Below the pieces are notes generated by a model. It saw only the letters and a list, made by a program, of their open reading frames with translations. It ran no database searches and had not been told where the DNA came from. 64,000 nucleotides of DNA from Burkholderiales bacterium Ga0077544 (lineage in GTDB: Bacteria; Pseudomonadota; Gammaproteobacteria; Burkholderiales; Burkholderiaceae_D). Below, one piece after another: positions 1 to 64,000 of this stretch. The stretch covers positions 124,001-188,000 of the forward strand of contig LNEU01000023.1 in assembly GCA_001464355.1 (NCBI GenBank), written 5' to 3'. The position numbers and the translations under genes are program-made. Numbering within the stretch: the first letter of the stretch is position 1; each line of letters opens with the position of its first letter.

Positions 1-746
1 AAACGTCCGGCACCAATCACCAGAATTTTGTCGGCGCCCAAATGGATGGCAGGTGAAATCGGCGCCATCTGCCGCATCGAACCGTCACCAAAATATTCAC
101 GACGACCTTCGCAGTAAATCGGAGTTGCAGGAAAAATCAGGGGTATCGCTGACGAGGCCAGCAAATGCTCGACACCGATCTGACTGCGAACCGCTACGCG
201 CTGTGTGCGCACCCACGGTTTTATATCAACCTCACTTTGATAAAACGTGATGTGCTTGCCCGCAGTATAGGAGGAAGCAGTCACTGCCAACGCATGTAAT
301 TTTCCATCCAGCAGCGCTGCATCCAGCCGCGGCAGATTCAGCATGCGATTGAGCAGACTGACAAGCGGTGTATTGTCGAGCAAAGAGTTGGGAGGATTGG
401 CTTTCCATTGACGCATCAGCCAGCCAAAGGATAGCAGCGACAACCATCTTGCTCCTGAGCGCAACACCCCCAGCGAATCAGCCCGATACACTTGCTCGGC
501 AGTGAAATGCTGCCAAACGTTGACGACCTTGTTCAGCCCGGCAGTAAAGTCGTCGGCGTGACAGGCCAAGGCAGTCGCATTGATCGCGCCGGCGGATGTA
601 CCGCAAATGATGTCGTACGGATTACGCTCGGGTGCCCAGCCTGTACCGTTCAATATCTCGGATACGGCTTGCAGCACACCAACCTGATAGGCAGCCCTGG
701 CGCCACCTCCCGTCAGTACCAGTCCGATTTTCTTTTGATTTTGCAT
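1..746 (-). CDS. Patatin-like phospholipase (3' end cut by window edge)
   Basis: The reading frame starts at an ATG at 744-746 and runs open to base 1, so about 248 residues are visible and the C terminus is missing. The oxyanion-hole motif GGGARAA is at residues 13-19, the nucleophile elbow GTSAG at 49-53 (Ser51), and a FGDGS segment near residue 220 supplies the Asp of the Ser-Asp dyad. There is no signal peptide, so the protein is probably cytoplasmic or membrane-associated. The family hydrolyses acyl esters of phospholipids; the substrate here cannot be told. It is transcribed on the same strand as the genes upstream but separated from ggt by about 150 bases, so it probably has its own promoter. 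Confidence 0.9.
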   Translation of the reverse strand, partial: MQNQKKIGLVLTGGGARAAYQVGVLQAVSEILNGTGWAPERNPYDIICGTSAGAINATALACHADDFTAGLNKVVNVWQHFTAEQVYRADSLGVLRSGARWLSLLSFGWLMRQWKANPPNSLLDNTPLVSLLNRMLNLPRLDAALLDGKLHALAVTASSYTAGKHITFYQSEVDIKPWVRTQRVAVRSQIGVEHLLASSAIPLIFPATPIYCEGRREYFGDGSMRQMAPISPAIHLGADKILVIGAGR

Positions 747-803
747 AGAAACCAATTATTAAGGCGTTTGATGTTTCGGGCAAGTATCAACGTAGTTGTT
801 ATC

Positions 804-827
804 GGTATCGATCATAGTGGTATCGAT
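804..827. repeat. Short direct repeat GGTATCGAT x2
   Basis: Two identical 9-base copies (804-812 and 819-827) begin 15 bases apart in the 147-base gap upstream of the patatin gene. The placement suits a regulator binding site, but nothing else supports that and chance is possible. Confidence 0.3.
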
Positions 828-893
828 AAACTGCCTCTGTGATTGCCGCCTTTGCGATGTGGATTTTGTATGAACTGATGGTGAAGTACTAGC

Positions 894-2684
894 TCAATCT
901 CCTTTTGCAATTCCTTCACGCCGTGGATCTGCCGCACCAAACCAGGTTTCTTTGCCATGCACGGACAAACGCATAATGCCGTGCAAACCCGAAGTTTGTT
1001 CGATGATCTGCAACGTATGGCCTTTGGCTTTCAATTGCGCGATCAAGGTATCCGGCACTCGCCCTTGTTCCAGTTCAGTCGGGCCATTGCGGCTACCGAT
1101 ATTCGGCAGATTGATCGCCTGCTGCACATTGAGACCCCAATCCATTACGCCTATCAACGTCTTGCTGACATAGTTGATGATGGCAGAGCCGCCGGGAGAA
1201 CCTAACGACAACATCATTTTCTTCGACTCTTTTTCAAACACCAGCGTGGGAGACATTGAACTGCGCGGACGTTTGCCGGCTTGTACTCGATTAGCAATCG
1301 GACCGTCGGCATCCACCGCTTCAGCTGAAAAATCCGTCAGCTCATTATTCAGTAGAAAACCATTGACCATCTGACGCGAACCAAAACCGTTTTCTATCGT
1401 AGTCGTCATCGCCAGTGCATGGCCGCTGCCATCGACTATGGAAATATGCGAAGTCGACGGAAGTTCTGGCGAGGTATCCGTGCCCCATGCCAGCTGCTGC
1501 TGGAAAGGCAGGCCGGCACGCGCATGGCCCATTGATTTATCGCCTATCAATGCAGCGCGCTGCGCCAGATACTTTTTATCCAGCAGCGCACCTACGCCGT
1601 CCTTCGGCAGCGGAACAAAATCTGGATCAGCAATATAGCGATTGCGATCCGCATATGCCAAGCGCCCTGCCTCGGTAAACAGATGTACGGCATCCGCATT
1701 CAACACACCATCGACTGGTGCGAGTGCCTGCATATTTTTTGTTTCCAATATGCCGAGCATCTGAGCAATCGCAATACCGCCCGATGAAGGAGGCGGCATA
1801 CCGCATACCGTCCATGCACGGTAGTCGCTACAAATCGCTGTGCGCTTTTTTGCCTGATAGGTGGCGAGATCCTGTACTGTCAAACGACCTGGATTAGTCG
1901 GGTGTTGCGTCACCTTGCGTGCAATGTCTTGCGCGATTTTTCCTGTGTAAAAAGCATCGGCGCCTTCTGTCGCAATTTTTTGCAGGGTTACAGCCAATTC
2001 CGGATTTTTTAACAGGTAACCTACCGGTCGTGACTTGCCCTGCGCATCATAAAAATACGCGGCTGCTACCGGATCGGTTTTCAAATAGGTTTCTGATTCC
2101 AGCAAAATCGCCAGCCGTGGGCTGACGGAAAATCCATCATGCGCAAGTCGTATCGCCGGTTCAAACAAGGCATGCCAAGGCAACTTGCCGTATTGCTTGT
2201 GCGCCAATTCCAGCATGCGCAACACACCGGGCACGCCTACCGAACGTCCGCCAACTACCGCTTCATGAAAAGGCATCGCCTTGCCATCGGGCTTTAGAAA
2301 TAATTTTTCATCGGCGCTCGCCGGAGCCGTTTCGCGACCGTCGAATGCGTCGATCTTTTCACCATCGAAATACAACATGAACGCACCACCACCTATGCCA
2401 GACGATTGCGGTTCAACCAGACCCAATACCATTTGCGTTGCAATCGCTGCATCCAGTGCCGAACCACCCGCCTTTAACATCTGATAGCCAGCATCGACCG
2501 CCAGCGGATTCGCTGCGGCCACCATGAAGCGATGCGCGATCCAGCCACTCTTTTCGGTGTAGCCACTGCTGCCTTCCGGTTCGATAGGAACAGGCTTGCT
2601 GCTGATAGGCACACTACTGCAACCCGCGAGAAAGCTTGTGAACAGGAGAGCGGGAAGAGAGACGAGAAACGGTGATTTAATCAT
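894..2684 (-). CDS. ggt: Gamma-glutamyltransferase, lipoprotein form
   Basis: Gamma-glutamyl hydrolase/transferase acting on glutathione and related gamma-glutamyl compounds outside the cytoplasm. The protein has 596 residues from the ATG at 2682-2684. I prefer this start to an in-frame one 36 codons upstream because it opens directly into a lipoprotein signal (FLAGC, Cys22). The catalytic Thr is Thr411 in the TSHIS motif, where the precursor cleaves itself into large and small subunits. The conserved GIGGGAF segment near residue 97 and the small-subunit glycine-rich stretch (GSPGGSA) are also present. Many family members are soluble periplasmic enzymes; the lipobox suggests this one is anchored to a membrane. 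No operon partner is evident. Confidence 0.93.
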   Translation of the reverse strand: MIKSPFLVSLPALLFTSFLAGCSSVPISSKPVPIEPEGSSGYTEKSGWIAHRFMVAAANPLAVDAGYQMLKAGGSALDAAIATQMVLGLVEPQSSGIGGGAFMLYFDGEKIDAFDGRETAPASADEKLFLKPDGKAMPFHEAVVGGRSVGVPGVLRMLELAHKQYGKLPWHALFEPAIRLAHDGFSVSPRLAILLESETYLKTDPVAAAYFYDAQGKSRPVGYLLKNPELAVTLQKIATEGADAFYTGKIAQDIARKVTQHPTNPGRLTVQDLATYQAKKRTAICSDYRAWTVCGMPPPSSGGIAIAQMLGILETKNMQALAPVDGVLNADAVHLFTEAGRLAYADRNRYIADPDFVPLPKDGVGALLDKKYLAQRAALIGDKSMGHARAGLPFQQQLAWGTDTSPELPSTSHISIVDGSGHALAMTTTIENGFGSRQMVNGFLLNNELTDFSAEAVDADGPIANRVQAGKRPRSSMSPTLVFEKESKKMMLSLGSPGGSAIINYVSKTLIGVMDWGLNVQQAINLPNIGSRNGPTELEQGRVPDTLIAQLKAKGHTLQIIEQTSGLHGIMRLSVHGKETWFGAADPRREGIAKGD

Positions 2685-2806
2685 GCAGGATTCCATCTGT
2701 GAAAAACAAGTGCAAGCCAACTCAGTGTAAACCGCTTGCGATCTGCTGTCGCGCTGCAATGCGCATCTCGGCAAACAGGCAATGAATAGCAAGTGCAGTG
2801 TTCAAT

Positions 2807-2830
2807 AAAAAAGGCAGCCATAGCTGCCTT
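2807..2830 (-). terminator. Rho-independent terminator after hppA
   Basis: Perfect 8-bp stem AAGGCAGC/GCTGCCTT with a 4-base loop, followed on the minus strand by six T residues. It lies about 20 bases past the hppA stop codon and separates hppA from ggt. Confidence 0.85.
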
Positions 2831-2850
2831 CATTTTCATGACTAGTCGCA

Positions 2851-4995
2851 CTAAGGTTTGCCAGGTACCGGCATGACCAGTTTTGGTACAACAATCGTCG
2901 TCGCTGGTTGTACGATGGTTACCTCCGTCACACTTACCGGCTGCGCAACAACCTGCAAACCGGTCGCTGGCAACAAGGGAACGATCAGCAAGGCCACGAT
3001 GTTGATGATCTTGATCAATGGATTCACAGCCGGACCTGCAGTGTCCTTGTAAGGATCGCCGACGGTATCACCGGTTACCGCCGCCTTGTGCGCTTCAGAA
3101 CCTTTGCCGCCGTGATGGCCATCTTCAATGTATTTTTTTGCGTTGTCCCAGGCACCACCGCCAGTCGTCATCGAGATCGCTACAAAGATACCGGTCACGA
3201 TTGCGCCCATCAGCAAACCACCCAACGCTGCAGGCCCGAGTATCATTCCGACCAGGATCGGTATCACGACGGGCAGCAAGGATGGGATGATCATTTCCTT
3301 GATCGCGGCAGTGGTGAGCATATCGACCGCCTTGTCGTACTCCGGCTTGCCTGTGCCGTCCATGATGCCTTTGATGTCGCGGAACTGACGTCGCACTTCC
3401 AGCACCACGGCCCCCGCTGCACGCCCCACCGCCTCCATCGCCATCGCACCGAACAGATAGGGAATCAAGCCGCCGATGAAGAGACCAACAATCACCAATG
3501 GATTCGATAGATCGAAGGTAGTACTTTTACCGACTGAATCCAGCGCATGCGTGTAATCGGCAAACAACACCAGCGCAGCCAAACCGGCTGAGCCAATCGC
3601 ATAACCTTTGGTCACTGCCTTGGTCGTATTACCAACCGCGTCGAGTGGATCGGTAATCGCGCGCACCGATTCCGGCATACCGGACATTTCTGCAATACCG
3701 CCGGCGTTATCGGTAATCGGACCATACGCATCCAGCGCGACGATGATGCCGGCCATCGACAACATCGACGTCGCTGCAATCGCAATACCGTATAAACCAC
3801 CCAGCCAATACGAAGCGAGAATCGCGCCGCAAACCGACACCACCGGCCATGCGGTAGAACGCATAGATACACCAAGACCGGCAATGATGTTGGTCCCGTG
3901 ACCAGTGGTCGACGCCTGTGCTACATGCTGCACTGGTTTGAAATCGGTGCCGGTGTAATACTCGGTGATGTAGACCATCAAACCAGTCAGCACGATACCG
4001 ACTATGGCAGAACCCATCATCGCAACACGCAATTCAGGCGGCATCACGGTCCATGTCACGATAGCAAAACCGATCAAAGACAAAATCGCCGCCCACCATA
4101 AACCAGTGTACAAAGCCGACATGATTTTTTTGCCCGGCTTGGCCTTCACCATGTTGCAACCAACGATTGACGCAAGTATCGATACGCCGCCCAGTAACAA
4201 GGGATAGATTGCAGCTTGCAGTTCCATACCCTTCAACATTAGCGAGCCGAGCAACATTGTCGCTATCAAAGTGACGACATAAGTCTCAAACAAATCCGCG
4301 GCCATGCCGGCGCAATCGCCAACGTTGTCGCCTACGTTATCAGCGATCACAGCGGGATTACGTGGATCATCTTCTGGAATGCCCGCCTCAACTTTACCGA
4401 CCAGATCAGCACCGACGTCCGCACCTTTGGTGAATATACCGCCACCCAATCGCGCGAAAATCGAAATCAGCGATGCGCCAAACGCGAGGCCAATCATCGG
4501 AGTGATTGCATCGTGCAAGGTCGCCGCATTACCGGCGGCGTAAGTAATCAGGTAGACGTAAAAAAGCGTCACGCCGAGCAAACCCAATCCTACTACCAGC
4601 ATGCCGGTAATCGCACCGCCCTTGAATGCGACATCCAGTGCCTCATTCATCCCCTTGGTTGCAGCCTGCGCGGTACGTACATTGGCGCGCACCGATACAT
4701 TCATGCCGATAAAACCGCAGGCACCCGACAAGACTGCACCGACCAGAAATCCGATCGCAGTTTTCAAACCGAGTCCGGGCACAAATGCAATGATAAGGAA
4801 CAGCACAACACCGACGATCGCAATCGTGCGGTACTGTCGCGCCAGATAGGCGGCTGCACCTTGTTGAATCGCGCTGGCGATTTCCTGCATGAGGGGATTG
4901 CCTGCATCCTGCTTCAGGATCCAGCTACGTGAGATCAAACCATAGATGACGGCGATGACGCCGCATGCAATGGCGAACCAGATGCTTGATGCCAT
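2851..4995 (-). CDS. hppA: Membrane-bound proton-pumping pyrophosphatase, K+-independent type
   Basis: Couples hydrolysis of pyrophosphate to proton export across the inner membrane. It has 714 residues and about 15-16 hydrophobic segments, the family's usual size. The substrate motif D193-x7-K201-x-E203 is intact and is followed by the acidic DNVGDNVGD segment (219-227). In the K+-dependence segment G455-NTTKAVTKG the sequence has Lys459 and Thr462, the combination found in K+-independent H+ pumps (K+-dependent enzymes have Ala at the first site). The gene stands alone, with its own terminator and about 280 upstream bases. The unusual C terminus adds a Val/Pro-rich tail ([19 protein letters not shown]) beyond the last membrane segment. 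Confidence 0.96.
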
Positions 4996-5131
4996 ATCGA
5001 CTCCTCCAATTTTTTTAACGACTTAGTTAACCACTACGACATTACGACAGACATAAAAAATGTCTTACGAACTGCGTACTGCAAAACTTTCCGTCGCCCT
5101 TTTTATTTTTTGGATGCCAGGGCTGGCTGAG

Positions 5132-5163
5132 TCTGATGCTTATTCTGATGCTTATTCTGATGC
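5132..5163. repeat. 12-bp tandem repeat, about 2.7 copies
   Basis: TCTGATGCTTAT occurs at 5132-5143 and 5144-5155, followed by a partial copy at 5156-5163, in the region upstream of hppA. It may be a slippage product; no function is evident. Confidence 0.6.
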
Positions 5164-5250
5164 AGTCGTCAATATGCCTTCATGCTATAGCGATACGAGA
5201 GCAAGAACAAGTGCTGCAAAACTAGTGCAAATGCGCATTGCATAAATATG

Positions 5251-5277
5251 AAAAAGCGGACACATGGTCCGCTTTTT

Positions 5278-5278
<1 letters not shown>
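5251..5278 (-). terminator. Terminator of the exbB-adk operon
   Basis: Stem AAAAAGCGGAC/GTCCGCTTTTTT with a 5-base loop, abutting the adk stop codon. A and T runs flank the stem on both strands, so it could work in both directions. It ends the minus-strand operon. Confidence 0.85.
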
Positions 5279-5943
<665 letters not shown>

Positions 5944-6100
5944 CTAAAACGAGTTTTGAATTCTATTACCGAAGGGCGCAAAAGCGGCACCGGGGATAGT
6001 CTTGATCTACAGATATAAGCTATGAACTTTGCACGAAACTTACCACAAAATTACATTAAATCGATGTTTTGCCTGTGCTGCGTCGCAACACAAGCTGCCA

Positions 6101-6853
6101 TCATTGACCAAAATAACGGCGTACGCGCTCCAAATCTTCAGGCGTATCCACACCCGCGGCGGGCGCATGCGGCGTCACGTGTACCGCAATCGGCACGCCA
6201 TGCCACAACACGCGTAGTTGCTCCAGCGCTTCGACTTGCTCCAGTGGAGAAACAGCCAATTGCGAATACTCTTGCAAAAAATCATTGCGATACGCATACA
6301 AACCAATATGCCGTAACGGCGCATATGCAGACGGCATCACATCCCTACTCTGCGCAAATCCATCGCGATGCCATGGAATCGTCGCACGCGAAAAATAAAG
6401 TGCACGCCCAGATTTATCCAGCACCACTTTCACCACATTCGGATTGAATGCGTCCGTCATCTCATCGATTGCATGTGCGGCTGTCGCCATCGGCACATCA
6501 TGCGCGATCAAACGTGCCGTCGCAGCAATCAGCGATGGATCAATCAACGGTTCATCGCCCTGTACATTGACCACCACCGTATCCGCCGACAAACCTAATG
6601 CGGCGGCCACTTCCGCGATGCGATCAGTGCCGGACGGATGATCGGCACGTGTCATTTGCACCGCAATATTATTTTGCGTACACGCAGAAAAAATATCCAC
6701 GTGATCAGTCGCAACGATGACTTGTGCCGCGCCGGATTGCATCGCGCGTTCAGCGACGCGCACGATCATCGGCTTGCCGCCGAGATCAGCCAACGGTTTA
6801 TTCGGTAACCGGGTGGAAGCGAGACGGGCAGGAATAATGACGGTAAAGGGCAT
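6101..6853 (-). CDS. kdsB: 3-deoxy-manno-octulosonate cytidylyltransferase (CMP-Kdo synthetase)
   Basis: Activates Kdo with CTP to CMP-Kdo, the donor for the inner core of lipopolysaccharide. The protein has 250 residues, typical for the family. The N-terminal nucleotide-binding signature [15 protein letters not shown] is at residues 6-20, followed by ATDHVDI and [10 protein letters not shown], which hold the conserved catalytic acidic residues. It sits 29 bases after the small Trm112-like gene and two genes after lpxK, in keeping with joint control of lipid A and Kdo supply. Confidence 0.97.
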
Positions 6854-6882
6854 CAGCGGATTCCGGAAAAGCGCAGCCGGCC

Positions 6883-7065
6883 TTAGCCAGCAGAAGGCGT
6901 AGCTTGCAAATCGCGTGCCTGGTCAGCCCACATGATAGGGATGCCATCGCGTATCGGATACGCGAGTTTGTCGGCGTTGCAAATCAGTTCTTGCGCTTTT
7001 TTGTCGTGCTGCAGCGGCCCTTTGCAAATCGGGCAAACCAGAATATCAAGCAGGCGAGTGTCCAC
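6883..7065 (-). CDS. Trm112/YcaR-family small zinc-ribbon-like protein
   Basis: A 60-residue protein beginning [18 protein letters not shown] when read from a GTG at 7063-7065. I chose GTG because GGAGAAACTCC places a ribosome site just ahead and because family members start at exactly this point; the upstream TTG adds residues unknown in the family. It has only the first CPxC pair, as in many proteobacterial members, and the C-terminal [11 protein letters not shown] motif. Relatives (Trm112 in archaea and eukaryotes) activate methyltransferases; the bacterial role is not established. It overlaps the end of lpxK by 20 bases. Confidence 0.92.
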
Positions 7066-8107
7066 GGAGTTTCTCCACAATTCTTTTGGCGAACGGGCTA
7101 TCCAGATGCGCCGTTACGGGTACGACCCAGATACGCGGGTCGTTTCTTATTGCATTATTTTGCCTACATTTTACTGCATCCTTTTCCGTGATCAGAATCA
7201 CGTCTGCAGCAGCATCGGCAAATGGATTATCCAGGTAATCGTAGTGGTCAGGCAAAGGCATCTCATCGAACTGCAATCCCGCGTCACTCAACTGTGTGAA
7301 AAATCGCTTCGGATTGCCTATCCCGGCTGCCGCCAAAATGCGCGCCGGCGAAAACCCGGTAGTGGTGGCAGAAAACGACCGCAAGGCACGTGACAAGGCG
7401 TGACCTTCTTCGGTGCTGGACGAGGCCAATGGCTCAGCCATTACCCCCGACAAATGCATCTGAAAAACCTCATCCTGCATAGGCGTTTTTTCGGCGGAAC
7501 CGTTCAAAACAGTGAAGTCGCGGCGACGTGAAGCCGGTTCGCGCAATGGTCCTGCCGGTAACAACCAGCCATTGCCGACGCCGCGCGCATCAAACAAAAC
7601 GATCTCGATATCGCGCGCCAGACGGTAATGTTGCAAACCATCGTCGGAAACGATCACATTGACTTGCGGATGCGCAGCCAGCAAGGCAGTCGCCGCAGCA
7701 ATGCGGTCACATCCCACCACCACCGGACATTGCGCACGATATACAATCAATAAAGGTTCGTCGCCTACATCTTTTGCGAGCGAAGACGCGAGCACTTCCT
7801 GCGGTACTGAATTTTTGCCGCCGTATCCACGTGAAATCACACCCGGCGTATAGCCAGACTGCTGCAAAGTTTGCACCAGCCAGATCGTCAAAGGTGTTTT
7901 ACCGGTGCCGCCCACGAAAATATTGCCGACCACAATCACCGGCACAGGAACGCGTTGCTGCTTGGATAAACCCACGCTATACGACCAGCGACGCAAGCCG
8001 GCCAATGCGCCAAACAGCCAGGACAATGGCAACAGCATGCGCGCAGACCAGCCGCGGTGCGTCCATGTTCGCGTCAGAAAATCTTCTAGAGAGGAACGTT
8101 CAGCCAA
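7046..8107 (-). CDS. lpxK: Tetraacyldisaccharide 4'-kinase
   Basis: Phosphorylates the 4' position of the lipid A disaccharide at the inner membrane face. A TTG at 8105-8107 gives 353 residues and is preceded by GGAAG at good spacing. A GTG at 8156-8158 would add 17 residues that do not resemble the family, so the start is not certain. The P-loop-like GGTGKTP sits in [19 protein letters not shown], followed by SRGYGG and a DDGLQH segment, all family hallmarks. A hydrophobic stretch ([14 protein letters not shown]) near the N terminus fits membrane association. It lies between exbD and the Trm112-like gene. Confidence 0.95.
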
Positions 8108-8210
8108 GAGCCAGCTTCCGTGTATGAAAGTAGTTGGAAAGACGCGGCCATCAAACACCGCGTCTAAACGAGAGAACTTACTTGATATGAAATTTTATTT
8201 GGAATAAAAC

Positions 8211-8645
8211 TTATTTCTTACCGCTGGTTTGTGCCGCGAATGTAACCTTGGAATAACCAGCAATACGTGCCGCTTCCAATACATTGATCACGGTTTGATG
8301 CGTAGCGGTCGCTTCGGCCGCAATGATGACGACAGGATCAACATTGGTTTTGCCGGATGCCGCTGCAGCGGCAGTCAATTCGGCAGCCAATGCTTCCGGG
8401 TTTTGTACTGCGACCCGCGTGTTATTGATCGCGTAGCGACCTTGCGCATCAACGATGACATTGATTTCAAATGGTCGCTCCATCGCCTTTTCCGCATCGG
8501 CAGTCGGCAAGGTAATTTGCAGCGCGGTGAACTTGCTGTAGCTGGTCGAGACCATCAGAAAAATCAGGATCACCAACAACACGTCAATGAAGGCGATCAG
8601 ATTGATTTCGGGATCTTCGCGACCCTGCCCTTTGCGAAAATTCAT
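8211..8645 (-). CDS. exbD: ExbD/TolR-family energy transduction protein
   Basis: A 144-residue inner membrane protein with a short cytoplasmic start, one membrane segment (about residues 17-36, with the functional Asp in LIAFIDVLLVILIFLMV) and a periplasmic domain. It partners ExbB in using the proton gradient to power TonB or Tol-type envelope machines. It lies 28 bases after exbB and is followed by lpxK. No tonB gene is present in the window, so whether the pair serves TonB or another partner cannot be decided. Confidence 0.93.
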   Translation of the reverse strand: MNFRKGQGREDPEINLIAFIDVLLVILIFLMVSTSYSKFTALQITLPTADAEKAMERPFEINVIVDAQGRYAINNTRVAVQNPEALAAELTAAAAASGKTNVDPVVIIAAEATATHQTVINVLEAARIAGYSKVTFAAQTSGKK

Positions 8646-8673
8646 GAGGCGTTTCTTTCAGGTCGTTATTGGC

Positions 8674-9285
8674 TTACTTGCGTGCGCTGTGCACGATATC
8701 TACGAACTTAATCGCTTGCTGTTCCATGTCGATGATGAAGCTATCGACCAGCGCGCGGAAGTGACGATAAAACACCAGCGCTGGCATCGCAATCGCCAGA
8801 CCAAAGCCAGTGTTGTAGAGTGCAATTGAAATACCATGCGCCAATTGCGCAGGATTAGCACCGGTACCCGTTGCATTTTGCGAGCCGAAAATTTCAATCA
8901 TGCCAACCACGGTACCGAACAAACCCATCAGCGGCGCCAGCGTGGCTATCGTGCCCAGCGTTGTCAGGAAACGCTCTAGTTCGTGTGCCGTGCCGCGACC
9001 CGCTTCTTCGATCGATTCCTTCATCACTTCACGTGGTGCATCGACATTGCGCAAACCAGCAGCCAGTACACGTCCGAGTGGCGAATTCTGTTCCAGCGTC
9101 GTCACCACATTCGTATCGATTTTGCCGTTTTGATAAACCCGCACGACTTCATCCAGCAGCTTGGGCGGCAAAATACGCGCGCGACGCAAGTAGATCGAAC
9201 GTTCAATAATCAGGGTCAGTGCAATAACTGATGCGATCAGCAACAGCCAGATTGGCCAGCCTGCTGCTTGAATAATGGCGAGCAA
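8674..9285 (-). CDS. exbB: ExbB/TolQ/MotA-family proton channel protein
   Basis: A 203-residue inner membrane protein with three membrane segments: one near the N terminus (WPIWLLLIASVIALTLII), and two in the C-terminal half, separated from the first by a cytoplasmic loop. The conserved TLGTIATLAPLMGLFGTVVGM block is present. It forms the channel complex with ExbD. As the first gene of the operon, its promoter should be in the 380-base upstream region; I saw no convincing Fur box there. Confidence 0.93.
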   Translation of the reverse strand: MLAIIQAAGWPIWLLLIASVIALTLIIERSIYLRRARILPPKLLDEVVRVYQNGKIDTNVVTTLEQNSPLGRVLAAGLRNVDAPREVMKESIEEAGRGTAHELERFLTTLGTIATLAPLMGLFGTVVGMIEIFGSQNATGTGANPAQLAHGISIALYNTGFGLAIAMPALVFYRHFRALVDSFIIDMEQQAIKFVDIVHSARK

Positions 9286-9664
9286 AGTAAGCTCCTTCTC
9301 TGGTTCAATGATGATGGATGGAGAATGTAACGGTTTGGCGCAGGGAGAGCAAGTGATGCCTGTGTTCAGCTAGCAAGTCCCATCACTAGCTTTTATGCCA
9401 TGTTAACCGGCATCGGCACCGCTGCCGCAAAATCTTTCCACTGTATGTACGAGCAAGCATGCAGGTTGTACACACTTTCTGTGGATAACATTGTGCGCAA
9501 CTGTGTTGAAGTGAGCAAAGCGCTTGATTTCAAAGAAGATTTTTTCACTGCTTTAAAATGAGGCGTTGCGAATAAGCATACTCGGCTGACGTCTTTTTCT
9601 AACGAAGGCGGCCCCGTAGTTGTCTATAGCCGTCCTGCACCGGACTGGCCGATGCAGGACATGT
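9286..9664. other. Intergenic region between exbB and the AAA+ ATPase gene
   Basis: No credible reading frame on either strand. It must carry the exbB promoter. An 8-bp inverted repeat (GTCCTGCA 9632-9639, TGCAGGAC 9653-9660) lies just past the stop codon of the ATPase gene; it lacks a T run but may act as a transcript-end hairpin. A single exact DnaA-box sequence (TGTGGATAA, 9480-9488) is present without companions. Confidence 0.6.
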
Positions 9665-11290
9665 TCAGTTAATCCCGCGGAACATCGCGCATTGTCTGAA
9701 GGTCTCTTCAGAGTACGGGATCTTTTTGCTCTTGCAGAACTTCGATGTGAGCTTCAGCAATTCCTTGATATCTCGACCGCTCGATTTTGAATAAGTGTTA
9801 CTCAAAGAATCGATCAACTCATCAGATAGATCAATGTTGAATTGTGTCGTCAAGGATTTCCACAAACGCACCGCATCTTCTTTCGATGGCGTTTCATACT
9901 GTATCGTCGCGATGCAACGTGACAGAATCGCATCATCGACATCCTGAATACGGTTGGTCGTCATGAACAACAAGCCGTTGAAATATTCCAGCGTACGCAG
10001 GAATTCAGCGACGATCGCATTGTGCTGCAAGTCGTTGTCGCGACAACGGATGTAGACGTCAGCCTCATCCAGCAACAAAATCGCATCCCAACGCGCAGCG
10101 CGCTGCAGTATCTGCGACAGATTTTTCTCAACCGACTCTGCCGTGATACCTAGCTGGCCCGAGTGCACGCGATACAAAGGTTTGCCGACAACTTCTGAAT
10201 ACACTTCTGCCGTCAGTGTCTTGCCCAGTCCCGGCGCGCCTTTACACAAAATCGTCGTACCGCCAGATTTGCCTTCGACGATGTCTTCCATCAAGACCGT
10301 CATATCAGCGGTCAAGATGTCGATCAAGTCGCGATGATGCTCGGGCAAGATCAGCTTGTCGCGCAGTTCAGGCTTGTATTGATATTCGCTCAGGTTCTGT
10401 ACATGCACCCAGATGTCCTGATGCAGTTCCAGATGGAACATGTACATATAGCAGTGCAGCGGAATTTTTTCGAAACCTACTTCAAAACCGCTCTCGCGCC
10501 AGAAGGCAGGATCTGCGCTCATTTCAAAACGTCTATCCAGATTTTCTTCATCGTTGACGCATTTCGCAATCACGCCATCCTTGATGCGGATCAGATTGAA
10601 GCGCGACTTTTCATCCATGATGAAAGCCGATTTGCGTGCGATGAACTGCGCACCGAACTGCGCCTGATAGTTGAGAAAGCGTTTGGATTGTTCTTCGTAT
10701 TCCTGCTTGAACTCGGCGCACTCTTTAAAGTAACCCTGATCGATCAGCAGTTCGGGAATCGTGCGATTTGCAATATCGTTGGCGTTAATCACGATTGCAT
10801 TGGTCATGCCGGAACGACGCATACGATGATCAGGCGACGCCTCCTTGCTGGCGGCCTGCATCGTGTTTGCCAACAGATCGATGACGACATACGGCGCGCC
10901 CTGATCGGGCACGATGTGGCGCAATCTATGCACCAGCCATGGCAACAAGACGCCATCTTTGTTGCGCTTGTAAAGCCAGCCGTCGATTACATCGCGCGAG
11001 AAATAGGCAGCAAGGCCAGGCACCAACATGTCGAGGCTGGGAATTTTTCGCGCTTGCGGTGCACCAAGAATATTGTCCTGCGCCAGCATCTGGAACATCA
11101 GCGCGCGCTCGTCCTGTGCCTTGCACAAGTCGTACAAAATATTCAGCGCCGCAGCATCGAACAAGCGGCTGGGCACCAGCATTTTGCCGTGACAGACGCC
11201 ATGCTCATTGAGCCGTTTTGCCAGCGGCGAGTTGACTTCTATCATGCCGAGCAAAACGCTTACCAGTGATTCAGGTATTTCAAAATCCAT
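9665..11290 (-). CDS. AAA+ ATPase of unassigned function, with long N-terminal domain
   Basis: The protein has 541 residues from the ATG at 11288-11290, which has GGAG five bases ahead; an adjacent GTG would add only one residue. The C-terminal half is a classical AAA module: Walker A GAPGLGKT (351-358), Walker B LLLDEAD (405-411), a sensor-1-like TTNR (444-447), an arginine-finger candidate Arg458 in AILSRC, and the C-terminal helical lid. The first 330 residues match no domain I recognise; they contain a charged helical part (KECAEFKQEYEEQSKRFLNY) and no membrane segment. It is monocistronic, with no adjacent substrate or adaptor gene. A chaperone-like or unfoldase role is possible but unproven. 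Confidence 0.85.
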   Translation of the reverse strand: MDFEIPESLVSVLLGMIEVNSPLAKRLNEHGVCHGKMLVPSRLFDAAALNILYDLCKAQDERALMFQMLAQDNILGAPQARKIPSLDMLVPGLAAYFSRDVIDGWLYKRNKDGVLLPWLVHRLRHIVPDQGAPYVVIDLLANTMQAASKEASPDHRMRRSGMTNAIVINANDIANRTIPELLIDQGYFKECAEFKQEYEEQSKRFLNYQAQFGAQFIARKSAFIMDEKSRFNLIRIKDGVIAKCVNDEENLDRRFEMSADPAFWRESGFEVGFEKIPLHCYMYMFHLELHQDIWVHVQNLSEYQYKPELRDKLILPEHHRDLIDILTADMTVLMEDIVEGKSGGTTILCKGAPGLGKTLTAEVYSEVVGKPLYRVHSGQLGITAESVEKNLSQILQRAARWDAILLLDEADVYIRCRDNDLQHNAIVAEFLRTLEYFNGLLFMTTNRIQDVDDAILSRCIATIQYETPSKEDAVRLWKSLTTQFNIDLSDELIDSLSNTYSKSSGRDIKELLKLTSKFCKSKKIPYSEETFRQCAMFRGIN

Positions 11291-11466
11291 CACAACTCCA
11301 TACTAATTTCGTGCCGTCGCAAATGAAAACGGCCTCCATCTCTGGAAGCCGCATATCTATTGGTGACCACGGCCGGAATCGATACTTGGCGGCCATTCCT
11401 ACATGCATCTTCGTCAAAAGCAGCTCTCTGCTTTATTGGCGAGATCGTCTCCTGGTTCTCCGGCCA

Positions 11467-11664
11467 TCATAAAGCAATAATCTGAACATGTGAAGCCAGG
11501 TCCAGCTCACTATTCAGCCACTCAGCGTGCATATCCGGCCAAATCAGCTGCAAATCCGGACATCGCTGTAAAACACCGTGTTTCAACTGGCACTTTGACG
11601 GCTGTACCGGGAAAAATCTCCCAATCAGATAGAACTCCTTATACTTGCCAGCTACGCAAATCAT
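11467..11664 (-). CDS. Hypothetical small protein (tentative)
   Basis: A 65-residue frame in the otherwise empty 390-base gap upstream of the transporter gene. Its composition and codon choice (CTG, CAG, TGG, GAC) resemble a real protein, but no ribosome site precedes the ATG, it has no recognisable domain, and it partly overlaps the promoter area of the plus-strand gene. It could equally be a chance frame. Confidence 0.3.
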   Translation of the reverse strand: MICVAGKYKEFYLIGRFFPVQPSKCQLKHGVLQRCPDLQLIWPDMHAEWLNSELDLASHVQIIAL

Positions 11665-11680
11665 TCATGATGGAGTCGCA

Positions 11681-12568
11681 GTGTCCAAGGGCGTTTTATT
11701 TTCAGTGATCAGCTCTGTGCTGTTTGCGACTCTCTATTTTTATTCCACGCTGCTGGTGCCGCTCAATGGCGAAGAAATTTTTGGCTGGCGTACGCTACTG
11801 ACTATCCCATTCCTGACTGTATTCATATGGCGAAGCGGCCAGTGGCACCATATACGGGCGTGGGCGCAAAGAATGCGCCAACGCCCCTTATTGATTGCTG
11901 GTGCGCTGGCGACTTCAGCATTTCTCGGCATTCAGTTGTGGCTCTTTATGTGGGCACCTTTACATGGTCGCGCATTGCAGGTTTCGCTCGGTTATTTTTT
12001 GCTGCCCCTGACCATGCTGCTGACTGGCCGCATCGTTTATAAAGAGCGTTTGTCACGCCTGCAAAATCTAGCGGCGATCTGCGCAGCATTCGGCGTGGCC
12101 AATGAGCTAATCCAGGTTGGCAGCTTTTCGTGGGAAACCATAGTGGTAGCGTTCGGCTACCCAGGCTATTTTGTTCTTCGTCAAAAAATGTGCAGTAACA
12201 ATCTGGGCGGGCTTTGGTTCGATATGACTTTGCTGCTGCCAGCCGGTTTATGGTTCGTGTACGCAGGTGCGGTCGGTTTTACCGGCATAGCAGATCATGC
12301 GGCGCTTTATCTGTTGATACCCTTGCTAGGCATCCTGAGTGCAGCGGCATTGATTTTTTACATGGTCGCAAGCCAGACCTTGAGTTTGAGTTTGTTTGGT
12401 CTGTTGGGATATGTGGAGCCTGTGCTATTGGTGTTCGTTGCGCTGCTGCTCGGCGAACAAATCCAGAGCCACGAATGGTTAACCTACATTCCGATCTGGG
12501 TCGCAGTGTTGTTGCTGATCACAGAAGGAGCTTTGTCGGTATATGCAAGGACTGATCGCAGATCGTGA
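11681..12568 (+). CDS. EamA/RarD-type drug/metabolite transporter
   Basis: A 295-residue integral membrane protein with about ten hydrophobic segments arranged as two five-helix halves, as in RarD and other EamA permeases. The GTG at 11681 is chosen because TGGAG sits five bases ahead and the next residues (SKGVLFSVISSVLFA) form the first membrane segment. Conserved features include the GWR motif after helix 1 (GEEIFGWRTLLTIP) and the PLTMLLTGRIVYKERL stretch. RarD was linked to chloramphenicol sensitivity, but the substrate of this protein cannot be inferred. It stands alone. Confidence 0.88.
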   Translation: MSKGVLFSVISSVLFATLYFYSTLLVPLNGEEIFGWRTLLTIPFLTVFIWRSGQWHHIRAWAQRMRQRPLLIAGALATSAFLGIQLWLFMWAPLHGRALQVSLGYFLLPLTMLLTGRIVYKERLSRLQNLAAICAAFGVANELIQVGSFSWETIVVAFGYPGYFVLRQKMCSNNLGGLWFDMTLLLPAGLWFVYAGAVGFTGIADHAALYLLIPLLGILSAAALIFYMVASQTLSLSLFGLLGYVEPVLLVFVALLLGEQIQSHEWLTYIPIWVAVLLLITEGALSVYARTDRRS

Positions 12569-12622
12569 CGCATCGCTGCGTTCGGCTGACGAGTATTAAA
12601 CAAATGCATTCCTGTGCTACAC

Positions 12623-12688
12623 AAAAAAAAGCCGTGCCTTTTTGCTCAATAGATCATTCGATCAATCACATGAACAGCAAGGCACGGC
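12623..12688 (-). terminator. Terminator of the chemoreceptor gene, long loop
   Basis: A 10-bp perfect stem GCCGTGCCTT/AAGGCACGGC with a loop of about 38 bases, followed on the minus strand by eight T residues. It starts seven bases past the stop codon. The loop holds a smaller inverted repeat (GATC-N4-GATC), so the structure may be branched. Confidence 0.75.
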
Positions 12689-12694
12689 AGAAAC

Positions 12695-14383
12695 CTAGAA
12701 CTGCTCCCACTCATCGCCGACAGCAGCAAGCGCGACTTTTCTTTCATTCTGCGCGATTTGCTTATTGGCAGGCTGCACGAGCGCCGGTTTTGTGGCTGAT
12801 GGCAAGGCAGGCGATGCCCTGCGCTGCACGCTGTGTGCGCCATCCAGTTTGAACACACTAACCACCTGCACCAGATTACGCGCCTGATCCTGCAGGGATT
12901 CGGCAGCGGCGGCAGCCTCTTCTACCAGCGCCGCATTTTGTTGGGTCACCTGATCCATTTGCATTACGGCTTGATGTATCTGTTCGATGCCCGCAGTTTG
13001 TTCGTGTCCAGCAGCGGTGATTTCACCCATGATGTCGGTGACGCGACGTACGCTGGCCACTACTTCCTTCATCGTGGCACCGGCATCATCGACCAGACGC
13101 GCACCATCGTTGACCTTGCTGACGGAATCGCCAATCAGGTTCTTGATTTCCTTAGCGGCTGCAGCCGAGCGCTGCGCCAGCGTACGGACCTCGGCAGCAA
13201 CGACGGCAAAACCGCGCCCTTGTTCACCAGCGCGCGCTGCCTCAACCGCTGCGTTCAATGCGAGGATGTTGGTCTGAAAAGCAATGCCATCGATGACGCC
13301 GATAATATCGACAATCTTTTTGGAGGAATCATTGATAGAGCCCATCGTTTCCACCACTTGCGAAACGACATTGCCACCTCTCATCGCAACTTCCGACGCG
13401 GTCACAGCCAACTGATTAGCCTGACGCGCATTGTCTGCATTCTGTTTTACCGTGCTGTTCAACTCCTCCATCGACGACGCAGTTTCCTCAAGAGAACTGG
13501 CCTGCTCTTCTGTACGTGAAGACAAGTCGAGGTTACCGCTGGCAATTTGGGTAGATGCTGTCGCAATCGCTTCTGTGCTGTAACGCACTTCGCCGACTAT
13601 CCGCACCAGGCTGTTATTCATGTCCTTCAAGGCTTGCAATAGCTGGCCGGTTTCATCCTTGAACTTGACTTCAATCACGCTACTCAAATCACCACTGGCC
13701 ACGGTTTGTGCAATCTTGACTGCGTCGTTCATTGGCTTGGTGATGGAGTGTGTGATCCACCACGCAAAGCCTGCACCCAGAATGACCGCTGCAATGCCCA
13801 GACCTATCATCAATGCCGTTGCCGAATCGATATGCGCCTTCGCCTCTGCTCCGCTTTGCGCAACGATTTCCTTTTGCAGGACGGTCATGTCGGCCACAGT
13901 CTTTTGTACATTATCGAGTGCGGGCAAGGTTTCATTCAACATGAGCTTGATTGCTTCTTCGCGCTCATTAGCGGCAACCAGTTTGCCCACCTTGCCGAAT
14001 GAGACGACATATTTGCCGCGTACATCCTTGAATTCCACCATCAGCGCTTTTCCCTCATCGCTTTTGATCAATTGATCAAGCACAACGACAGCGTCATCAA
14101 TGATTTTCTTGTTCTTTTTGATTTCATCAAACAAGCCGGTCACTTTGGCTGGATCGCTTTCAATGAACAGTTCCATATTGCGGCGCGCATTGGCGCGTAT
14201 GGTTGCGCCTATGTTGGATACTGCTTCGGCCTTGACCCAATCAGTATCTATCATGTCGCTATTGATCTTGCCGATTCCTGCAAAACGGGCCAAGGCCAGC
14301 GCAATCAAAATCGCCATCAATACAAATACCAGTCCGAAGCCGAGACCAAGACGGGTGCCAATTTTTAAATTTTTAATATTCAT
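12695..14383 (-). CDS. Methyl-accepting chemotaxis protein, Tsr/Tar architecture
   Basis: The protein has 562 residues from the ATG at 14381-14383 (AGGA nine bases ahead). It has an N-terminal membrane segment, a periplasmic helical ligand domain of the four-helix-bundle type, a second membrane segment near residues 190-212, a HAMP domain, and a long signalling coiled coil. The hairpin tip reads [20 protein letters not shown], and methylation-site regions are present on both sides. The C-terminal five residues EWEQF form a tether for CheR/CheB as in Tar and Tsr. The stimulus is unknown. No other chemotaxis gene adjoins it. Confidence 0.95.
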
Positions 14384-14444
14384 TTTTTTATTCCTAAACA
14401 AAAATCATGAGGCTGTATTTCTGACCACATGGGGACCGGTTTTT

Positions 14445-14471
14445 CTAGCGGCATATCTCTTCAGATTTTCA
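14445..14471 (-). promoter_or_regulatory. Possible sigma-28 (FliA) promoter of the chemoreceptor gene
   Basis: On the minus strand TGAAAATC, an 11-base spacer, and GCCGCTAG resemble the flagellar-class consensus TAAAGTTT-N11-GCCGATAA. The -10 half matches 6 of 8 bases and the spacing is exact, while the -35 half is poor. It lies about 60 bases upstream of the start codon. Confidence 0.35.
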
Positions 14472-14656
14472 GCTGACACTGCATTTCCAGACACATTTCC
14501 ATTACCATCTATTCTTTAATGCTGTAATTGCTGCGCACTCCTTATGTGCAAACCGAAGGCGGGACGTCTACATCCCCGTCATGCGCACCAATTTCTCGCA
14601 CGAAACCATGGTGTTCGCACCGTTTTGCACCATTTACCGCCCTAACAAACCTAACG

Positions 14657-16018
14657 ATGCCCTCTGATCGCCCACTACCGAGTTCCTCATCCGCTCCTAC
14701 CGTTCTCAGTGTTTCCGCGTTGAATCAGGCGGTATCGCGCATGCTGGAACGCAGCTTCCCCTTGTCATGGATATCCGGTGAGATCTCCAACTTCACACGG
14801 GCGGCCTCTGGACACTGGTACTTCACGCTGAAAGACGATGCTGCCCAGGTACGTGCCGTAATGTTCCGCGGTCGTGCTCAATACGCAGATTTCATGCCAC
14901 GCGAAGGTGACAAGGTAGAAGTGCGCGCATTGGTCACGCTGTATGCGCCGCGCGGTGATTATCAGTTAAGTGTGGAAGCGATACGCCGTGCCGGTGTCGG
15001 CAATCTGTATGAAGCGTTTTTGCAATTGAAGGAAAAACTGGCAGCCGAAGGTTTGTTCGATCCCGACCGTAAGCACCCGCTACCAAGTTTCGTGCGCGCG
15101 ATCGGTATCGTCACCAGTCCGCAGGCCGCTGCCTTGCGTGACATTTTGACCACATTGAAACGTCGCGCACCGCATGTGCGCGTGATCCTCTATCCCACCC
15201 CGGTACAGGGCGAAGGTTCGGCGATGAAAATCGCACAAGCAATCGCCACCGCATCGGCGCGTGCCGAATGCGATGTGCTGCTGGTGTGTCGCGGTGGCGG
15301 CAGTATTGAAGATCTATGGTCGTTCAATCATGAGCTAGTGGCACGCACGATAGCCGGCTGTGACATTCCGGTCATCGTCGGCGTCGGGCATGAAACCGAT
15401 TTTACGATTGCCGATTTTGCGGCCGATTTGCGCGCACCTACACCGACTGCTGCGGCAGAACTGGCGACCCTGCCGCGCGCAGACTGGCTGGCTCAATTGG
15501 CAATGCAAACCGAAGACATGCGTCGTGCGATGAAACGACAGTTATCCGACACGACACAGACACTAGACTGGTTGTCACGCCGACTCGTCAGTCCGGCAGC
15601 GTATATCGCGCATGAAAGAATGAAATTGCAGACACTGCAAACCCGGCTCGCTCATGCGACACGCCTCCCTTTGAGCCAGGCACAATTTGCGCTCGCACAT
15701 TTACGCAATCGCTGGCTCACGCAACTACCGGATACGCGCATGCAGCGATCCAATGTCGTACATCACGCGCGCCGCCTGACCAATCAGATGAACACGCGCA
15801 TTGCAACGCAGCGGCAAAGCCTGCATGCGCTTTCCGCACAACTGGAAATGCTGAATCCGCAACGTACTCTGGAGCGCGGCTATGCCATTGTCACCAACGA
15901 AAAAGGGGAAATTGTGCGTGCACCGCAAGCGCTGCATCCACGCCAGAACGTAACGATCAGGCTGGCCGAAGGCACAGCACAGATCGGGATTGCAACAGTG
16001 CAGCCAACGCTGGAATAA
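14657..16018 (+). CDS. xseA: Exodeoxyribonuclease VII large subunit
   Basis: Large subunit of the single-strand exonuclease that degrades DNA to oligonucleotides. The protein has 453 residues from the ATG at 14657; a longer in-frame extension has no family resemblance. It has an N-terminal OB-fold ([16 protein letters not shown] to about residue 115), then the catalytic domain with [28 protein letters not shown] and [23 protein letters not shown] split over the conserved core, and a C-terminal helical region with the ERGYAIV motif. The small subunit xseB is not adjacent. The ribosome site is weak. Confidence 0.96.
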
Positions 16019-16203
16019 TAGGCTGCGCCGCACCATACCGTCTTTCCCCTGCGCCCCAGATAGCTTCAATACCCCCGCATACCCTTACCTGGCTTGCATT
16101 ACCGGAAATTGACCTACGTCGTGTGCAAGCAAGGCTTAACCGCCTTACAATAAGGGCCTTTCAAAAAGAACATCTTTATTTTTTAACCCCACAAAGGACG
16201 ACC

Positions 16204-16782
16204 ATGGAACATACCCTGCCGGCACTGCCCTATGCGTTGGATGCACTTGCTCCACACATCTCGAAAGAGACACTTGAATTCCATTACGGCAAGCATCATC
16301 AGACCTATGTGACGAATTTGAACAACCTGATCAAAGGTACCGAATTCGAAAACGCTACTCTCGAAGAGATCATCAAAAAATCTTCAGGCGGCGTCTTCAA
16401 CAATGCAGCACAAGTCTGGAATCACACTTTCTACTGGAACGGTTTGAAACCAGCAGGCGGCGGTGCACCAACTGGTGCAGTAGCTGACGCGATCAACGCC
16501 AAATGGGGTTCGTTCGACAAGTTCAAGGAAGAATTCACCAAATCCTGCGTTACCAACTTCGGCTCCGGCTGGACATGGCTGGTCAAAAAAGCTGACGGCT
16601 CGCTAGATCTGGCTAACACTTCCAATGCAGGCTGCCCATTGACAGGCACCGACAAGCCATTGTTGACCTGCGACGTGTGGGAACACGCTTACTACATCGA
16701 CTACCGCAATGCGCGTCCTAAGTATGTTGAATCGTTCTGGGCACTGGTGAACTGGGATTTCGTTGCGAAAAACCTGGCTTAA
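16204..16782 (+). CDS. sodB: Superoxide dismutase, iron type
   Basis: Cytoplasmic enzyme converting superoxide to oxygen and hydrogen peroxide. It has 192 residues from the ATG at 16204 with AAGGA ahead. Metal ligands are His27, His74, Asp157 and His161. The Gln in [14 protein letters not shown] and the missing Mn-type signature favour iron. No signal peptide. It is followed by its own strong terminator. A frame extending 27 codons upstream is unlikely to be translated. Confidence 0.97.
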
Positions 16783-16812
16783 TTTGTTTTAAGCAGCACC
16801 AAGCTTTGATGG

Positions 16813-16841
16813 AAACGCCCCGAATAAATCGGGGCGTTTTT
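16813..16841 (+). terminator. Terminator of sodB
   Basis: Stem AAACGCCCCGA/TCGGGGCGTTT with a 5-base loop ending in a T run. It lies 30 bases after the sodB stop. Confidence 0.92.
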
Positions 16842-16937
16842 ATTTGCAGGAAGTGGTATAAATTGCCATCCTGATACTGAATTTTTGCTTATTCGTTTTT
16901 CACATGAAGACATTTGAAAAGTATCGTTTGAACGCAT

Positions 16938-16959
16938 AAGGAAATTTGTTATATTCCTT
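16938..16959 (+). promoter_or_regulatory. Inverted repeat upstream of sbp, possible CysB-type site
   Basis: AAGGAA and TTCCTT arms separated by 10 bases, about 80 bases upstream of the sbp start. Sulfate uptake genes in proteobacteria are usually activated by CysB, whose sites are degenerate, so position is the main argument. Confidence 0.3.
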
Positions 16960-17040
16960 TCCATTCGGTAAGTTGCTCAATTGCATTCAGTCACACGCCG
17001 CGCCGCATCCTCGAATTTTTAAGAAAACATGGAGTCGCTT

Positions 17041-18051
17041 ATGTTTAAGAAAGTTGTACTACTCACGGCCGCTGCCGCCACACTGTTATCAGGCGGAGCA
17101 CAAGCACAAGACAAACCGATTCTGAATGCGTCGTATGACATCGCGCGTGAAGTATTCGCCGCCATCAATCCTAAATTCCAGGCCCAATGGAAAGCACAGA
17201 CCGGTCAGGATTTGAAGATCGACCAATCGTTTGCCGGTACCTCGCGCCAGGCACAAGACATCATCCAGGGTAAAAAAGTAGATACCGTCACCTTTAATCA
17301 AGTGACCGACATCGACATCCTTGCGCAACGAGGCCTGGTTAACAAGGATTGGCGCAAAGCGTTCCCGAACAATGCTTCGCCTTACTACAGCACGATGGCT
17401 TTCCTGGTACGCAAAGGCAATCCCAAGAACATCAAAAGCTGGGACGATCTGGTACGTGATGACGTAAAACTTGTATTCCCCAACCCAAAAACATCGGGCA
17501 ACGCGCGCTACACTTACCTCGGCGCATGGTTGTACGCGAACGAAAAATTCAAGGGTGATCCGGTTCAAACCAAACAATTCGTCGGTAAGCTGCTGCGTAA
17601 TGTTGTGAACTTCCCCACCGGCGGTCGCGGTGCGACGGTTGCATTTGCACAAAACAATCAAGGCGATGCCTTGCTGACTTTTGAATCAGAAGTCATCAAT
17701 ATCGCCAAGAGCGATGAGTTCAAGGCCGGCGGTTATGAAGTAGTGACGCCACCTGTATCGGTATTGGCCGAATTTCCAGTTGCTGTAGTTGATAAAGTCG
17801 TTGATGAAAAAGGCACGCGCAAAGTCGCTACTGCTTATTTGAACTACCAGTATTCGCGTGAAATTCAGTTGCTGCTGACCACCTTCAACTATCGCGTTCA
17901 TCATCCTGACGTCGCAAAAGTAGTTGCAGACCGCTACCCTAAAGTGCGTCTGATCGATCCAGTCAAGGTACTCGGCACATGGGATCAGATTCAGGCTGCC
18001 CATTTTGCAAGCGGCGCAATACTGGATCAATTGATGGGCCAACGTAACTAA
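17041..18051 (+). CDS. sbp: Periplasmic sulfate-binding protein
   Basis: Captures sulfate (or thiosulfate) for the CysTWA ABC importer. It has 336 residues with a cleaved signal peptide ending about AQAQ-DKP. The ATG at 17041 is preferred because GGAG lies seven bases ahead; an ATG four codons upstream overlaps this site. Family motifs are clear: LNASYDIAREVF at the mature N terminus, QSFAGTSRQ, FPNPKTSGNARYTYL, and the C-terminal DPVKVLGTWDQIQ block. A strong terminator separates it from cysT, so the binding protein can be made in excess over the permease. Confidence 0.96.
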   Translation: MFKKVVLLTAAAATLLSGGAQAQDKPILNASYDIAREVFAAINPKFQAQWKAQTGQDLKIDQSFAGTSRQAQDIIQGKKVDTVTFNQVTDIDILAQRGLVNKDWRKAFPNNASPYYSTMAFLVRKGNPKNIKSWDDLVRDDVKLVFPNPKTSGNARYTYLGAWLYANEKFKGDPVQTKQFVGKLLRNVVNFPTGGRGATVAFAQNNQGDALLTFESEVINIAKSDEFKAGGYEVVTPPVSVLAEFPVAVVDKVVDEKGTRKVATAYLNYQYSREIQLLLTTFNYRVHHPDVAKVVADRYPKVRLIDPVKVLGTWDQIQAAHFASGAILDQLMGQRN

Positions 18052-18174
18052 GTATTCCAGACATTCGCCAGGCGTTCGACAAAAATCGCTGGTGACACAG
18101 GAGTCAAAATCTCGCTCTCATCAGCATCATCTTTGTCATTCCGGATGAGGGTGGTTTACAATGCCGCCATCCAT

Positions 18175-18208
18175 GCGACCATCTGAAACTGGATGGTCGC
18201 TTTTTTTT
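18175..18208 (+). terminator. Strong terminator/attenuator between sbp and cysT
   Basis: Perfect 9-bp stem GCGACCATC/GATGGTCGC with a short loop and eight T residues. It sits 123 bases past sbp and 50 bases ahead of cysT, so permease expression must come from read-through or from a separate promoter inside this gap. Confidence 0.9.
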
Positions 18209-18260
18209 GTGGCATAACGTTTTGCAGTGGCGCCGCACTGCCTCTGAACCTGCACCTATT

Positions 18261-19097
18261 GTGAATCTGTCTCTCCGCTTCTTCCGCAGTACACCAATCT
18301 TGCCGGGCTTCTCCATGAGCTTCGGTTTTTCGACGCTCTATATCAGCCTGGTTATCCTGCTGCCGATTTCGGCATTGCTGGTGTATGTCAGCGGCATGAG
18401 CTGGGATCAATACTGGTTTGCGATTACCGATGCGCGGGTGCTGCAGAGTTACAAGGTCACGCTGACGGGCGCCTTCTATTCCACCGTCGTCGTGAGCTTC
18501 ATCGGATTTCTGCTGGCCTGGATCATTACACGCTACGACTTCCCGGGTCGCCGCATGATTGACTCTTTGGTCGATCTGCCATTTGCACTGCCGACCTCGG
18601 TGGCAGGTGTGACGCTGTCAGTCTTGTTCATGCCCACCGGCTGGCTCGGTCAATGGTTTGAAATTTTCGGCATCAAAATCTCTTACGCGTTCCCCGGCAT
18701 CGTGGTCGCGATGATCTTTACCAGCCTGCCCTTCATCGTGCGTTCGGTACAACCTGTGCTGGAAGACATGGAGACCGAACTGGAAGAAGCCGCCCTGATG
18801 CTGGGTGCGAATAAATGGCAAATTTTCTGGCGCGTGATTTTGCCGACGCTGGTACCTGCCATGATCACAGGCTCGTCGCAAGCGTTCATCCGCAGCCTGG
18901 GCGAGTTTGGCGCAGTGATCATGATCGCCGGGAATATTCCATTCCAGACCGAAGTCACCTCGCTGATGCTGTTCGTGCGCCTGCAGGAATACAACTACCC
19001 TGCTGCCGCCGCGATTGCCTCTGTCGTGCTGCTGGCGTCGCTGACACTGCTGTTCCTGCTGCAAATCGTGCAGAGCCGCTTCTTCAAGAAAGGCTAA
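18261..19097 (+). CDS. cysT: Sulfate/thiosulfate ABC transporter permease CysT
   Basis: One of two inner membrane channel subunits for sulfate import. A GTG at 18261 gives 278 residues and begins in the family's usual N-terminal stretch (LRFFRSTPILPGF); an ATG at 18315 would remove it. Six hydrophobic segments are visible. The EAA motif that contacts the ATPase reads EEAALMLGANKWQIFWRVIL. It is followed after 10 bases by cysW. No ribosome site of quality precedes the GTG. Confidence 0.95.
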   Translation: MNLSLRFFRSTPILPGFSMSFGFSTLYISLVILLPISALLVYVSGMSWDQYWFAITDARVLQSYKVTLTGAFYSTVVVSFIGFLLAWIITRYDFPGRRMIDSLVDLPFALPTSVAGVTLSVLFMPTGWLGQWFEIFGIKISYAFPGIVVAMIFTSLPFIVRSVQPVLEDMETELEEAALMLGANKWQIFWRVILPTLVPAMITGSSQAFIRSLGEFGAVIMIAGNIPFQTEVTSLMLFVRLQEYNYPAAAAIASVVLLASLTLLFLLQIVQSRFFKKG

Positions 19098-19107
19098 GGA
19101 CAACATC

Positions 19108-19959
19108 ATGGCAAAAGCAGTCAAACGCCCTTCGGAAGCGCATCAATGGATTTTGATCGGCTTCGGCATCGTCTTGACGATACTGCTGCTGATCGTGCCG
19201 CTGGTGCTGATTTTCATGCAGGCATTCAGCGGCGGCCTGGCACTGCTGTGGCAAAACTTGAATGAAGATTACATGGTGCACGCGCTCAGCCTGACCTTGC
19301 TGGTCGCGGTGATGACGGTACCTATCAATCTTGTATTCGGCATCCTGCTCGCGTGGTGTGTCACGCACTACGATTTTTTCGGTCGGCGTTTGTTGATCAC
19401 ACTGGTTGAAATTCCGTATGCAACCTCGCCAGTCGTCGCTGGCTTCTGCTATCTGGTCGTGTATGGGCTTGAAGGAATAATAGGCAAGTGGTTGTATGCA
19501 CATGATGTGCAATTGATGTTTGCATGGCCCGGCATCATCATGGTGACTGTTTTTTGTACAGGGCCATATATCGCGCGCATCCTGATGCCCTTGATGCAAA
19601 AACAGGGTACCGAAGAAGAGATCGCCGCCTTGTCTTTGGGCGCGACCGGCTGGCAGATTTTCTGGCGTGTAACTTTGCCGAATATCAAATGGGCTTTGTT
19701 ATACGGTGCCGTCATCACCAATGCGCGCGCAGTCGGCGAATTCGGCGCGGTGGCCGTGGTATCCGGCACCATCATGAATCAAACCCTGACGCTGCCATTG
19801 CTGGTCGAGCAACTGAACAACGATTACAAGACCGCTGCAGCCTTCACCGCCGCCGCCTTGCTCGCATGTATGGCACTGCTGACCCTGATTCTGAAAACTG
19901 CGATGGAGTGGCGCCAGGAAAGACGTGAAGCAGAGTCAGCAGACGAGCGCACAAGTTAA
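19108..19959 (+). CDS. cysW: Sulfate/thiosulfate ABC transporter permease CysW
   Basis: Second channel subunit of the sulfate importer, 283 residues, starting at ATG 19108 with AAGGA ahead. It has six membrane segments and the coupling EAA motif EIAALSLGATGWQIFWRVTL. The typical next gene, cysA for the ATPase, is absent: about 890 bases without a recognisable ATPase frame follow, then an unrelated monooxygenase. The ATPase must be encoded elsewhere or shared with another locus. Confidence 0.95.
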   Translation: MAKAVKRPSEAHQWILIGFGIVLTILLLIVPLVLIFMQAFSGGLALLWQNLNEDYMVHALSLTLLVAVMTVPINLVFGILLAWCVTHYDFFGRRLLITLVEIPYATSPVVAGFCYLVVYGLEGIIGKWLYAHDVQLMFAWPGIIMVTVFCTGPYIARILMPLMQKQGTEEEIAALSLGATGWQIFWRVTLPNIKWALLYGAVITNARAVGEFGAVAVVSGTIMNQTLTLPLLVEQLNNDYKTAAAFTAAALLACMALLTLILKTAMEWRQERREAESADERTS

Positions 19960-19985
19960 GTAACATTCCAGGGTGAGCAGCGATT

Positions 19986-20276
19986 GTGCAATATTGCGAA
20001 TTAATTTCGCACTGCCACCTTTCCCCGACCGAAATCCACTATCATCGCGCTGCGCTGCAAAACTGCTGGCAGCCACTCTTCCGTTTCCGTCGACACACCC
20101 GGTTCCGACCTCGCAAGCAAAGCGCTCAGCACGCCATTCAGTCCGTAGAAAAAGTGTATGTGCGCCAAAAAGTCAGCGCATTCCTACAAACTTTTGGGAT
20201 GATTTCTGATCGCCATTCACGGATGGCTCATCTATTCTCGCAACTCAGGTCGCAAACAGAATTTACCAAAGAGTAG
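19986..20276 (+). CDS. Hypothetical basic protein downstream of cysW (tentative)
   Basis: A 96-residue frame from a GTG at 19986, 26 bases after cysW, with GGTGAG ahead. It is rich in His, Arg and Gln, has no membrane segment and no Walker motif, so it is not a cysA remnant. I recognise no domain. Weak codon evidence; it may be a true lineage-specific gene or a chance frame. Confidence 0.35.
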   Translation: MQYCELISHCHLSPTEIHYHRAALQNCWQPLFRFRRHTRFRPRKQSAQHAIQSVEKVYVRQKVSAFLQTFGMISDRHSRMAHLFSQLRSQTEFTKE

Positions 20277-20342
20277 ATACGTGACATGGGATAACCACGC
20301 TGCTTGGCAATTTTGCAAGCCGCCTCAAATAAGGAAAACGAT

Positions 20343-20537
20343 ATGTACAGCAATCACGACGAGATCAATAATCCATATTTCCTGACGCACGTTAGACGTA
20401 TTCCAGATGTCAATGTAATGCAGGCAAGTGATCAAGACAGCAACGATGATGCATCAACAGATATGGAAGAAGATGCGGATCCTGCGCATATCACTACCGT
20501 TCCCTTCAGTACGACCAAGGTCGGCTCCTTCCAGTAA
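20343..20537 (+). CDS. Hypothetical small acidic protein
   Basis: A 64-residue frame from the ATG at 20343, preceded by AAGGA at good spacing. The middle is strongly acidic (QDSNDDASTDMEEDADP). No signal, membrane segment or known domain. A 68-base imperfect inverted repeat starts 13 bases after the stop codon. The ribosome site favours a real gene; function unknown. Confidence 0.5.
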   Translation: MYSNHDEINNPYFLTHVRRIPDVNVMQASDQDSNDDASTDMEEDADPAHITTVPFSTTKVGSFQ

Positions 20538-20550
20538 GATTTCACAAAAA

Positions 20551-20618
20551 CAGATCAGCCTTTTGCGCGCCATTTATAGCTTTAAAAACTTACTGCTATG
20601 GCGCACGAAGCTGATCTG
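20551..20618. repeat. 68-base imperfect inverted repeat
   Basis: Outer arms CAGATCAGC/GCTGATCTG pair perfectly (20551-20559 with 20610-20618). An inner block (GCGCGCCAT with ATGGCGC, then ATAGC with GCTAT) continues the pairing with small bulges around an A-rich loop. No T run follows on the plus strand, so it is not an ordinary terminator. It could be a small non-autonomous repeat, an mRNA 3' structure, or part of a small RNA. Confidence 0.6.
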
Positions 20619-20851
20619 TCCCCCCGCAGTGCGAACTGCCGCAGCATGCAACATCCTCTTTCCTGCAATTCTTGCATTCAGTTATTCCATATCGTTAATT
20701 CCACGCATCGCATCACCGTTGCGGTACTGAAATAAATTAAAGCATCCATAAATTAAAACATCCATTACTGCTATTGATGCGCAGTCTGGCGTGGCTATAC
20801 TCAATTATGTTTCCATTGCTGTATGGGCCGCGGCATTTCGAAGAGGAATGT

Positions 20852-22126
20852 ATGCCAAACGAAATTCATACACGTTGTTGCATTGCAGGCGGCGGACCCG
20901 CTGGCATGATGCTGGGCTTGTTGCTGGCGCGGGTCGGGATTGACGTGCTTGTGCTGGAAAAGCATGGTGATTTCCTGCGTGACTTCCGTGGCGACACCGT
21001 GCATCCGTCGACACTGGAATTAATGCATGAACTTGGTTTGCTACAAGCACTCCTGCAGCGACCGCACGATAAGGCTTTTCAGCTAACCATCAGCGTAGCT
21101 GGTCAGGATTTGACGATTGCCGATTTCTCGCGCCTGCGCATGCAATGCAATTTCATCGCCTTGATGCCGCAATGGGATTTTCTGGATTTCCTGCGCGATC
21201 ACGCCGTCACCTACCCCAACTTCCGCCTGCTACAGAATGCCGAAGTCACAGGTTTGCTTGAGTCGGATGAGCGCATAAGCGGAGTACGTGCCAACACCGA
21301 TGACGGCACCTTGAAAATTTATGCAGATCTTGTGATCGGTGCCGATGGCCGTCATTCGATTGTGCGCAAGGCGGCGGGATTGGCAGTACGCGATCTGGGT
21401 GCACCTATTGATGTGTTATGGATGCGCTTGCCAGTTACTGCCGGCGACCCATCCACGACAGGAGCGCGTTTGGACGCAGGAAAATTCTTCGTGATGCTTC
21501 ATCGCGGCAGCTACTGGCAATGCGCGTATGTCATTCCGAAAGGCGGGATTGACGCCATCCATGCGCGCGGACTGAACGCATTTTATGCAGAGTTGACTGC
21601 AGTGGCACCACTCTTTGCAGACCGGGTTCAAGCGCTGCAAAGCTGGGACGACATCAAGTTGTTGAGCGTGACGGTAGACAGACTGGAACGCTGGTGGAAA
21701 CCAGGCTTGCTATGCATAGGCGATGCCGCCCATGCAATGTCACCTATAGGTGGCGTCGGCATCAATCTGGCGATTCAAGATGCAGTAGCGGCAGCAAATA
21801 TTCTATCCAAATCACTTGCCAACCCACAGGTTCGTGCTGAGGCGCTGACGCCTTTGCTGCAGCAGGTTCAAAGCCGACGCTTGTTCCCTGCGCGTATTAC
21901 ACAAGCGATACAGGTCGCCATTCAAAATCGCGTGCTGGTGCCTTTAATCGGCAAGCAAGGCAAACAGGCGCTGACTGTTCCATGGCCGCTCAAACTATTG
22001 AATCGCTGGCCCGCACTACGCAAGCTTCCTGCGTATGCAGTTGGCATCGGCGTTCAGCCGGAACACATCCTGGACAGGCAGGCGCATGCCGGATCGCAAG
22101 CGCCTGCCCAACCAATCAGCAAGTAA
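20852..22126 (+). CDS. FAD-dependent aromatic-ring-type monooxygenase
   Basis: The protein has 424 residues from the ATG at 20852, with AGAGGA ahead. It has the group A flavin hydroxylase pattern: N-terminal GxGxxG variant IAGGGPAGMMLGLLLARVG, the DG-type motif VIGADGRHSIVR near residue 175, and CIGDAAHAMSPIGGVGINLA near residue 300. Relatives hydroxylate phenols, ubiquinone precursors or polyketides using NAD(P)H and O2. The substrate is not evident. No pathway gene adjoins it; the neighbouring SDR gene is convergent. Confidence 0.9.
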   Translation: MPNEIHTRCCIAGGGPAGMMLGLLLARVGIDVLVLEKHGDFLRDFRGDTVHPSTLELMHELGLLQALLQRPHDKAFQLTISVAGQDLTIADFSRLRMQCNFIALMPQWDFLDFLRDHAVTYPNFRLLQNAEVTGLLESDERISGVRANTDDGTLKIYADLVIGADGRHSIVRKAAGLAVRDLGAPIDVLWMRLPVTAGDPSTTGARLDAGKFFVMLHRGSYWQCAYVIPKGGIDAIHARGLNAFYAELTAVAPLFADRVQALQSWDDIKLLSVTVDRLERWWKPGLLCIGDAAHAMSPIGGVGINLAIQDAVAAANILSKSLANPQVRAEALTPLLQQVQSRRLFPARITQAIQVAIQNRVLVPLIGKQGKQALTVPWPLKLLNRWPALRKLPAYAVGIGVQPEHILDRQAHAGSQAPAQPISK

Positions 22127-22165
22127 ATTACCCAAATTGTTGCAGCAACATTTCCCGCTACACGC

Positions 22166-22924
22166 CTAGATAAATATACCGCCCGATACTTCGATGCGTT
22201 GTGCATTGATCCAGCGACTGCCATCCGACAGCAGCACCGCAACTGCGCCTCCAATATCATCTGGCAAGCCGACGCGACCCAAGGCCGTCAGCGACGCAAA
22301 TTGCTGGTTGACTTGCGCATTGTCTCGCACAGTGCCGCCGCCAAAATCAGTTTCAATTGCGCCAGGCGCGAGCGTATTCACTGCAATGCCACGCGCACCC
22401 AATTCTTTCGCCATGTAGCGTGTCATCACTTCCACCGCGCCTTTCATCATGGCGTAAGCGGCATAACCAGGGAAGCTGAAGCGCGTCAAGCCGGTGGAAA
22501 TATTTACGATCCGTCCGCCATCAGCGATCAATGGCAGCAATTTTTGCGTCAGGAAGAAAGGGCCCTTTAAATGAATATTCGCAAGTTGCTCGAACTGTTC
22601 TTCCGTCGTCTCTGCCAGAGCGGCGGCAATACCGATGCCTGCATTATTGACCAAGTAGTCGAAATGTTCGGTATTGAATTTGGTACGCAAAACATCTTTT
22701 AGCGCAGTGATAAAAGATCCAAACGATGCGCTGTTACCAACGTCGAGCTTCAGCATGGCTGCATGTCCGCCCTTGCTTTCGATCTCTTGTACCAAAGCAT
22801 CCGCTTCGACCGTATTGCTGTGATAAGTGCCGATGATGGCGATGCCCTGCGCGGCGAGATGCAGCGCAGCGTTCTTACCCAGACCGCGGCTGGCGCCAGT
22901 GATGATGGCAATTTTCTGTTTCAT
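22166..22924 (-). CDS. SDR-family oxidoreductase
   Basis: A 252-residue classical short-chain dehydrogenase. The cofactor motif TGASRGLG is near residue 9, the NNAG segment follows, then the catalytic Ser in VNISTG and the YxxxK pair in YAMMKG. A basic residue after the glycine motif and the HSN segment suggest NADPH. The C terminus (RIEVSGGIFI) is normal. It is transcribed divergently from a LysR regulator gene across a 112-base region with two copies of a 17-base element, so this SDR is the likely target of that regulator. Confidence 0.93.
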   Translation of the reverse strand: MKQKIAIITGASRGLGKNAALHLAAQGIAIIGTYHSNTVEADALVQEIESKGGHAAMLKLDVGNSASFGSFITALKDVLRTKFNTEHFDYLVNNAGIGIAAALAETTEEQFEQLANIHLKGPFFLTQKLLPLIADGGRIVNISTGLTRFSFPGYAAYAMMKGAVEVMTRYMAKELGARGIAVNTLAPGAIETDFGGGTVRDNAQVNQQFASLTALGRVGLPDDIGGAVAVLLSDGSRWINAQRIEVSGGIFI

Positions 22925-22959
22925 GTCTGTTCCTCTGCTAGTTAATAAACTGAACTCAG

Positions 22960-23018
22960 TATATTGTTCGGATTAATCAAGATAAATATCGATTAAATGA
23001 ATATACTGTTCGGATTAA
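22960..23018. promoter_or_regulatory. Paired operator-like repeats between SDR and LysR genes
   Basis: TATATTGTTCGGATTAA (22960-22976) and TATACTGTTCGGATTAA (23002-23018) differ at one base and are 42 bases apart, about four helical turns. They lie exactly between the divergent start codons. The likely ligand is the adjacent LysR protein, or a TetR-like regulator encoded elsewhere. Confidence 0.7.
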
Positions 23019-23036
23019 ACCGATCAAAATACCAGC

Positions 23037-23951
23037 ATGGCAGCCAATAAATTCGACCTTTTAAGAAGCTTCGTGCGCGTGACCGAAGTTGGCAGCTTTA
23101 CCCAGGCTGCCGCCCTACTCGGCTTGCAAAAGGCCAGTGTGTCTGAGCATGTGCGCGCGCTGGAAGAACTGGTGGGAGCAAGACTTTTGCATCGCACCAC
23201 ACGCAAGGTGCAGCCTACGCATGACGGAATCGCACTATTCGAGCGCTGCAAGGATCTGTTGTCCGACATGGACGATCTGGAAGGCATGTTCCGACGCGAT
23301 GGCGCGGCATTGACCGGCCGTTTGCGGGTCGATATGCCGACTGCAGTTGCACACAAAATCGTCATGCCGCATTTAGCAGAATTTGTCGCACAGTACCCGC
23401 ATGTGCAAATCGAAATCAGCAGCGCGGATCGCCGGGTTGATGTGGTGCGAGAAGGATTCGATTGCGTGTTGCGTGTGGGCGATACCGTCGATCCATCGCT
23501 GATTGCGCGCAAGCTGGGCGCATTTCAGATGGTTAATTGCGCCAGCCCGGCGTATCTGCAGCAATATGGCATGCCGCAGTCGCTGGATGATCTGACCACG
23601 CATCAATTGATCCATTACACACCCGTGCTTGGCATGCGTTCATCCGGTTTCGAATATGTCGTCGATGGCAAAACAATTTCGCTGCCGATGTCGGGGGCAG
23701 TCACCGTCAATAACATTGAAGCCTATGAAGCAGCATGTCTGGGCGGTTTGGGAATCGTACAATCGCCGCTTTCCGGCTTGCGCGAACATATCAAACATGG
23801 CCACCTGGTAAGCATCCTGCCGCAATACCTGCCGGCGCCGATGACCGTATCACTGCTGTACTCGCATCGCCGTCATCTGCCGCAGCGGGTGCGGATATTC
23901 ATGGATTGGCTGGCCGGACTGATGGAACAGCATTACCCATTCCTGAAATAA
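23037..23951 (+). CDS. LysR-family transcriptional regulator
   Basis: The protein has 304 residues from the ATG at 23037. The N-terminal winged helix-turn-helix (residues 1-62) reads LLRSFVRVTEVGSFTQAAALL and continues with KASVSEHVRALEELVGARLL. The C-terminal half is the periplasmic-binding-protein-like effector domain (from about residue 90). It belongs to the CrgA/AaeR-like branch by its FDCVLRVGD segment. It is divergent from the SDR gene and likely controls it and itself through the repeats in between. Confidence 0.94.
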   Translation: MAANKFDLLRSFVRVTEVGSFTQAAALLGLQKASVSEHVRALEELVGARLLHRTTRKVQPTHDGIALFERCKDLLSDMDDLEGMFRRDGAALTGRLRVDMPTAVAHKIVMPHLAEFVAQYPHVQIEISSADRRVDVVREGFDCVLRVGDTVDPSLIARKLGAFQMVNCASPAYLQQYGMPQSLDDLTTHQLIHYTPVLGMRSSGFEYVVDGKTISLPMSGAVTVNNIEAYEAACLGGLGIVQSPLSGLREHIKHGHLVSILPQYLPAPMTVSLLYSHRRHLPQRVRIFMDWLAGLMEQHYPFLK

Positions 23952-23984
23952 AAAGGAGGGCGAATAAATCGTCCTCCTTTTTTA
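23951..23984. terminator. Bidirectional terminator between two convergent LysR-type genes
   Basis: Stem AAAAGGAGG/CCTCCTTTT with an inner CGA/TCG pair and an ATAAA loop, with A and T runs on both sides. It separates the LysR gene on the left from the nhaR-like gene on the right. Confidence 0.88.
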
Positions 23985-24006
23985 TCTTTTGCTTCATTTG
24001 GCAAGC

Positions 24007-24906
24007 TTATCGAATCAGACTTTCACGCGCAGCCGAACTGATCGCAACAACGGCCGGATGCGTCAATTGCCGCTCTACCGAAATGGCATAGAACTGTTCC
24101 GTCACGATGGTCGTACGACCAATTTCAGTCACACCGTACTGCTTCTTGATTTGTTCTGCGACCGCCGATGGTGCCGCGAATATCCCTTTGCCTGCTGCAC
24201 CGAAAGCCTGCAGCAATGCACCATCGTCAAACTCGCCGACTATGCGTGGACGCACTTTTTCTTTTTCAAACCAGCGTATCAAACGTGGTCTGACTGCGGC
24301 ATCTTCACCCGGCATCAGGAAGGGTGCCCCATCCAGACTTTTCGGAAAATTTTTCTCGTATTCTTTCGCCAGCTCATCCGTCGCAAAAAAAGTTACACCG
24401 CATTCGCCCAGCAAATGGTTATAGCCGCGCACGTCGATATTCGCAGGCATCGGGCTATCGGCAATCACAATGTCCAGTCTGTGCACCGCCAGATCAGCCA
24501 ACAGGCTGGTCAGCTTGCCTTCTCGACAAACGATACGCAAGGATTCAGGCAACTCCATCGCCGGCTCCAGCAACAAGTAGGCAATTGCCTTGGGCACTGC
24601 ATCGGCGACACCTACCCTGAACTGTAAAGGCCAGCCGCCAGGACGGAAGCGCAAGACTTCCTGCAACTCTTCTCCCAGCGTGAAAATCTCATCCGCGTAA
24701 CCCAGCACCACGCGACCGGCATCATTGAGCTCAAGACGTCGACCAACACGGTTGAATAATTTGTACCCGAGCACATCTTCAAACAAGGTAATCTGACCGC
24801 TGATGGTTTGCGGCGTCAGGTGCAAACGCTCACTGGCACGTCCGATGCCGCCCGATTTGGCCACCACCCAGAAATAGTGCAAATGCTTGTAATTCATTGT
24901 ACTCAT
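24007..24906 (-). CDS. nhaR: NhaR-type LysR transcriptional activator
   Basis: The protein has 299 residues. The start MSTMNYKHLHYFWVVAKSGG and the recognition segment LHLTPQTISGQITLFEDVLG are the signature of NhaR, which in E. coli activates the Na+/H+ antiporter gene nhaA and pgaABCD. The effector domain follows from about residue 90. No antiporter gene is adjacent; the nearest is the CPA2 antiporter 15 kb away, so the target here is open. It is divergent from the Bax-inhibitor-family gene. Confidence 0.88.
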   Translation of the reverse strand: MSTMNYKHLHYFWVVAKSGGIGRASERLHLTPQTISGQITLFEDVLGYKLFNRVGRRLELNDAGRVVLGYADEIFTLGEELQEVLRFRPGGWPLQFRVGVADAVPKAIAYLLLEPAMELPESLRIVCREGKLTSLLADLAVHRLDIVIADSPMPANIDVRGYNHLLGECGVTFFATDELAKEYEKNFPKSLDGAPFLMPGEDAAVRPRLIRWFEKEKVRPRIVGEFDDGALLQAFGAAGKGIFAAPSAVAEQIKKQYGVTEIGRTTIVTEQFYAISVERQLTHPAVVAISSAARESLIR

Positions 24907-25107
24907 CGTGTCTCTATGCTCAGTTTTTACGAATGAAAAATTGATTATATTCGAATTTTCAATAGAATAAGAAGCAAGTACATTTAAGCTGCTTCATACT
25001 GGAATACAGCAAACAAAATCAGGTAAAACAGAACCGCAGACTCACTAATCTGTCTTACTTTTCGTGACCAGCATGATGGAAGCACACACACTTGAGGAGT
25101 AGCAACC

Positions 25108-25791
25108 ATGAATCCAGTTGACCAACTGCGCAGTTCCCCGCAAACAAACAGTTTTTCGACGTCCGTACTATCGACCAACAAGGTCATACGCAATACGTAT
25201 TTATTGCTGTCCGTGACTTTGCTGTTCAGCGCGATCACGGCAGGTATTGCGATGGCATTGAATCTGCCACATCCGGGCCTGATCATTACAATGGTCGGTT
25301 ATTTCGGCTTGCTGTTTCTGACCAATAAATTCCGCAATCAGGGTTTAGGCATCGCCTGCGTGTTTGCGCTGACCGGCTTCATGGGTTACACCATCGGACC
25401 TTTGCTGAATATGTATCTCGGCTTGCCGAATGGTGGGCAGACCGTGATGATGGCGTTCGGCGCAACGGCTGCAATCTTTGTCGCATTGTCGGCCTACGCT
25501 CTCACCAGCCGCAAAAACTTCAGCTACATGGGCGGCTTTTTAACAGCCGGCATTTTGGTTGCCTTTCTGGCGTCCTTGGGTGCTTACTTCTTTGAAATCC
25601 AGGCATTGTCGCTGGCTGTATCTGCTGCCTTCGTGTTGCTGATGTCGGGTCTTATCCTTTACGAAACCAGCGAAATCATCCACGGCGGCGAAACCAACTA
25701 TGTGATGGCGACTGTCACCTTGTTCGTGGCGATTTTCAATCTGTTCATTAGCCTGTTGCAATTACTTGGCTTCGTGAACAGCAACGATTAA
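25108..25791 (+). CDS. Bax inhibitor-1 (YccA/YbhL-like) membrane protein
   Basis: A 227-residue inner membrane protein with seven hydrophobic segments after a polar N terminus of about 25 residues. The family signature is present in the last part (LYETSEIIHGGETNYVMATV), with the conserved acidic residues used for pH-gated calcium leak in the characterised bacterial member. The E. coli homologue YccA interacts with the FtsH protease. It stands alone downstream of the divergent nhaR-like gene. Confidence 0.93.
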   Translation: MNPVDQLRSSPQTNSFSTSVLSTNKVIRNTYLLLSVTLLFSAITAGIAMALNLPHPGLIITMVGYFGLLFLTNKFRNQGLGIACVFALTGFMGYTIGPLLNMYLGLPNGGQTVMMAFGATAAIFVALSAYALTSRKNFSYMGGFLTAGILVAFLASLGAYFFEIQALSLAVSAAFVLLMSGLILYETSEIIHGGETNYVMATVTLFVAIFNLFISLLQLLGFVNSND

Positions 25792-25826
25792 TCGTTTTTC
25801 TGTTTTTACAATGTTCTGAGTAAGCT

Positions 25827-25850
25827 AAGCGCCATCCACGGATGGCGCTT
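25827..25850 (+). terminator. Hairpin after the Bax-inhibitor-family gene
   Basis: Stem AAGCGCCATC/GATGGCGCTT with a 4-base loop, 36 bases after the stop codon. It lacks a clear T run (CTTCTACAT follows), so termination may be partial and the next gene, 20 bases on, could be reached by read-through. Confidence 0.55.
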
Positions 25851-25869
25851 CTACATCCAAGGCATACAC

Positions 25870-26145
25870 ATGAAATGTCCCATTTGTACTGATATGCACT
25901 TGATCATGTCCGATCGGCATGGCATTGAAATCGACTACTGCCCGCAATGTCGCGGTGTCTGGCTTGATCGCGACGAACTTGAAAAACTGATCGATCGTTC
26001 CGCTACGGCAGTGATCGCTGATGCCCCACCTCGTCATCGCAGCACGTGCAAGCACACGGAGCAGGAAAAATTACATGGATACAGCAAGGAAGGTTACGGC
26101 CAGAAAAATAAAAAAGACTTGATAGGCGAGTTGTTCAACTTTTAA
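25870..26145 (+). CDS. Zinc-ribbon protein, TFIIB-type (zf-TFIIB) domain
   Basis: A 91-residue protein starting with a four-Cys ribbon: MKCPIC followed by YCPQCRGVWLDRDEL, the standard pattern of the bacterial zf-TFIIB family. The rest is basic and His-rich (PPRHRSTCKHTEQEK), ending in DLIGELFNF. The family is widespread and small; no biochemical function is known to me. It probably binds zinc and is cytoplasmic. It follows the Bax-inhibitor-family gene after 78 bases. Confidence 0.9.
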   Translation: MKCPICTDMHLIMSDRHGIEIDYCPQCRGVWLDRDELEKLIDRSATAVIADAPPRHRSTCKHTEQEKLHGYSKEGYGQKNKKDLIGELFNF

Positions 26146-26203
26146 TAACTAGGTATTACTGCCGCAAACCAGGTTTGCTGCATTGTCTGCAAGCGCAGCT
26201 ATT

Positions 26204-26353
26204 TCAATCATGTTCCCCTTCTTTTTCCTGCATTTCTCCCGTTTTTTTTCGCGTCCTTTTTCCATCCAGTTTTACTACTAATTCATTGATCAAGCGATCC
26301 GACATGCTGGCAGCGAGCTCTGCCTGCGCTTGCTTTTGCTTGCCTGCATCCAT
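26204..26353 (-). CDS. Hypothetical small charged protein (tentative)
   Basis: A 49-residue frame starting at the ATG at 26351-26353 in the 340-base gap ahead of the carbonic anhydrase gene. The product is helical and charged (QKQAQAELAASMSDRLINEL, then a Lys/Arg/Glu-rich tail ending in GEHD), unlike the Cys/Pro/Ser-rich frames that random sequence here yields. No ribosome site is clear. Low certainty. Confidence 0.3.
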   Translation of the reverse strand: MDAGKQKQAQAELAASMSDRLINELVVKLDGKRTRKKTGEMQEKEGEHD

Positions 26354-26484
26354 CCGTTTGATTTGCAAACTTTAGAAAGCAAAGCCTGCGTGAATGCTTT
26401 AAAGTAGCGGACGACTGGCCTCAGGTGCCGCTTGTTTTGCGCCAAATACGCAGGCAAAAAAATCGAAAAGTTAGGGAAAACAGA

Positions 26485-27108
26485 ATGAATACTGCAATAG
26501 ATGCACTGGAACGTTTGCTTGAAGGAAACCGTCGCTTCGTCGCCGACATCCGCAATGACGACAATACATCCACCCGCGCACGTCGCAAGGAAGTCGCGGA
26601 CGGGCAAGAACCGTTTGCCATCATTCTCGGCTGTTCAGACTCGCGTGTACCGGCTGAAATGGTCTTCGATCAAGGTCTCGGTGACCTGTTCGTGATTCGC
26701 GTTGCCGGCAATATCGTCGCGCCCTCGCAAGTCGGCAGTGTTGAATTCGCAGCGGCGCAGTTCAAGACGAAATTAGTAGTCGTTCTTGGGCATTCGAAAT
26801 GCGGCGCAATTGTGGCGACATTGGAGGAATTGAAACGCCCGACAGAAAACCAATCGCGCAACCTTAAATCGATCGTCGACCGTATCCGTCCATCGGTAGA
26901 GACTCTACTCGAAACAGATTTGAAACATGACCACGATGCCTTGGTACATCAATCGATACGCGCGAATATTCGGGCCTCTGCCAATCACTTGCGCCACGGG
27001 TCAGAATTACTCGAAAACCTGATACAAAATGAAGGCTTGTTGGTCGTCGGTGCAGAGTACTCACTGGAAACCGGTGCGGTCGAATTCTTCGACGGCATGC
27101 CCGCTTAG
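26485..27108 (+). CDS. Beta-class carbonic anhydrase
   Basis: Interconverts CO2 and bicarbonate in the cytoplasm. It has 207 residues from the ATG at 26485, with AGGG ahead. Zinc ligands are Cys50, His103 and Cys106, and the Asp52-Arg54 dyad is in CSDSRVP. The VAGNIV and GHSKCGA motifs are intact. A frame extending 20 residues upstream is basic and unlike the family. It is monocistronic with its own terminator. Confidence 0.95.
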   Translation: MNTAIDALERLLEGNRRFVADIRNDDNTSTRARRKEVADGQEPFAIILGCSDSRVPAEMVFDQGLGDLFVIRVAGNIVAPSQVGSVEFAAAQFKTKLVVVLGHSKCGAIVATLEELKRPTENQSRNLKSIVDRIRPSVETLLETDLKHDHDALVHQSIRANIRASANHLRHGSELLENLIQNEGLLVVGAEYSLETGAVEFFDGMPA

Positions 27109-27116
27109 CATTGATG

Positions 27117-27148
27117 AAAAAGCCGGCGATGATCAAGGCCGGCTTTTT
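27117..27148. terminator. Bidirectional terminator
   Basis: Perfect 11-bp stem AAAAAGCCGGC/GCCGGCTTTTT with a 10-base loop. It lies between the convergent carbonic anhydrase and LpxR-like genes and can serve both. Confidence 0.92.
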
Positions 27149-27206
27149 ACAAATACTCCAGATACTTGCGCATGAGCGGCACGCTCGCTGCCGCTTGTTT
27201 CTGTAA

Positions 27207-28340
27207 TCAATATTCCAGGCTGAGCGTAAGCGAGCCGAAACTCTGCGTATCTTTCTGCTGGCGAAATTCCTTGCTGCGCCAGTACTGTGCATACGTAATT
27301 TTTCCACCCACCCATTGCCACGCAATGCCGGCAGACACATCGCCGACCAAATATTCCTTGGCGACACTATGGCTATTCGAGAAGGTATTCCCATCGAGGA
27401 AAATATTGTGCGCGACTGCACGCGCATCGACGCCGACAAACGCATGGATGCCGCCGTTTGACAAACGGCGCGCTGCGTTGATCGGTAACGGCGCATTGCT
27501 ATCGCTGGCAGGTCGGATAGGTGAAGTGCCGAAGTCATCCGGCAAATAGCTGCCTATACGCATCTCCAGACCTGCATTCAGATAGGTCTTCACATTCCCC
27601 AGGCTAAAACCGTAATGCGTGATCGCATCGATCTTGGGAGCATCCGCGCGGGAAATCACCAACACCTTGTTTTTTCTTTCCTTCACAAACTGGATACCCA
27701 ATTCATTATTGAGTTGATTGTCCCAGCCGTTAAAGCGATCGATGCCGCGCCAGTCGTGAATTGTATTCTGGGACTGCCGCGCCAGCGATGCGGGACCGAC
27801 CATGCCTATGTCTATCTCGACCGTATCCATTTCCCTGGCATTGCGGGCATTGTAAGCAAATCCGAGATACAGCCAGCCGGCATAAGGTCTGTCGTTGGCA
27901 ATCAGATCGCTGCGAGCGTTATCAGTAGGCGTATACATCGATTGGCCGAAACTGACGACCATATTGCGCGTTTCGAATGCGCCCGGCTGCAAGGTTTGAG
28001 AAAACCGATTCAACTGACGTACCCATTTCGGCAGGCACGGATCGTTGATGTAATCCGCCAGATTGGCCGATACCCACGACAGTTTTATGCCATTCGTGTA
28101 ATTATTATCGGTGCCTGCAAACAAATCGTTTTCATAATAAACATTGAATACTTCCGGATAATTTTTCAGCTCTCGAACGCCCGGCACGGCAGAACATGTT
28201 GCTTCTATAGGCTGCTTGCCAAGTTCAGCCTTCAGTTCACCAGTCTGCTCTTCGGCCAAGGCGGCGGTACTGAACATCAGACAAGACAGCGAAAACGAAA
28301 AGTGCAGCGTTTTTTTGACTAAAGGACGAGCTATACGCAT
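27207..28340 (-). CDS. LpxR-family lipid A 3'-O-deacylase (DUF2219)
   Basis: Outer membrane beta-barrel enzyme that removes the 3'-acyloxyacyl chain of lipid A. It has 377 residues from the ATG at 28338-28340; a signal peptide ends about AALA-EEQ. The family's active-site region reads YYENDLFAGTDNNYTNG, with the Asn-Asp pair and a downstream Thr, followed by NDRPYAGWLYLG and the C-terminal aromatic SLEY. An insertion of about 45 residues precedes the first strand. No good ribosome site is visible, so the exact start is less sure. Deacylation could alter outer membrane immunogenicity and permeability. Confidence 0.87.
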   Translation of the reverse strand: MRIARPLVKKTLHFSFSLSCLMFSTAALAEEQTGELKAELGKQPIEATCSAVPGVRELKNYPEVFNVYYENDLFAGTDNNYTNGIKLSWVSANLADYINDPCLPKWVRQLNRFSQTLQPGAFETRNMVVSFGQSMYTPTDNARSDLIANDRPYAGWLYLGFAYNARNAREMDTVEIDIGMVGPASLARQSQNTIHDWRGIDRFNGWDNQLNNELGIQFVKERKNKVLVISRADAPKIDAITHYGFSLGNVKTYLNAGLEMRIGSYLPDDFGTSPIRPASDSNAPLPINAARRLSNGGIHAFVGVDARAVAHNIFLDGNTFSNSHSVAKEYLVGDVSAGIAWQWVGGKITYAQYWRSKEFRQQKDTQSFGSLTLSLEY

Positions 28341-28455
28341 GAGGAGAGCTTTACAATCATTTTCATAATATTGGATAGAACGCAAATATGATGGCACTGT
28401 CCATACCCTGACTACCTAGTATCGGCACACTAATTTCAGTTTATACATACATCTA

Positions 28456-28467
28456 TGCGCTAGCGCA
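28456..28467. promoter_or_regulatory. 12-bp palindrome TGCGCTAGCGCA
   Basis: A perfect palindrome in the 219-base divergent region between the LpxR-like gene and the YbaY-MliC lipoprotein gene, about 90 bases from the latter's start. It could be an operator for either; there is no further support. Confidence 0.35.
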
Positions 28468-28559
28468 CATAAGCAATAATAATGTTGCCCAGCGTTGTGG
28501 ATTTTGCACGTTAATTTTGCACCATCAACCAGACCACATCTTTTTTTCAGGATAAGCAG

Positions 28560-29249
28560 ATGAAATCTCGTCATTCATTGATTGCATTGCTCGCACTGTG
28601 CGTATTTGCCAGCGGTTGCGCGAAAAAACTCAAACCTGATAACTTGCCGGCCCTTTCCGGCAATATCAGCGGCACTGTCGCCTACCGTGAACGCATCGCC
28701 TTGCCGCCAGACGCGAAGGTCATTGTCAGCCTGGAAGACGTCACACGCTCAGGCAAAAGCGGCCGCTTTATCGCCCAACAAACCATACGTCCCACTGCAC
28801 AAGTGCCTGTTCCATTCAGCTTGCGCTACATCCCGGCAGCGATCGACCGCAGCCATCGCTATGCAATCACCGCATCCATACTGGATAGTCAGGACGGCGT
28901 CATATGGACAAGCGAAGAACCCGTCGCAATCTCTTTCAATGGGCCGGAAAAGCCAATCGCCATTGTGTTGCAACGTGCCGTTAATCCAAATGCTGCCGCA
29001 GCGCCAACTGCCAATAGCGGCATGGCCTACAAGTGTGACGATATTGAATTTATCGCGAAGTTCGGCGCCGACAAGGTGCAAATTCTATTGGCCGGTAGAA
29101 CCCTGGTACTGCCGCAGGTAGTGTCAGGTTCTGGTGCGCGCTACAGCGACGGCAGAAACACATACTGGAGCAAGGGCAACGAAGCACTGCTGGAGATCAA
29201 CGGCGTCAGCTACCAAGGCTGCAAAACTGATCCGCTGCCTGCAAAGTAA
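28560..29249 (+). CDS. YbaY-MliC fusion lipoprotein
   Basis: The protein has 229 residues. A lipoprotein signal ends at SGC (Cys20). Residues about 35-140 form a YbaY-type domain (GNISGTVAYRERIALPPDAK, then VSLEDVT, PFSLRY and YAITASI). Residues about 155-222 are an MliC-type domain: YKCDDIEFIAKF, TLVLPQV, GARYSDGRNTYWSKGNEALL, ending NGVSYQGC. MliC proteins inhibit C-type lysozyme from the periplasmic side; the two Cys of the domain fit a disulfide. The likely role is protection of the wall from host lysozyme, an inference from the domain. It is divergent from the LpxR-like gene. Confidence 0.9.
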   Translation: MKSRHSLIALLALCVFASGCAKKLKPDNLPALSGNISGTVAYRERIALPPDAKVIVSLEDVTRSGKSGRFIAQQTIRPTAQVPVPFSLRYIPAAIDRSHRYAITASILDSQDGVIWTSEEPVAISFNGPEKPIAIVLQRAVNPNAAAAPTANSGMAYKCDDIEFIAKFGADKVQILLAGRTLVLPQVVSGSGARYSDGRNTYWSKGNEALLEINGVSYQGCKTDPLPAK

Positions 29250-29346
29250 AAACCGGTTCAGCTGCGTCGCCATACGATCAAGCGATTATTGAACGGCTTG
29301 CACGGTGCATCCACGAACCGCTGTGAGGCCCTGCATGGCAGCGGCC

Positions 29347-29667
29347 TCAGGTCTCGCCAGATGCGCCCCTTGTGCACGCAGACTTGCATCGATTAGCAGA
29401 CGACAAACTCATTTGCCACACGCCGCTACGCTGCAGACAAAAGCGTCTTTTTTCGAATGCGCTCAAACGCTTCATTGCATATTCAGCCTTGGACGCAGTT
29501 GAACGATCCGGATATTCAACGATGGCCAGCAAGCGTCGTGGCGGACGTGAACGCGTATAGCGCGCGCCCTTGCCTTTTAAATGAGCTGCATAACGCGCAT
29601 GCACATCAATGGCAATGCCCGTGTAGATGCTGCCGTCGCTGCATTCGATTAGATAAAGAAACCACAT
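29347..29667 (-). CDS. GIY-YIG domain protein (UPF0213/YhbQ-like)
   Basis: A 106-residue protein opening with the GIY-YIG core (WFLYLIECSDGSIYTGIAID), the conserved Arg in DVHARY, His in AAHLKGKGARYTRSRPP, and the Glu in EYAMKRL. The ATG at 29665-29667 is chosen over a TTG two codons earlier. The C-terminal 25 residues are low in complexity and not conserved in the family. Stand-alone members are putative structure-specific nucleases of unknown duty. A hairpin (TGAGGCC/GGCCTCA, 29324-29349) spans the stop codon. Confidence 0.88.
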   Translation of the reverse strand: MWFLYLIECSDGSIYTGIAIDVHARYAAHLKGKGARYTRSRPPRRLLAIVEYPDRSTASKAEYAMKRLSAFEKRRFCLQRSGVWQMSLSSANRCKSACTRGASGET

Positions 29668-29826
29668 ACGCAATCAACTTTCAAGCTGAAACTGTATTTA
29701 CCCTATCAAGACTTGCTTCAATGACAGCGCGCGCTCTTTGCATATCCGTTATTGACGCACCGAGAGCACAATGATGCGTGCGCCAGGTTCGCTATACTGC
29801 AACGACCTCACCTGAATGCGCTGCAT

Positions 29827-30702
29827 ATGAAAAACCTGATCGCTGCCGACATCCATAAAATACATCCTATCCGTACGCTCTTGTTGTGCGGCATCGCATT
29901 GCTGCTGATTGCTGCCAGCAATTTCGCGGTTGCAGCAGAACCTGTACTGGAACTGGCATTCAGCAAGCAACGACAGAAGCTGGCGCGCGCGGATCTGTTG
30001 CGGCATCCGGATGTACGCACCATCAGCGTTCCACTAGATGTCAGTTACAAACGCAAAATGGAATACCGCGCATTGCCGCTGAAATCGATACTGCGCAATC
30101 TGCACGGCATCAGCACTGTGCAATTCAAGTCGAACGATGGCTTTGTCGCCAACATCCCGACTGAACTTTTGTCAGGCGCATCCGAGCCCTGGCTGGCGAT
30201 CGAACCAGCCAATGCACCATGGCCGGAGCTCAAACCCGGTGGCCGCAGTGCAGGCGCATTTTATCTGGTCTGGATCGCGCCAGAGAAAAGCAATATCACG
30301 CCGGAATTCTGGCCCTATCAACTTGTTGCCATCAGTGAAAGCGCTGCATTAGCGGAGCGCTATCCGCACATTCTGCCTGATCGCGCTTTGCAAAAAGACA
30401 GCGCAGAGTATCGCGGCATGCAAGTCTATGTCACGCATTGCGCGAGTTGCCATCAAATCAATGGCGGTGGCGATGCGAAGCTGGGACCGGATCTGAATCT
30501 GCCATTCAATCCGACTGAATATTTCCAAGCAGATTTTTTGCGCAAATACATACGCGATCCGGCCGCCGTGCGTCACTGGCCGCAAATGACGATGCCGGGA
30601 TTTTCGCCAAGCGTGATGGATGATACGCAGCTGGATGACTTGCTCGCGTATTTGCGCCACATGGCGCGACGCAAGCAATTAGCGGCTGACACCAGCAACT
30701 GA
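29827..30702 (+). CDS. Secreted cytochrome c with N-terminal molybdopterin-binding-like domain
   Basis: The protein has 291 residues from the ATG at 29827. A hydrophobic export signal covers residues about 16-37 (LLLCGIALLLIAA). Residues 38-190 resemble the sulfite-oxidase-fold molybdopterin-binding domain in pattern (YRALPLKSILRNL, VQFKSNDGFVA, GGRSAGAFYLVW) but lack an obvious Cys ligand. The C-terminal 95 residues are a class I cytochrome c with CASCH (205-209) and a likely axial Met in TMPGFSP. It probably acts as a periplasmic electron carrier; the partner is unknown. Four bases separate its stop from the convergent methyltransferase gene. Confidence 0.82.
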   Translation: MKNLIAADIHKIHPIRTLLLCGIALLLIAASNFAVAAEPVLELAFSKQRQKLARADLLRHPDVRTISVPLDVSYKRKMEYRALPLKSILRNLHGISTVQFKSNDGFVANIPTELLSGASEPWLAIEPANAPWPELKPGGRSAGAFYLVWIAPEKSNITPEFWPYQLVAISESAALAERYPHILPDRALQKDSAEYRGMQVYVTHCASCHQINGGGDAKLGPDLNLPFNPTEYFQADFLRKYIRDPAAVRHWPQMTMPGFSPSVMDDTQLDDLLAYLRHMARRKQLAADTSN

Positions 30703-30706
30703 TTAT

Positions 30707-31591
30707 TTAAGTTGCGTCAGCTGAAGCTGTGGCTGGCGATGCTGCAGTAAAGAAACGTGATTCCATTTCTTCCAGACCCAGCGTGTGCAACACTTCCTGC
30801 AAACGTTCCGACGGACGCTTGCGCGGCAGATCCTTGTAGGTGGCGATGATCAATTCATTCTTCATCGAATGTTCCCATCCCACCAGTTCAGTGACATTGA
30901 CTTGATAGCCGTGCGCTTCCAGTTGCAGACAGCGTAAAACATTCGTCACCTGACTGCCGAACTCACGCGTATGCAAAGGATGACGCCAGATTTCGGTCAA
31001 TGCATTTTTCGCCAGCGTCTTGCCTTTGTTCTTTTTTAAAACGGATGCGACTTCCGCCTGGCAGCAAGGTACCAGCACAATGAACTTGGCCTGCTTTTCC
31101 AACGCGAAATGAATCGCATCATCGGTCGCAGTATTGCAGGCGTGCAGTGCCGTGACGACATCAATTTTCTTCGGCAACAGATCGGAGGTAATCGAATCGG
31201 CAACCGATAGATTCAAAAAGGACATGCCGGGGAAATCCAGTTTCTTTGCCAGCGCTTCCGACTTCTGTACCAGCTCGTCGCGCGTTTCTATACCGTAGAT
31301 GCGCGACTGATCCTTGCGCTCTTTGAAGAACAAGTCGTAGAGGATAAAGCCCAGATAGGATTTGCCGGCACCGTGATCGGCCAGTGTGATATCGGGATGA
31401 TCGTTTTGAATTTCCTGCAGCAAGGGTTCGATGAATTGATACAGGTGATAAACCTGCTTGAGCTTGCGGCGGCTGTCCTGATTCAGCTTTCCGTCGCGCG
31501 TCAGGATGTGCAACTCCTTCAGCAATTCGATGGACTGACCGGGACGAATATCATGCATTTGTTGCGGTGTGTCGTTCTTGCTGAGGCTCAT
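30707..31591 (-). CDS. SAM-dependent methyltransferase (Methyltransf_32-like)
   Basis: A 294-residue protein with motif I DHGAGKSYLGF (about residue 72), motif II YGIETRDELVQKSEAL, and VTALHACNTATDDAI and VPCCQAE downstream. This pattern matches the methyltransferase family that includes eukaryotic Trm13- and METTL25-type proteins. A Cys-Cys motif and a C-terminal region with GWEHSMKNELIIA are conserved in bacterial relatives. The substrate is not known; RNA is a reasonable guess from the relatives. Cytoplasmic; monocistronic. Confidence 0.82.
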   Translation of the reverse strand: MSLSKNDTPQQMHDIRPGQSIELLKELHILTRDGKLNQDSRRKLKQVYHLYQFIEPLLQEIQNDHPDITLADHGAGKSYLGFILYDLFFKERKDQSRIYGIETRDELVQKSEALAKKLDFPGMSFLNLSVADSITSDLLPKKIDVVTALHACNTATDDAIHFALEKQAKFIVLVPCCQAEVASVLKKNKGKTLAKNALTEIWRHPLHTREFGSQVTNVLRCLQLEAHGYQVNVTELVGWEHSMKNELIIATYKDLPRKRPSERLQEVLHTLGLEEMESRFFTAASPATASADAT

Positions 31592-31856
31592 GGCGCTAAC
31601 TTTGGTAGTCGTATGTGCCGCTCACTATAGGGACTTTGCAGCAGTCCGGCAATACACGCTCTTCCAAACATGCTTGCAAAGGTACTTACGTCGGCAACGA
31701 TCAACTGCAAATACTGATAAGCTTGCGCACTGGCATACTAGATTCTCACTATGTTGCCAGCAGCCACTTTCTGCGCTTATGGAAGACCATCGATGACGGC
31801 ATACCAAAGCGGCCACTTCTTACACTTCATCATTCACGCTTCGATTATTTAATATA

Positions 31857-33644
31857 GTGCCGAGCAGAATTATCCTTTACCCAAATCAGGCTTTGCTCAA
31901 GCAGCTACTCGCCCTGTTTGTATTCATTCTATTCAGCTATGTGGCAAACAATGCGCAAGCACAGGTGACAGCTCCTTCATACCGGGTGGTAATTGATGGC
32001 GCAGAGGGACTGACTTCCTTCCTCACCGACAATCTCGATATCAGCCGCAGGCAGTCTTCTACAGAGTTAAGTGAAGACGAAGTACAACGCCTGGTTGGCA
32101 TCACCCCCGGACAAATTCGTTCTCTGCTGGCAACGGAAGGCTATTTTTCGGCTACCGTCAAACATGAACTGAATCGCGACTCAATACCCTGGGTGGCACG
32201 CTTCACGGTGATACCCGGTCCGCGAACACTGGTCGAATCGGTAGACATTACATTCAAGGGTGAAATCGTCGCTGCGCATCCGCGGCGCGTGGAAGGTCTG
32301 AAGCGCTCGTGGCTGCTGCAGCCTGGCGGTATCTTCCAGCAAAAAGCATGGAACGATGCCAAAAGCGACTTACTGAAAGCCTTGCTGATACGCGACTATC
32401 CAACTGCCGCCGTTACACAGAGTGAAGCACGCATAGAGCCGACAAACAGTAGCGCCGTGCTGACAGTGGAAGTTGATTCCGGTCCTGGTTTCACATTCGG
32501 CGAGTTACAGATCGAAGGCTTGCAGCGTTACGGCCGCAACATGATTGATGACTTGAATCCGATCAAGCCTGGCGAGCCTTACTCGCAAGAAAAACTCAAT
32601 GAATTGCAGGCACGCATACAGAACACTGGCTACTTCAAATCTGTCTTCGCCACTGTCGAGATGGATCCAGCCAAGCCCTTAGCGGTACCGATACGACTCG
32701 ACTTGACCGAGAACGAACGCAAACGTCTTTCACTGGGTGTGGGATTCTCGACCGACTCCGGCGCGCGTGGTCAGGTCAAATGGCTGGACCGCAATTTTCT
32801 GGACCGCGACTGGCGCCTGGAATCAAACCTGCGACTCGATCGCGATACGCGCGTCCTCGGCTCCGATGTGTATCTGCAGCCACTGAGCAATGGCTGGAGG
32901 CCCAGTGTAGGTGCGCATTACGAATACACGGACAGCGCCGGTGAAATCAATAACAAGCTCCTGAGCAGCGCGCGTCTGACCAGTCCCGATACCAATGATG
33001 AAAAAGTCTGGGCCCTTTCCTTCTACGCCGACCGGCAGCGCATAGGTGAAGATTTTTCCAACAATCGTGAAGCGCTGGTAGGCTCGTTCATCTATACCCG
33101 CCGTCGCGTAAATAATTTGATCTTGCCGACGCGCGGCTATGTTGCATCCATAGAACTGGGCGCAGGACCTGCCGGTGTGATCAACAAGAAGAGTCTGGTA
33201 CGCGCGGTCGGTCGCGCCACTTATCTTTCTCCTTATTACGCCAAGCGCTGGCAAGCTGTACTGCGTGGTCAAGTCGGCCAGGTATTTGGTGCAGACCGCG
33301 ATACTGTCCCTGGTGATCTGCTGTTTCGCACCGGTGGCGATCAGAGCGTGCGTGGATACAGCTACAACACGCTGGGTGTCGAACAAAATGGCGCCATCGT
33401 AGGTGGCACGGTGACAGCCGTCATCAGCGCCGAACTGGTTTACCGCATCACGCCTGAATGGGGCGCTGCAGTGTTTACAGATGCCGGTAATGCTGCCGAT
33501 TCGTGGAGCGACTTCAAGCTGAAGCAAGGTAGCGGCATCGGTGCGCGCTGGCGCAGCCCTATCGGTCAAGTCAACCTTGACGTCGCCTACGGCCATGAAA
33601 CGAAGGAACCACGACTGCATTTTTCCATCGGCTATGGATTCTGA
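31857..33644 (+). CDS. tamA: TamA, outer membrane assembly factor
   Basis: Outer membrane part of the translocation and assembly module. It has 595 residues from a GTG at 31857, directly ahead of a signal peptide (LLALFVFILFSYVANNAQAQ). Three POTRA domains cover roughly residues 35-265, followed by a 16-strand Omp85 barrel. The characteristic VRGY motif is in GGDQSVRGYSY, and the C terminus ends in Phe (FSIGYGF). The tamB start codon lies inside its last codons, so the two are coupled. No ribosome site is obvious at the GTG. Confidence 0.94.
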   Translation: MPSRIILYPNQALLKQLLALFVFILFSYVANNAQAQVTAPSYRVVIDGAEGLTSFLTDNLDISRRQSSTELSEDEVQRLVGITPGQIRSLLATEGYFSATVKHELNRDSIPWVARFTVIPGPRTLVESVDITFKGEIVAAHPRRVEGLKRSWLLQPGGIFQQKAWNDAKSDLLKALLIRDYPTAAVTQSEARIEPTNSSAVLTVEVDSGPGFTFGELQIEGLQRYGRNMIDDLNPIKPGEPYSQEKLNELQARIQNTGYFKSVFATVEMDPAKPLAVPIRLDLTENERKRLSLGVGFSTDSGARGQVKWLDRNFLDRDWRLESNLRLDRDTRVLGSDVYLQPLSNGWRPSVGAHYEYTDSAGEINNKLLSSARLTSPDTNDEKVWALSFYADRQRIGEDFSNNREALVGSFIYTRRRVNNLILPTRGYVASIELGAGPAGVINKKSLVRAVGRATYLSPYYAKRWQAVLRGQVGQVFGADRDTVPGDLLFRTGGDQSVRGYSYNTLGVEQNGAIVGGTVTAVISAELVYRITPEWGAAVFTDAGNAADSWSDFKLKQGSGIGARWRSPIGQVNLDVAYGHETKEPRLHFSIGYGF

Positions 33645-36600
33645 CGCAACACACAATGCGCCGGCCGGCGTAGCAAAAAAGAGTGTGCGCAAGCGCAAAT
33701 GGTGGCTGCCGCTGTGCGCCGCCGTCTTGCTGACATTGATTGCGTCGATTGCAACTACGGTCTGGATCGCTTACAGCGAGCGCGGTGCGCGTAGCCTGCT
33801 GTCCTTTGCAAGCAGTATGTCTGGCGGCGTCATACAGGCGGATGGCGTCAGCGGGCAACTGGACGAGACGCTGCGTATCCGTCGTCTTACCCTGCAACTG
33901 ACCAATCAGACCATAGTGCTGGACGATCTCGCGCTGGAACTCAAACTGGCGCAACTGCTCAAGGGCAAACTGCATGTTGCCTCGCTGCTGATAGGCAAAC
34001 TGGGTGTCGTCAGCAAGATCGATCAAAGCAAGGAAGCATCGATACTGCCAGAGAACATCAGCCTGCCCTTGCGCGTACAGATCGACAGCGTGCAAGTCGC
34101 CGGCGGCGAAATAGCATGGGGTCCGCTCAACGTTATTACCCTTGGTGCATTTGCGTTCACTCTCGATTTTGACGGCCAGCGGTACTTGCTGAATCTGGAT
34201 CGTTTTAGCGCGCGTTCGCGCTCGGCGGGCAATACGTTTTCCGGCGACCTCAAGGGCAAGGCTACGCTGTCTGTTAGCAAACCGTATGCGCTGCAGGCAA
34301 CGCTGGCGACCGATAGCGAAACCATCATGGGCGCACGCACCATTGCAGCAAAAGGCGGCTTGGACTTGCAAGGATCGCTGGCCGAGTTGATCGCAAAGGT
34401 TGACCTGCGTATCGACCAGGCCAGTGTTAACGGACAGGCGGTGCTGCATCCCTTCGGTGAAAAAATGCTGGGTCAAACGACCATTGCGGCGCGACGTGTC
34501 GATCTCGCCGCGCTGGCAGAAGGTTTGCCGACCACGGCGCTGGATATCGATCTGAATGCAGGGGTGGGTGGCGCAGGCAGCTTGAAGATCAGCAATCCTG
34601 CGGCCGGTCTGTACAACAACGCACGTCTGCCGCTGCATCGCCTTGACGTCGATTTTACGCAACGCGATGAAAACCTGATTTTCAATCGCATCATCGCAGG
34701 ATTAGGCAGCAAGCAAAGCCCGGCCGGCACCATAGAAGGTAATGGCAACCTGGCTCATGGTGCGCTGCTCATGCGTCTGAACACCAAAGCCCTGAACCTG
34801 AAAAAAATAGATCAACGCACGCGTGCCACCAATCTGGTTGGCAGCCTCGGTATCAAGCATGCAGATGGCAGGCAGGATTTCACGCTCGCGCTACGCGAAC
34901 CGCGCAAGAACAACCCCCTGCTATTGAACGCACACGCGATGATTGCCGACAATGCGGCAATCATCGACAAGTTTGAGCTGCGCGCTGCCAACAGCGCCAT
35001 CGATTTGTCCGCACAATTTGCGCTGGCCGACAGTCAGGCCTTCAGCATCAAGGGGGCAATACGCGCATTCAAGCTGAGCGATCTGGGTGACTTTGCGCAA
35101 CTGCCAGCCGTACAACTGAACGGCGAATTTACTGCCAATGGCAAACGCCATCCCTCACTAGAGGCAGACGTATCGTTCCGCATCAGCGACAGCCAACTGG
35201 CAGGCAATCCATTGAGCGGCGAAGGCCAGATGCAATTACGCGCAGAAACCTTGCTGCTATCCAAACTGTCGCTGGTCGCCGGTAGCAACCGCCTGTCGGC
35301 AAGTGGCAAGCTGGCAGAAAAAGATTCTCTTATCGATTTCAAGCTCGATGCGCCGGCGTTGGAGCAATTAGGCCGTGGCTTTGGCGGCGTGTTGCAAGTC
35401 AACGGCGACATACGCGGCAGTGTGCAACAGCCGCGCATCACTGCAAACTGGAGCGGCAATCGACTCCGCGCACCGGGAGTTCTGCAAATCGCCGCCACCC
35501 AAGGCAAGCTGGAACTTGCCCTCAACCGCAAGCCGGATACCGCATTCGTTAACGCAGTAGCGCTCGATGCTGAAGCGCTGGGCGTGAACGCCGGTTCGCA
35601 GCAATTGAAAAAGCTGCAGGCAAGAGCCCAGTACAACGCGCATGCCACTGCTCCGTTGATCATTGAAATCAATGGCGATGGCATCACCGGCAAACAGCTC
35701 GCAGCAGAAAACTTTCGTATCAATGTCAGTGGCACCAGCGCGCAACATCTGCTGACTGCATCACTGCTTGAACAAGACCAGGACTGGAAACTGTCAGCGG
35801 CCGGCGGCCTGCAAAACATGGCACGCGAGCCGACTTGGAAGGGAAGCATCACGACACTGGAAGCGAGCGGGAAACTCAACCTCAAACTTGCAGCACCCGC
35901 ACCCTTGCTGGTATCGCAGCAACAGCTGCAACTGGATCGCTTCCGCCTGGCATTTGGCAACGGCCTGATTGCAATAGAACAGTTTGTCCGCAACCAACAT
36001 GGTGTCAGCACGCGCGGCCGCATTGAACGTCTGCCTGTCGCCGAGTTGCTGCGCTATGCCAAACCGGATGCCCCGCTGAATACGGATCTGACGCTGGCAG
36101 GCGAATGGGACTTGCGACTCGGCGAGCGCGCAGACGGCAATTTTTCGCTACGCAGAGAAAGTGGCGATGTCGCCATCCTCAGCAACGCACCGGTCAAGCT
36201 GGGACTCTCTACACTGATAGTCAACGGCACGGCAAACAAGGGGCGCGTCGCTCTGAATGTGCAAGCCGATGGCAGCCAGATAGGACGTATAGAGGGCAGC
36301 CTGAACACGGCCATAGGCGGTGGCGACGGCCGCTTTTCCATTGCAGGCAATGCGCCTTTCATTGGCACCGCGCGCATCAATACGCCATCACTCGGCTGGC
36401 TCGGGCCACTGGTCTCGCAAACGCTGATCACGGAAGGCAGCCTGCAAGGTGACCTTGCGCTCAGCGGTACATTCGCCAGACCGCAATTTTCCGGAAAGAT
36501 CGCCGCCGACCAACTGCGCTTGTTGTTCACGGATACGGGAGTCGATCTCAAGCAAGGAACCTTGCGCAGTGAATTCCGCGGCGATCAGCTCTTCATCAGT

Positions 36601-37611
36601 CAGCTTTCATTTCAGAATGGTGGCGGCACCTTGTCGATTACCGGCCCGCTCAGCATGGTGCGCGAACAACTGGCATTGGAACTGGCAGTCAAAGCCACAC
36701 GTTATACGCTCATTGACAGATCGGATCGCAAACTCGTCATCAGTGGTGACGCGGTGCTCGGCTGGCGCGAGGGAAGCGCCAAGGCAAATGGCAAATTCGT
36801 CGTGGATTCCGGCTTGTTCGATATAGGCTCGGCAGAGACACCGCAATTATCGGATGATGTCGTCATCATCGGACAGAGCGACAAACAGGGTGCCAGAACG
36901 GCGATTGCGCTTGATCTGGCGATTGACCTTGGTGATGGAATTCGCGTGCAAGGTCGCGGCTTGAACGCGATGCTGGTTGGCGACATCCGCCTGCTTGCCA
37001 GCGCCAACGATGCCTTGCGTGCACAAGGCACGCTGCGTGTCGCTTCCGGCACCTTCAAGGCATACGGTCGCGAACTGGCAATTGAACAAGGACTGTTGCG
37101 TTTCAGCGGACCGCTGAATAATCCTGCGCTCGATATTGTCGCGATGCGGCGCGGACAAGAAGTCGAAGCCGGTGTCTCGGTGCGTGGCACAGTCCTCGCG
37201 CCACGCATCACTTTGGTTTCTGAACCGACGGTCGCCGATGCTGAAAAACTTTCGTGGCTGGTGCTCGGACGAGGCCTGTCCAGCGCGGGCGGCGGCGATA
37301 TCAGCGCTTTGCAAACCGCTGCCGGCTCGCTACTGTCGCAAGGTGCAGCGGCTGGCTTGCAATCGCAAATCGCTACCGCCTTCGGCCTCGATGATTTCAG
37401 CATCGGGACTAGCGACAGCAATCTGCAGGAACGCATCGTCACGCTGGGAAAAAAGATTTCATCCCGCCTGTACGTCAGCTACAAGCAAAGTCTGGAAAGC
37501 GCAGGCAGCGTACTGCTGCTGCGCTACACCTTGACACCGCGCCTGACGGTGGAAGCTGAAGCAGGAACCAGCAGTGCCTTGTCGCTTTTTTATAATTTTG
37601 CATTCGATTGA
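33634..37611 (+). CDS. tamB: TamB, inner membrane-anchored assembly/lipid transport protein
   Basis: The protein has 1325 residues. A short cytoplasmic start and one membrane anchor (about residues 24-48, PLCAAVLLTLIASIATTVWI) are followed by a very long periplasmic beta-rich region and the conserved C-terminal DUF490 (TamB) domain, with VRGTVLAPRITLVSEP and ending LFYNFAFD. Together with TamA it spans the periplasm; the family is implicated in autotransporter insertion and in moving phospholipids to the outer membrane. It overlaps tamA by 11 bases and is the second gene of that operon. Confidence 0.95.
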   Translation: MDSDATHNAPAGVAKKSVRKRKWWLPLCAAVLLTLIASIATTVWIAYSERGARSLLSFASSMSGGVIQADGVSGQLDETLRIRRLTLQLTNQTIVLDDLALELKLAQLLKGKLHVASLLIGKLGVVSKIDQSKEASILPENISLPLRVQIDSVQVAGGEIAWGPLNVITLGAFAFTLDFDGQRYLLNLDRFSARSRSAGNTFSGDLKGKATLSVSKPYALQATLATDSETIMGARTIAAKGGLDLQGSLAELIAKVDLRIDQASVNGQAVLHPFGEKMLGQTTIAARRVDLAALAEGLPTTALDIDLNAGVGGAGSLKISNPAAGLYNNARLPLHRLDVDFTQRDENLIFNRIIAGLGSKQSPAGTIEGNGNLAHGALLMRLNTKALNLKKIDQRTRATNLVGSLGIKHADGRQDFTLALREPRKNNPLLLNAHAMIADNAAIIDKFELRAANSAIDLSAQFALADSQAFSIKGAIRAFKLSDLGDFAQLPAVQLNGEFTANGKRHPSLEADVSFRISDSQLAGNPLSGEGQMQLRAETLLLSKLSLVAGSNRLSASGKLAEKDSLIDFKLDAPALEQLGRGFGGVLQVNGDIRGSVQQPRITANWSGNRLRAPGVLQIAATQGKLELALNRKPDTAFVNAVALDAEALGVNAGSQQLKKLQARAQYNAHATAPLIIEINGDGITGKQLAAENFRINVSGTSAQHLLTASLLEQDQDWKLSAAGGLQNMAREPTWKGSITTLEASGKLNLKLAAPAPLLVSQQQLQLDRFRLAFGNGLIAIEQFVRNQHGVSTRGRIERLPVAELLRYAKPDAPLNTDLTLAGEWDLRLGERADGNFSLRRESGDVAILSNAPVKLGLSTLIVNGTANKGRVALNVQADGSQIGRIEGSLNTAIGGGDGRFSIAGNAPFIGTARINTPSLGWLGPLVSQTLITEGSLQGDLALSGTFARPQFSGKIAADQLRLLFTDTGVDLKQGTLRSEFRGDQLFISQLSFQNGGGTLSITGPLSMVREQLALELAVKATRYTLIDRSDRKLVISGDAVLGWREGSAKANGKFVVDSGLFDIGSAETPQLSDDVVIIGQSDKQGARTAIALDLAIDLGDGIRVQGRGLNAMLVGDIRLLASANDALRAQGTLRVASGTFKAYGRELAIEQGLLRFSGPLNNPALDIVAMRRGQEVEAGVSVRGTVLAPRITLVSEPTVADAEKLSWLVLGRGLSSAGGGDISALQTAAGSLLSQGAAAGLQSQIATAFGLDDFSIGTSDSNLQERIVTLGKKISSRLYVSYKQSLESAGSVLLLRYTLTPRLTVEAEAGTSSALSLFYNFAFD

Positions 37612-37781
37612 ATCCGCCGCAACGTTTATCACACACAACTGATTTGCGATTGCATTGTCGGATAACGAACCATATCATGCGCCCACATGCGCTATCCTTC
37701 ACAAGAGCAAGCTGCAATACCAGCAAAAGAGCAGCACTTCAATTCGCTTTTTAAAGCCGCATAACAATATTGGAGAGGCCC

Positions 37782-39227
37782 ATGCCGACTACCATGAACG
37801 ACCCCGATAAAGATGCCTCTGCTTCGGATTACAATTTACAGTCGAATCCACCGTCGAATTCACATCCGAATTCGCAGTCTGCTTTACACCCTGCTTCCGC
37901 GCGCAGTTCTGTTTCACGACATCGGATAGTCGTCGTCGGCGGTGGCGCAGGCGGCCTGGAACTGGTTACCGAACTCGGCAACAAGCTGGGCAAGAACGGC
38001 AAGGTCAGCGTCACACTGGTGGATCGGGCATCGACGCACATCTGGAAGCCCCTGCTGCATGAAGTTGCAGCCGGCAGCATGGATGCGAATACCCATCAAC
38101 TGGAATATGCGGCGCAGGCGCGCTGGCATCGTTTCGTGTTTCAGCAAGGCGAACTGCGTACGCTGGATCGTGATCGCAAGGTCATCACTATTTCCAGCCT
38201 GCTGGATGATGAAGGGATGGAGCTCTTGCCGCAACGCGAGATTGCCTACGACACCTTGATACTGGCGATAGGCAGCATTACCAATTTCTTTAACGTACCC
38301 GGGGCAGAAAAAAATGCGATCGCGGTCGATACCTTGAGCCAGGCAGAACACTTCCGCCGACGCATGATCGGCTTGTGCATGCGTGCCGAACACGCCATCG
38401 ATACGCATGGCGATCAGGTGCATCCGAAACTCAATGTAGCCATCATCGGTGCCGGAGCAACCGGCGTCGAACTATCTGCCGAGTTGCGCAATACGGCCGA
38501 AGTGCTGGGCGCCTATGGATTGCATCATCTCGATCCGTTGCGCGATATACGCATTACCGTGATCGAGGCCGGCCCCCGTATTTTATCCGGGCTGCCGGAA
38601 CCTATATCGATCAAGACCACAGGACTGCTGAATAAATTAGGCATCGACGTCATGACGAATGCAAAGGTATCCGAGGTGCAGGAGCATGCTGTCGTGTTCG
38701 CAAACGGCAACAGCATCCCGGCTGACCTGACCGTATGGGCGGCAGGCATACGCGCGCCGGCAATTCTCGCCGAACTCGGCTTGCCGGTAAATCGTCTGGG
38801 GCAAATCATCGTGCAGCGAACTTTGCAAACCGAAATCGATGCAAATATCTTTGCCTTCGGCGATTGCGCCGCCTGCCCATGGCCGGAGAAAAACAGCACG
38901 GTGCCGCCACGCGCGCAGGCCGCCCATCAGCAGGCGAGTTTTCTTTTTGATGCATTGAAGAAGCGCCTTGATGGGCAAGTCCTGCCGGAATTTGAATATC
39001 GCGATCTGGGTTCACTGGTGTCCTTGGGACGCTTTGATGCGGTAGGTAATTTGATGGGGCCGTTAATAGGCAGCACACTTTTTATCGAAGGCATCATGGC
39101 ACGCTTGTTGTATATATCGCTGTATCGCATGCATCTGGTCGCCCTGCATGGCTATGTGCGCACTGCTGCCGATACATTGGGACATTGGCTGCAACGCAAG
39201 ACATCGCCGCGCGTCAAACTTCATTAG
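37782..39227 (+). CDS. ndh: Type II NADH dehydrogenase (FAD, non-pumping)
   Basis: Oxidises NADH and reduces quinone at the inner membrane without moving protons. It has 481 residues from the ATG at 37782, with GGAGAGG ahead. An N-terminal tail of about 45 residues rich in Ser, Asn and His precedes the FAD-binding GGGAGGLEL motif. A second nucleotide fold IGAGATGVELSAEL near residue 228 binds NADH, and FGDCAACPWPE near residue 362 is the FAD-contacting segment. The C-terminal amphipathic part fits membrane attachment. The tail is unusual for the family. Followed by a clear terminator. Confidence 0.93.
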   Translation: MPTTMNDPDKDASASDYNLQSNPPSNSHPNSQSALHPASARSSVSRHRIVVVGGGAGGLELVTELGNKLGKNGKVSVTLVDRASTHIWKPLLHEVAAGSMDANTHQLEYAAQARWHRFVFQQGELRTLDRDRKVITISSLLDDEGMELLPQREIAYDTLILAIGSITNFFNVPGAEKNAIAVDTLSQAEHFRRRMIGLCMRAEHAIDTHGDQVHPKLNVAIIGAGATGVELSAELRNTAEVLGAYGLHHLDPLRDIRITVIEAGPRILSGLPEPISIKTTGLLNKLGIDVMTNAKVSEVQEHAVVFANGNSIPADLTVWAAGIRAPAILAELGLPVNRLGQIIVQRTLQTEIDANIFAFGDCAACPWPEKNSTVPPRAQAAHQQASFLFDALKKRLDGQVLPEFEYRDLGSLVSLGRFDAVGNLMGPLIGSTLFIEGIMARLLYISLYRMHLVALHGYVRTAADTLGHWLQRKTSPRVKLH

Positions 39228-39251
39228 CAACATTGCATTGAAAACACAGCA

Positions 39252-39280
39252 TCAGAAAAAAGTGCGCGACTTTTTTCTGA
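39252..39280 (+). terminator. Terminator of ndh
   Basis: Perfect 12-bp stem TCAGAAAAAAGT/ACTTTTTTCTGA with a GCGCG loop, 24 bases after the ndh stop. The T run forms part of the stem. Confidence 0.8.
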
Positions 39281-39579
39281 AACTGCTGCTACACTTTCCG
39301 CAGTCAAATTTATAAAACGGTATCTCCGTTCTGCATCTCCTTTAATTAACAAAGCCTTTTCGCTGCAAGGTTCGACGATGCATAAGCTGCATCAGGGCAC
39401 TGCAAAACCGGATAGCACTTGCCATAGAGCATGTGAACTGCCCGGATAAATCCGAGAACCAAGCTGAAGAACATTCCGGGCACCATGCTGCAATGTCACC
39501 AGAAGTGACTAGACAGCCTGCATCAACAACGCGTTATCAATTGCATGAAACGCTTTATTTTTAGATTGCCGGGAACAAT
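39281..39579. other. Untranslated region upstream of the CPA2 antiporter gene
   Basis: About 300 bases without a credible reading frame. It holds several short inverted repeats, for example GATGCATAAGCTGCATC near 39377 and CCGGATAAATCCG near 39440. I could not match these to any known riboswitch; a structured 5' leader is possible but unproven. Confidence 0.4.
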
Positions 39580-40782
39580 ATGACATCACATAGTTTTTTT
39601 CCGAATATGCCGCACGCACTGAATGTGCTCACCGCCACCGGCCTGCTGCTGATCGCTGGCGTATTGGGTGCGCGCCTGCTGCGGCGCATATTTCCCCAAT
39701 TGCCTGCCATCACCGCCTATGTATTAACCGGACTCTTGATAGGACCATCGGTACTGAACCTGATCGATGTTGCGCTGCTCAGCGAAATCAGTCTGCTGGT
39801 CGATCTGGCACTCGGGCTGGTCTTGTTTGAACTAGGACGTCGCGTCGATTACAAATGGCTGCTGCGAGAAAAAGGTTTGCTGATCACCGGCGTCGCACTC
39901 AGCACCACGACCTTCATCGCCCTCTTCATTCTGCTCACGCAGTTCGGCGTCACCAAACTGGTTGCCAGCATGGTCGCAGCACTCGGCATGGCAACCTCGC
40001 CCGCCGTGATTCTGAATGTGGTGCGCGAGGTCAAGGCAGAAGGCCAACTGACCGAACGCATGCTGAATATTGTCGTCATCGGCAATGCACTTGCCTTCGT
40101 GGTGTTCTCGATGGGCCTGGCTGCAGTACACGTAGAGTATGAAGCCGGCTGGGAAAGTTACATCCTGCATCCTCTGTACCTGCTGCTCGGTTCTGCCGCA
40201 CTGGGCTGGATCATCAGCCGCTTGCTGGTCTGGATAGGTCAATGGCTGGGACGCGATAGCCAGGCCCAGCTGATACTGGTGCTGGCACTGATTGCGAGTA
40301 CGGTGGGGCTTGCCGTCATGCTGAATCTGTCGGCCCTGATTGCACTACTGGTATTCGGCATCGCCAGCCGCAGCTATGACGCACGCTACGCGATTGTAGA
40401 ACCCGATCTCAGCCAGTTCAGCGGCTTGTTCTACGTTGCATTGTTTGTATTTGCAGGCGCCAAACTGGAGTTGTCGCACCTGCTGGATTTGTGGCCCATC
40501 GTGCTCGCCTTCATCGCCGTGCGCCTGCTGATTGCCATCGGCATGACGACCGGATTGGCGCGACTGAATGGCATTGCGCTGCGCAAAGGCGCACTACTGG
40601 GCGTGGGTTTAGTGCCACTGTCCGGCTTCAACATCATCATGGTGCAGCATGCAGTCGGCTACTATCCGCAATTCGGCGCGCAACTCACTGCACTGGTCGT
40701 TTCGATACTCGTCATTCTCGAATTACTGGGCCCGATTTGTACCCGCTATGCGCTGGTCGCATCAGGCGAAGCCAAGAACTGA
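39580..40782 (+). CDS. CPA2-family cation:proton antiporter, membrane domain only
   Basis: A 400-residue protein with about 12-13 membrane segments and the sodium/hydrogen exchanger fold of the Kef type. A polar signature lies in ALGMATSPAVILNVVRE, where CPA2 proteins carry the ion-binding Asp/Asn region. It lacks the C-terminal TrkA-N/KTN domain of KefB and KefC, so regulation by nucleotide or glutathione ligands would need another protein. The YbdK-type ligase gene follows after 14 bases and is probably co-transcribed. Confidence 0.9.
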   Translation: MTSHSFFPNMPHALNVLTATGLLLIAGVLGARLLRRIFPQLPAITAYVLTGLLIGPSVLNLIDVALLSEISLLVDLALGLVLFELGRRVDYKWLLREKGLLITGVALSTTTFIALFILLTQFGVTKLVASMVAALGMATSPAVILNVVREVKAEGQLTERMLNIVVIGNALAFVVFSMGLAAVHVEYEAGWESYILHPLYLLLGSAALGWIISRLLVWIGQWLGRDSQAQLILVLALIASTVGLAVMLNLSALIALLVFGIASRSYDARYAIVEPDLSQFSGLFYVALFVFAGAKLELSHLLDLWPIVLAFIAVRLLIAIGMTTGLARLNGIALRKGALLGVGLVPLSGFNIIMVQHAVGYYPQFGAQLTALVVSILVILELLGPICTRYALVASGEAKN

Positions 40783-40796
40783 TCAAGGAAATCTTT

Positions 40797-41909
40797 ATGC
40801 TGGAATTCAATAACTCGACACCGCTGACCATGGGTGTCGAACTCGAACTGCAAATTGTCAATCGACGTGATTACAATCTGACGCGCGGTTCCGACGACCT
40901 GCTGCAGATCATCAACAAGACCGAACACGGCTACGATATCAAGCCCGAAATCACCGAGAGCATGATCGAAATCGCCACCTCGGTGCACATCGATCATCAC
41001 GAAATGCTGACCGAACTCACTGCCATGCGTACCCTGCTGGTCGCCGCTGCAGACAAGCTCAATCTCGGCCTCGCCGGTGGCGGTGCGCATCCGTTCCAGC
41101 ATTGGGAAGATCAACGTATCTATCCGACTGATAGATATCGCCTGGTATCCGAGTTATACGGCTATCTGGCCAAGCAATTTACCGTCTACGGCCAGCATAT
41201 TCACATCGGCTGCCCGAGCGGCGATGAAGCGATTCGCCTTGCCCATCTGCTGGCCCGCACGATGCCGCACTTCATTACGCTGTCGGCGTCATCGCCGTTC
41301 TATCAAGGCGTGGACACCACGTTCCAGTCATCGCGGCTAACCAGCATCAATGCCTTCCCGTTGAGCGGTACCATGCCGTTTGTCAATGACTGGGAGGCGT
41401 TCAACGCCTACTTCGACAAGATGTCGCGCTTGGGCATCGTCGCCAGCATGAAGGATTTTTACTGGGATATACGTCCCAAGCCGGAATACGGCACAGTGGA
41501 GATTCGCGTTTGCGATACGCCGCTGGCAATCGAGACGGCGGTCGCTCTGGGCGCTTATGCGCAAACCCTGAGCAAATACTTCTTTACGCAACGCGATCTG
41601 CACCCGACCGCAGATACCGCGCTGACCTATTCGTACAATCGTTTTCAGGCGTGTCGCTTCGGCTTGAACGGTGCCTTGATCAATCCGCTTACAGGCACGC
41701 AGTCGTCAATCAAGGACGATATCCTGCAAACCTTTGACATGCTGAAGGACGTCGCTGAAGAAATGGGTACAGACGACGCCATCGAACTGCTGCGCCGTCG
41801 TGTATTGTCCGGCCAATCAGATGCAGACTGGTTGCGCGCCTGTTACGAAAAAAGCGGCTCCCTGAGCGACGTCGTACGCCAGCAAAGTGCCGTGTGGATG
41901 GCACGATGA
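40797..41909 (+). CDS. ybdK: YbdK-type carboxylate-amine ligase (GCS2 family)
   Basis: The protein has 370 residues from the ATG at 40797, with AAGGA ahead. The GCS2 family forms gamma-glutamyl-like amide bonds; E. coli YbdK has weak glutamate-cysteine ligase activity. Family hallmarks are TMGVELELQIVNRRDYNLT (residues 12-30), GGGAHPFQHWEDQ, YGQHIHIGCPSGDEAIR and the ATP/Mg segment PEYGTVEIRVCDTP. Placement behind a Kef-like antiporter gene suggests a link between a gamma-glutamyl product and ion homeostasis, as an inference only. Confidence 0.92.
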   Translation: MLEFNNSTPLTMGVELELQIVNRRDYNLTRGSDDLLQIINKTEHGYDIKPEITESMIEIATSVHIDHHEMLTELTAMRTLLVAAADKLNLGLAGGGAHPFQHWEDQRIYPTDRYRLVSELYGYLAKQFTVYGQHIHIGCPSGDEAIRLAHLLARTMPHFITLSASSPFYQGVDTTFQSSRLTSINAFPLSGTMPFVNDWEAFNAYFDKMSRLGIVASMKDFYWDIRPKPEYGTVEIRVCDTPLAIETAVALGAYAQTLSKYFFTQRDLHPTADTALTYSYNRFQACRFGLNGALINPLTGTQSSIKDDILQTFDMLKDVAEEMGTDDAIELLRRRVLSGQSDADWLRACYEKSGSLSDVVRQQSAVWMAR

Positions 41910-42017
41910 TAATTCGCAAATAAGCGATCAACTGTCCATTGCAGGCAAACACGCGGAAGATTTATCCCTTGCCTGCCCGGGGCTCACCTGTATTTTTGTA
42001 AGAGAATTCCCACAAGC

Positions 42018-42085
42018 GAATCGGAAAATCACCGATTCTGCAAAGTTTGCACTTCCTGCACAATCGACTCTGTAAAACTTGCACT
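42018..42085. promoter_or_regulatory. Operator-like repeats ahead of the sigma-54 activator gene
   Basis: A 7-bp inverted repeat GAATCGG/CCGATTC (42018-42038) is followed at once by TGCAAAGTTTGCACT (42039-42053), whose first 13 bases are a perfect palindrome. A near copy, TGTAAAACTTGCACT, lies at 42071-42085, exactly 32 bases (three helical turns) on. The elements end 24 bases before the start codon, fitting autoregulation. Confidence 0.55.
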
Positions 42086-42108
42086 ATGTTTTCACAGAGG
42101 AGAAACCA

Positions 42109-43248
42109 ATGTCCAACGGATTGAGTAGCGACGGCAACGCTGTCGGGATGCCGGCACTAAATACAGAAGAATTCACAAAAGAATTCGCAGAAAAATTCGC
42201 TGTCATACCCGCCCGTGCACATGGAGCCGACGCATCATATAAAAATGACCATCGTTGTGGCGATCTATACGGCGCATCGGAAAACATGCAGCATCTGTTC
42301 AAAATGATAGGCAAGGTCGCACCGACCAATGCGAATGTGCTGATCATCGGCGAAAGCGGCACCGGCAAAGAACTGGTCGCTAACGTCATCCATCATAAAA
42401 GCAAGGAAGGCAATCAACCGTTCATTGCATTGAATTGCGGTGCGATCTCCCCGCAATTGATAGAAGCAGAATTGTTCGGTTCCGAGCGCGGCAGTTTTAC
42501 TGGTTCCGTGCGTATGCAAAAAGGCTGCTTTGAACGCGCCGACGGCGGCACCCTGTTTCTCGATGAGGTGACAGAAATGTCGCTCGACATGCAAGTCAAA
42601 TTGCTGCGCGTACTCGAAACCAATCGCTTCTATCGGATTGGTGCCGACGAAGAAACCGAAGTCAAGGTACGTGTTGTTGCCGCCACCAATCGCGATCCGC
42701 TGGAAGCCGTCGCGAACGGCACACTGCGCAGCGACCTCTTCTATCGTCTGGCGGTGTTCCCTATCCATGTCCCTACGCTACGTGAACGCGGCGAAGACAT
42801 ACGCTTGCTGGCCAACCTCTTTCTCGCGCAGTTGAACGAAGAAGAAGGCAACAACAAACATTTTTCAAAAGCGTCTTATCGACTTTTGAATGAATACAGC
42901 TGGCCTGGCAATGTACGCGAATTGAAGAATATTGTGCACCGCAGCTATATTCTTGCGGATCAGGAACTAGACATCAAACTTGGCATCAATCCCTTGAGAA
43001 GTCATATCATCGAGCACGCTGAAGATTGCGTCACCGTACAACTAGGCAGCAAGCTGGCAGATGCGGAACAAAGACTGATATGTGCGACATTAGGACATTG
43101 TGGCGGCAATAAAACGCTGACCGCCGAGGTGTTAGGTGTGAGTCTTAAAACCCTTTACAATCGCCTCAATGAATATCAGGCAAAATTGTTTTTACCTGAT
43201 GCCATCAACAACCGCACGCATCACTATGGCATGCAGGCTCGCAACTAG
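42109..43248 (+). CDS. Sigma-54-dependent transcriptional activator without receiver domain
   Basis: The protein has 379 residues from the ATG at 42109 (GAGGAG ahead). About 50 unassigned N-terminal residues precede the AAA+ domain, so it has no receiver, GAF or PAS input. Walker A is GESGTGKE (81-88) and Walker B LFLDEV (about 149-154). The sigma-54 contact loop, normally GAFTGA, reads GSFTGS (128-133). A Fis-type helix-turn-helix closes the protein (NKTLTAEVLGVSLKTLYNRL). It is first of three plus-strand regulatory genes; activity may depend on protein partners such as the neighbouring response regulators. Confidence 0.93.
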   Translation: MSNGLSSDGNAVGMPALNTEEFTKEFAEKFAVIPARAHGADASYKNDHRCGDLYGASENMQHLFKMIGKVAPTNANVLIIGESGTGKELVANVIHHKSKEGNQPFIALNCGAISPQLIEAELFGSERGSFTGSVRMQKGCFERADGGTLFLDEVTEMSLDMQVKLLRVLETNRFYRIGADEETEVKVRVVAATNRDPLEAVANGTLRSDLFYRLAVFPIHVPTLRERGEDIRLLANLFLAQLNEEEGNNKHFSKASYRLLNEYSWPGNVRELKNIVHRSYILADQELDIKLGINPLRSHIIEHAEDCVTVQLGSKLADAEQRLICATLGHCGGNKTLTAEVLGVSLKTLYNRLNEYQAKLFLPDAINNRTHHYGMQARN

Positions 43249-43275
43249 CACTCAACTGAAAAACGCGTATTCACC

Positions 43276-43908
43276 ATGGTAAAAATTCTCGTAGTTGACG
43301 ATCATGCGGTAGTCCGCGCCGGCGTGCAGTATTTCATTGCACAGGTGCCGGACATGAGCATCGAAGGTGAGGCAGCGACTGCCCAGGAAGCGATTCGTCT
43401 GGTACGTGCGCAGGATTGGGACATCGTTTTACTCGATATCAATATGCCGGACAAAAGCGGCGTAGAAGTATTAAAGCAAATCAAGCGTGAAAAACCAGAT
43501 CTGCCTGTGCTGATTCTGAGCATGCATCCGGAAAGCCGTTACGCAGTGCAGATTCTGCGCAGCGGCGCCAGCGGCTATGTGCAAAAAGAAGCGCTGGCCG
43601 AAGAACTGGTTACCGCTATACAAACAATTTTGCGCGGCCATAAATACATCAGTCATACGGTGGCAGAACTGTTGACGACAGAAGTCGATGCCAATGCGGA
43701 AAAGCCGCTGCACGAAACCCTGTCGAAACGCGAATATGAAATCTTCTATAAGTTATGTCAGGGTCACGGCGTCACCAAGATCGCCGATGAACTTTGCTTG
43801 AGCGTAAAGACCGTGAGTACTTACCGTGCGCGCGTTTTGCAAAAGATGAATATGGAAAACAACGCCGGCATCATTTATTACGCCATCAAGCAAAATCTGA
43901 TCGATTAA
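43276..43908 (+). CDS. NarL/FixJ-type response regulator
   Basis: The protein has 210 residues: a receiver domain with Asp8-Asp9 acidic pocket and phosphoacceptor Asp54 (LLDINMP), then a LuxR-type helix-turn-helix (LSKREYEIFYKLCQGHGVTKIADELCLSVKTVSTYRARV read in part). The family binds DNA as a phosphorylated dimer. It starts 27 bases after the sigma-54 activator gene. The HisKA_3 kinase encoded 700 bases downstream on the other strand is of the class that normally pairs with NarL-type regulators. Confidence 0.94.
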   Translation: MVKILVVDDHAVVRAGVQYFIAQVPDMSIEGEAATAQEAIRLVRAQDWDIVLLDINMPDKSGVEVLKQIKREKPDLPVLILSMHPESRYAVQILRSGASGYVQKEALAEELVTAIQTILRGHKYISHTVAELLTTEVDANAEKPLHETLSKREYEIFYKLCQGHGVTKIADELCLSVKTVSTYRARVLQKMNMENNAGIIYYAIKQNLID

Positions 43909-43928
43909 TTATTTCAGGACCAGAACGA

Positions 43929-44408
43929 ATGTCTTTCTATAGCGCAGTTACCAGTAGTAAAAGCGATTCTTATATGAATAAAGCGAAAAATATTATGGCG
44001 GATGGAAATTGTCAGCCCTTGCGCATTTTTCTGGTAGAGGACTCTATTGATGTGCGCGATCTGATGATAGAAAACCTGGCGATGATCCCCGGCGTTGTCG
44101 TGGCGGGCGTATCGGAATCGGAAACCGATGCCCTGAGTCAGTTGAATTCTATCGCCTGCGATATTCTGATCGTCGATATTCAGCTCAAAAAAGGCAATGG
44201 CATCAATCTGCTGCGCGAGCTATCCGGAAAACGCGATTACGATCCACTGAAAATCATTTGCAGCAATAACGCGACTGAAGTATTTCGTCGTGTCGGACGT
44301 CAATATGGCGTCAATCACTTCTTTGACAAGACTTCAGAATTTCCACAGTTGTTTGAATTGATCAGGGAATTGAGCAACGCTCACATTGAATGCCGCAGTC
44401 AGGACTGA
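43929..44408 (+). CDS. Stand-alone CheY-like receiver protein
   Basis: The protein has 159 residues from the ATG at 43929 (AGGA ahead), 20 bases after the NarL-type gene. A 30-residue polar tail precedes a receiver domain with acidic pair Glu37-Asp38, phosphoacceptor Asp83 (LIVDIQLKKG) and the conserved Lys134 in FFDKTSE. The position normally held by Thr/Ser near strand 4 is in CSNNAT. There is no output domain, so it probably works by protein contact or as a phosphate sink in the same phosphorelay. Confidence 0.9.
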   Translation: MSFYSAVTSSKSDSYMNKAKNIMADGNCQPLRIFLVEDSIDVRDLMIENLAMIPGVVVAGVSESETDALSQLNSIACDILIVDIQLKKGNGINLLRELSGKRDYDPLKIICSNNATEVFRRVGRQYGVNHFFDKTSEFPQLFELIRELSNAHIECRSQD

Positions 44409-44582
44409 ACCTCTAATAACGTCGTCGCCACACTTGGCAGCTGAAATTTCATCCCTGAGTTTATCCAGAAAATTTCTGCCGCATCACCAGTCCCACCCTT
44501 CATGTGCAACAGCACAAGCCCGGCGCTGATAACGCAAGCACGCCAAGAATAGATAGTCGACAAACTCTAGCCGCCAAGTAGA

Positions 44583-46598
44583 TCAGTCGTTTGCTTCCAT
44601 CACATGATCATCCGACACTGCCGTGTTCTCCGGCGTTTTTGGAATCGTAATAATAATCGTCGTCCCCTTGCCTTCCGCTCCATTCACCCTGACTGTGCCA
44701 CCTAGATACGCTACCCGTTCGCGCATGCCGCGTAAACCGTGGGTGATTACACCACCGGGATTGGCGGCAGGAATACCGATACCGTTATCACGCACAGTCA
44801 ACACGATTTCATCGTCGACATCATCCAGCACTACGTCAACATGTGTGGCTTTGGCATGCTTGGCGATATTGTTCAAGGCTTCCTGGACGATGCGGAACAG
44901 CGCGATATCCACACGGGGAGCATAGCCCAACTGGTCATCTGGAAGATTAACGTTGCAGACAACGCCGGTATATTTTTCAAATTCTGCAGCCTGTTCCGCA
45001 ATCGCTATCTTGACGCCAAACACATCCAGCTTGTCCGGCCGTAAACCGTTTTGAATACGCCGGGTCGCGTCGGTGATAGAACTGAGTAAAGCCTTGATCT
45101 TGAGCGAACGTTCGGTAAATTTTGGCTCAGGCGGCATCTGCTGGAAGATAAGCGACAGATGCATATTCAGTGCGGTGAGTGCCGCACCCAGGTCATCGTG
45201 TAATTCTCGTGCGATCGAACGCTTCTCTTCTTCACGCGTTGTTTCCAAATGGCCGATCAATTCACTGACTTCAAAAGTGCGTGCAGCGACCAGAGCTTCG
45301 AGCTGGGTTTCATGGGCTTTCAATGCATCTTCAATGCGTTTGCGTTCCGTAATATCGGTACTGATACCAACCAAACCCATCACTTGTCCCTGGTCATCCA
45401 GCCACGGCGCCTTGGTCGAGTGCATGGTACGTACACCGTAGGCATAGCGGGAGGTGGTTTCGAAAGTCATAGGCTTGCCGCTGGAAATCACGCTTCGATC
45501 CTCTGCTATAACGCGCGCTGCATCGACTTTCTCAAGGTACAGTTCTTCACTGCGGAAACCGATCACCTGTTCTCGCTCTTTTCCAAGCAGGCGCAATTTG
45601 GCAGGATTGGCAAAGATCATCCGGCCATTGCGATCTTTGACAAAGATTGCATCCGGCGTGTTATCGCTGACTGCGCGCAACAAGGCATTGCTTTCGGCAA
45701 GTGCTGCTTCACCGATTTGGCGACCTTCGTATTCACGATTCAGAAGCGCTGCGGTACGGCAGAACATGATGAACAAGAGTGTACCGCTCAGCATGATCAG
45801 TAGCGGCGATGCCTTGTCGGCATCATAGAGATTATTCTGCACGCCCCATTTGATCGCAAAATCCAGGATCACCAGCATCAACAGGCTGTTCGGCAACAAG
45901 CGCCGAAGAATCGGACCGCCCGGCGATTTGCTATTCCAGAGACGCATCAGACGATGCGCCGGGCGCGCAGACAATATCCCCAGCCCCAGCACCATGAAGG
46001 TCACCGAGATAAAAGGTACCAACGTACGTGCAGCGTCAGCCACATCCATCGACATCACGTTGTACAACTGACCCACCAGCGGAATGCCCATCATGCCGAT
46101 GAGGATAAAGGCTACATACTCGGATGGGTAATGGCCGTGAGCGGTACGGTAGTCCAGCAATAATAGACAGAAACCCACAAATACGAAGCCCAGCGCCGCA
46201 AGCGGCGAGTCGTACAAGAGGAATTTTTCCTGCGCACCTGTTTTTGCCAACAGGGTTTCAAGGCCGATATCAATACCAAAAAAATAGCGCAGCAGTGCCG
46301 ATGCGCCGACCACTACCACCGCCAGTGCCAAGACAGATGCCACTACCTTCACTGCAGTTCTGAGCATGCCATGTGCAACATGCATGGAGCGAAATGCAAG
46401 TGCCAGCGCTGCCAGAATGAAAACAATGCCGGTCGTTGTCCTTATCGGCACGATATCGGCGAGGCGGTAGTCGAGAATCCAGAAGTCCTGCGCGGCGTTA
46501 TAGATTGCAACGATACCAACCGTCAGAATGAGAGCTGCGGCGATGAGGGGCGCAACCAGAAAAGTAAAGAATTTGCGATGTTCATCTGATTGAAACAT
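44583..46598 (-). CDS. Membrane PAS sensor histidine kinase (HisKA_3/NarX class)
   Basis: The protein has 671 residues from the ATG at 46596-46598, with CGGAG ahead; a longer frame upstream is not protein-like. About eight membrane segments fill residues 10-285, an integral sensing module of MASE-like type. A PAS/PAC domain covers about 300-420 (AVSDNTPDAIFVKDRNGRMI), then a coiled linker. Phosphoacceptor His467 is in ARELHDDLGAAL. The ATPase part has VQEALNNIAKHA, VRDNGIGIP and GLRGMRERV. It is convergent with the two response regulator genes, which are its likely partners. Confidence 0.94.
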   Translation of the reverse strand: MFQSDEHRKFFTFLVAPLIAAALILTVGIVAIYNAAQDFWILDYRLADIVPIRTTTGIVFILAALALAFRSMHVAHGMLRTAVKVVASVLALAVVVVGASALLRYFFGIDIGLETLLAKTGAQEKFLLYDSPLAALGFVFVGFCLLLLDYRTAHGHYPSEYVAFILIGMMGIPLVGQLYNVMSMDVADAARTLVPFISVTFMVLGLGILSARPAHRLMRLWNSKSPGGPILRRLLPNSLLMLVILDFAIKWGVQNNLYDADKASPLLIMLSGTLLFIMFCRTAALLNREYEGRQIGEAALAESNALLRAVSDNTPDAIFVKDRNGRMIFANPAKLRLLGKEREQVIGFRSEELYLEKVDAARVIAEDRSVISSGKPMTFETTSRYAYGVRTMHSTKAPWLDDQGQVMGLVGISTDITERKRIEDALKAHETQLEALVAARTFEVSELIGHLETTREEEKRSIARELHDDLGAALTALNMHLSLIFQQMPPEPKFTERSLKIKALLSSITDATRRIQNGLRPDKLDVFGVKIAIAEQAAEFEKYTGVVCNVNLPDDQLGYAPRVDIALFRIVQEALNNIAKHAKATHVDVVLDDVDDEIVLTVRDNGIGIPAANPGGVITHGLRGMRERVAYLGGTVRVNGAEGKGTTIIITIPKTPENTAVSDDHVMEAND

Positions 46599-46907
46599 GA
46601 GTTTGCTCCGCTGCAAATTGGGAAACAGGACAACACTACTTCGCCTTCCTGCTCCGAATAACACATGCCTGACTCTATTGATACGGTCCTGGCGACGTTT
46701 TACGATGGTTCTTAGGGAGAGTTGCAGATCTTGAAGGACCGCATGTACTGCAAGATGCACAGTGTTCAGAGCGCATGAATAAGATAGTTTGCCCTGCAAT
46801 ATTGTTGCGTGTGCGAAGTAGCATAGCAGTATCCTGCGCGCCTGCAAACGCTTGGTCAGATATTAATCCAGCGGAATAGTTCCTGCGCGCATCGAGATGG
46901 CAATGAA

Positions 46908-46951
46908 GCAGACAAGAAAAACCCCGCACCTGCGGGGTTTTTCTTGTCTGC
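46908..46951 (-). terminator. Very long terminator hairpin
   Basis: A perfect 21-bp stem (arms 46908-46928 and 46931-46951) with a 2-base formal loop, containing AACCCCGCA/TGCGGGGTT and T runs inside the arms. It lies about 40 bases past the stop codon of the 24-residue membrane protein gene and ahead of the histidine kinase promoter, insulating the two. Confidence 0.88.
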
Positions 46952-46989
46952 TTCTGATTATCTGCTTCATATTTTTTGCTAAAGCGGCC

Positions 46990-47064
46990 CTAGAAAATCA
47001 GATAAACCAGTACCAGCACGAAAAATGGCACGCCTAATATCCACGCAAGAAAATATTTACCCAT
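46990..47064 (-). CDS. 24-residue single-pass membrane protein
   Basis: The ATG at 47062-47064 is preceded by AGGAGA at ideal spacing, and the frame ends with TAG at 46990-46992. The product starts MGKYFLAWILGVPFFVLVLV and ends in YLIF: a short polar start, a Trp, a Gly-Val-Pro kink and one membrane segment. It has its own strong terminator. From memory, similar tiny proteins starting MGKYFLAWILGVP occur in other proteobacteria, but I could not check this. It may act as a small regulator or partner of a membrane complex. Confidence 0.8.
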   Translation of the reverse strand: MGKYFLAWILGVPFFVLVLVYLIF

Positions 47065-47420
47065 GATATGTCTCCTGAAAAATTTCAACGATGATTGCTG
47101 AGCATTCACCCCGAAAAAGAGATAAGCGACAGCAAGTTTGTTCTTCTTTGTACGCGAAACATCGTATCGTTAGCGCCTATCGGCTCCTATAGGAAATAAG
47201 CTGATATCGGTGTAGGACAGTACGCATCTGATGCGAATCATGCATATCCATAGCAAGATTGTTGTGTGCAGCAACTTTTCAGCAGGTGAAAACTCTTACA
47301 AAGATAACGCCGCGCAAGCAGTGTTCGCACCGCCTGGCCCTTATCTGCTTTGCGGGCTATAGACATACATATATCAAATATAGTCGCCCTGCTACGCAGT
47401 ACTCACTTTACGGCCGCCCT
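47065..47420. other. Divergent intergenic region, small membrane protein gene / yihY-like gene
   Basis: About 355 bases without a credible gene; it must hold promoters for both directions. A perfect 6+1+6 palindrome CGCATCTGATGCG lies at 47223-47235 and a 10-base palindrome TCCTATAGGA at 47187-47196. I found no sigma-54 element here. Confidence 0.5.
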
Positions 47421-48350
47421 ATGCATGCGCAAGAAAATACATCCGAGCGGGATAGTCGGGACAAAGTTGAAAACTTATCCGTATGGCGACGCGCGCGTAT
47501 CGTTTTTACCTGCTCGATTCTGGAATGGTTTGCACAACGCGGCGGCAGCAAAGGTGCAGCAGTGGCTTTCTATACGCTGTTTTCGATGGCACCGATACTG
47601 ATACTGGCCATCGCGATTGCCGGAGCTGTATTCGGCACACAAGCCGCCCGCGGCGAAATTTTTACGCAACTCACAGGATTAGTCGGCCCCAGTGGCGCGC
47701 AGGCAATCGAGATGCTGTTGGCGAATGCACATGATCCAAATCTCAGTCAAACCGCAACCATCATTGCGACTATCTTTCTGTTAATAGGTGCGACCACCGT
47801 CTTTGCAGAATTGAAGGACAGCCTGGATGAAATCTGGCATGTGCCTATGGCACGGCACACTGGCTGGATCGAAGTGTTAAGGGTACGCGTACTCTCGTTC
47901 GGCATGGTGCTGGTACTGGCATTTTTGCTGCTGGTCTCGCTCGTCGTCAGCGCCGGACTCGCCTTGCTGGAGCGTTACTGGGGTGGGCCATGGAAGGATG
48001 CAGCCTTCATTTTTCAGCCCGTATCGAACCTGGTTTCGTTTATCGTGATCGCCTCCCTGTTCGCCGTTATCTACAAGACCCTGCCGCAAGTAAAACTGTC
48101 GTGGCGCGATGTATCAATCGGTGCATTGGGCACAGCCGGACTCTTCATATTCGGCAAATACTTGATCGGCATCTATCTCGGTAACAGCGGTATTGCCAGT
48201 AGCTACGGTGCAGCCGGCTCTCTGGTTGCGCTTCTGCTCTGGGTCTATTACTCCGCGCAGATATTCTTTCTTGGCGCAAGCTTCACGCGTCAATATGCGC
48301 TGTGGTTCGGCACCTTGCGCAATAACGAAGAGTTGAAAGCAGCAGCATAA
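47421..48350 (+). CDS. YihY/UPF0761-family inner membrane protein
   Basis: The protein has 309 residues from the ATG at 47421; a frame extending 54 residues upstream is not protein-like. Six membrane segments are visible, with the family's N-terminal RGGSKGAAVAFYTLFSMAPI and the C-terminal AGSLVALLLWVYYSAQIFFL block. The family was once annotated as ribonuclease BN, which is now known to be a different protein; its role is unsettled, possibly in transport or virulence-factor export. No partner gene adjoins it. Confidence 0.92.
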   Translation: MHAQENTSERDSRDKVENLSVWRRARIVFTCSILEWFAQRGGSKGAAVAFYTLFSMAPILILAIAIAGAVFGTQAARGEIFTQLTGLVGPSGAQAIEMLLANAHDPNLSQTATIIATIFLLIGATTVFAELKDSLDEIWHVPMARHTGWIEVLRVRVLSFGMVLVLAFLLLVSLVVSAGLALLERYWGGPWKDAAFIFQPVSNLVSFIVIASLFAVIYKTLPQVKLSWRDVSIGALGTAGLFIFGKYLIGIYLGNSGIASSYGAAGSLVALLLWVYYSAQIFFLGASFTRQYALWFGTLRNNEELKAAA

Positions 48351-48564
48351 AATTTTTCGCCGCCTGCTTTAGCGACTCACTATTTTTCTTTCCGCTTTGC
48401 CGCTCCGCTCGCCTTCCATTCACTTTGCTTTTCGTGATCTTGCTTCTTGTTGTCCTGCAAGGGCTTCCGCGTTTCCCACATGTAGGCTTTGCAACTTACC
48501 CTGCGCTATTTACATATAGTTAACAACATTTTTCTTAAGTGATTGATTTTTATAAGTAAAAAAT

Positions 48565-48582
48565 CTGGCCCATGTTTTGCAT
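48565..48582 (+). promoter_or_regulatory. Candidate sigma-54 (-24/-12) promoter of the csbD-like gene
   Basis: CTGGCCCATGTTTTGCAT holds the required GG (48567-48568) and GC (48579-48580) dinucleotides exactly 10 bases apart, with TGGC and TTGCA cores of the consensus TGGCAC-N5-TTGCA. Transcription would begin near 48592, about 45 bases before the CsbD start codon. A sigma-54 activator gene lies 5 kb upstream in the same block. Confidence 0.65.
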
Positions 48583-48637
48583 AGTAAGGGACAGGCACTG
48601 TCGCCATAGCGTATGAAATTCACTTAAGGAGAATGTT

Positions 48638-48856
48638 ATGAATTGGGACGTTATCGAAGGTAACTGGAAACAACTCAAAGGCAATGTCAAAGAACAATGG
48701 GGCAAGCTTACTGATGACAGCCTTGATCAAATCGCAGGCAAACGCGATCAACTCGCTGGCAAGATTCAAGAAGCTTACGGCGTGAACAAGGATGAAGCTG
48801 AAAAGCAGATCAAAGCGTTTGAAGAACGTAATCGCGAAGACAAACGTTTCATGTAA
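48638..48856 (+). CDS. CsbD-family stress protein
   Basis: A 72-residue hydrophilic helical protein from the ATG at 48638, preceded by TAAGGAG. It carries the family core MNWDVIEGNWKQLKGNVKEQ, then WGKLTDDSLDQIAGKRDQL and GKIQEAYG. CsbD-like proteins (YjbJ in E. coli) are abundant under general stress or in stationary phase; their molecular role is unknown. Sequence ahead of the gene carries a good sigma-54 promoter match. The next gene, 91 bases on, may be transcribed with it past an interposed hairpin. Confidence 0.94.
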   Translation: MNWDVIEGNWKQLKGNVKEQWGKLTDDSLDQIAGKRDQLAGKIQEAYGVNKDEAEKQIKAFEERNREDKRFM

Positions 48857-48866
48857 GACCGTGTGT

Positions 48867-48903
48867 GGTGCGGACCCGTCGTCAGACGACGACGCTCCGC
48901 ACC
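48867..48903 (+). terminator. Hairpin between csbD-like and Cx10C-repeat genes
   Basis: Arms GGTGCGGA/TCCGCACC with an inner CGTCGTC/ACGACG pair make a strong structure, but no T run follows. It may be a partial terminator or an mRNA-stabilising element that raises CsbD yield over the downstream gene. Confidence 0.5.
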
Positions 48904-48947
48904 TGATTGCCTGACGCAATTTCAATTAAAAAACCAAAAGGAACTTC

Positions 48948-49481
48948 ATGAAAAAAGCAATCTCAATGATCATCATGGCCAGCGCCAGCTTTGGCTTTAT
49001 CGCTGCATCGCACGCAGCACCAAATGAAGCAAAAGTGACTTACGATGCAAGCAAGAAAAAAGCAGATGCTGACTACAAAATGGCAAAAGAAGCCTGTGAC
49101 AGCCACAAAGGTAATGCCAAGGATGTTTGCGTAAAAGAAGCGAAAGCTGCTCAGGTGAAAGCCACAGCAGAAGCCGAAGTTGCATACAAAGGCACTGACG
49201 CGGCACGTAAAAAAGCGCGCACCGACATTGCTGATGCAAACTATGAAGTCGCAAAAGAAAAATGCGATGACATGACCGGCAACAATAAAGATGTCTGCGT
49301 GAAAGAAGCAAAAGCGGTAAAAACTGCAGCAGTTGCCGATGCGAAAGCTGGCAAAGAAGTTTCCGACGCACGCAAGGATGCACGTGAAGAAAAGCACGAT
49401 GCCAACGTTGCCGTGCAAAAGGAAAAATGTGACGCTTTGAGCGGCGCTGAAAAATCGCGTTGCATGGGCGCTGCAAAATAA
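48948..49481 (+). CDS. Exported Ala/Lys-rich protein with three Cx10C repeats
   Basis: A 177-residue protein with a signal peptide ending about SHA-APN. The mature part is highly charged and helical. Three repeats each place two Cys ten residues apart: CDSHKGNAKDVC, CDDMTGNNKDVC and CDALSGAEKSRC; the first two are followed by VKEAKA. Similar low-complexity exported proteins are common in betaproteobacteria and have no assigned function. Each repeat could close as a helical hairpin by a disulfide in the periplasm. AAGGA precedes the ATG. It lies in the stress block behind the CsbD gene. Confidence 0.85.
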   Translation: MKKAISMIIMASASFGFIAASHAAPNEAKVTYDASKKKADADYKMAKEACDSHKGNAKDVCVKEAKAAQVKATAEAEVAYKGTDAARKKARTDIADANYEVAKEKCDDMTGNNKDVCVKEAKAVKTAAVADAKAGKEVSDARKDAREEKHDANVAVQKEKCDALSGAEKSRCMGAAK

Positions 49482-49555
49482 ACAGGCGACTCACTAGCTA
49501 ATCCATGTCTACAGCAGGTCATCACACACGACCTGCAGACTGATTAGCCAGAAAC

Positions 49556-49596
49556 AAGGCGATCTCGCTAACCTGGTTAGCCAGATCGCCTTTTTA
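49556..49596 (+). terminator. Terminator after the Cx10C-repeat gene
   Basis: Stem AAGGCGATCT/AGATCGCCTT with an inner CTAAC/GGTTAG pairing and a T run (TTTTTA). A smaller hairpin, GCAGGTC/GACCTGC (49514-49536), precedes it. Confidence 0.88.
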
Positions 49597-49676
49597 TTTC
49601 CGGTCTTGCAAACTATTAAAATTCCGCATCAGCATAAATGTCTGCTGCGAAGCAAGCCGGCAATGGCGGATAACAC

Positions 49677-49955
49677 ATGAATTTAATCATCTGGATAACG
49701 GTAGGCGGCCTGAGCGGCGCACTGTCATTCGTCATCCTGCGACTATTAAAACGTAGCGATCAAGGCGAACTATTGCTCAATATCGTTGTGGGGATGGCAG
49801 GAGCGCTACTGGGAGGAATTCTGCTGGCACCGGTCTTTGGAACCGGAGCGATAGATTCGCAGCACTACACAAATGGCAAGCTGATCGCAGCATGGGCTGG
49901 TGCCCTGTTTTTGCTGAGCATCGTCAATCTATTCGGCCAGCTCAATAAACGTTAA
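49677..49955 (+). CDS. GlsB/YeaQ/YmgE-family membrane protein
   Basis: A 92-residue protein with three hydrophobic segments and the family's glycine-rich pattern (WITVGGLSGALSFVILRLLK, then NIVVGMAGALLGGILLAPVFG). The label 'transglycosylase-associated' is historical and unproven. Relatives are induced in general or envelope stress, in keeping with the neighbouring CsbD-like gene. Convergent with fumC, whose stop codon is 31 bases away. Confidence 0.88.
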   Translation: MNLIIWITVGGLSGALSFVILRLLKRSDQGELLLNIVVGMAGALLGGILLAPVFGTGAIDSQHYTNGKLIAAWAGALFLLSIVNLFGQLNKR

Positions 49956-49986
49956 TGCTGGATCGGTAAAGCCCATGCATGGCTGG

Positions 49987-51375
49987 TCAATTTGGATGAA
50001 TCATGTCTTGCGGCTGCACCCAAAGATCGAATTCATCGCTGGTCACAAATCCCAGAGCCAGCGCGGTCTCCTTTAATGTGCTGCCATCATGATGTGCCTG
50101 CTTGGCTATCTTCGCTGCCTTGTCGTAGCCGATATGCGGCGCCAATGCCGTCACCAGCATCAATGAACGTCCCATCAATTCATCAATACGCTCGCGATTG
50201 GCGGCGATGCCGTGTGCACAGTGCTCATCGAAACTCTGTATGCCATCCGCCAGCAAACGCACGCTTTGCAAAAAATTATGCGCAAGCAGCGGCTTGAAGA
50301 CATTCAATTCAAAGTTGCCGGATGCGCCGCCAAAATTAATCGCCACATCGTTGCCAAATACCTGGCAACACAACATGGTGACCGCTTCGCTCTGCGTCGG
50401 ATTGACCTTGCCCGGCATGATGGAACTACCCGGTTCGTTTTCCGGAATACTTAATTCACCCAAACCGGAACGCGGACCGGATGCCAGCCAGCGCACATCG
50501 TTTGCAATCTTCATCATCGCAGCGGCGAGCGTCTTCAAGCCGCCATGTACGCTCACCAGCGCATCGTGCGCTGCCAGCGCGGCAAACTTATTACTTGCAC
50601 TTTTAAACGGCAGGCCCGTACGCTGCGCCAACTCAGCCGCCACACGGACACCGAATTCCGGATGCGTATTCAATCCTGTGCCAACTGCCGTGCCACCAAC
50701 GGCAAGTTCATGCAATGCGGGCTGCAAAGCCGCAATCGCAGCAGCAGCATACTCAAGTTGCGCAACATAGCCAGAGAATTCCTGTCCCAGCGTCAGTGGT
50801 GTTGCGTCCTGCAAATGCGTGCGGCCTATCTTGACAATGTCAGCAAATTCTTCCGATTTCAGTTGCAGCGTCTGCCGCAATTTGTCGATCTGCGGCAATA
50901 TTTTCTTGCTGACGCCAAGCGCTGCAGCCACATACATCGCCGACGGGAAGATGTCGTTGGAAGACTGCCCGAGATTAACGTCGTCGTTCGGATGAATCAG
51001 GCGCTGCTCGCCACGCTCGCCGTTCAGCAATTCAGATGCGCGATTGGCCAGCACTTCATTCATATTCATATTGCTCTGCGTGCCGGAACCGGTCTGCCAC
51101 ACGGCAAGTGGAAACTCATGTGGATGCAGACCCGCAATCACTTCTTCTGCCGCCGCGACTATCGCGCCAGACTTTTTTCGGTCGAGCTTGCCCAGATCAA
51201 GATTGACTATGGCCGATGCACGTTTGACTTCAGCGAGCGCGATGATCAGTTCCTGCGGCATCCGTTCGGTCGATATCTTGAAATGTTCAAGCGAGCGCTG
51301 TGTTTGCGCGCCCCACAAACGTTCAGCATTGACCTCGATCAAGCCGAATGTATCGCGCTCCATTCTGGTTTTCAT
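49987..51375 (-). CDS. fumC: Fumarate hydratase, class II
   Basis: Converts fumarate and malate in the citric acid cycle; oxygen-stable, iron-free homotetramer. It has 462 residues from the ATG at 51373-51375, with AAGGA seven bases ahead; upstream ATGs lack this. The superfamily signature [12 protein letters not shown] (about residues 316-327), the B-site region and [15 protein letters not shown] with the catalytic-region His are intact. Monocistronic. The 370 bases upstream must hold its promoter. Confidence 0.97.
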
Positions 51376-51747
51376 GATTATTTCCTTAGCCATGACGTGT
51401 GTAGTTGTGCACGTTCCATCATGCACTAAAAATACTTCACCGATGTTCCCACCTTGATCAAACGCGACGACATGTAGCGTGATCCATCCATCCGCTTTTC
51501 TACAAGATAGCAGACTACCGGCTACAGATATTCAGATTCGGCATATGCATATTCAGGAAAATTCAACTGATTCCAATTTTAATTACCTGCAAATCTAATT
51601 GCATTGCACCAACACCCTTTGCTCTGCCGTTGCCGAATTTTGTATCGTCCCCCATATTGCCACCATTTATTTTCCGTATCGTCAGTACACATAACGCACA
51701 TGGACATGGACATGGAAATAATTCTGCGAAAAACACATGTCATGAAG
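51376..51747. other. Intergenic region upstream of fumC
   Basis: No supported gene or RNA. Plus-strand frames here have Cys/His/Pro-rich products typical of non-coding sequence. Confidence 0.5.
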
Positions 51748-52014
51748 CTAGTAGCCTTGCAGTGGGGATTCGCTGCGCTCGTGGATTTCTTCGCTAAAGG
51801 ATTTCAGCGCGGCACCAGAAAGCGTCCTACCTATCTCTCCGAGCCTGCAACTGAGGGTTTCCTGGCGTCGGATAAAATCATCTGAATATTGCGTGTCGCC
51901 GATGCGCAGGTTGCCTATGCCAGTCCATTCTGGATCGAATATAACGCGCAATTTATTCCCGGCACTGGCGCGCAGCAAGCCTGCGTTGCATGTCATCCAT
52001 GATTGTGAAGACAT
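51748..52014 (-). CDS. Hypothetical protein (tentative)
   Basis: An 88-residue frame from the ATG at 52012-52014, with a balanced composition (RVIFDPEWTGIGNLRIGDTQ near residue 24, then a charged helical part ending in LQGY) and codon choice like neighbouring genes (CTG, CGC, GGC, GAA). No ribosome site, signal or known domain. The opposite strand also has open frames, so the coding strand is not settled. Confidence 0.4.
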   Translation of the reverse strand: MSSQSWMTCNAGLLRASAGNKLRVIFDPEWTGIGNLRIGDTQYSDDFIRRQETLSCRLGEIGRTLSGAALKSFSEEIHERSESPLQGY

Positions 52015-52503
52015 GCTTGCAGAAGCAGCGACGTAATTACACCGATCGAGGTGACGCAAGAGCGCAAGAATTATTTTGATGCATTAAAAGCGCCATTGCG
52101 CTCAGGCGGTAACGGTACCAGCACTATCGCCATAGTCTTGGCAACAAGCCTCTGCTCAGTAGCAAATTATTTTGCCAGCGACATAAGTCCAACACCATGG
52201 CGCGAAGAAACGATACGTTGCGGATTTTATTTCAAGCTGGTATTGCCGATGAGCGATGCTGACGCAATGTTAGACGCCTTCAACGCATGCATCCGAACCA
52301 GATGTATTTGACGCGCAAGAGATTGTGCCAGGCCGACCAGCGGCAAAATATAGTTTCGATCGCTTCCGGCGCAATTTACGTGGCCATAATTTGCATGATT
52401 CTCTGGACTCTAAATTGAAAGATGTGGGTCAGTGGATATTGACGGGCGAAGTGCCTGTGCCGTCTACCTATTCGTAAAGTAGTCCGACAATTATTTCTTC
52501 AAC
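52015..52503. other. Degenerate region, possible gene remnants
   Basis: Coding-like pieces sit in different plus-strand frames and are broken by stops: 52051-52311 (86 residues, LATSLCSVANYFASDISP), a segment starting MARRNDTLRILFQAGIADE near 52197, and about 52275-52478 (ending VGQWILTGEVPVPSTYS). A CVACHP heme-type fragment precedes them near 51990. I could not join these into one known protein. This looks like one or more decayed genes. Confidence 0.4.
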
Positions 52504-53400
52504 TTATTTTTGAATCACGCGTAGTTCACTGAATCGTGCAACAGCATGGTCGATGAATGCGCGTGACTTGGGTGCCAGCAGTCGCGCGCTAGGAAGCACC
52601 AGTTGCACTGGCAACTCTGCCGTTTCCATTTTTGGAAATATGCGTACCAGCGAACCATTCGCCACATCATCTGCGACCTGATACGACAACAGGCGCGCCA
52701 CGCCACGTCCTGCTTTTGCCGCGAGCAGCACGGCATCAATTTCATTTACCATCAGACGCGGTGTCAGCGGCACAATCTGGTCACGACCATCTACTCTGAA
52801 CCGCCATTCCAGCGCACCGTTGAAGCCTGAGGAAAAAATCACGTCATGCGATGACAAGTCAGCCAGCGTGCGCGGTTTGCCGCGATGCTTGATGTAATCA
52901 GGGCTTGCCACGAGAACAGAATGAACTTGTCCAACCTGTCGCGCAACCAGACTGGTATCGGCCAAAGAACCAATGCGCACTGCGATATCTATTCCTTCAT
53001 CAATCAGGTCAATGTTGCGATCATTGATAACCAGTTCGACTCGCATCTCGGGATACAAATCGAGATAGCTATTGACGATGGGTGCGACATGCCGTCGTCC
53101 AAACACAACCGGTGCAGTAATGCGCAGCATGCCACGCATCGGCGCGGACGGATCTTCTTGCACTGCTTGTTCGTATTCACTCAACACCTGTCGCGCATGT
53201 TGCAGCAATCGCGTACCGGCTTCGGTTGCTGCCAGATGTCGTGTCGTACGTTCTACCAGACGTGCGCCTATGCGCTGTTCGAGTGAAGCCAGCAGACGCG
53301 TAATCGCCGGCGGTGAACGACGCAGCTTGCGACTGGCACCGATCAGACTGCCGGTGTCGAGAATCGCAATGAATACTTCCAGTTCATCCAGTCGGTCCAT
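52504..53400 (-). CDS. LysR-family transcriptional regulator (GST-linked)
   Basis: The protein has 298 residues. The winged helix-turn-helix spans residues 1-60 (LEVFIAILDTGSLIGASRKL, then SPPAITRLLASLEQRIGARL), and the effector-binding domain runs from about residue 90. It is divergent from a GST/PNPOx-like gene pair; the 181-base region between holds AT-rich dyads, including TTC-N8-GAA at 53485-53498, which could be its site. It therefore probably controls the GST operon in response to an electrophile or small aromatic compound, by analogy with similar pairs. Confidence 0.93.
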   Translation of the reverse strand: MDRLDELEVFIAILDTGSLIGASRKLRRSPPAITRLLASLEQRIGARLVERTTRHLAATEAGTRLLQHARQVLSEYEQAVQEDPSAPMRGMLRITAPVVFGRRHVAPIVNSYLDLYPEMRVELVINDRNIDLIDEGIDIAVRIGSLADTSLVARQVGQVHSVLVASPDYIKHRGKPRTLADLSSHDVIFSSGFNGALEWRFRVDGRDQIVPLTPRLMVNEIDAVLLAAKAGRGVARLLSYQVADDVANGSLVRIFPKMETAELPVQLVLPSARLLAPKSRAFIDHAVARFSELRVIQK

Positions 53401-53581
53401 GACCTCGCCTCATTTAATTTTTCACTTTGCTCACTACGTGTAGCCCGACTCCACCTGGAGAGCGATTTTTTGGCGATTTAATTATTCCATATATTGAAAT
53501 AGTTAATTGAATTTTTACGTAATTTACATCATTTAAAGAAATAAATATGATGGGACCTCACTTACTTGAAAGGACATCATT

Positions 53582-54202
53582 GTGGCTACTATCAAACTGT
53601 ACGGAACACCTTTATCCGGACACGCCCATCGCGTAGAAGTACTGCTGCGCATGCTGGGGATTCCATACGAATACATAGAATCGGCAGCACAGCGTGCTAG
53701 CGAAGATTTCGGCAAGCTCAATCCTTTGCGCCAGATTCCTGTTCTGGCCGATGGCGGCCTCGTTCTCTCCGACAGCAATGCGATCATGGTTTATCTGGTC
53801 AAACGATATGGTGCGAATACTCCGTGGCTGTCGGACGATGCCGTCGAAGCTGCACAGATTCAGCGTTGGCTATCCATCGCGGCAGGCGAAGTGAGACATG
53901 GACCGGCGAGTGCGCGAATGTCCAGCTTGTGGAATATGAAAGGTGAAATCGCTTTTGCACGTGCACATGAAATTGCCGAAAAATTACTGACGATGATGAA
54001 TGCACATCTTGCCGGTCGCGATTATCTTGCCACCAACCATCCCACTATTGCCGACCTCGCGTGCTATTCATATATCGCGCATGCTCCTGAAGGTCGCATT
54101 TCACTTGTACCTTACCCAGAAGTCCGCGCATGGCTGGCACGCATAGAAGCCTTGCCAAATTTCCATCCTATGCCGCAATCAGCGATACCGGCAGCAGCAT
54201 GA
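53582..54202 (+). CDS. Glutathione S-transferase
   Basis: The protein has 206 residues from a GTG at 53582, with AAAGGA nine bases ahead. The N-terminal thioredoxin-like domain (residues 1-80) contains a Ser in TPLSGHAHRVEVLLRMLGI, the cis-Pro in LRQIPVL and the glutathione-binding SDSNAIMVYL. The C-terminal domain is all helical. It resembles the bacterial theta/beta-like GSTs; the substrate is unknown. Its stop codon overlaps the next gene's start as ATGA, so the two are translated together. Confidence 0.93.
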   Translation: MATIKLYGTPLSGHAHRVEVLLRMLGIPYEYIESAAQRASEDFGKLNPLRQIPVLADGGLVLSDSNAIMVYLVKRYGANTPWLSDDAVEAAQIQRWLSIAAGEVRHGPASARMSSLWNMKGEIAFARAHEIAEKLLTMMNAHLAGRDYLATNHPTIADLACYSYIAHAPEGRISLVPYPEVRAWLARIEALPNFHPMPQSAIPAAA

Positions 54203-55131
54203 GCACCCCTATCAATCCACGCCCTTTTCATGTGGGTGAACTGCAGGCTCACCAGGCTGCAGGGTTCGATACCCCTGGCGCACCGATACGTGAGCTGATG
54301 CCGGATCAGCACCGCCAGTTTTTCTCTTCACTGCGTTTTGCGATGCTTGCCACTATTGATCATGATGGTTGGCCAGTTGCGACGATCGCCACCGGCCCGC
54401 AAGGTTTTATATTCAGCGAAGATTCTCAACATCTACATTTCTCTGCGAGCACGCGTTGGCAGGAATCATTTATTCCTTTACTCACTGAGGGCCAGCCGCT
54501 AGGTATGCTTGGGATTGAGTTCAGCAACCGTCGGCGTAATCGTGCAAACGGTCATGTAACGGCATTTGATAGCGATGGCTTGCGAGTGCAAATTGCTCAA
54601 TCGTTCGGCAACTGCCCAAAGTACATACAGGCACGCGACGTAACGAATGAAGAGAGCGATCAACTGAGTTTCACATCCAAATCATTGACTGATCTCGATG
54701 ACGAGGCGAAGCTGCTGATTAGCAATGCCGACACCTTTTTTGTCGCGACGTCGTCAGGCAATCAAGAGATGCACGGTGCGGGAGTGGATATCTCGCATCG
54801 TGGCGGCAGGCCCGGTTTCATTCGTATCGACGGCAATACATTGACGATCCCCGATTTCATCGGCAATCGCTTTTTCAATACATTGGGAAACATGCTGGTA
54901 GAGCCGCGCGCAGCACTCTTGTTTATTGATTTCGCTACCGGCGATTTACTGCATCTGCAAGGAACAACCGAAGTGCTATGGCAATCGACTGAAACCAGTG
55001 GCCTTGCCGGAGCCGAACGCTTGTGGCGTTTTCATATGACATCGGGCTGGAGGAAATCGCATGCCATTCCCTTGCAATGGACGTTAAGAGAAGTGGCACC
55101 TACCACGACAGCAACCGGGATCTGGGGGTGA
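54199..55131 (+). CDS. Pyridoxamine 5'-phosphate oxidase-family FMN-binding protein
   Basis: The protein has 310 residues from the ATG at 54199, coupled to the GST gene by ATGA overlap. It holds two related PNPOx-like split-barrel halves: residues about 35-150 (FAMLATIDHDGWPVATIATG) and 160-290 (DTFFVATSSGNQEMHGAGVD, ending with the flavin-contacting NRFFNTLGNMLVEPRAALLF). Proteins of this layout occur beside GST or oxidoreductase genes and may reduce or sense flavin-linked compounds; no reaction is established. Pairing with a GST suggests detoxification. Confidence 0.87.
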   Translation: MSTPINPRPFHVGELQAHQAAGFDTPGAPIRELMPDQHRQFFSSLRFAMLATIDHDGWPVATIATGPQGFIFSEDSQHLHFSASTRWQESFIPLLTEGQPLGMLGIEFSNRRRNRANGHVTAFDSDGLRVQIAQSFGNCPKYIQARDVTNEESDQLSFTSKSLTDLDDEAKLLISNADTFFVATSSGNQEMHGAGVDISHRGGRPGFIRIDGNTLTIPDFIGNRFFNTLGNMLVEPRAALLFIDFATGDLLHLQGTTEVLWQSTETSGLAGAERLWRFHMTSGWRKSHAIPLQWTLREVAPTTTATGIWG

Positions 55132-55188
55132 GAAAATTAACAGTTGGGTTAACAGTACACACGCAAGAGGCTAACAACTTCGATGGAA

Positions 55189-55905
55189 TTACAAACCGTC
55201 AAAGTTACGTATGTCGATATCTGACAATTGTCGTTCACTGCACAGCACGATAGAGATTTCTGCATGCGGAAGACTTATGCAATATGCGGGCGTACTACTT
55301 CTGGAAGTTGACGCAAGCTTGTACTGTGCCTCTTTGGTACTCCACAAGGTATAAAACGCGGTGACGCGTTCGGAGCCTTCTTTTTCCTTCAGCGAAGCAC
55401 ATTCGTTTTCATTGAATGTCTGCTCTGCCAGCGAGGGCAGATCCCGACCGGCATCCATCAACTCAATATCCAGACCCAATTCGGATTGCTCACTCACTGC
55501 GCATGCTATCCACGTTCCGCTATGCGATAGACTAAACCCCGGCTTGACATCGCCTCTATTCAAAAGTGGAGCATGACCCGGTCGCTCTGAAAGGGATATG
55601 GTAGAAGGTGCAATCTTCAGCAAAAAGCCAAGTGCAAAGCGCAACAGGATACGTCCGAGCAAAAATTGACGCTGCCGTTCAGTCCGCAAGAAGCGCTGAT
55701 ACCGGTGCAGTTCGTCCGGATTAAGCCAGGAAAGATAAGGAAGTAATTGATCGTCGCTCACGGTACGGCCGTCTAACAGCCATACCGTCGCGACTGGACT
55801 GACATCTGAACTCACGTTCTGATTTGCATCCGCGTTTGTATTATTTGTCGGCGATTTTGACGAAATCGCCCTTGAATGCGGCACCCGACATGATGGCACC
55901 CACAT
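55189..55905 (-). CDS. 4'-phosphopantetheinyl transferase, Sfp type
   Basis: Transfers phosphopantetheine from CoA to acyl carrier proteins. Counting from the ATG at 55903-55905 there are 238 residues, with FSLSHSG (124-130), GLDIELMD (Asp146, Glu148 bind Mg) and FYTLWSTKEA (Trp188, Lys191, Glu192). The first 30 residues overlap the upstream gene by 65 bases and are unlike the family, so a GTG at 55813-55815 is a reasonable alternative start. As the last gene of the aryl-polyene-type cluster, it would activate the cluster's carrier proteins, which are outside the window. Confidence 0.9.
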   Translation of the reverse strand: MWVPSCRVPHSRAISSKSPTNNTNADANQNVSSDVSPVATVWLLDGRTVSDDQLLPYLSWLNPDELHRYQRFLRTERQRQFLLGRILLRFALGFLLKIAPSTISLSERPGHAPLLNRGDVKPGFSLSHSGTWIACAVSEQSELGLDIELMDAGRDLPSLAEQTFNENECASLKEKEGSERVTAFYTLWSTKEAQYKLASTSRSSTPAYCISLPHAEISIVLCSERQLSDIDIRNFDGL

Positions 55906-56293
55906 GACATTCGAACTCTATCTCGCTCGAATTGACTTCGTGTTTGTAGTTGCTGACGATATTGATCACGGCGTTAGCGCCCAACTCCTTGGCACGCTTT
56001 TCAAAAGAAATCATGCCCGACAAGAATGCCGTATTACAGGAAACCGCATCCGATTTTCCGAACGCATTGGATTTCTGGCTGGTAGTATCGCTACCCAGTT
56101 TTTGCAGGATCTTGCCAGACGGTTTTTGATTGCCAAAGAAAAATTTCACCGAACCATCGATATTGTTCCTGGTGCCGGTTTGTGCAAATGCGGCGTCGAT
56201 AGGCATCATCATTTTTTCATCCCCAGCCTGCGCCGACATCGCGACACTCAATAATGCGGTGGCAAAAGACAAGGCGTACAGTATTTTTTTCAT
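55841..56293 (-). CDS. Small exported protein of unknown function in the aryl-polyene-type cluster
   Basis: A 150-residue protein from the ATG at 56291-56293 (AAGGA ahead), with a signal peptide ending about SAQA-GDE. The middle holds a Lys/Ser-rich part (GKSDAVSCNTAFLSGMISFE), and the C-terminal region has KRAKELGANAVINIVSNYK with two Cys. The AKELGANAVINI pattern resembles YbjQ-like and related small periplasmic domains that are often misnamed in databases. The role is not known; its place between the PPTase and a lipoprotein suggests an envelope function linked to the pigment. Confidence 0.75.
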   Translation of the reverse strand: MKKILYALSFATALLSVAMSAQAGDEKMMMPIDAAFAQTGTRNNIDGSVKFFFGNQKPSGKILQKLGSDTTSQKSNAFGKSDAVSCNTAFLSGMISFEKRAKELGANAVINIVSNYKHEVNSSEIEFECHVGAIMSGAAFKGDFVKIADK

Positions 56294-56311
56294 CACTTTT
56301 CCTTAGCTGAG

Positions 56312-56938
56312 TTAATTTTTAATTTCCAGACCGGTTGGGCCGCCCACTGCACTTTCATAATTCTTTGATGTGTATATCGCAATCATCGAAGCCATACGTT
56401 CGAGCATGTCCTGATCTGTAGCGCCCCAGGAAAAAGCACCGCTGAACACATTGGTACGCTGATAGAAAACCGGATCGGCAATGATTTTTCCTGATTCAGC
56501 ATCCTTGTAGCGAACATTCAATATAATCACTGAATCGCCACCAAACAGGCCAACTGACATACGACTGCCTTTGCCCATCATCTTGGCATTCGAACAGATG
56601 GGCTCAATGATCAGCGTACGTTTTTTTGACGAAACATTTACAGCAGCGTTTGGTGCTGCTTTCCAGTTCGCTATTAATTGACGAAGTTTCACATGCATTC
56701 TGTTTTCTACGCCATTTAAAGCTACATCTGCGCCGTGCTGTTTATCGCAAGCTGGCCCTCTATCTATAGGCTTTAGCTCGAAATCCGAAAAATTCGAGAA
56801 CGCCTCAACAGGAGGTGGATTCTGATCGCTCGTCGGTAATTTTGCCCGCGTAACGCAACCGGCGCTCAACATCACGCAAGCCAGCATGGCAATCATGGCT
56901 GTCTTGCTTTTTACGTTGATGATTTCTTTTTGAATCAT
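56312..56938 (-). CDS. Hypothetical lipoprotein in the aryl-polyene-type cluster
   Basis: A 208-residue protein with a lipobox LSAGC (Cys28) after a hydrophobic signal (MIAMLACVM). The mature part has about 40 polar, Pro-rich residues, then a domain with LIIEPICSNAKMMGKGSRM, VIILNVRYKDAESGKIIADP and a C-terminal helix (QDMLERMASMIAIYTSKNYE), reminiscent of DUF4410-type lipoproteins with a beta-rich core. A purine-rich GGGG site precedes the ATG. It lies 31 bases after the ketosynthase gene and is probably co-transcribed. Confidence 0.75.
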   Translation of the reverse strand: MIQKEIINVKSKTAMIAMLACVMLSAGCVTRAKLPTSDQNPPPVEAFSNFSDFELKPIDRGPACDKQHGADVALNGVENRMHVKLRQLIANWKAAPNAAVNVSSKKRTLIIEPICSNAKMMGKGSRMSVGLFGGDSVIILNVRYKDAESGKIIADPVFYQRTNVFSGAFSWGATDQDMLERMASMIAIYTSKNYESAVGGPTGLEIKN

Positions 56939-56969
56939 TCAATTTCCCCTTGGCGAACATGTAGTGCAA

Positions 56970-58199
56970 TTAACGATAGCGTTTGAAAATCAATGATGTG
57001 TTGATACCGCCGAAGGCAAAGTTATTCGACATCACATAGTCACATTCTATTTTTCTTCCCTCACCCACGATGTAATCGAGTTCCGCGCATTGCGGATCAA
57101 TCTTTTCCAAATTGATGGTCGGCGCAAACCAGCCTTCGCGCATCATTTCTATACTGGCCCATGCTTCCAATGCACCGCATGCACCCAGTGTGTGCCCCAT
57201 ATAACTTTTCAGTGAGCTGATAGGCATGTTTTTGCCGAATACCTGCGCGGTAGCTTGCGATTCGGCAATGTCGCCGTGCTGGGTACCGGTACCGTGTGCA
57301 TTCACGTAGCCAATATCAGATGGCTGCAAACCGGCGTCGGCCAGCGCGAGTTCCATCGCGACTTTCATCGTTTCTGCATTGGGTTGCGTGACGTGGCAAC
57401 CATCGCTATTGGTGCCGAAGCCGACCAGCTCTGCGTGTATCTTTGCGCCGCGTGCCACTGCATGTTCCATCTCTTCCAGGATCAAGCATCCTGCACCTTC
57501 ACCGATTACCAGGCCATCTCTATCCGCATCAAAAGGACGCGGAGTGGTATCCGCAGCATCGTTCTTGACGCTGGTTGCAAACAAGGTATCGAACACCGCT
57601 GCTTCTGTCGCACACAGTTCTTCTGCGCCGCCGGCAATCATCGCTTGCTGCTGACCATAGCGTATCGCTTCATATGCGTAGCCTATGCCCTGGCTGCCAG
57701 ATGTACATGCGCTGGATGTAGTAATGACGCGGCCGGTCAAACCAAAGAAAACGCCGATATTTACCGGTGCGGTATGCGCCATCATCTTGATGTAAGTGGT
57801 GGCGTTGATGCCTTTGGTGGTGCGCTCTTCCATCATGCGACCGAAGTCACCGATCGCGCTTGGCGTGCCGGCCGATGAGCCGAAAGAGATACCCATCTGT
57901 CCGCTCTTGAGCAAAGGATCATCAAGCAAACCTGCATCAATCAGGGCCAGCTCACTCGCACGCGTTGCCATCAAGGCGATGCGCCCCATACTACGCATGC
58001 TCTTGCGATTGAATTTATCTGATAGTTCGAAAGCTGCAGCCGGTGCGCCCAACTGGGTATTCAAGCCTTCGTAATCTGACCACTCAGCCATGCGCGTGAC
58101 ACCGTTGCGATATTCGCCAAGACGTGCGCGTATGCTGCTCCAGTCATTTCCGATCGGGCTGATGCCGGCCATGCCGGTAACGACGACGCGGCGATTCAT
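56970..58199 (-). CDS. apeR: Beta-ketoacyl-ACP synthase, FabF-like (ApeR-type)
   Basis: Condensing enzyme for polyene chain extension, 409 residues, with the complete triad Cys165 (SSACTSG), His302 (AHGTGTQ) and His336 (SYMGHTLGA) and Lys331. It is therefore catalytic and not a chain length factor. The N-terminal half carries the FabF-type NRKSMRSMGRIALMA segment. Its ATG overlaps the ketoreductase stop codon (ATGA). In the E. coli aryl polyene cluster, a ketosynthase called ApeR follows the ketoreductase ApeQ; the matching order supports this name, which is otherwise an inference. Confidence 0.92.
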   Translation of the reverse strand: MNRRVVVTGMAGISPIGNDWSSIRARLGEYRNGVTRMAEWSDYEGLNTQLGAPAAAFELSDKFNRKSMRSMGRIALMATRASELALIDAGLLDDPLLKSGQMGISFGSSAGTPSAIGDFGRMMEERTTKGINATTYIKMMAHTAPVNIGVFFGLTGRVITTSSACTSGSQGIGYAYEAIRYGQQQAMIAGGAEELCATEAAVFDTLFATSVKNDAADTTPRPFDADRDGLVIGEGAGCLILEEMEHAVARGAKIHAELVGFGTNSDGCHVTQPNAETMKVAMELALADAGLQPSDIGYVNAHGTGTQHGDIAESQATAQVFGKNMPISSLKSYMGHTLGACGALEAWASIEMMREGWFAPTINLEKIDPQCAELDYIVGEGRKIECDYVMSNNFAFGGINTSLIFKRYR

Positions 58200-58921
58200 G
58201 CCAAACCGCCATTGACTGAAATCACTTGGCGCGTCACGTAAGCGGCATCATCACCCATCAAAAAACTCACAACTGCGGCGACTTCTTCCGGCTTGCCGAC
58301 GCGTTTTGCTGGAATCATTTTCAATGCTTCTTCCATAGGCACATCGCTGATCATGTCGGTTTCTATCAAACCCGGTGCTACGCAATTAACCGTGATTTCA
58401 CGGCTGGCCAGTTCAACCGCCAATGCTTTGGTCGCACCGATAATCCCTGCTTTTGCAGCACTGTAATTTACCTGTCCGCGGTTGCCTATCAAGCCGGAGA
58501 CCGATGCAAGCGTCACGATGCGACCCGGCTTGCGTCTGCGTACCAGAGGCATGGTGAGAGGATTGAGCACATTGAAAAATCCATCAAGATTGGTTTGCAG
58601 AACGATGTCCCAATCTTCACCCGACATCGCCGGAAACGCATTGTCCCGCGCGACACCTGCATTGCACACTACGCCGTAATAACAACCATGCTCTTCCACA
58701 TCAGCCAGCAAAATGGTGGATGCCTGATCACGGTCGCCTATATCGAACTGCAATACGCGCGCGCTTCTGCCCAAACCAACGATAGTCTGCGCCACTGCAT
58801 CCGCTTCTGCACGCTGGCTGCGGCAATGCAAAACAACGTCATAGCCATCACGCGCCAGACGTAATGCAATCGCCTTGCCTATGCCGCGTGACGATCCGGT
58901 GACCAATATACTTTTATTCAT
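58196..58921 (-). CDS. apeQ: 3-oxoacyl-ACP reductase, FabG-like (ApeQ-type)
   Basis: Reduces the beta-keto group of the growing chain with NADPH. It has 241 residues of a classical SDR: TGSSRGIG (8-15), CNAGVARD (87-93), Ser140/Ser142 in TLASVSG, and the Tyr153/Lys157 pair in VNYSAAKAG, followed by PGLIETDM and SVNGGLA at the C terminus. The Arg in RSQRAEADA after the first strand fits NADPH. It overlaps the ketosynthase gene by four bases and lies 15 bases after the dehydratase gene. Confidence 0.93.
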   Translation of the reverse strand: MNKSILVTGSSRGIGKAIALRLARDGYDVVLHCRSQRAEADAVAQTIVGLGRSARVLQFDIGDRDQASTILLADVEEHGCYYGVVCNAGVARDNAFPAMSGEDWDIVLQTNLDGFFNVLNPLTMPLVRRRKPGRIVTLASVSGLIGNRGQVNYSAAKAGIIGATKALAVELASREITVNCVAPGLIETDMISDVPMEEALKMIPAKRVGKPEEVAAVVSFLMGDDAAYVTRQVISVNGGLA

Positions 58922-58936
58922 CCTGCACCTTCATTC

Positions 58937-59395
58937 CTAAACTTTTTGTAAAAACTCGCCGACATTATCCGGCTGAAAAACTGTAATCGTCGCTGTTGCC
59001 AACGCCGCTGCAGATGGATCGCCTGCTTGATTGATATGACAACTAAATGCGCCCAATCCATTTTCGCCTTGCAAGGCACGCTGCACATGGACGTGCAAGG
59101 TGCTGCCTATCGCAAAACTTGGAGCGCTGCATTCATAACGTCGCGAGCCGAGCAGAAATCCGACCTTGACCGATTCGCCTCGCGACTGCGCTTCGTAACC
59201 GGCGAAGGCTGCAACTGCCTGCGCCATGTATTCAACGCCTATCCACGCCCCCACACCGCTGGCATCGCAAAACAGGGTATCGGGAGTTATCACGACTTCT
59301 GCACACAAACTTTCATCGCCGACCGCAACCAGCTTATCCAGCAAGACCATCGTTCCTGAATGCGGTACCAGTGTGCGAATATCCGGCAAGCTCAT
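58937..59395 (-). CDS. apeP: 3-hydroxyacyl-ACP dehydratase, hotdog fold (ApeP-type)
   Basis: Removes water from the beta-hydroxyacyl intermediate to leave a double bond. It has 152 residues from the ATG at 59393-59395, which has GGGAGGAG ahead and overlaps the upstream stop as ATGA; a longer frame is not protein-like. The hotdog start IRTLVPHSGTMVLLDKLVAV supplies the His of the active site, and GVEYMAQAVAAFAGYEAQ the central helix with Glu. In E. coli ApeP is a partner subunit of the dehydratase ApeI. The partner is not in the window. Confidence 0.9.
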   Translation of the reverse strand: MSLPDIRTLVPHSGTMVLLDKLVAVGDESLCAEVVITPDTLFCDASGVGAWIGVEYMAQAVAAFAGYEAQSRGESVKVGFLLGSRRYECSAPSFAIGSTLHVHVQRALQGENGLGAFSCHINQAGDPSAAALATATITVFQPDNVGEFLQKV

Positions 59396-60576
59396 GCGCT
59401 CCTCCCAAAAACCAGAGTCGCATTCGAACCTCCAAATGCAAAGGAATTGCTGAGCGCCCAACGCACCGGTCGGCCTAAACGTGTACCTGATGCAACCACG
59501 TTCAATGTTGGCAGAGAAGTGTCCTGTACACCATCCCATAAATGCGGAGGCAAGCTGCCTGCAGCATTTTCATCCTGCATCACGAGCCAACAGATCGCTG
59601 CTTCAATCGCTGCGGCGGCACCTAATGCATGACCGGTAAAAGGCTTGGTTGAACTGACAGCAACATGGGCACCAAACAAGTCATGAATCACGCGCGACTC
59701 CATCGCGTCATTCTGTACGGTCGCAGTGCCATGCATATTGATGTAGTCGATTTCCGAGGCAGAGATGCCGGCACGCTGCAGCGCTTGTGCAATCGACAGC
59801 CGTGCACCGCTGCCGGCCGGATCCGGCGCCGACATGTGATGGCCATCGGATGACTCGCCCCAGCCACGCAAGGCTACCGCAGCCGGCTCGCGCGTCATCA
59901 GGAATAGCGCAGCGCCCTCTCCAATATTGATGCCATTGCGGTTCACACTCAAAGGATTACATTGTGCAGCGCTAACCGATTCAAGAGCGGAAAAACCGGC
60001 TACCGTAAACGCGCACATGGTATCCACCCCGCCAGTCAGCACGGCATCACACAGCCCCATGTTTAATAGACGCGCGGCACTGGCCATCGCCTTTGCACTG
60101 GAAGAACATGCGCTTGAATGCACATAAGCCGGGCCACTGATACCAAGCTCGATTGCCAGCATACTGGCGGGCGACCCCATCTCTTGCTGCGCATAGTGGA
60201 ATGCTGCCGGCAGGCTCCCATCGATTGCATACTGGCGCAACGCAGTCTCGGTATTGGCAACACCTGAAGTGCTGGTACCAATCACGACAGCGATACGATC
60301 TGCACCGAAACGCGCAATCGCTGCATCGACAGCAGGACGAATCTGGGACAAGGCGGCAAGCGCCATTTGGTTGTTACGACTGCGTTGCTGTACCGGCCAA
60401 GCCGCCATTGAAGGCAATTCTGCGGTGACGCAACCGAGCGGCAGCATGCGCTCAGCGCTCCATGCATCGGTCATCGCCACGCCGCTTTCAGCACGCTCGA
60501 ACAAGCGCGCCTTGATCGCATCGTGTGTGTCGCCGAGGGCGCACACTATTCCACATTCATTCAAATACGGCATCAT
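59392..60576 (-). CDS. apeO: Beta-ketoacyl-ACP synthase (ApeO-type)
   Basis: The second condensing enzyme, 394 residues, with Cys157 (HSSACSSSA), His282 (NMHGTATVQ) and His316 (FTGHALGA) intact. It is diverged from the first ketosynthase: the N terminus is shorter (YLNECGIVCALGDTHDAI) and the usual GxVSP pattern is altered. In E. coli ApeO works as a heterodimer with the chain length factor ApeC; this position, before the dehydratase and after the DUF3261 gene, matches ApeO. No chain length factor is encoded in the window. Confidence 0.9.
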   Translation of the reverse strand: MMPYLNECGIVCALGDTHDAIKARLFERAESGVAMTDAWSAERMLPLGCVTAELPSMAAWPVQQRSRNNQMALAALSQIRPAVDAAIARFGADRIAVVIGTSTSGVANTETALRQYAIDGSLPAAFHYAQQEMGSPASMLAIELGISGPAYVHSSACSSSAKAMASAARLLNMGLCDAVLTGGVDTMCAFTVAGFSALESVSAAQCNPLSVNRNGINIGEGAALFLMTREPAAVALRGWGESSDGHHMSAPDPAGSGARLSIAQALQRAGISASEIDYINMHGTATVQNDAMESRVIHDLFGAHVAVSSTKPFTGHALGAAAAIEAAICWLVMQDENAAGSLPPHLWDGVQDTSLPTLNVVASGTRLGRPVRWALSNSFAFGGSNATLVFGRSA

Positions 60577-60593
60577 TCAGTTCCGGATGTTCA

Positions 60594-61154
60594 TCAAGGG
60601 CCGAAAGGCACTGATTGAATCGTCAATCGATATTGGTAACGCAGGTTTTGCAGTACCACAGTGCCACTCCAGCGCGGCATCGTACTGTAATCAATCACCG
60701 TCATCACCGTCCCATCCATGTACAAGGTACGGCGCAAGCCCTCGTCTTCTATGGTCCAGCCGGATGGCAACTCTTTGGCAATCGCATCTTTAGGCCAGAG
60801 TGTCAGTTGCAAATCTTCCAGTACATCCTCGGCGCGCACTTGCGCCGGCAACATTACGTGACGCCACGAAGTCAATTCCTTGCCATCGTAGCTCAGGCTC
60901 AACACGCGCTGACCAAACGCCAGACCGACCAGTTGCAGCCGTTCGGGATCGACTTCGAGTGCCGCATCCAGATCGTCAATCCGACCTTCACGCTCGACCT
61001 TCAAATGCTGCTGGCGCGCGATGGACGCACCCAAGGTTGCAGGTGCAAGCTTTAAACCAAGACGCGCCTGTGACGGCTCCGGCTTGGTCGCACATGCAGC
61101 CAGTAATAACAGAGCCGAAACCAGCGCCCCTCGGCGCATCAGGCTGGCGTACAT
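60594..61154 (-). CDS. DUF3261 lipoprotein of the aryl-polyene-type cluster
   Basis: A 186-residue protein. The ATG at 61152-61154 has GGAGAG five bases ahead and overlaps the upstream gene by 16 bases; a second ATG at 61137-61139 would also be in frame. A lipoprotein signal follows (ALLLLAAC). The mature domain is beta-rich (RLQLVGLAFGQRVLSLSYDG, VLQNLRYQYRLTIQSV), a fold related to outer membrane lipoprotein carriers of the LolA/LolB type. Such proteins accompany most aryl polyene clusters and may move the product to the outer membrane. Confidence 0.88.
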   Translation of the reverse strand: MYASLMRRGALVSALLLLAACATKPEPSQARLGLKLAPATLGASIARQQHLKVEREGRIDDLDAALEVDPERLQLVGLAFGQRVLSLSYDGKELTSWRHVMLPAQVRAEDVLEDLQLTLWPKDAIAKELPSGWTIEDEGLRRTLYMDGTVMTVIDYSTMPRWSGTVVLQNLRYQYRLTIQSVPFGP

Positions 61155-62389
61155 ATACTCTCCAAAGCAGCCAGACGGCGCACTGTCTCTTTCACAAACG
61201 GATTGCCCTGATCCCATGCGTAACCAGCCAGAATCGCGGCAATCATGCGACGAATGTCTGGTTGCTGATTCGGGTGAAAAATAATCTGCTGAAATCCGCC
61301 GGCATACCAGGCTTCTACAAACGCACGGAAAGTATCGACCCCGGCGCGCAATGGTTGACCGTACTCTTTTTGCCAATCCACCTCTATGCCGTCGAACTGG
61401 CGCTGCAATACTGCTGCTGCCAGACTCGCGGACTTCACTGCAATCGTGACGCCAGATGAAAACACCGGGTCAAGAAACTCGCCCGCGTTGCCGAGCAAGG
61501 CATAACCCTTTCCCCACAAGGATGCGACGTTGGCCGAGTAGCCGACGATATGACGCGCCGGCGTATCCCACTTCGCGTTTGCCAATACTTTTTGCAGAGA
61601 TGGCACTTCTGCAACGATGGCCTGCAAGCGCTCGGTGTCACTGCCTTTATAGTTGTCGAGGAAACTAGTCTCGGCCACTACACCGAGCGAACAGCGGCCA
61701 CCGGCAAACGGAATCGTCCAGAACCACACATCGCAATGTCGCGGATGTATCGTTACCAGAATCTTGCTGCGATCAAAGCATTGCGGGTTCTGACCTTGTG
61801 CGATGCCGTCTTCTATGTGCGTAAAAATGGCACCGCGCACAGGGAAATTCGATGGCGTTTCCAGTTTCAGCAATCGCGGCAGTATCCGGCCAAAGCCGCT
61901 GGCATCGAGAATAAAACCGGCTTCGATCTGATAGATGCGGCCATCCGGGTCTTTCACCGTGACCAAGGGCTTGTCGCGTTCAAGATCGACAGCAGTTACT
62001 TCATGCCGATAGCGTATCTCCGCACCAAAACGTTCTGCTTCCTTCGCCAGCAAGTGATCGAAATCGGCGCGCTGTACCTGATACGTCGTGCCCCAGCCCT
62101 CCGAATGCTTGTCGCGGAAATCAAAATCGGTGTATTCCTCACCACGCGCAAAAGCCGCGCCGTTCTTGAATTGAAAGCCACCCTCCACCACCGCGCGCAA
62201 CATACCTGCTTGTTCCAGATACTGCATGCTTTGCGGCAGCAAACTTTCACCGATAGAGAAACGCGGAAACTGTTCCCGTTCTATCACTAGCACCTGGCGT
62301 CCTTGTTGACGCAAAAGTGCGGCAGCAACAGAACCGGATGGACCTGCGCCAATAATCAGTATTTCTGTTGATTCAAGTGATTGCGTCAT
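61139..62389 (-). CDS. FAD-dependent oxidoreductase, halogenase-like, of the aryl-polyene-type cluster
   Basis: The protein has 416 residues with the N-terminal GAGPSGSVAAALLRQQG motif, an IEREQFPRFSIGESLLP segment typical of the flavin halogenase/geranylgeranyl-reductase branch, LDASGFGRILPRLL near residue 175, and LGNAGEFLDPVFSSGVTIA near residue 300. The halogenase WxWxIP motif is present only as the VWFWTIP segment, so whether it halogenates, desaturates or hydroxylates the aryl head is uncertain. It overlaps both neighbours by a few bases, indicating tight coupling. Confidence 0.9.
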   Translation of the reverse strand: MTQSLESTEILIIGAGPSGSVAAALLRQQGRQVLVIEREQFPRFSIGESLLPQSMQYLEQAGMLRAVVEGGFQFKNGAAFARGEEYTDFDFRDKHSEGWGTTYQVQRADFDHLLAKEAERFGAEIRYRHEVTAVDLERDKPLVTVKDPDGRIYQIEAGFILDASGFGRILPRLLKLETPSNFPVRGAIFTHIEDGIAQGQNPQCFDRSKILVTIHPRHCDVWFWTIPFAGGRCSLGVVAETSFLDNYKGSDTERLQAIVAEVPSLQKVLANAKWDTPARHIVGYSANVASLWGKGYALLGNAGEFLDPVFSSGVTIAVKSASLAAAVLQRQFDGIEVDWQKEYGQPLRAGVDTFRAFVEAWYAGGFQQIIFHPNQQPDIRRMIAAILAGYAWDQGNPFVKETVRRLAALESICTPA

Positions 62390-64000
62390 CTAGGTTTTCT
62401 TTTCTGAAACATGGAACGATGAGCCATACCAGCGCAGTCCCGATCAACATCGTCAGGCCAAACGCTTGCAGGGCGGGTGTCCGGCTCAAACCGAGCAAAC
62501 CGAACGAGAGTATGGTGTTGGCAGCCGACAACCCAACTGCCAGCCAGGAGCTTGCATCATGCCGACCAGATTGCTCCTGCATGAAAATTCCGTAATCGAC
62601 ACCGACACCCAGCAGGAGCATCAGGGCAAGCACATGAAACAGCTGCAGATTTTGTCCGGCAAAACCCAGCAAGGCGAGCGTGGTGATACTTGCCAGAGCA
62701 GTCGGTGCCAGCACACGCCAGGTATGGCGACGATAACGCGAAAACAGCAATCCGAATACGACCACGTACGCAATGAGCACCACCACACTCATGTACTCGC
62801 GGTAGCGCCCCAGCACAGATGAAATCTCATCGACCTTGTCTACCCATTGCACGCCTTCCATCCCGGCACCGGTCTTCTGCATCAAGGCAATATCCGCATT
62901 GCCCAGACCACGCAAGGCAACAATGCTGGCCGTCACGCCGTCCCTGTCACCCAGCCACAAATGCCGCCACGGTTCGCTGGCGGGAGCCTTCAGGAAGTCA
63001 TCGAGTGTCAGCGGTTTTCCAGACTCCAGCAAATGCGCACGCGTAGTCGCAACCCAGGCCTGGTCTTCTCCAACCTGCGCGGCAAGTTGCGCCAAAGGAC
63101 CGCCTTCCTTCAGCAGCTTATCTTCCAGCAGCGCGCGCCGAGCATCCTGCGTCTGTGCCGAAGGTACCCAATTGGACATCGCCTGATAGCCGCTAATTTT
63201 ATGCTGCGCAATCAAGGGATCGAGGCGCTTTTTCAACAACTCTTCCCGCTGCAACACGATCTCCGCAGATGCACCACGGACCAGGAAAAACTGTACCGGC
63301 GTGGGCGCGTCCAGCAGAGTACTTAACTTGATTTGATCGTCGACCAGATGTTTCGGTGGAGTTTGAAGCAGACGAATATCGTCGTTGGCACCAAGACGCA
63401 AGCAGCCTAGCGCTGCCAGTATGACGAACAGTGCGGCAAAAAATACGGTTACCTTGCTCATCCGCAACCGGGGCCAGTAGGGCAGCGTATTGCCATACAC
63501 GCGAACTGCAGCACCTGCCTTGAGTGTTCCGCCGCTCACCAGAAGTGGGAACCAGCACACTACGGTTAACCACGCGAATATCAAGCCCAGTGCAGAGAAC
63601 ATTGCCATCTGACGCAGACCGGGAAATGGCGTGAATGCCAATCCCATATAGCCAATCACTGCTGCCAATAAGGTCAGACACAAACCCGGCATCAGTTTTT
63701 TAAGCAATGCGCTTGAATCAAGTTTCGCGTCCGCGCCCAGGCGATTGCAGAGAAAGTAAATGCCATAGTCCTGTGCCACGCCGATCAGGCTGGCGCCAAA
63801 TACCAAGGTCAATAAATGAATACGATCGAACAGCAACCAGCAGATGGAAAATGAACCGAGGCAGCCGACACCAATTGATAGCAACACCATGCCGATCGGT
63901 TTGAAGGACCGGAAGCTTACCCATGTCAGCAGGATAATTCCGGCCAGCGAACCAAGCCCGATAGTGGAAACTTCCCCACTCGCCTGTTCGCCCGCCGCCG
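62373..64000 (-). CDS. MMPL-family exporter (5' end beyond the window)
   Basis: About 542 residues are visible and the frame is open through position 64000, so the N terminus is missing. The visible part has a first cluster of membrane segments with LVFGASLIGVAQDYGIYFL, a central periplasmic domain (about 200 residues, DIRLLQTPPKHLVDDQIKLS), and a second cluster with the matching LALMLLLGVGVDYGIFMQEQ, the proton-relay region of the RND/MMPL fold. Homologues in aryl polyene clusters are thought to flip or export the polyene lipid. It overlaps the FAD oxidoreductase gene by 17 bases. Confidence 0.92.
   Translation of the reverse strand, partial: AAGEQASGEVSTIGLGSLAGIILLTWVSFRSFKPIGMVLLSIGVGCLGSFSICWLLFDRIHLLTLVFGASLIGVAQDYGIYFLCNRLGADAKLDSSALLKKLMPGLCLTLLAAVIGYMGLAFTPFPGLRQMAMFSALGLIFAWLTVVCWFPLLVSGGTLKAGAAVRVYGNTLPYWPRLRMSKVTVFFAALFVILAALGCLRLGANDDIRLLQTPPKHLVDDQIKLSTLLDAPTPVQFFLVRGASAEIVLQREELLKKRLDPLIAQHKISGYQAMSNWVPSAQTQDARRALLEDKLLKEGGPLAQLAAQVGEDQAWVATTRAHLLESGKPLTLDDFLKAPASEPWRHLWLGDRDGVTASIVALRGLGNADIALMQKTGAGMEGVQWVDKVDEISSVLGRYREYMSVVVLIAYVVVFGLLFSRYRRHTWRVLAPTALASITTLALLGFAGQNLQLFHVLALMLLLGVGVDYGIFMQEQSGRHDASSWLAVGLSAANTILSFGLLGLSRTPALQAFGLTMLIGTALVWLIVPCFRKENLDDAIT

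Follow-up and report, generated by a model that had tools for sequence, protein, structure and literature searches.

The usual layout of a sigma-54-dependent promoter is an enhancer followed by an IHF site and then by the -24/-12 element. The phage-shock system combines PspF, a sigma-54 activator (EBP) without a receiver domain, with sigma-54, IHF and envelope stress. The aoxAB genes of Herminiimonas arsenicoxydans are described in PMC2848651 as RpoN-dependent, with a start mapped by 5'RACE and a published rpoN mutant, and because this dependence is published with a mapped start the genus can be said to use the sigma-54 promoter type. CsbD is a widespread stress-protein family with a function described as unclear in PMC8066629.

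The locus described here is from the same genus as H. arsenicoxydans and lies in a stretch of 64,000 nucleotides, termed the window. The csbD gene in the window is preceded by a -24/-12 element, and the best reading of the sequence is that RpoN and a neighbouring EBP activate csbD and the following gene, ORF177, perhaps as the only target of that EBP.

The promoter element upstream of csbD

The -24/-12 sigma-54 promoter element TGGCCCATGTTTTGCA occupies positions 48566 to 48581 of the plus strand with the GG at 48567-48568, ten bases following and the GC at 48579-48580, in agreement with the exact GG-N10-GC spacing claimed in an earlier note on this DNA. The distance from the C of the GC to the A of the csbD ATG (48638) is 58 nt with AAGGAG present at 48626-48631, and the PF05532 match of the downstream gene confirms that the site is directly 5' of a CsbD gene. 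Compared with the consensus YTGGCACGNNNNTTGCWNNw, as quoted in PMC2848651, TGGCCCATGTTTTGCA has two mismatches, both within the -24 half (A to C and G to A), and the claim that both cores match the consensus is correct for TGGC and TTGC and does not extend to the full -24 element. The GG-N10-GC spacing with TGGC and TTGC cores is that of a sigma-54-dependent promoter, and RpoN is encoded in the genome of the window (TIGR02395, 470.2 bits compared with a cut-off of 277.35).

The lone site is not significant because the pattern at up to two mismatches gives 22 matches within the 64-kb window compared with 19.5 expected from shuffles. A stricter pattern gives 17 matches in the whole genome compared with nine for the reversed control pattern. 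The score of the window site is reached by 0.26% of 3439 random 250-nt stretches taken from nine loci of the genus and the score of the weakest ortholog (11.4) by 3.3% of them, calculated with a matrix of approximate weights.

Searching the 13 genomes of the genus for CsbD gave 21 matches comprising 14 close orthologs and seven weaker paralogs. A -24/-12 site is present in the 250 nt 5' of csbD in all 14 orthologs with scores from 11.4 to 17.0, and the TGGC-N7-TTGC core is placed 51-68 nt before the ATG in each of them, whereas none of the seven paralogs carries the element (top score 5.9). TGGC and TTGC are invariant in the 14 orthologs, and all four columns of the spacer vary. Conservation in 14/14 is well above the rates in random stretches, although the genomes are related and the orthologs do not amount to 14 independent trials. 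Loss of the GG/GC pair in relatives had been named beforehand as the result that would count against the site, and the pair is kept by every one of the 14 orthologs.

The enhancer, the IHF-consensus site and the leader

A 34-bp dyad enhancer (upstream activator sequence) of the form TGTAGGCTTTGCAA-N8-..ATTTACA is located at 48481-48514 on the plus strand and has a counterpart in 14/14 orthologs, where it ends 49-51 nt upstream of the -24 element. The form TGTA...TTTACA is retained with 0-2 mismatches to the searched form across the 14 orthologs. The dyad is imperfect: symmetry holds at 18 of the 34 consensus positions within the genus and, outside the genus, at 20 of 34. Between the enhancer and the promoter, the sequence YAANNNNYTGATW on the minus strand at 48536-48548, which reads TAAGTGATTGATT on the plus strand, matches the IHF consensus and is taken to be an IHF site; the consensus is found 16-17 nt 5' of the -24 element in 13/14 orthologs. 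As sequence elements, an upstream enhancer and an intervening IHF site are thus both present.

Downstream of the promoter, the predicted transcript start region coincides with a leader block, CAGGCACTGTCGCC, at 48592-48605 on the plus strand, which is conserved in 14/14 orthologs. The block is marked by CAGGCA starting 12-13 nt 3' of the -12 GC in all 14, which is the expected +1 position. A GGCA/TGCC hairpin can be drawn in eight of the 14 leaders, and the remaining six, including the window, have merely GGC/GCC; as the full hairpin is confined to these eight, a structural role for the block is a guess.

A one-half pattern of the enhancer occurs at 14 places in 12 of the 13 genomes, 13 of these being at csbD and one elsewhere (G012), and the enhancer in G010 is missed by this pattern and visible in the alignment alone. 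The bipartite pattern at up to three mismatches matches the genome of the window at one place, the csbD enhancer, with the reversed control pattern also giving one match. From these searches the enhancer seems to be present at about one place in this genome, with weaker sites possible.

The probable csbD-ORF177 transcript

The csbD gene (48638-48856, plus strand) encodes a protein of 72 amino acids belonging to the CsbD family (PF05532, 77.5 bits compared with a cut-off of 40), which scores 98.2 bits against NF007748, under the cut-off of 113 for that model. It is the one CsbD copy in the genome. The probable second gene of the transcript, ORF177 (48948-49481, plus strand), is 3' of csbD in 9/9 genus loci and has no match in Pfam or NCBIfam. 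The ORF177 product resembles a signal peptide at its start and contains repeats that are rich in alanine and lysine and have paired cysteines, and the gene is next after csbD in many betaproteobacterial loci.

The gap between csbD and ORF177 is 91 nt and has no promoter- or terminator-like site, and for this reason the two genes are probably co-transcribed. A strong hairpin, GTGCGGA...TCCGCAC, is formed within the gap at 48868-48902 and is not followed by a T-run; it may influence mRNA stability or dosage. The prediction of one transcript is made notwithstanding this hairpin. A scan over 48351-49990 that leaves ECF promoters aside yielded no sigma-70-like site.

The neighbouring activator gene and regulators

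The earlier note had placed a sigma-54 activator gene 5 kb away, and this is verified by the domains of the EBP encoded at 42109-43248 on the plus strand, with 5.4 kb between its end and csbD. The protein is composed of an AAA+ domain (PF00158, 228.6 bits) and a Fis-type HTH (HTH_8, PF02954, 44.2 bits), which together identify it as an EBP, and the Pfam search detects no receiver domain. The start codon was chosen by us, and translation could instead begin further upstream, at a TTG at position 42079. The GAFTGA loop, which contacts sigma-54, is GSFTGS in the subclade of the window and GSFTGA in most orthologs, and an EBP with the GSFTGS loop may be expected to function.

EBP orthologs 73-100% identical are found in 13/13 genomes of the genus. 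In all 14 pairs from these genomes the EBP is 5' of csbD on the same strand at a distance of 3.7-5.4 kb, making it the probable activator. Two pairs are present in the metagenome-assembled genome G009, which has 3% contamination, and these may be from two strains. The order EBP, LuxR regulator, kinase, csbD and ORF177 is kept in nine genus loci. The link between activator and csbD, previously an inference from position, has gained support from this synteny (13/13) and from the same cassette being found beside EBP orthologs in other genera.

The nitrogen-type control suggested earlier found no support. The EBP has no receiver domain and scores 293.5 bits compared with the NtrC cut-off of 558.6, and the enhancer is unlike an NtrC site; NtrC identity and the nitrogen reading were rejected. 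Because the EBP has no receiver domain, control is probably exerted by a partner or by the level of the EBP itself. A LuxR-type response regulator (43276-43908, plus strand; Pfam) adjoins the EBP and is a candidate input to the circuit, with an identity of 91-98% across nine genus loci compared with 70-87% for the EBP. A PAS histidine kinase (44583-46847, minus strand; Pfam), present in 9/9 genus loci, is a possible sensor.

The cassette in other genera

The family survey covered 294 genomes, of which 63 have an EBP match at E ≤1e-85 and 28 a strong match of at least 439 bits. The bipartite enhancer pattern at up to three mismatches occurs at 40 places in 39 of the 294 genomes, with 29 of the 63 EBP genomes carrying it compared with 10 of the 231 others (Fisher p 1e-14, uncorrected for relatedness). 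Eight of these ten are g6 genomes, in which the palindrome is a different one, and the other two are G085 and G269. Among the strong-EBP genomes the pattern is found in 19 of 28. No match at this threshold is obtained in 34 of the 63 EBP genomes and nine of the 28 strong ones. Three of these nine are members of the genus, the genome of the window included, with a drifted enhancer that is seen in the alignment, and in G040 the contig ends 1.1 kb past the EBP; the pattern at up to three mismatches is truly missing from G039, G048, G089, G105 and G118, which belong to two other genera. A search of 369 genomes of the class at up to two mismatches gave no enhancer match, in a set with few members of the same order and with a pattern that the genome of the window also fails.

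Among the EBP neighbourhoods taken from other genera, seven of 15 contain the enhancer-promoter cassette, and in five of the seven it comes straight after the EBP. It precedes a glsB-like gene in L167, L169, L171 and L180, and in L170 and L173 the first gene of the cassette is an ORF177 homolog. Locus L168 has the EBP, LuxR, kinase, brkB, cassette and glsB in the same order as the window, with a DUF2188-like first gene replacing csbD. Twenty-two of 30 enhancer loci were read (seven g6 duplicates and L250 were omitted), and a good -24/-12 element is found 42-54 nt 3' of the enhancer in 18 of them, the loci without one being L222, L225, L235 and L238. Six of the 18 precede csbD, five from g21 and one from the genus of the window. 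The DUF2188 match of L237 is above the Pfam cut-off, that of L224 is just below it, and L233 has no match and is similar by eye; the likeness of L223 to ORF177 is likewise judged by eye. The EBP recognition helix is nearly identical among the genomes that share the enhancer.

In g21 the enhancer is found 5' of csbD, yet the EBP is just 55-58% identical and distant. The cassette is kept ahead of a degenerate frame in the g21 genomes G167 and G115. In G194 and G212 the enhancer remains, with no site at the right spacing and a csbD-like start further on. At the four g21 loci L235, L238, L239 and L240 the enhancer is retained, with a -24/-12 element in two, and csbD after it looks decayed, a reading of short similarities.

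The g6 loci L225-L232 have a conserved palindrome, TGTAATTGTTTCA...TGAAACAGTTACA, which at L225 has no sigma-54 site and is followed by a gene resembling an efflux periplasmic adaptor. The matches in the eight g6 genomes were rejected as the same enhancer, the palindrome being different and the one locus read, L225, having no sigma-54 element.

Outside the genus, 58 csbD matches were obtained and 40 were examined after thinning one large genus, with the start placeable in 38. Eight of the 38 score at least 11.4, and six of these eight are from g21, representing six of the seven g21 genes. In a set of 71 other csbD loci four reach this score. An EBP is visible at one of the 71, L051, where the csbD -24/-12 score is 14.8, and three of the 70 loci with no visible EBP (L040, L056 and L063) have a good element; flank lengths differ among the 71, and absence of the EBP refers to the flanks seen. 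Seven csbD loci from Herbaspirillum, Collimonas and Glaciimonas have the LuxR regulator and the kinase, no EBP is seen in them, and their -24/-12 scores are at most 5.5.

Model of activation and alternatives

In the proposed circuit RpoN polymerase would bind 48566-48581 as a closed complex and the EBP would bind the dyad enhancer at 48481-48514, and IHF would bend the DNA at 48536-48548. ATP hydrolysis by the EBP would open the complex, and transcription would begin near 48592 and continue through csbD and then ORF177. A stress or envelope signal may arrive by way of the neighbouring kinase and regulators, and the EBP would serve essentially one enhancer in the genome. It is highly probable, judging from the conserved layout, that 48566-48581 is a working sigma-54 promoter of csbD within this model as a whole, including the EBP, IHF and the csbD-ORF177 transcript. 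Points that speak against the model are the two mismatches of the element to the consensus, the GSFTGS loop of the EBP, the missing enhancer match in 34 of the 63 EBP genomes and the g21 csbD enhancers with a distant, less similar EBP.

The alternatives address different parts of the model. A chance resemblance of the -24/-12 site would be in keeping with the near-expected number of comparable matches in the window, but conservation in 14/14 orthologs at a similar distance to the ATG, with the enhancer (14/14) and the IHF consensus (13/14) in fixed register, rules against it and leaves it barely credible. Transcription of csbD could come mainly from a sigma-S, ECF or sigma-70 promoter with the sigma-54 element being a minor or conditional second promoter, as would fit the sigma-B dependence of csbD in Listeria and Bacillus (described in PMC8066629, PMC5491136 and PMC9912610) and the entry of E. 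coli yjbJ in the sigma-S regulon (PMC2731931). However, the scan that excludes ECF promoters has no sigma-70-like site in this region and the sigma-54 layout explains the conserved blocks, and this arrangement is considered unlikely.

The sigma-54 promoter and enhancer could also be real and be served by another EBP, with the neighbouring one linked by position alone. The five strong-EBP genomes of two other genera without the enhancer pattern and the g21 enhancer without a close EBP ortholog nearby would fit such an arrangement, whereas the synteny in 13/13 genomes, the five loci in other genera where the EBP is immediately followed by the cassette and the nearly unchanged recognition helix wherever the enhancer is shared argue for the neighbouring protein; activation by a different EBP is quite improbable. 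Activation by RpoN and the neighbouring EBP remains the preferred reading, and its wider form is favoured on balance. In this form it would be an undescribed sigma-54 circuit of the family, in which one receiver-less EBP acts on one dyad enhancer combined with an IHF site and a single -24/-12 promoter; their spacing is nearly fixed, and the set occurs about once in each genome. The cassette would have been placed in evolution before various small genes of stress or envelope type (csbD, ORF177-like, glsB-like and DUF2188-like), sometimes outliving a decayed csbD, and the EBP would be a single-target regulator with an exchangeable output.

A dedicated activator with one enhancer would provide a handle on CsbD, as the signal of the activator would reveal what CsbD responds to. 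Through the common enhancer, csbD, ORF177 and the GlsB-like and DUF2188-like proteins would form one group of outputs that can replace one another, and the circuit would add a stress-gene branch to sigma-54.

Comparison with known systems

No report of sigma-54 control of csbD or yjbJ was found in the open-access literature, including PMC13101641 and PMC10782981, with subscription papers mostly outside this search, and none was found there for Herminiimonas csbD; csbD and yjbJ are absent from PMC12316311. The EBP is in the same broad AAA+ class as the sigma-54 activator PrsR (TIGR02915, PEP-CTERM response regulator), and PrsR identity was rejected on a score of 293.2 bits compared with a cut-off of 502.6 and on the missing receiver domain. 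The phage-shock system with PspF shares with the proposed circuit an EBP without a receiver domain, sigma-54, IHF and envelope stress. The EBP of the window differs in scoring 275.1 bits compared with the PspF cut-off of 443.55, and no psp genes are present among the proteins examined.

The CsbD proteins of Bacillus and Listeria and YjbJ of E. coli are of the same protein family as the CsbD of the window, and their control differs, with sigma-B for Bacillus and Listeria csbD and the sigma-S regulon for E. coli yjbJ compared with the sigma-54 predicted here. The aoxAB system is similar in genus, in its -24/-12 motif TGGCACGCAGTTTGC, in the involvement of an EBP (AoxR) and in the need for rpoN (PMC2848651). 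It has an arsenite-induced metabolic target and an EBP belonging to a two-component system, whereas csbD is a stress gene with a receiver-less EBP as its predicted activator. Compared with these systems the csbD circuit seems to be of an ordinary sigma-54 type with an unusual target and a single target site.
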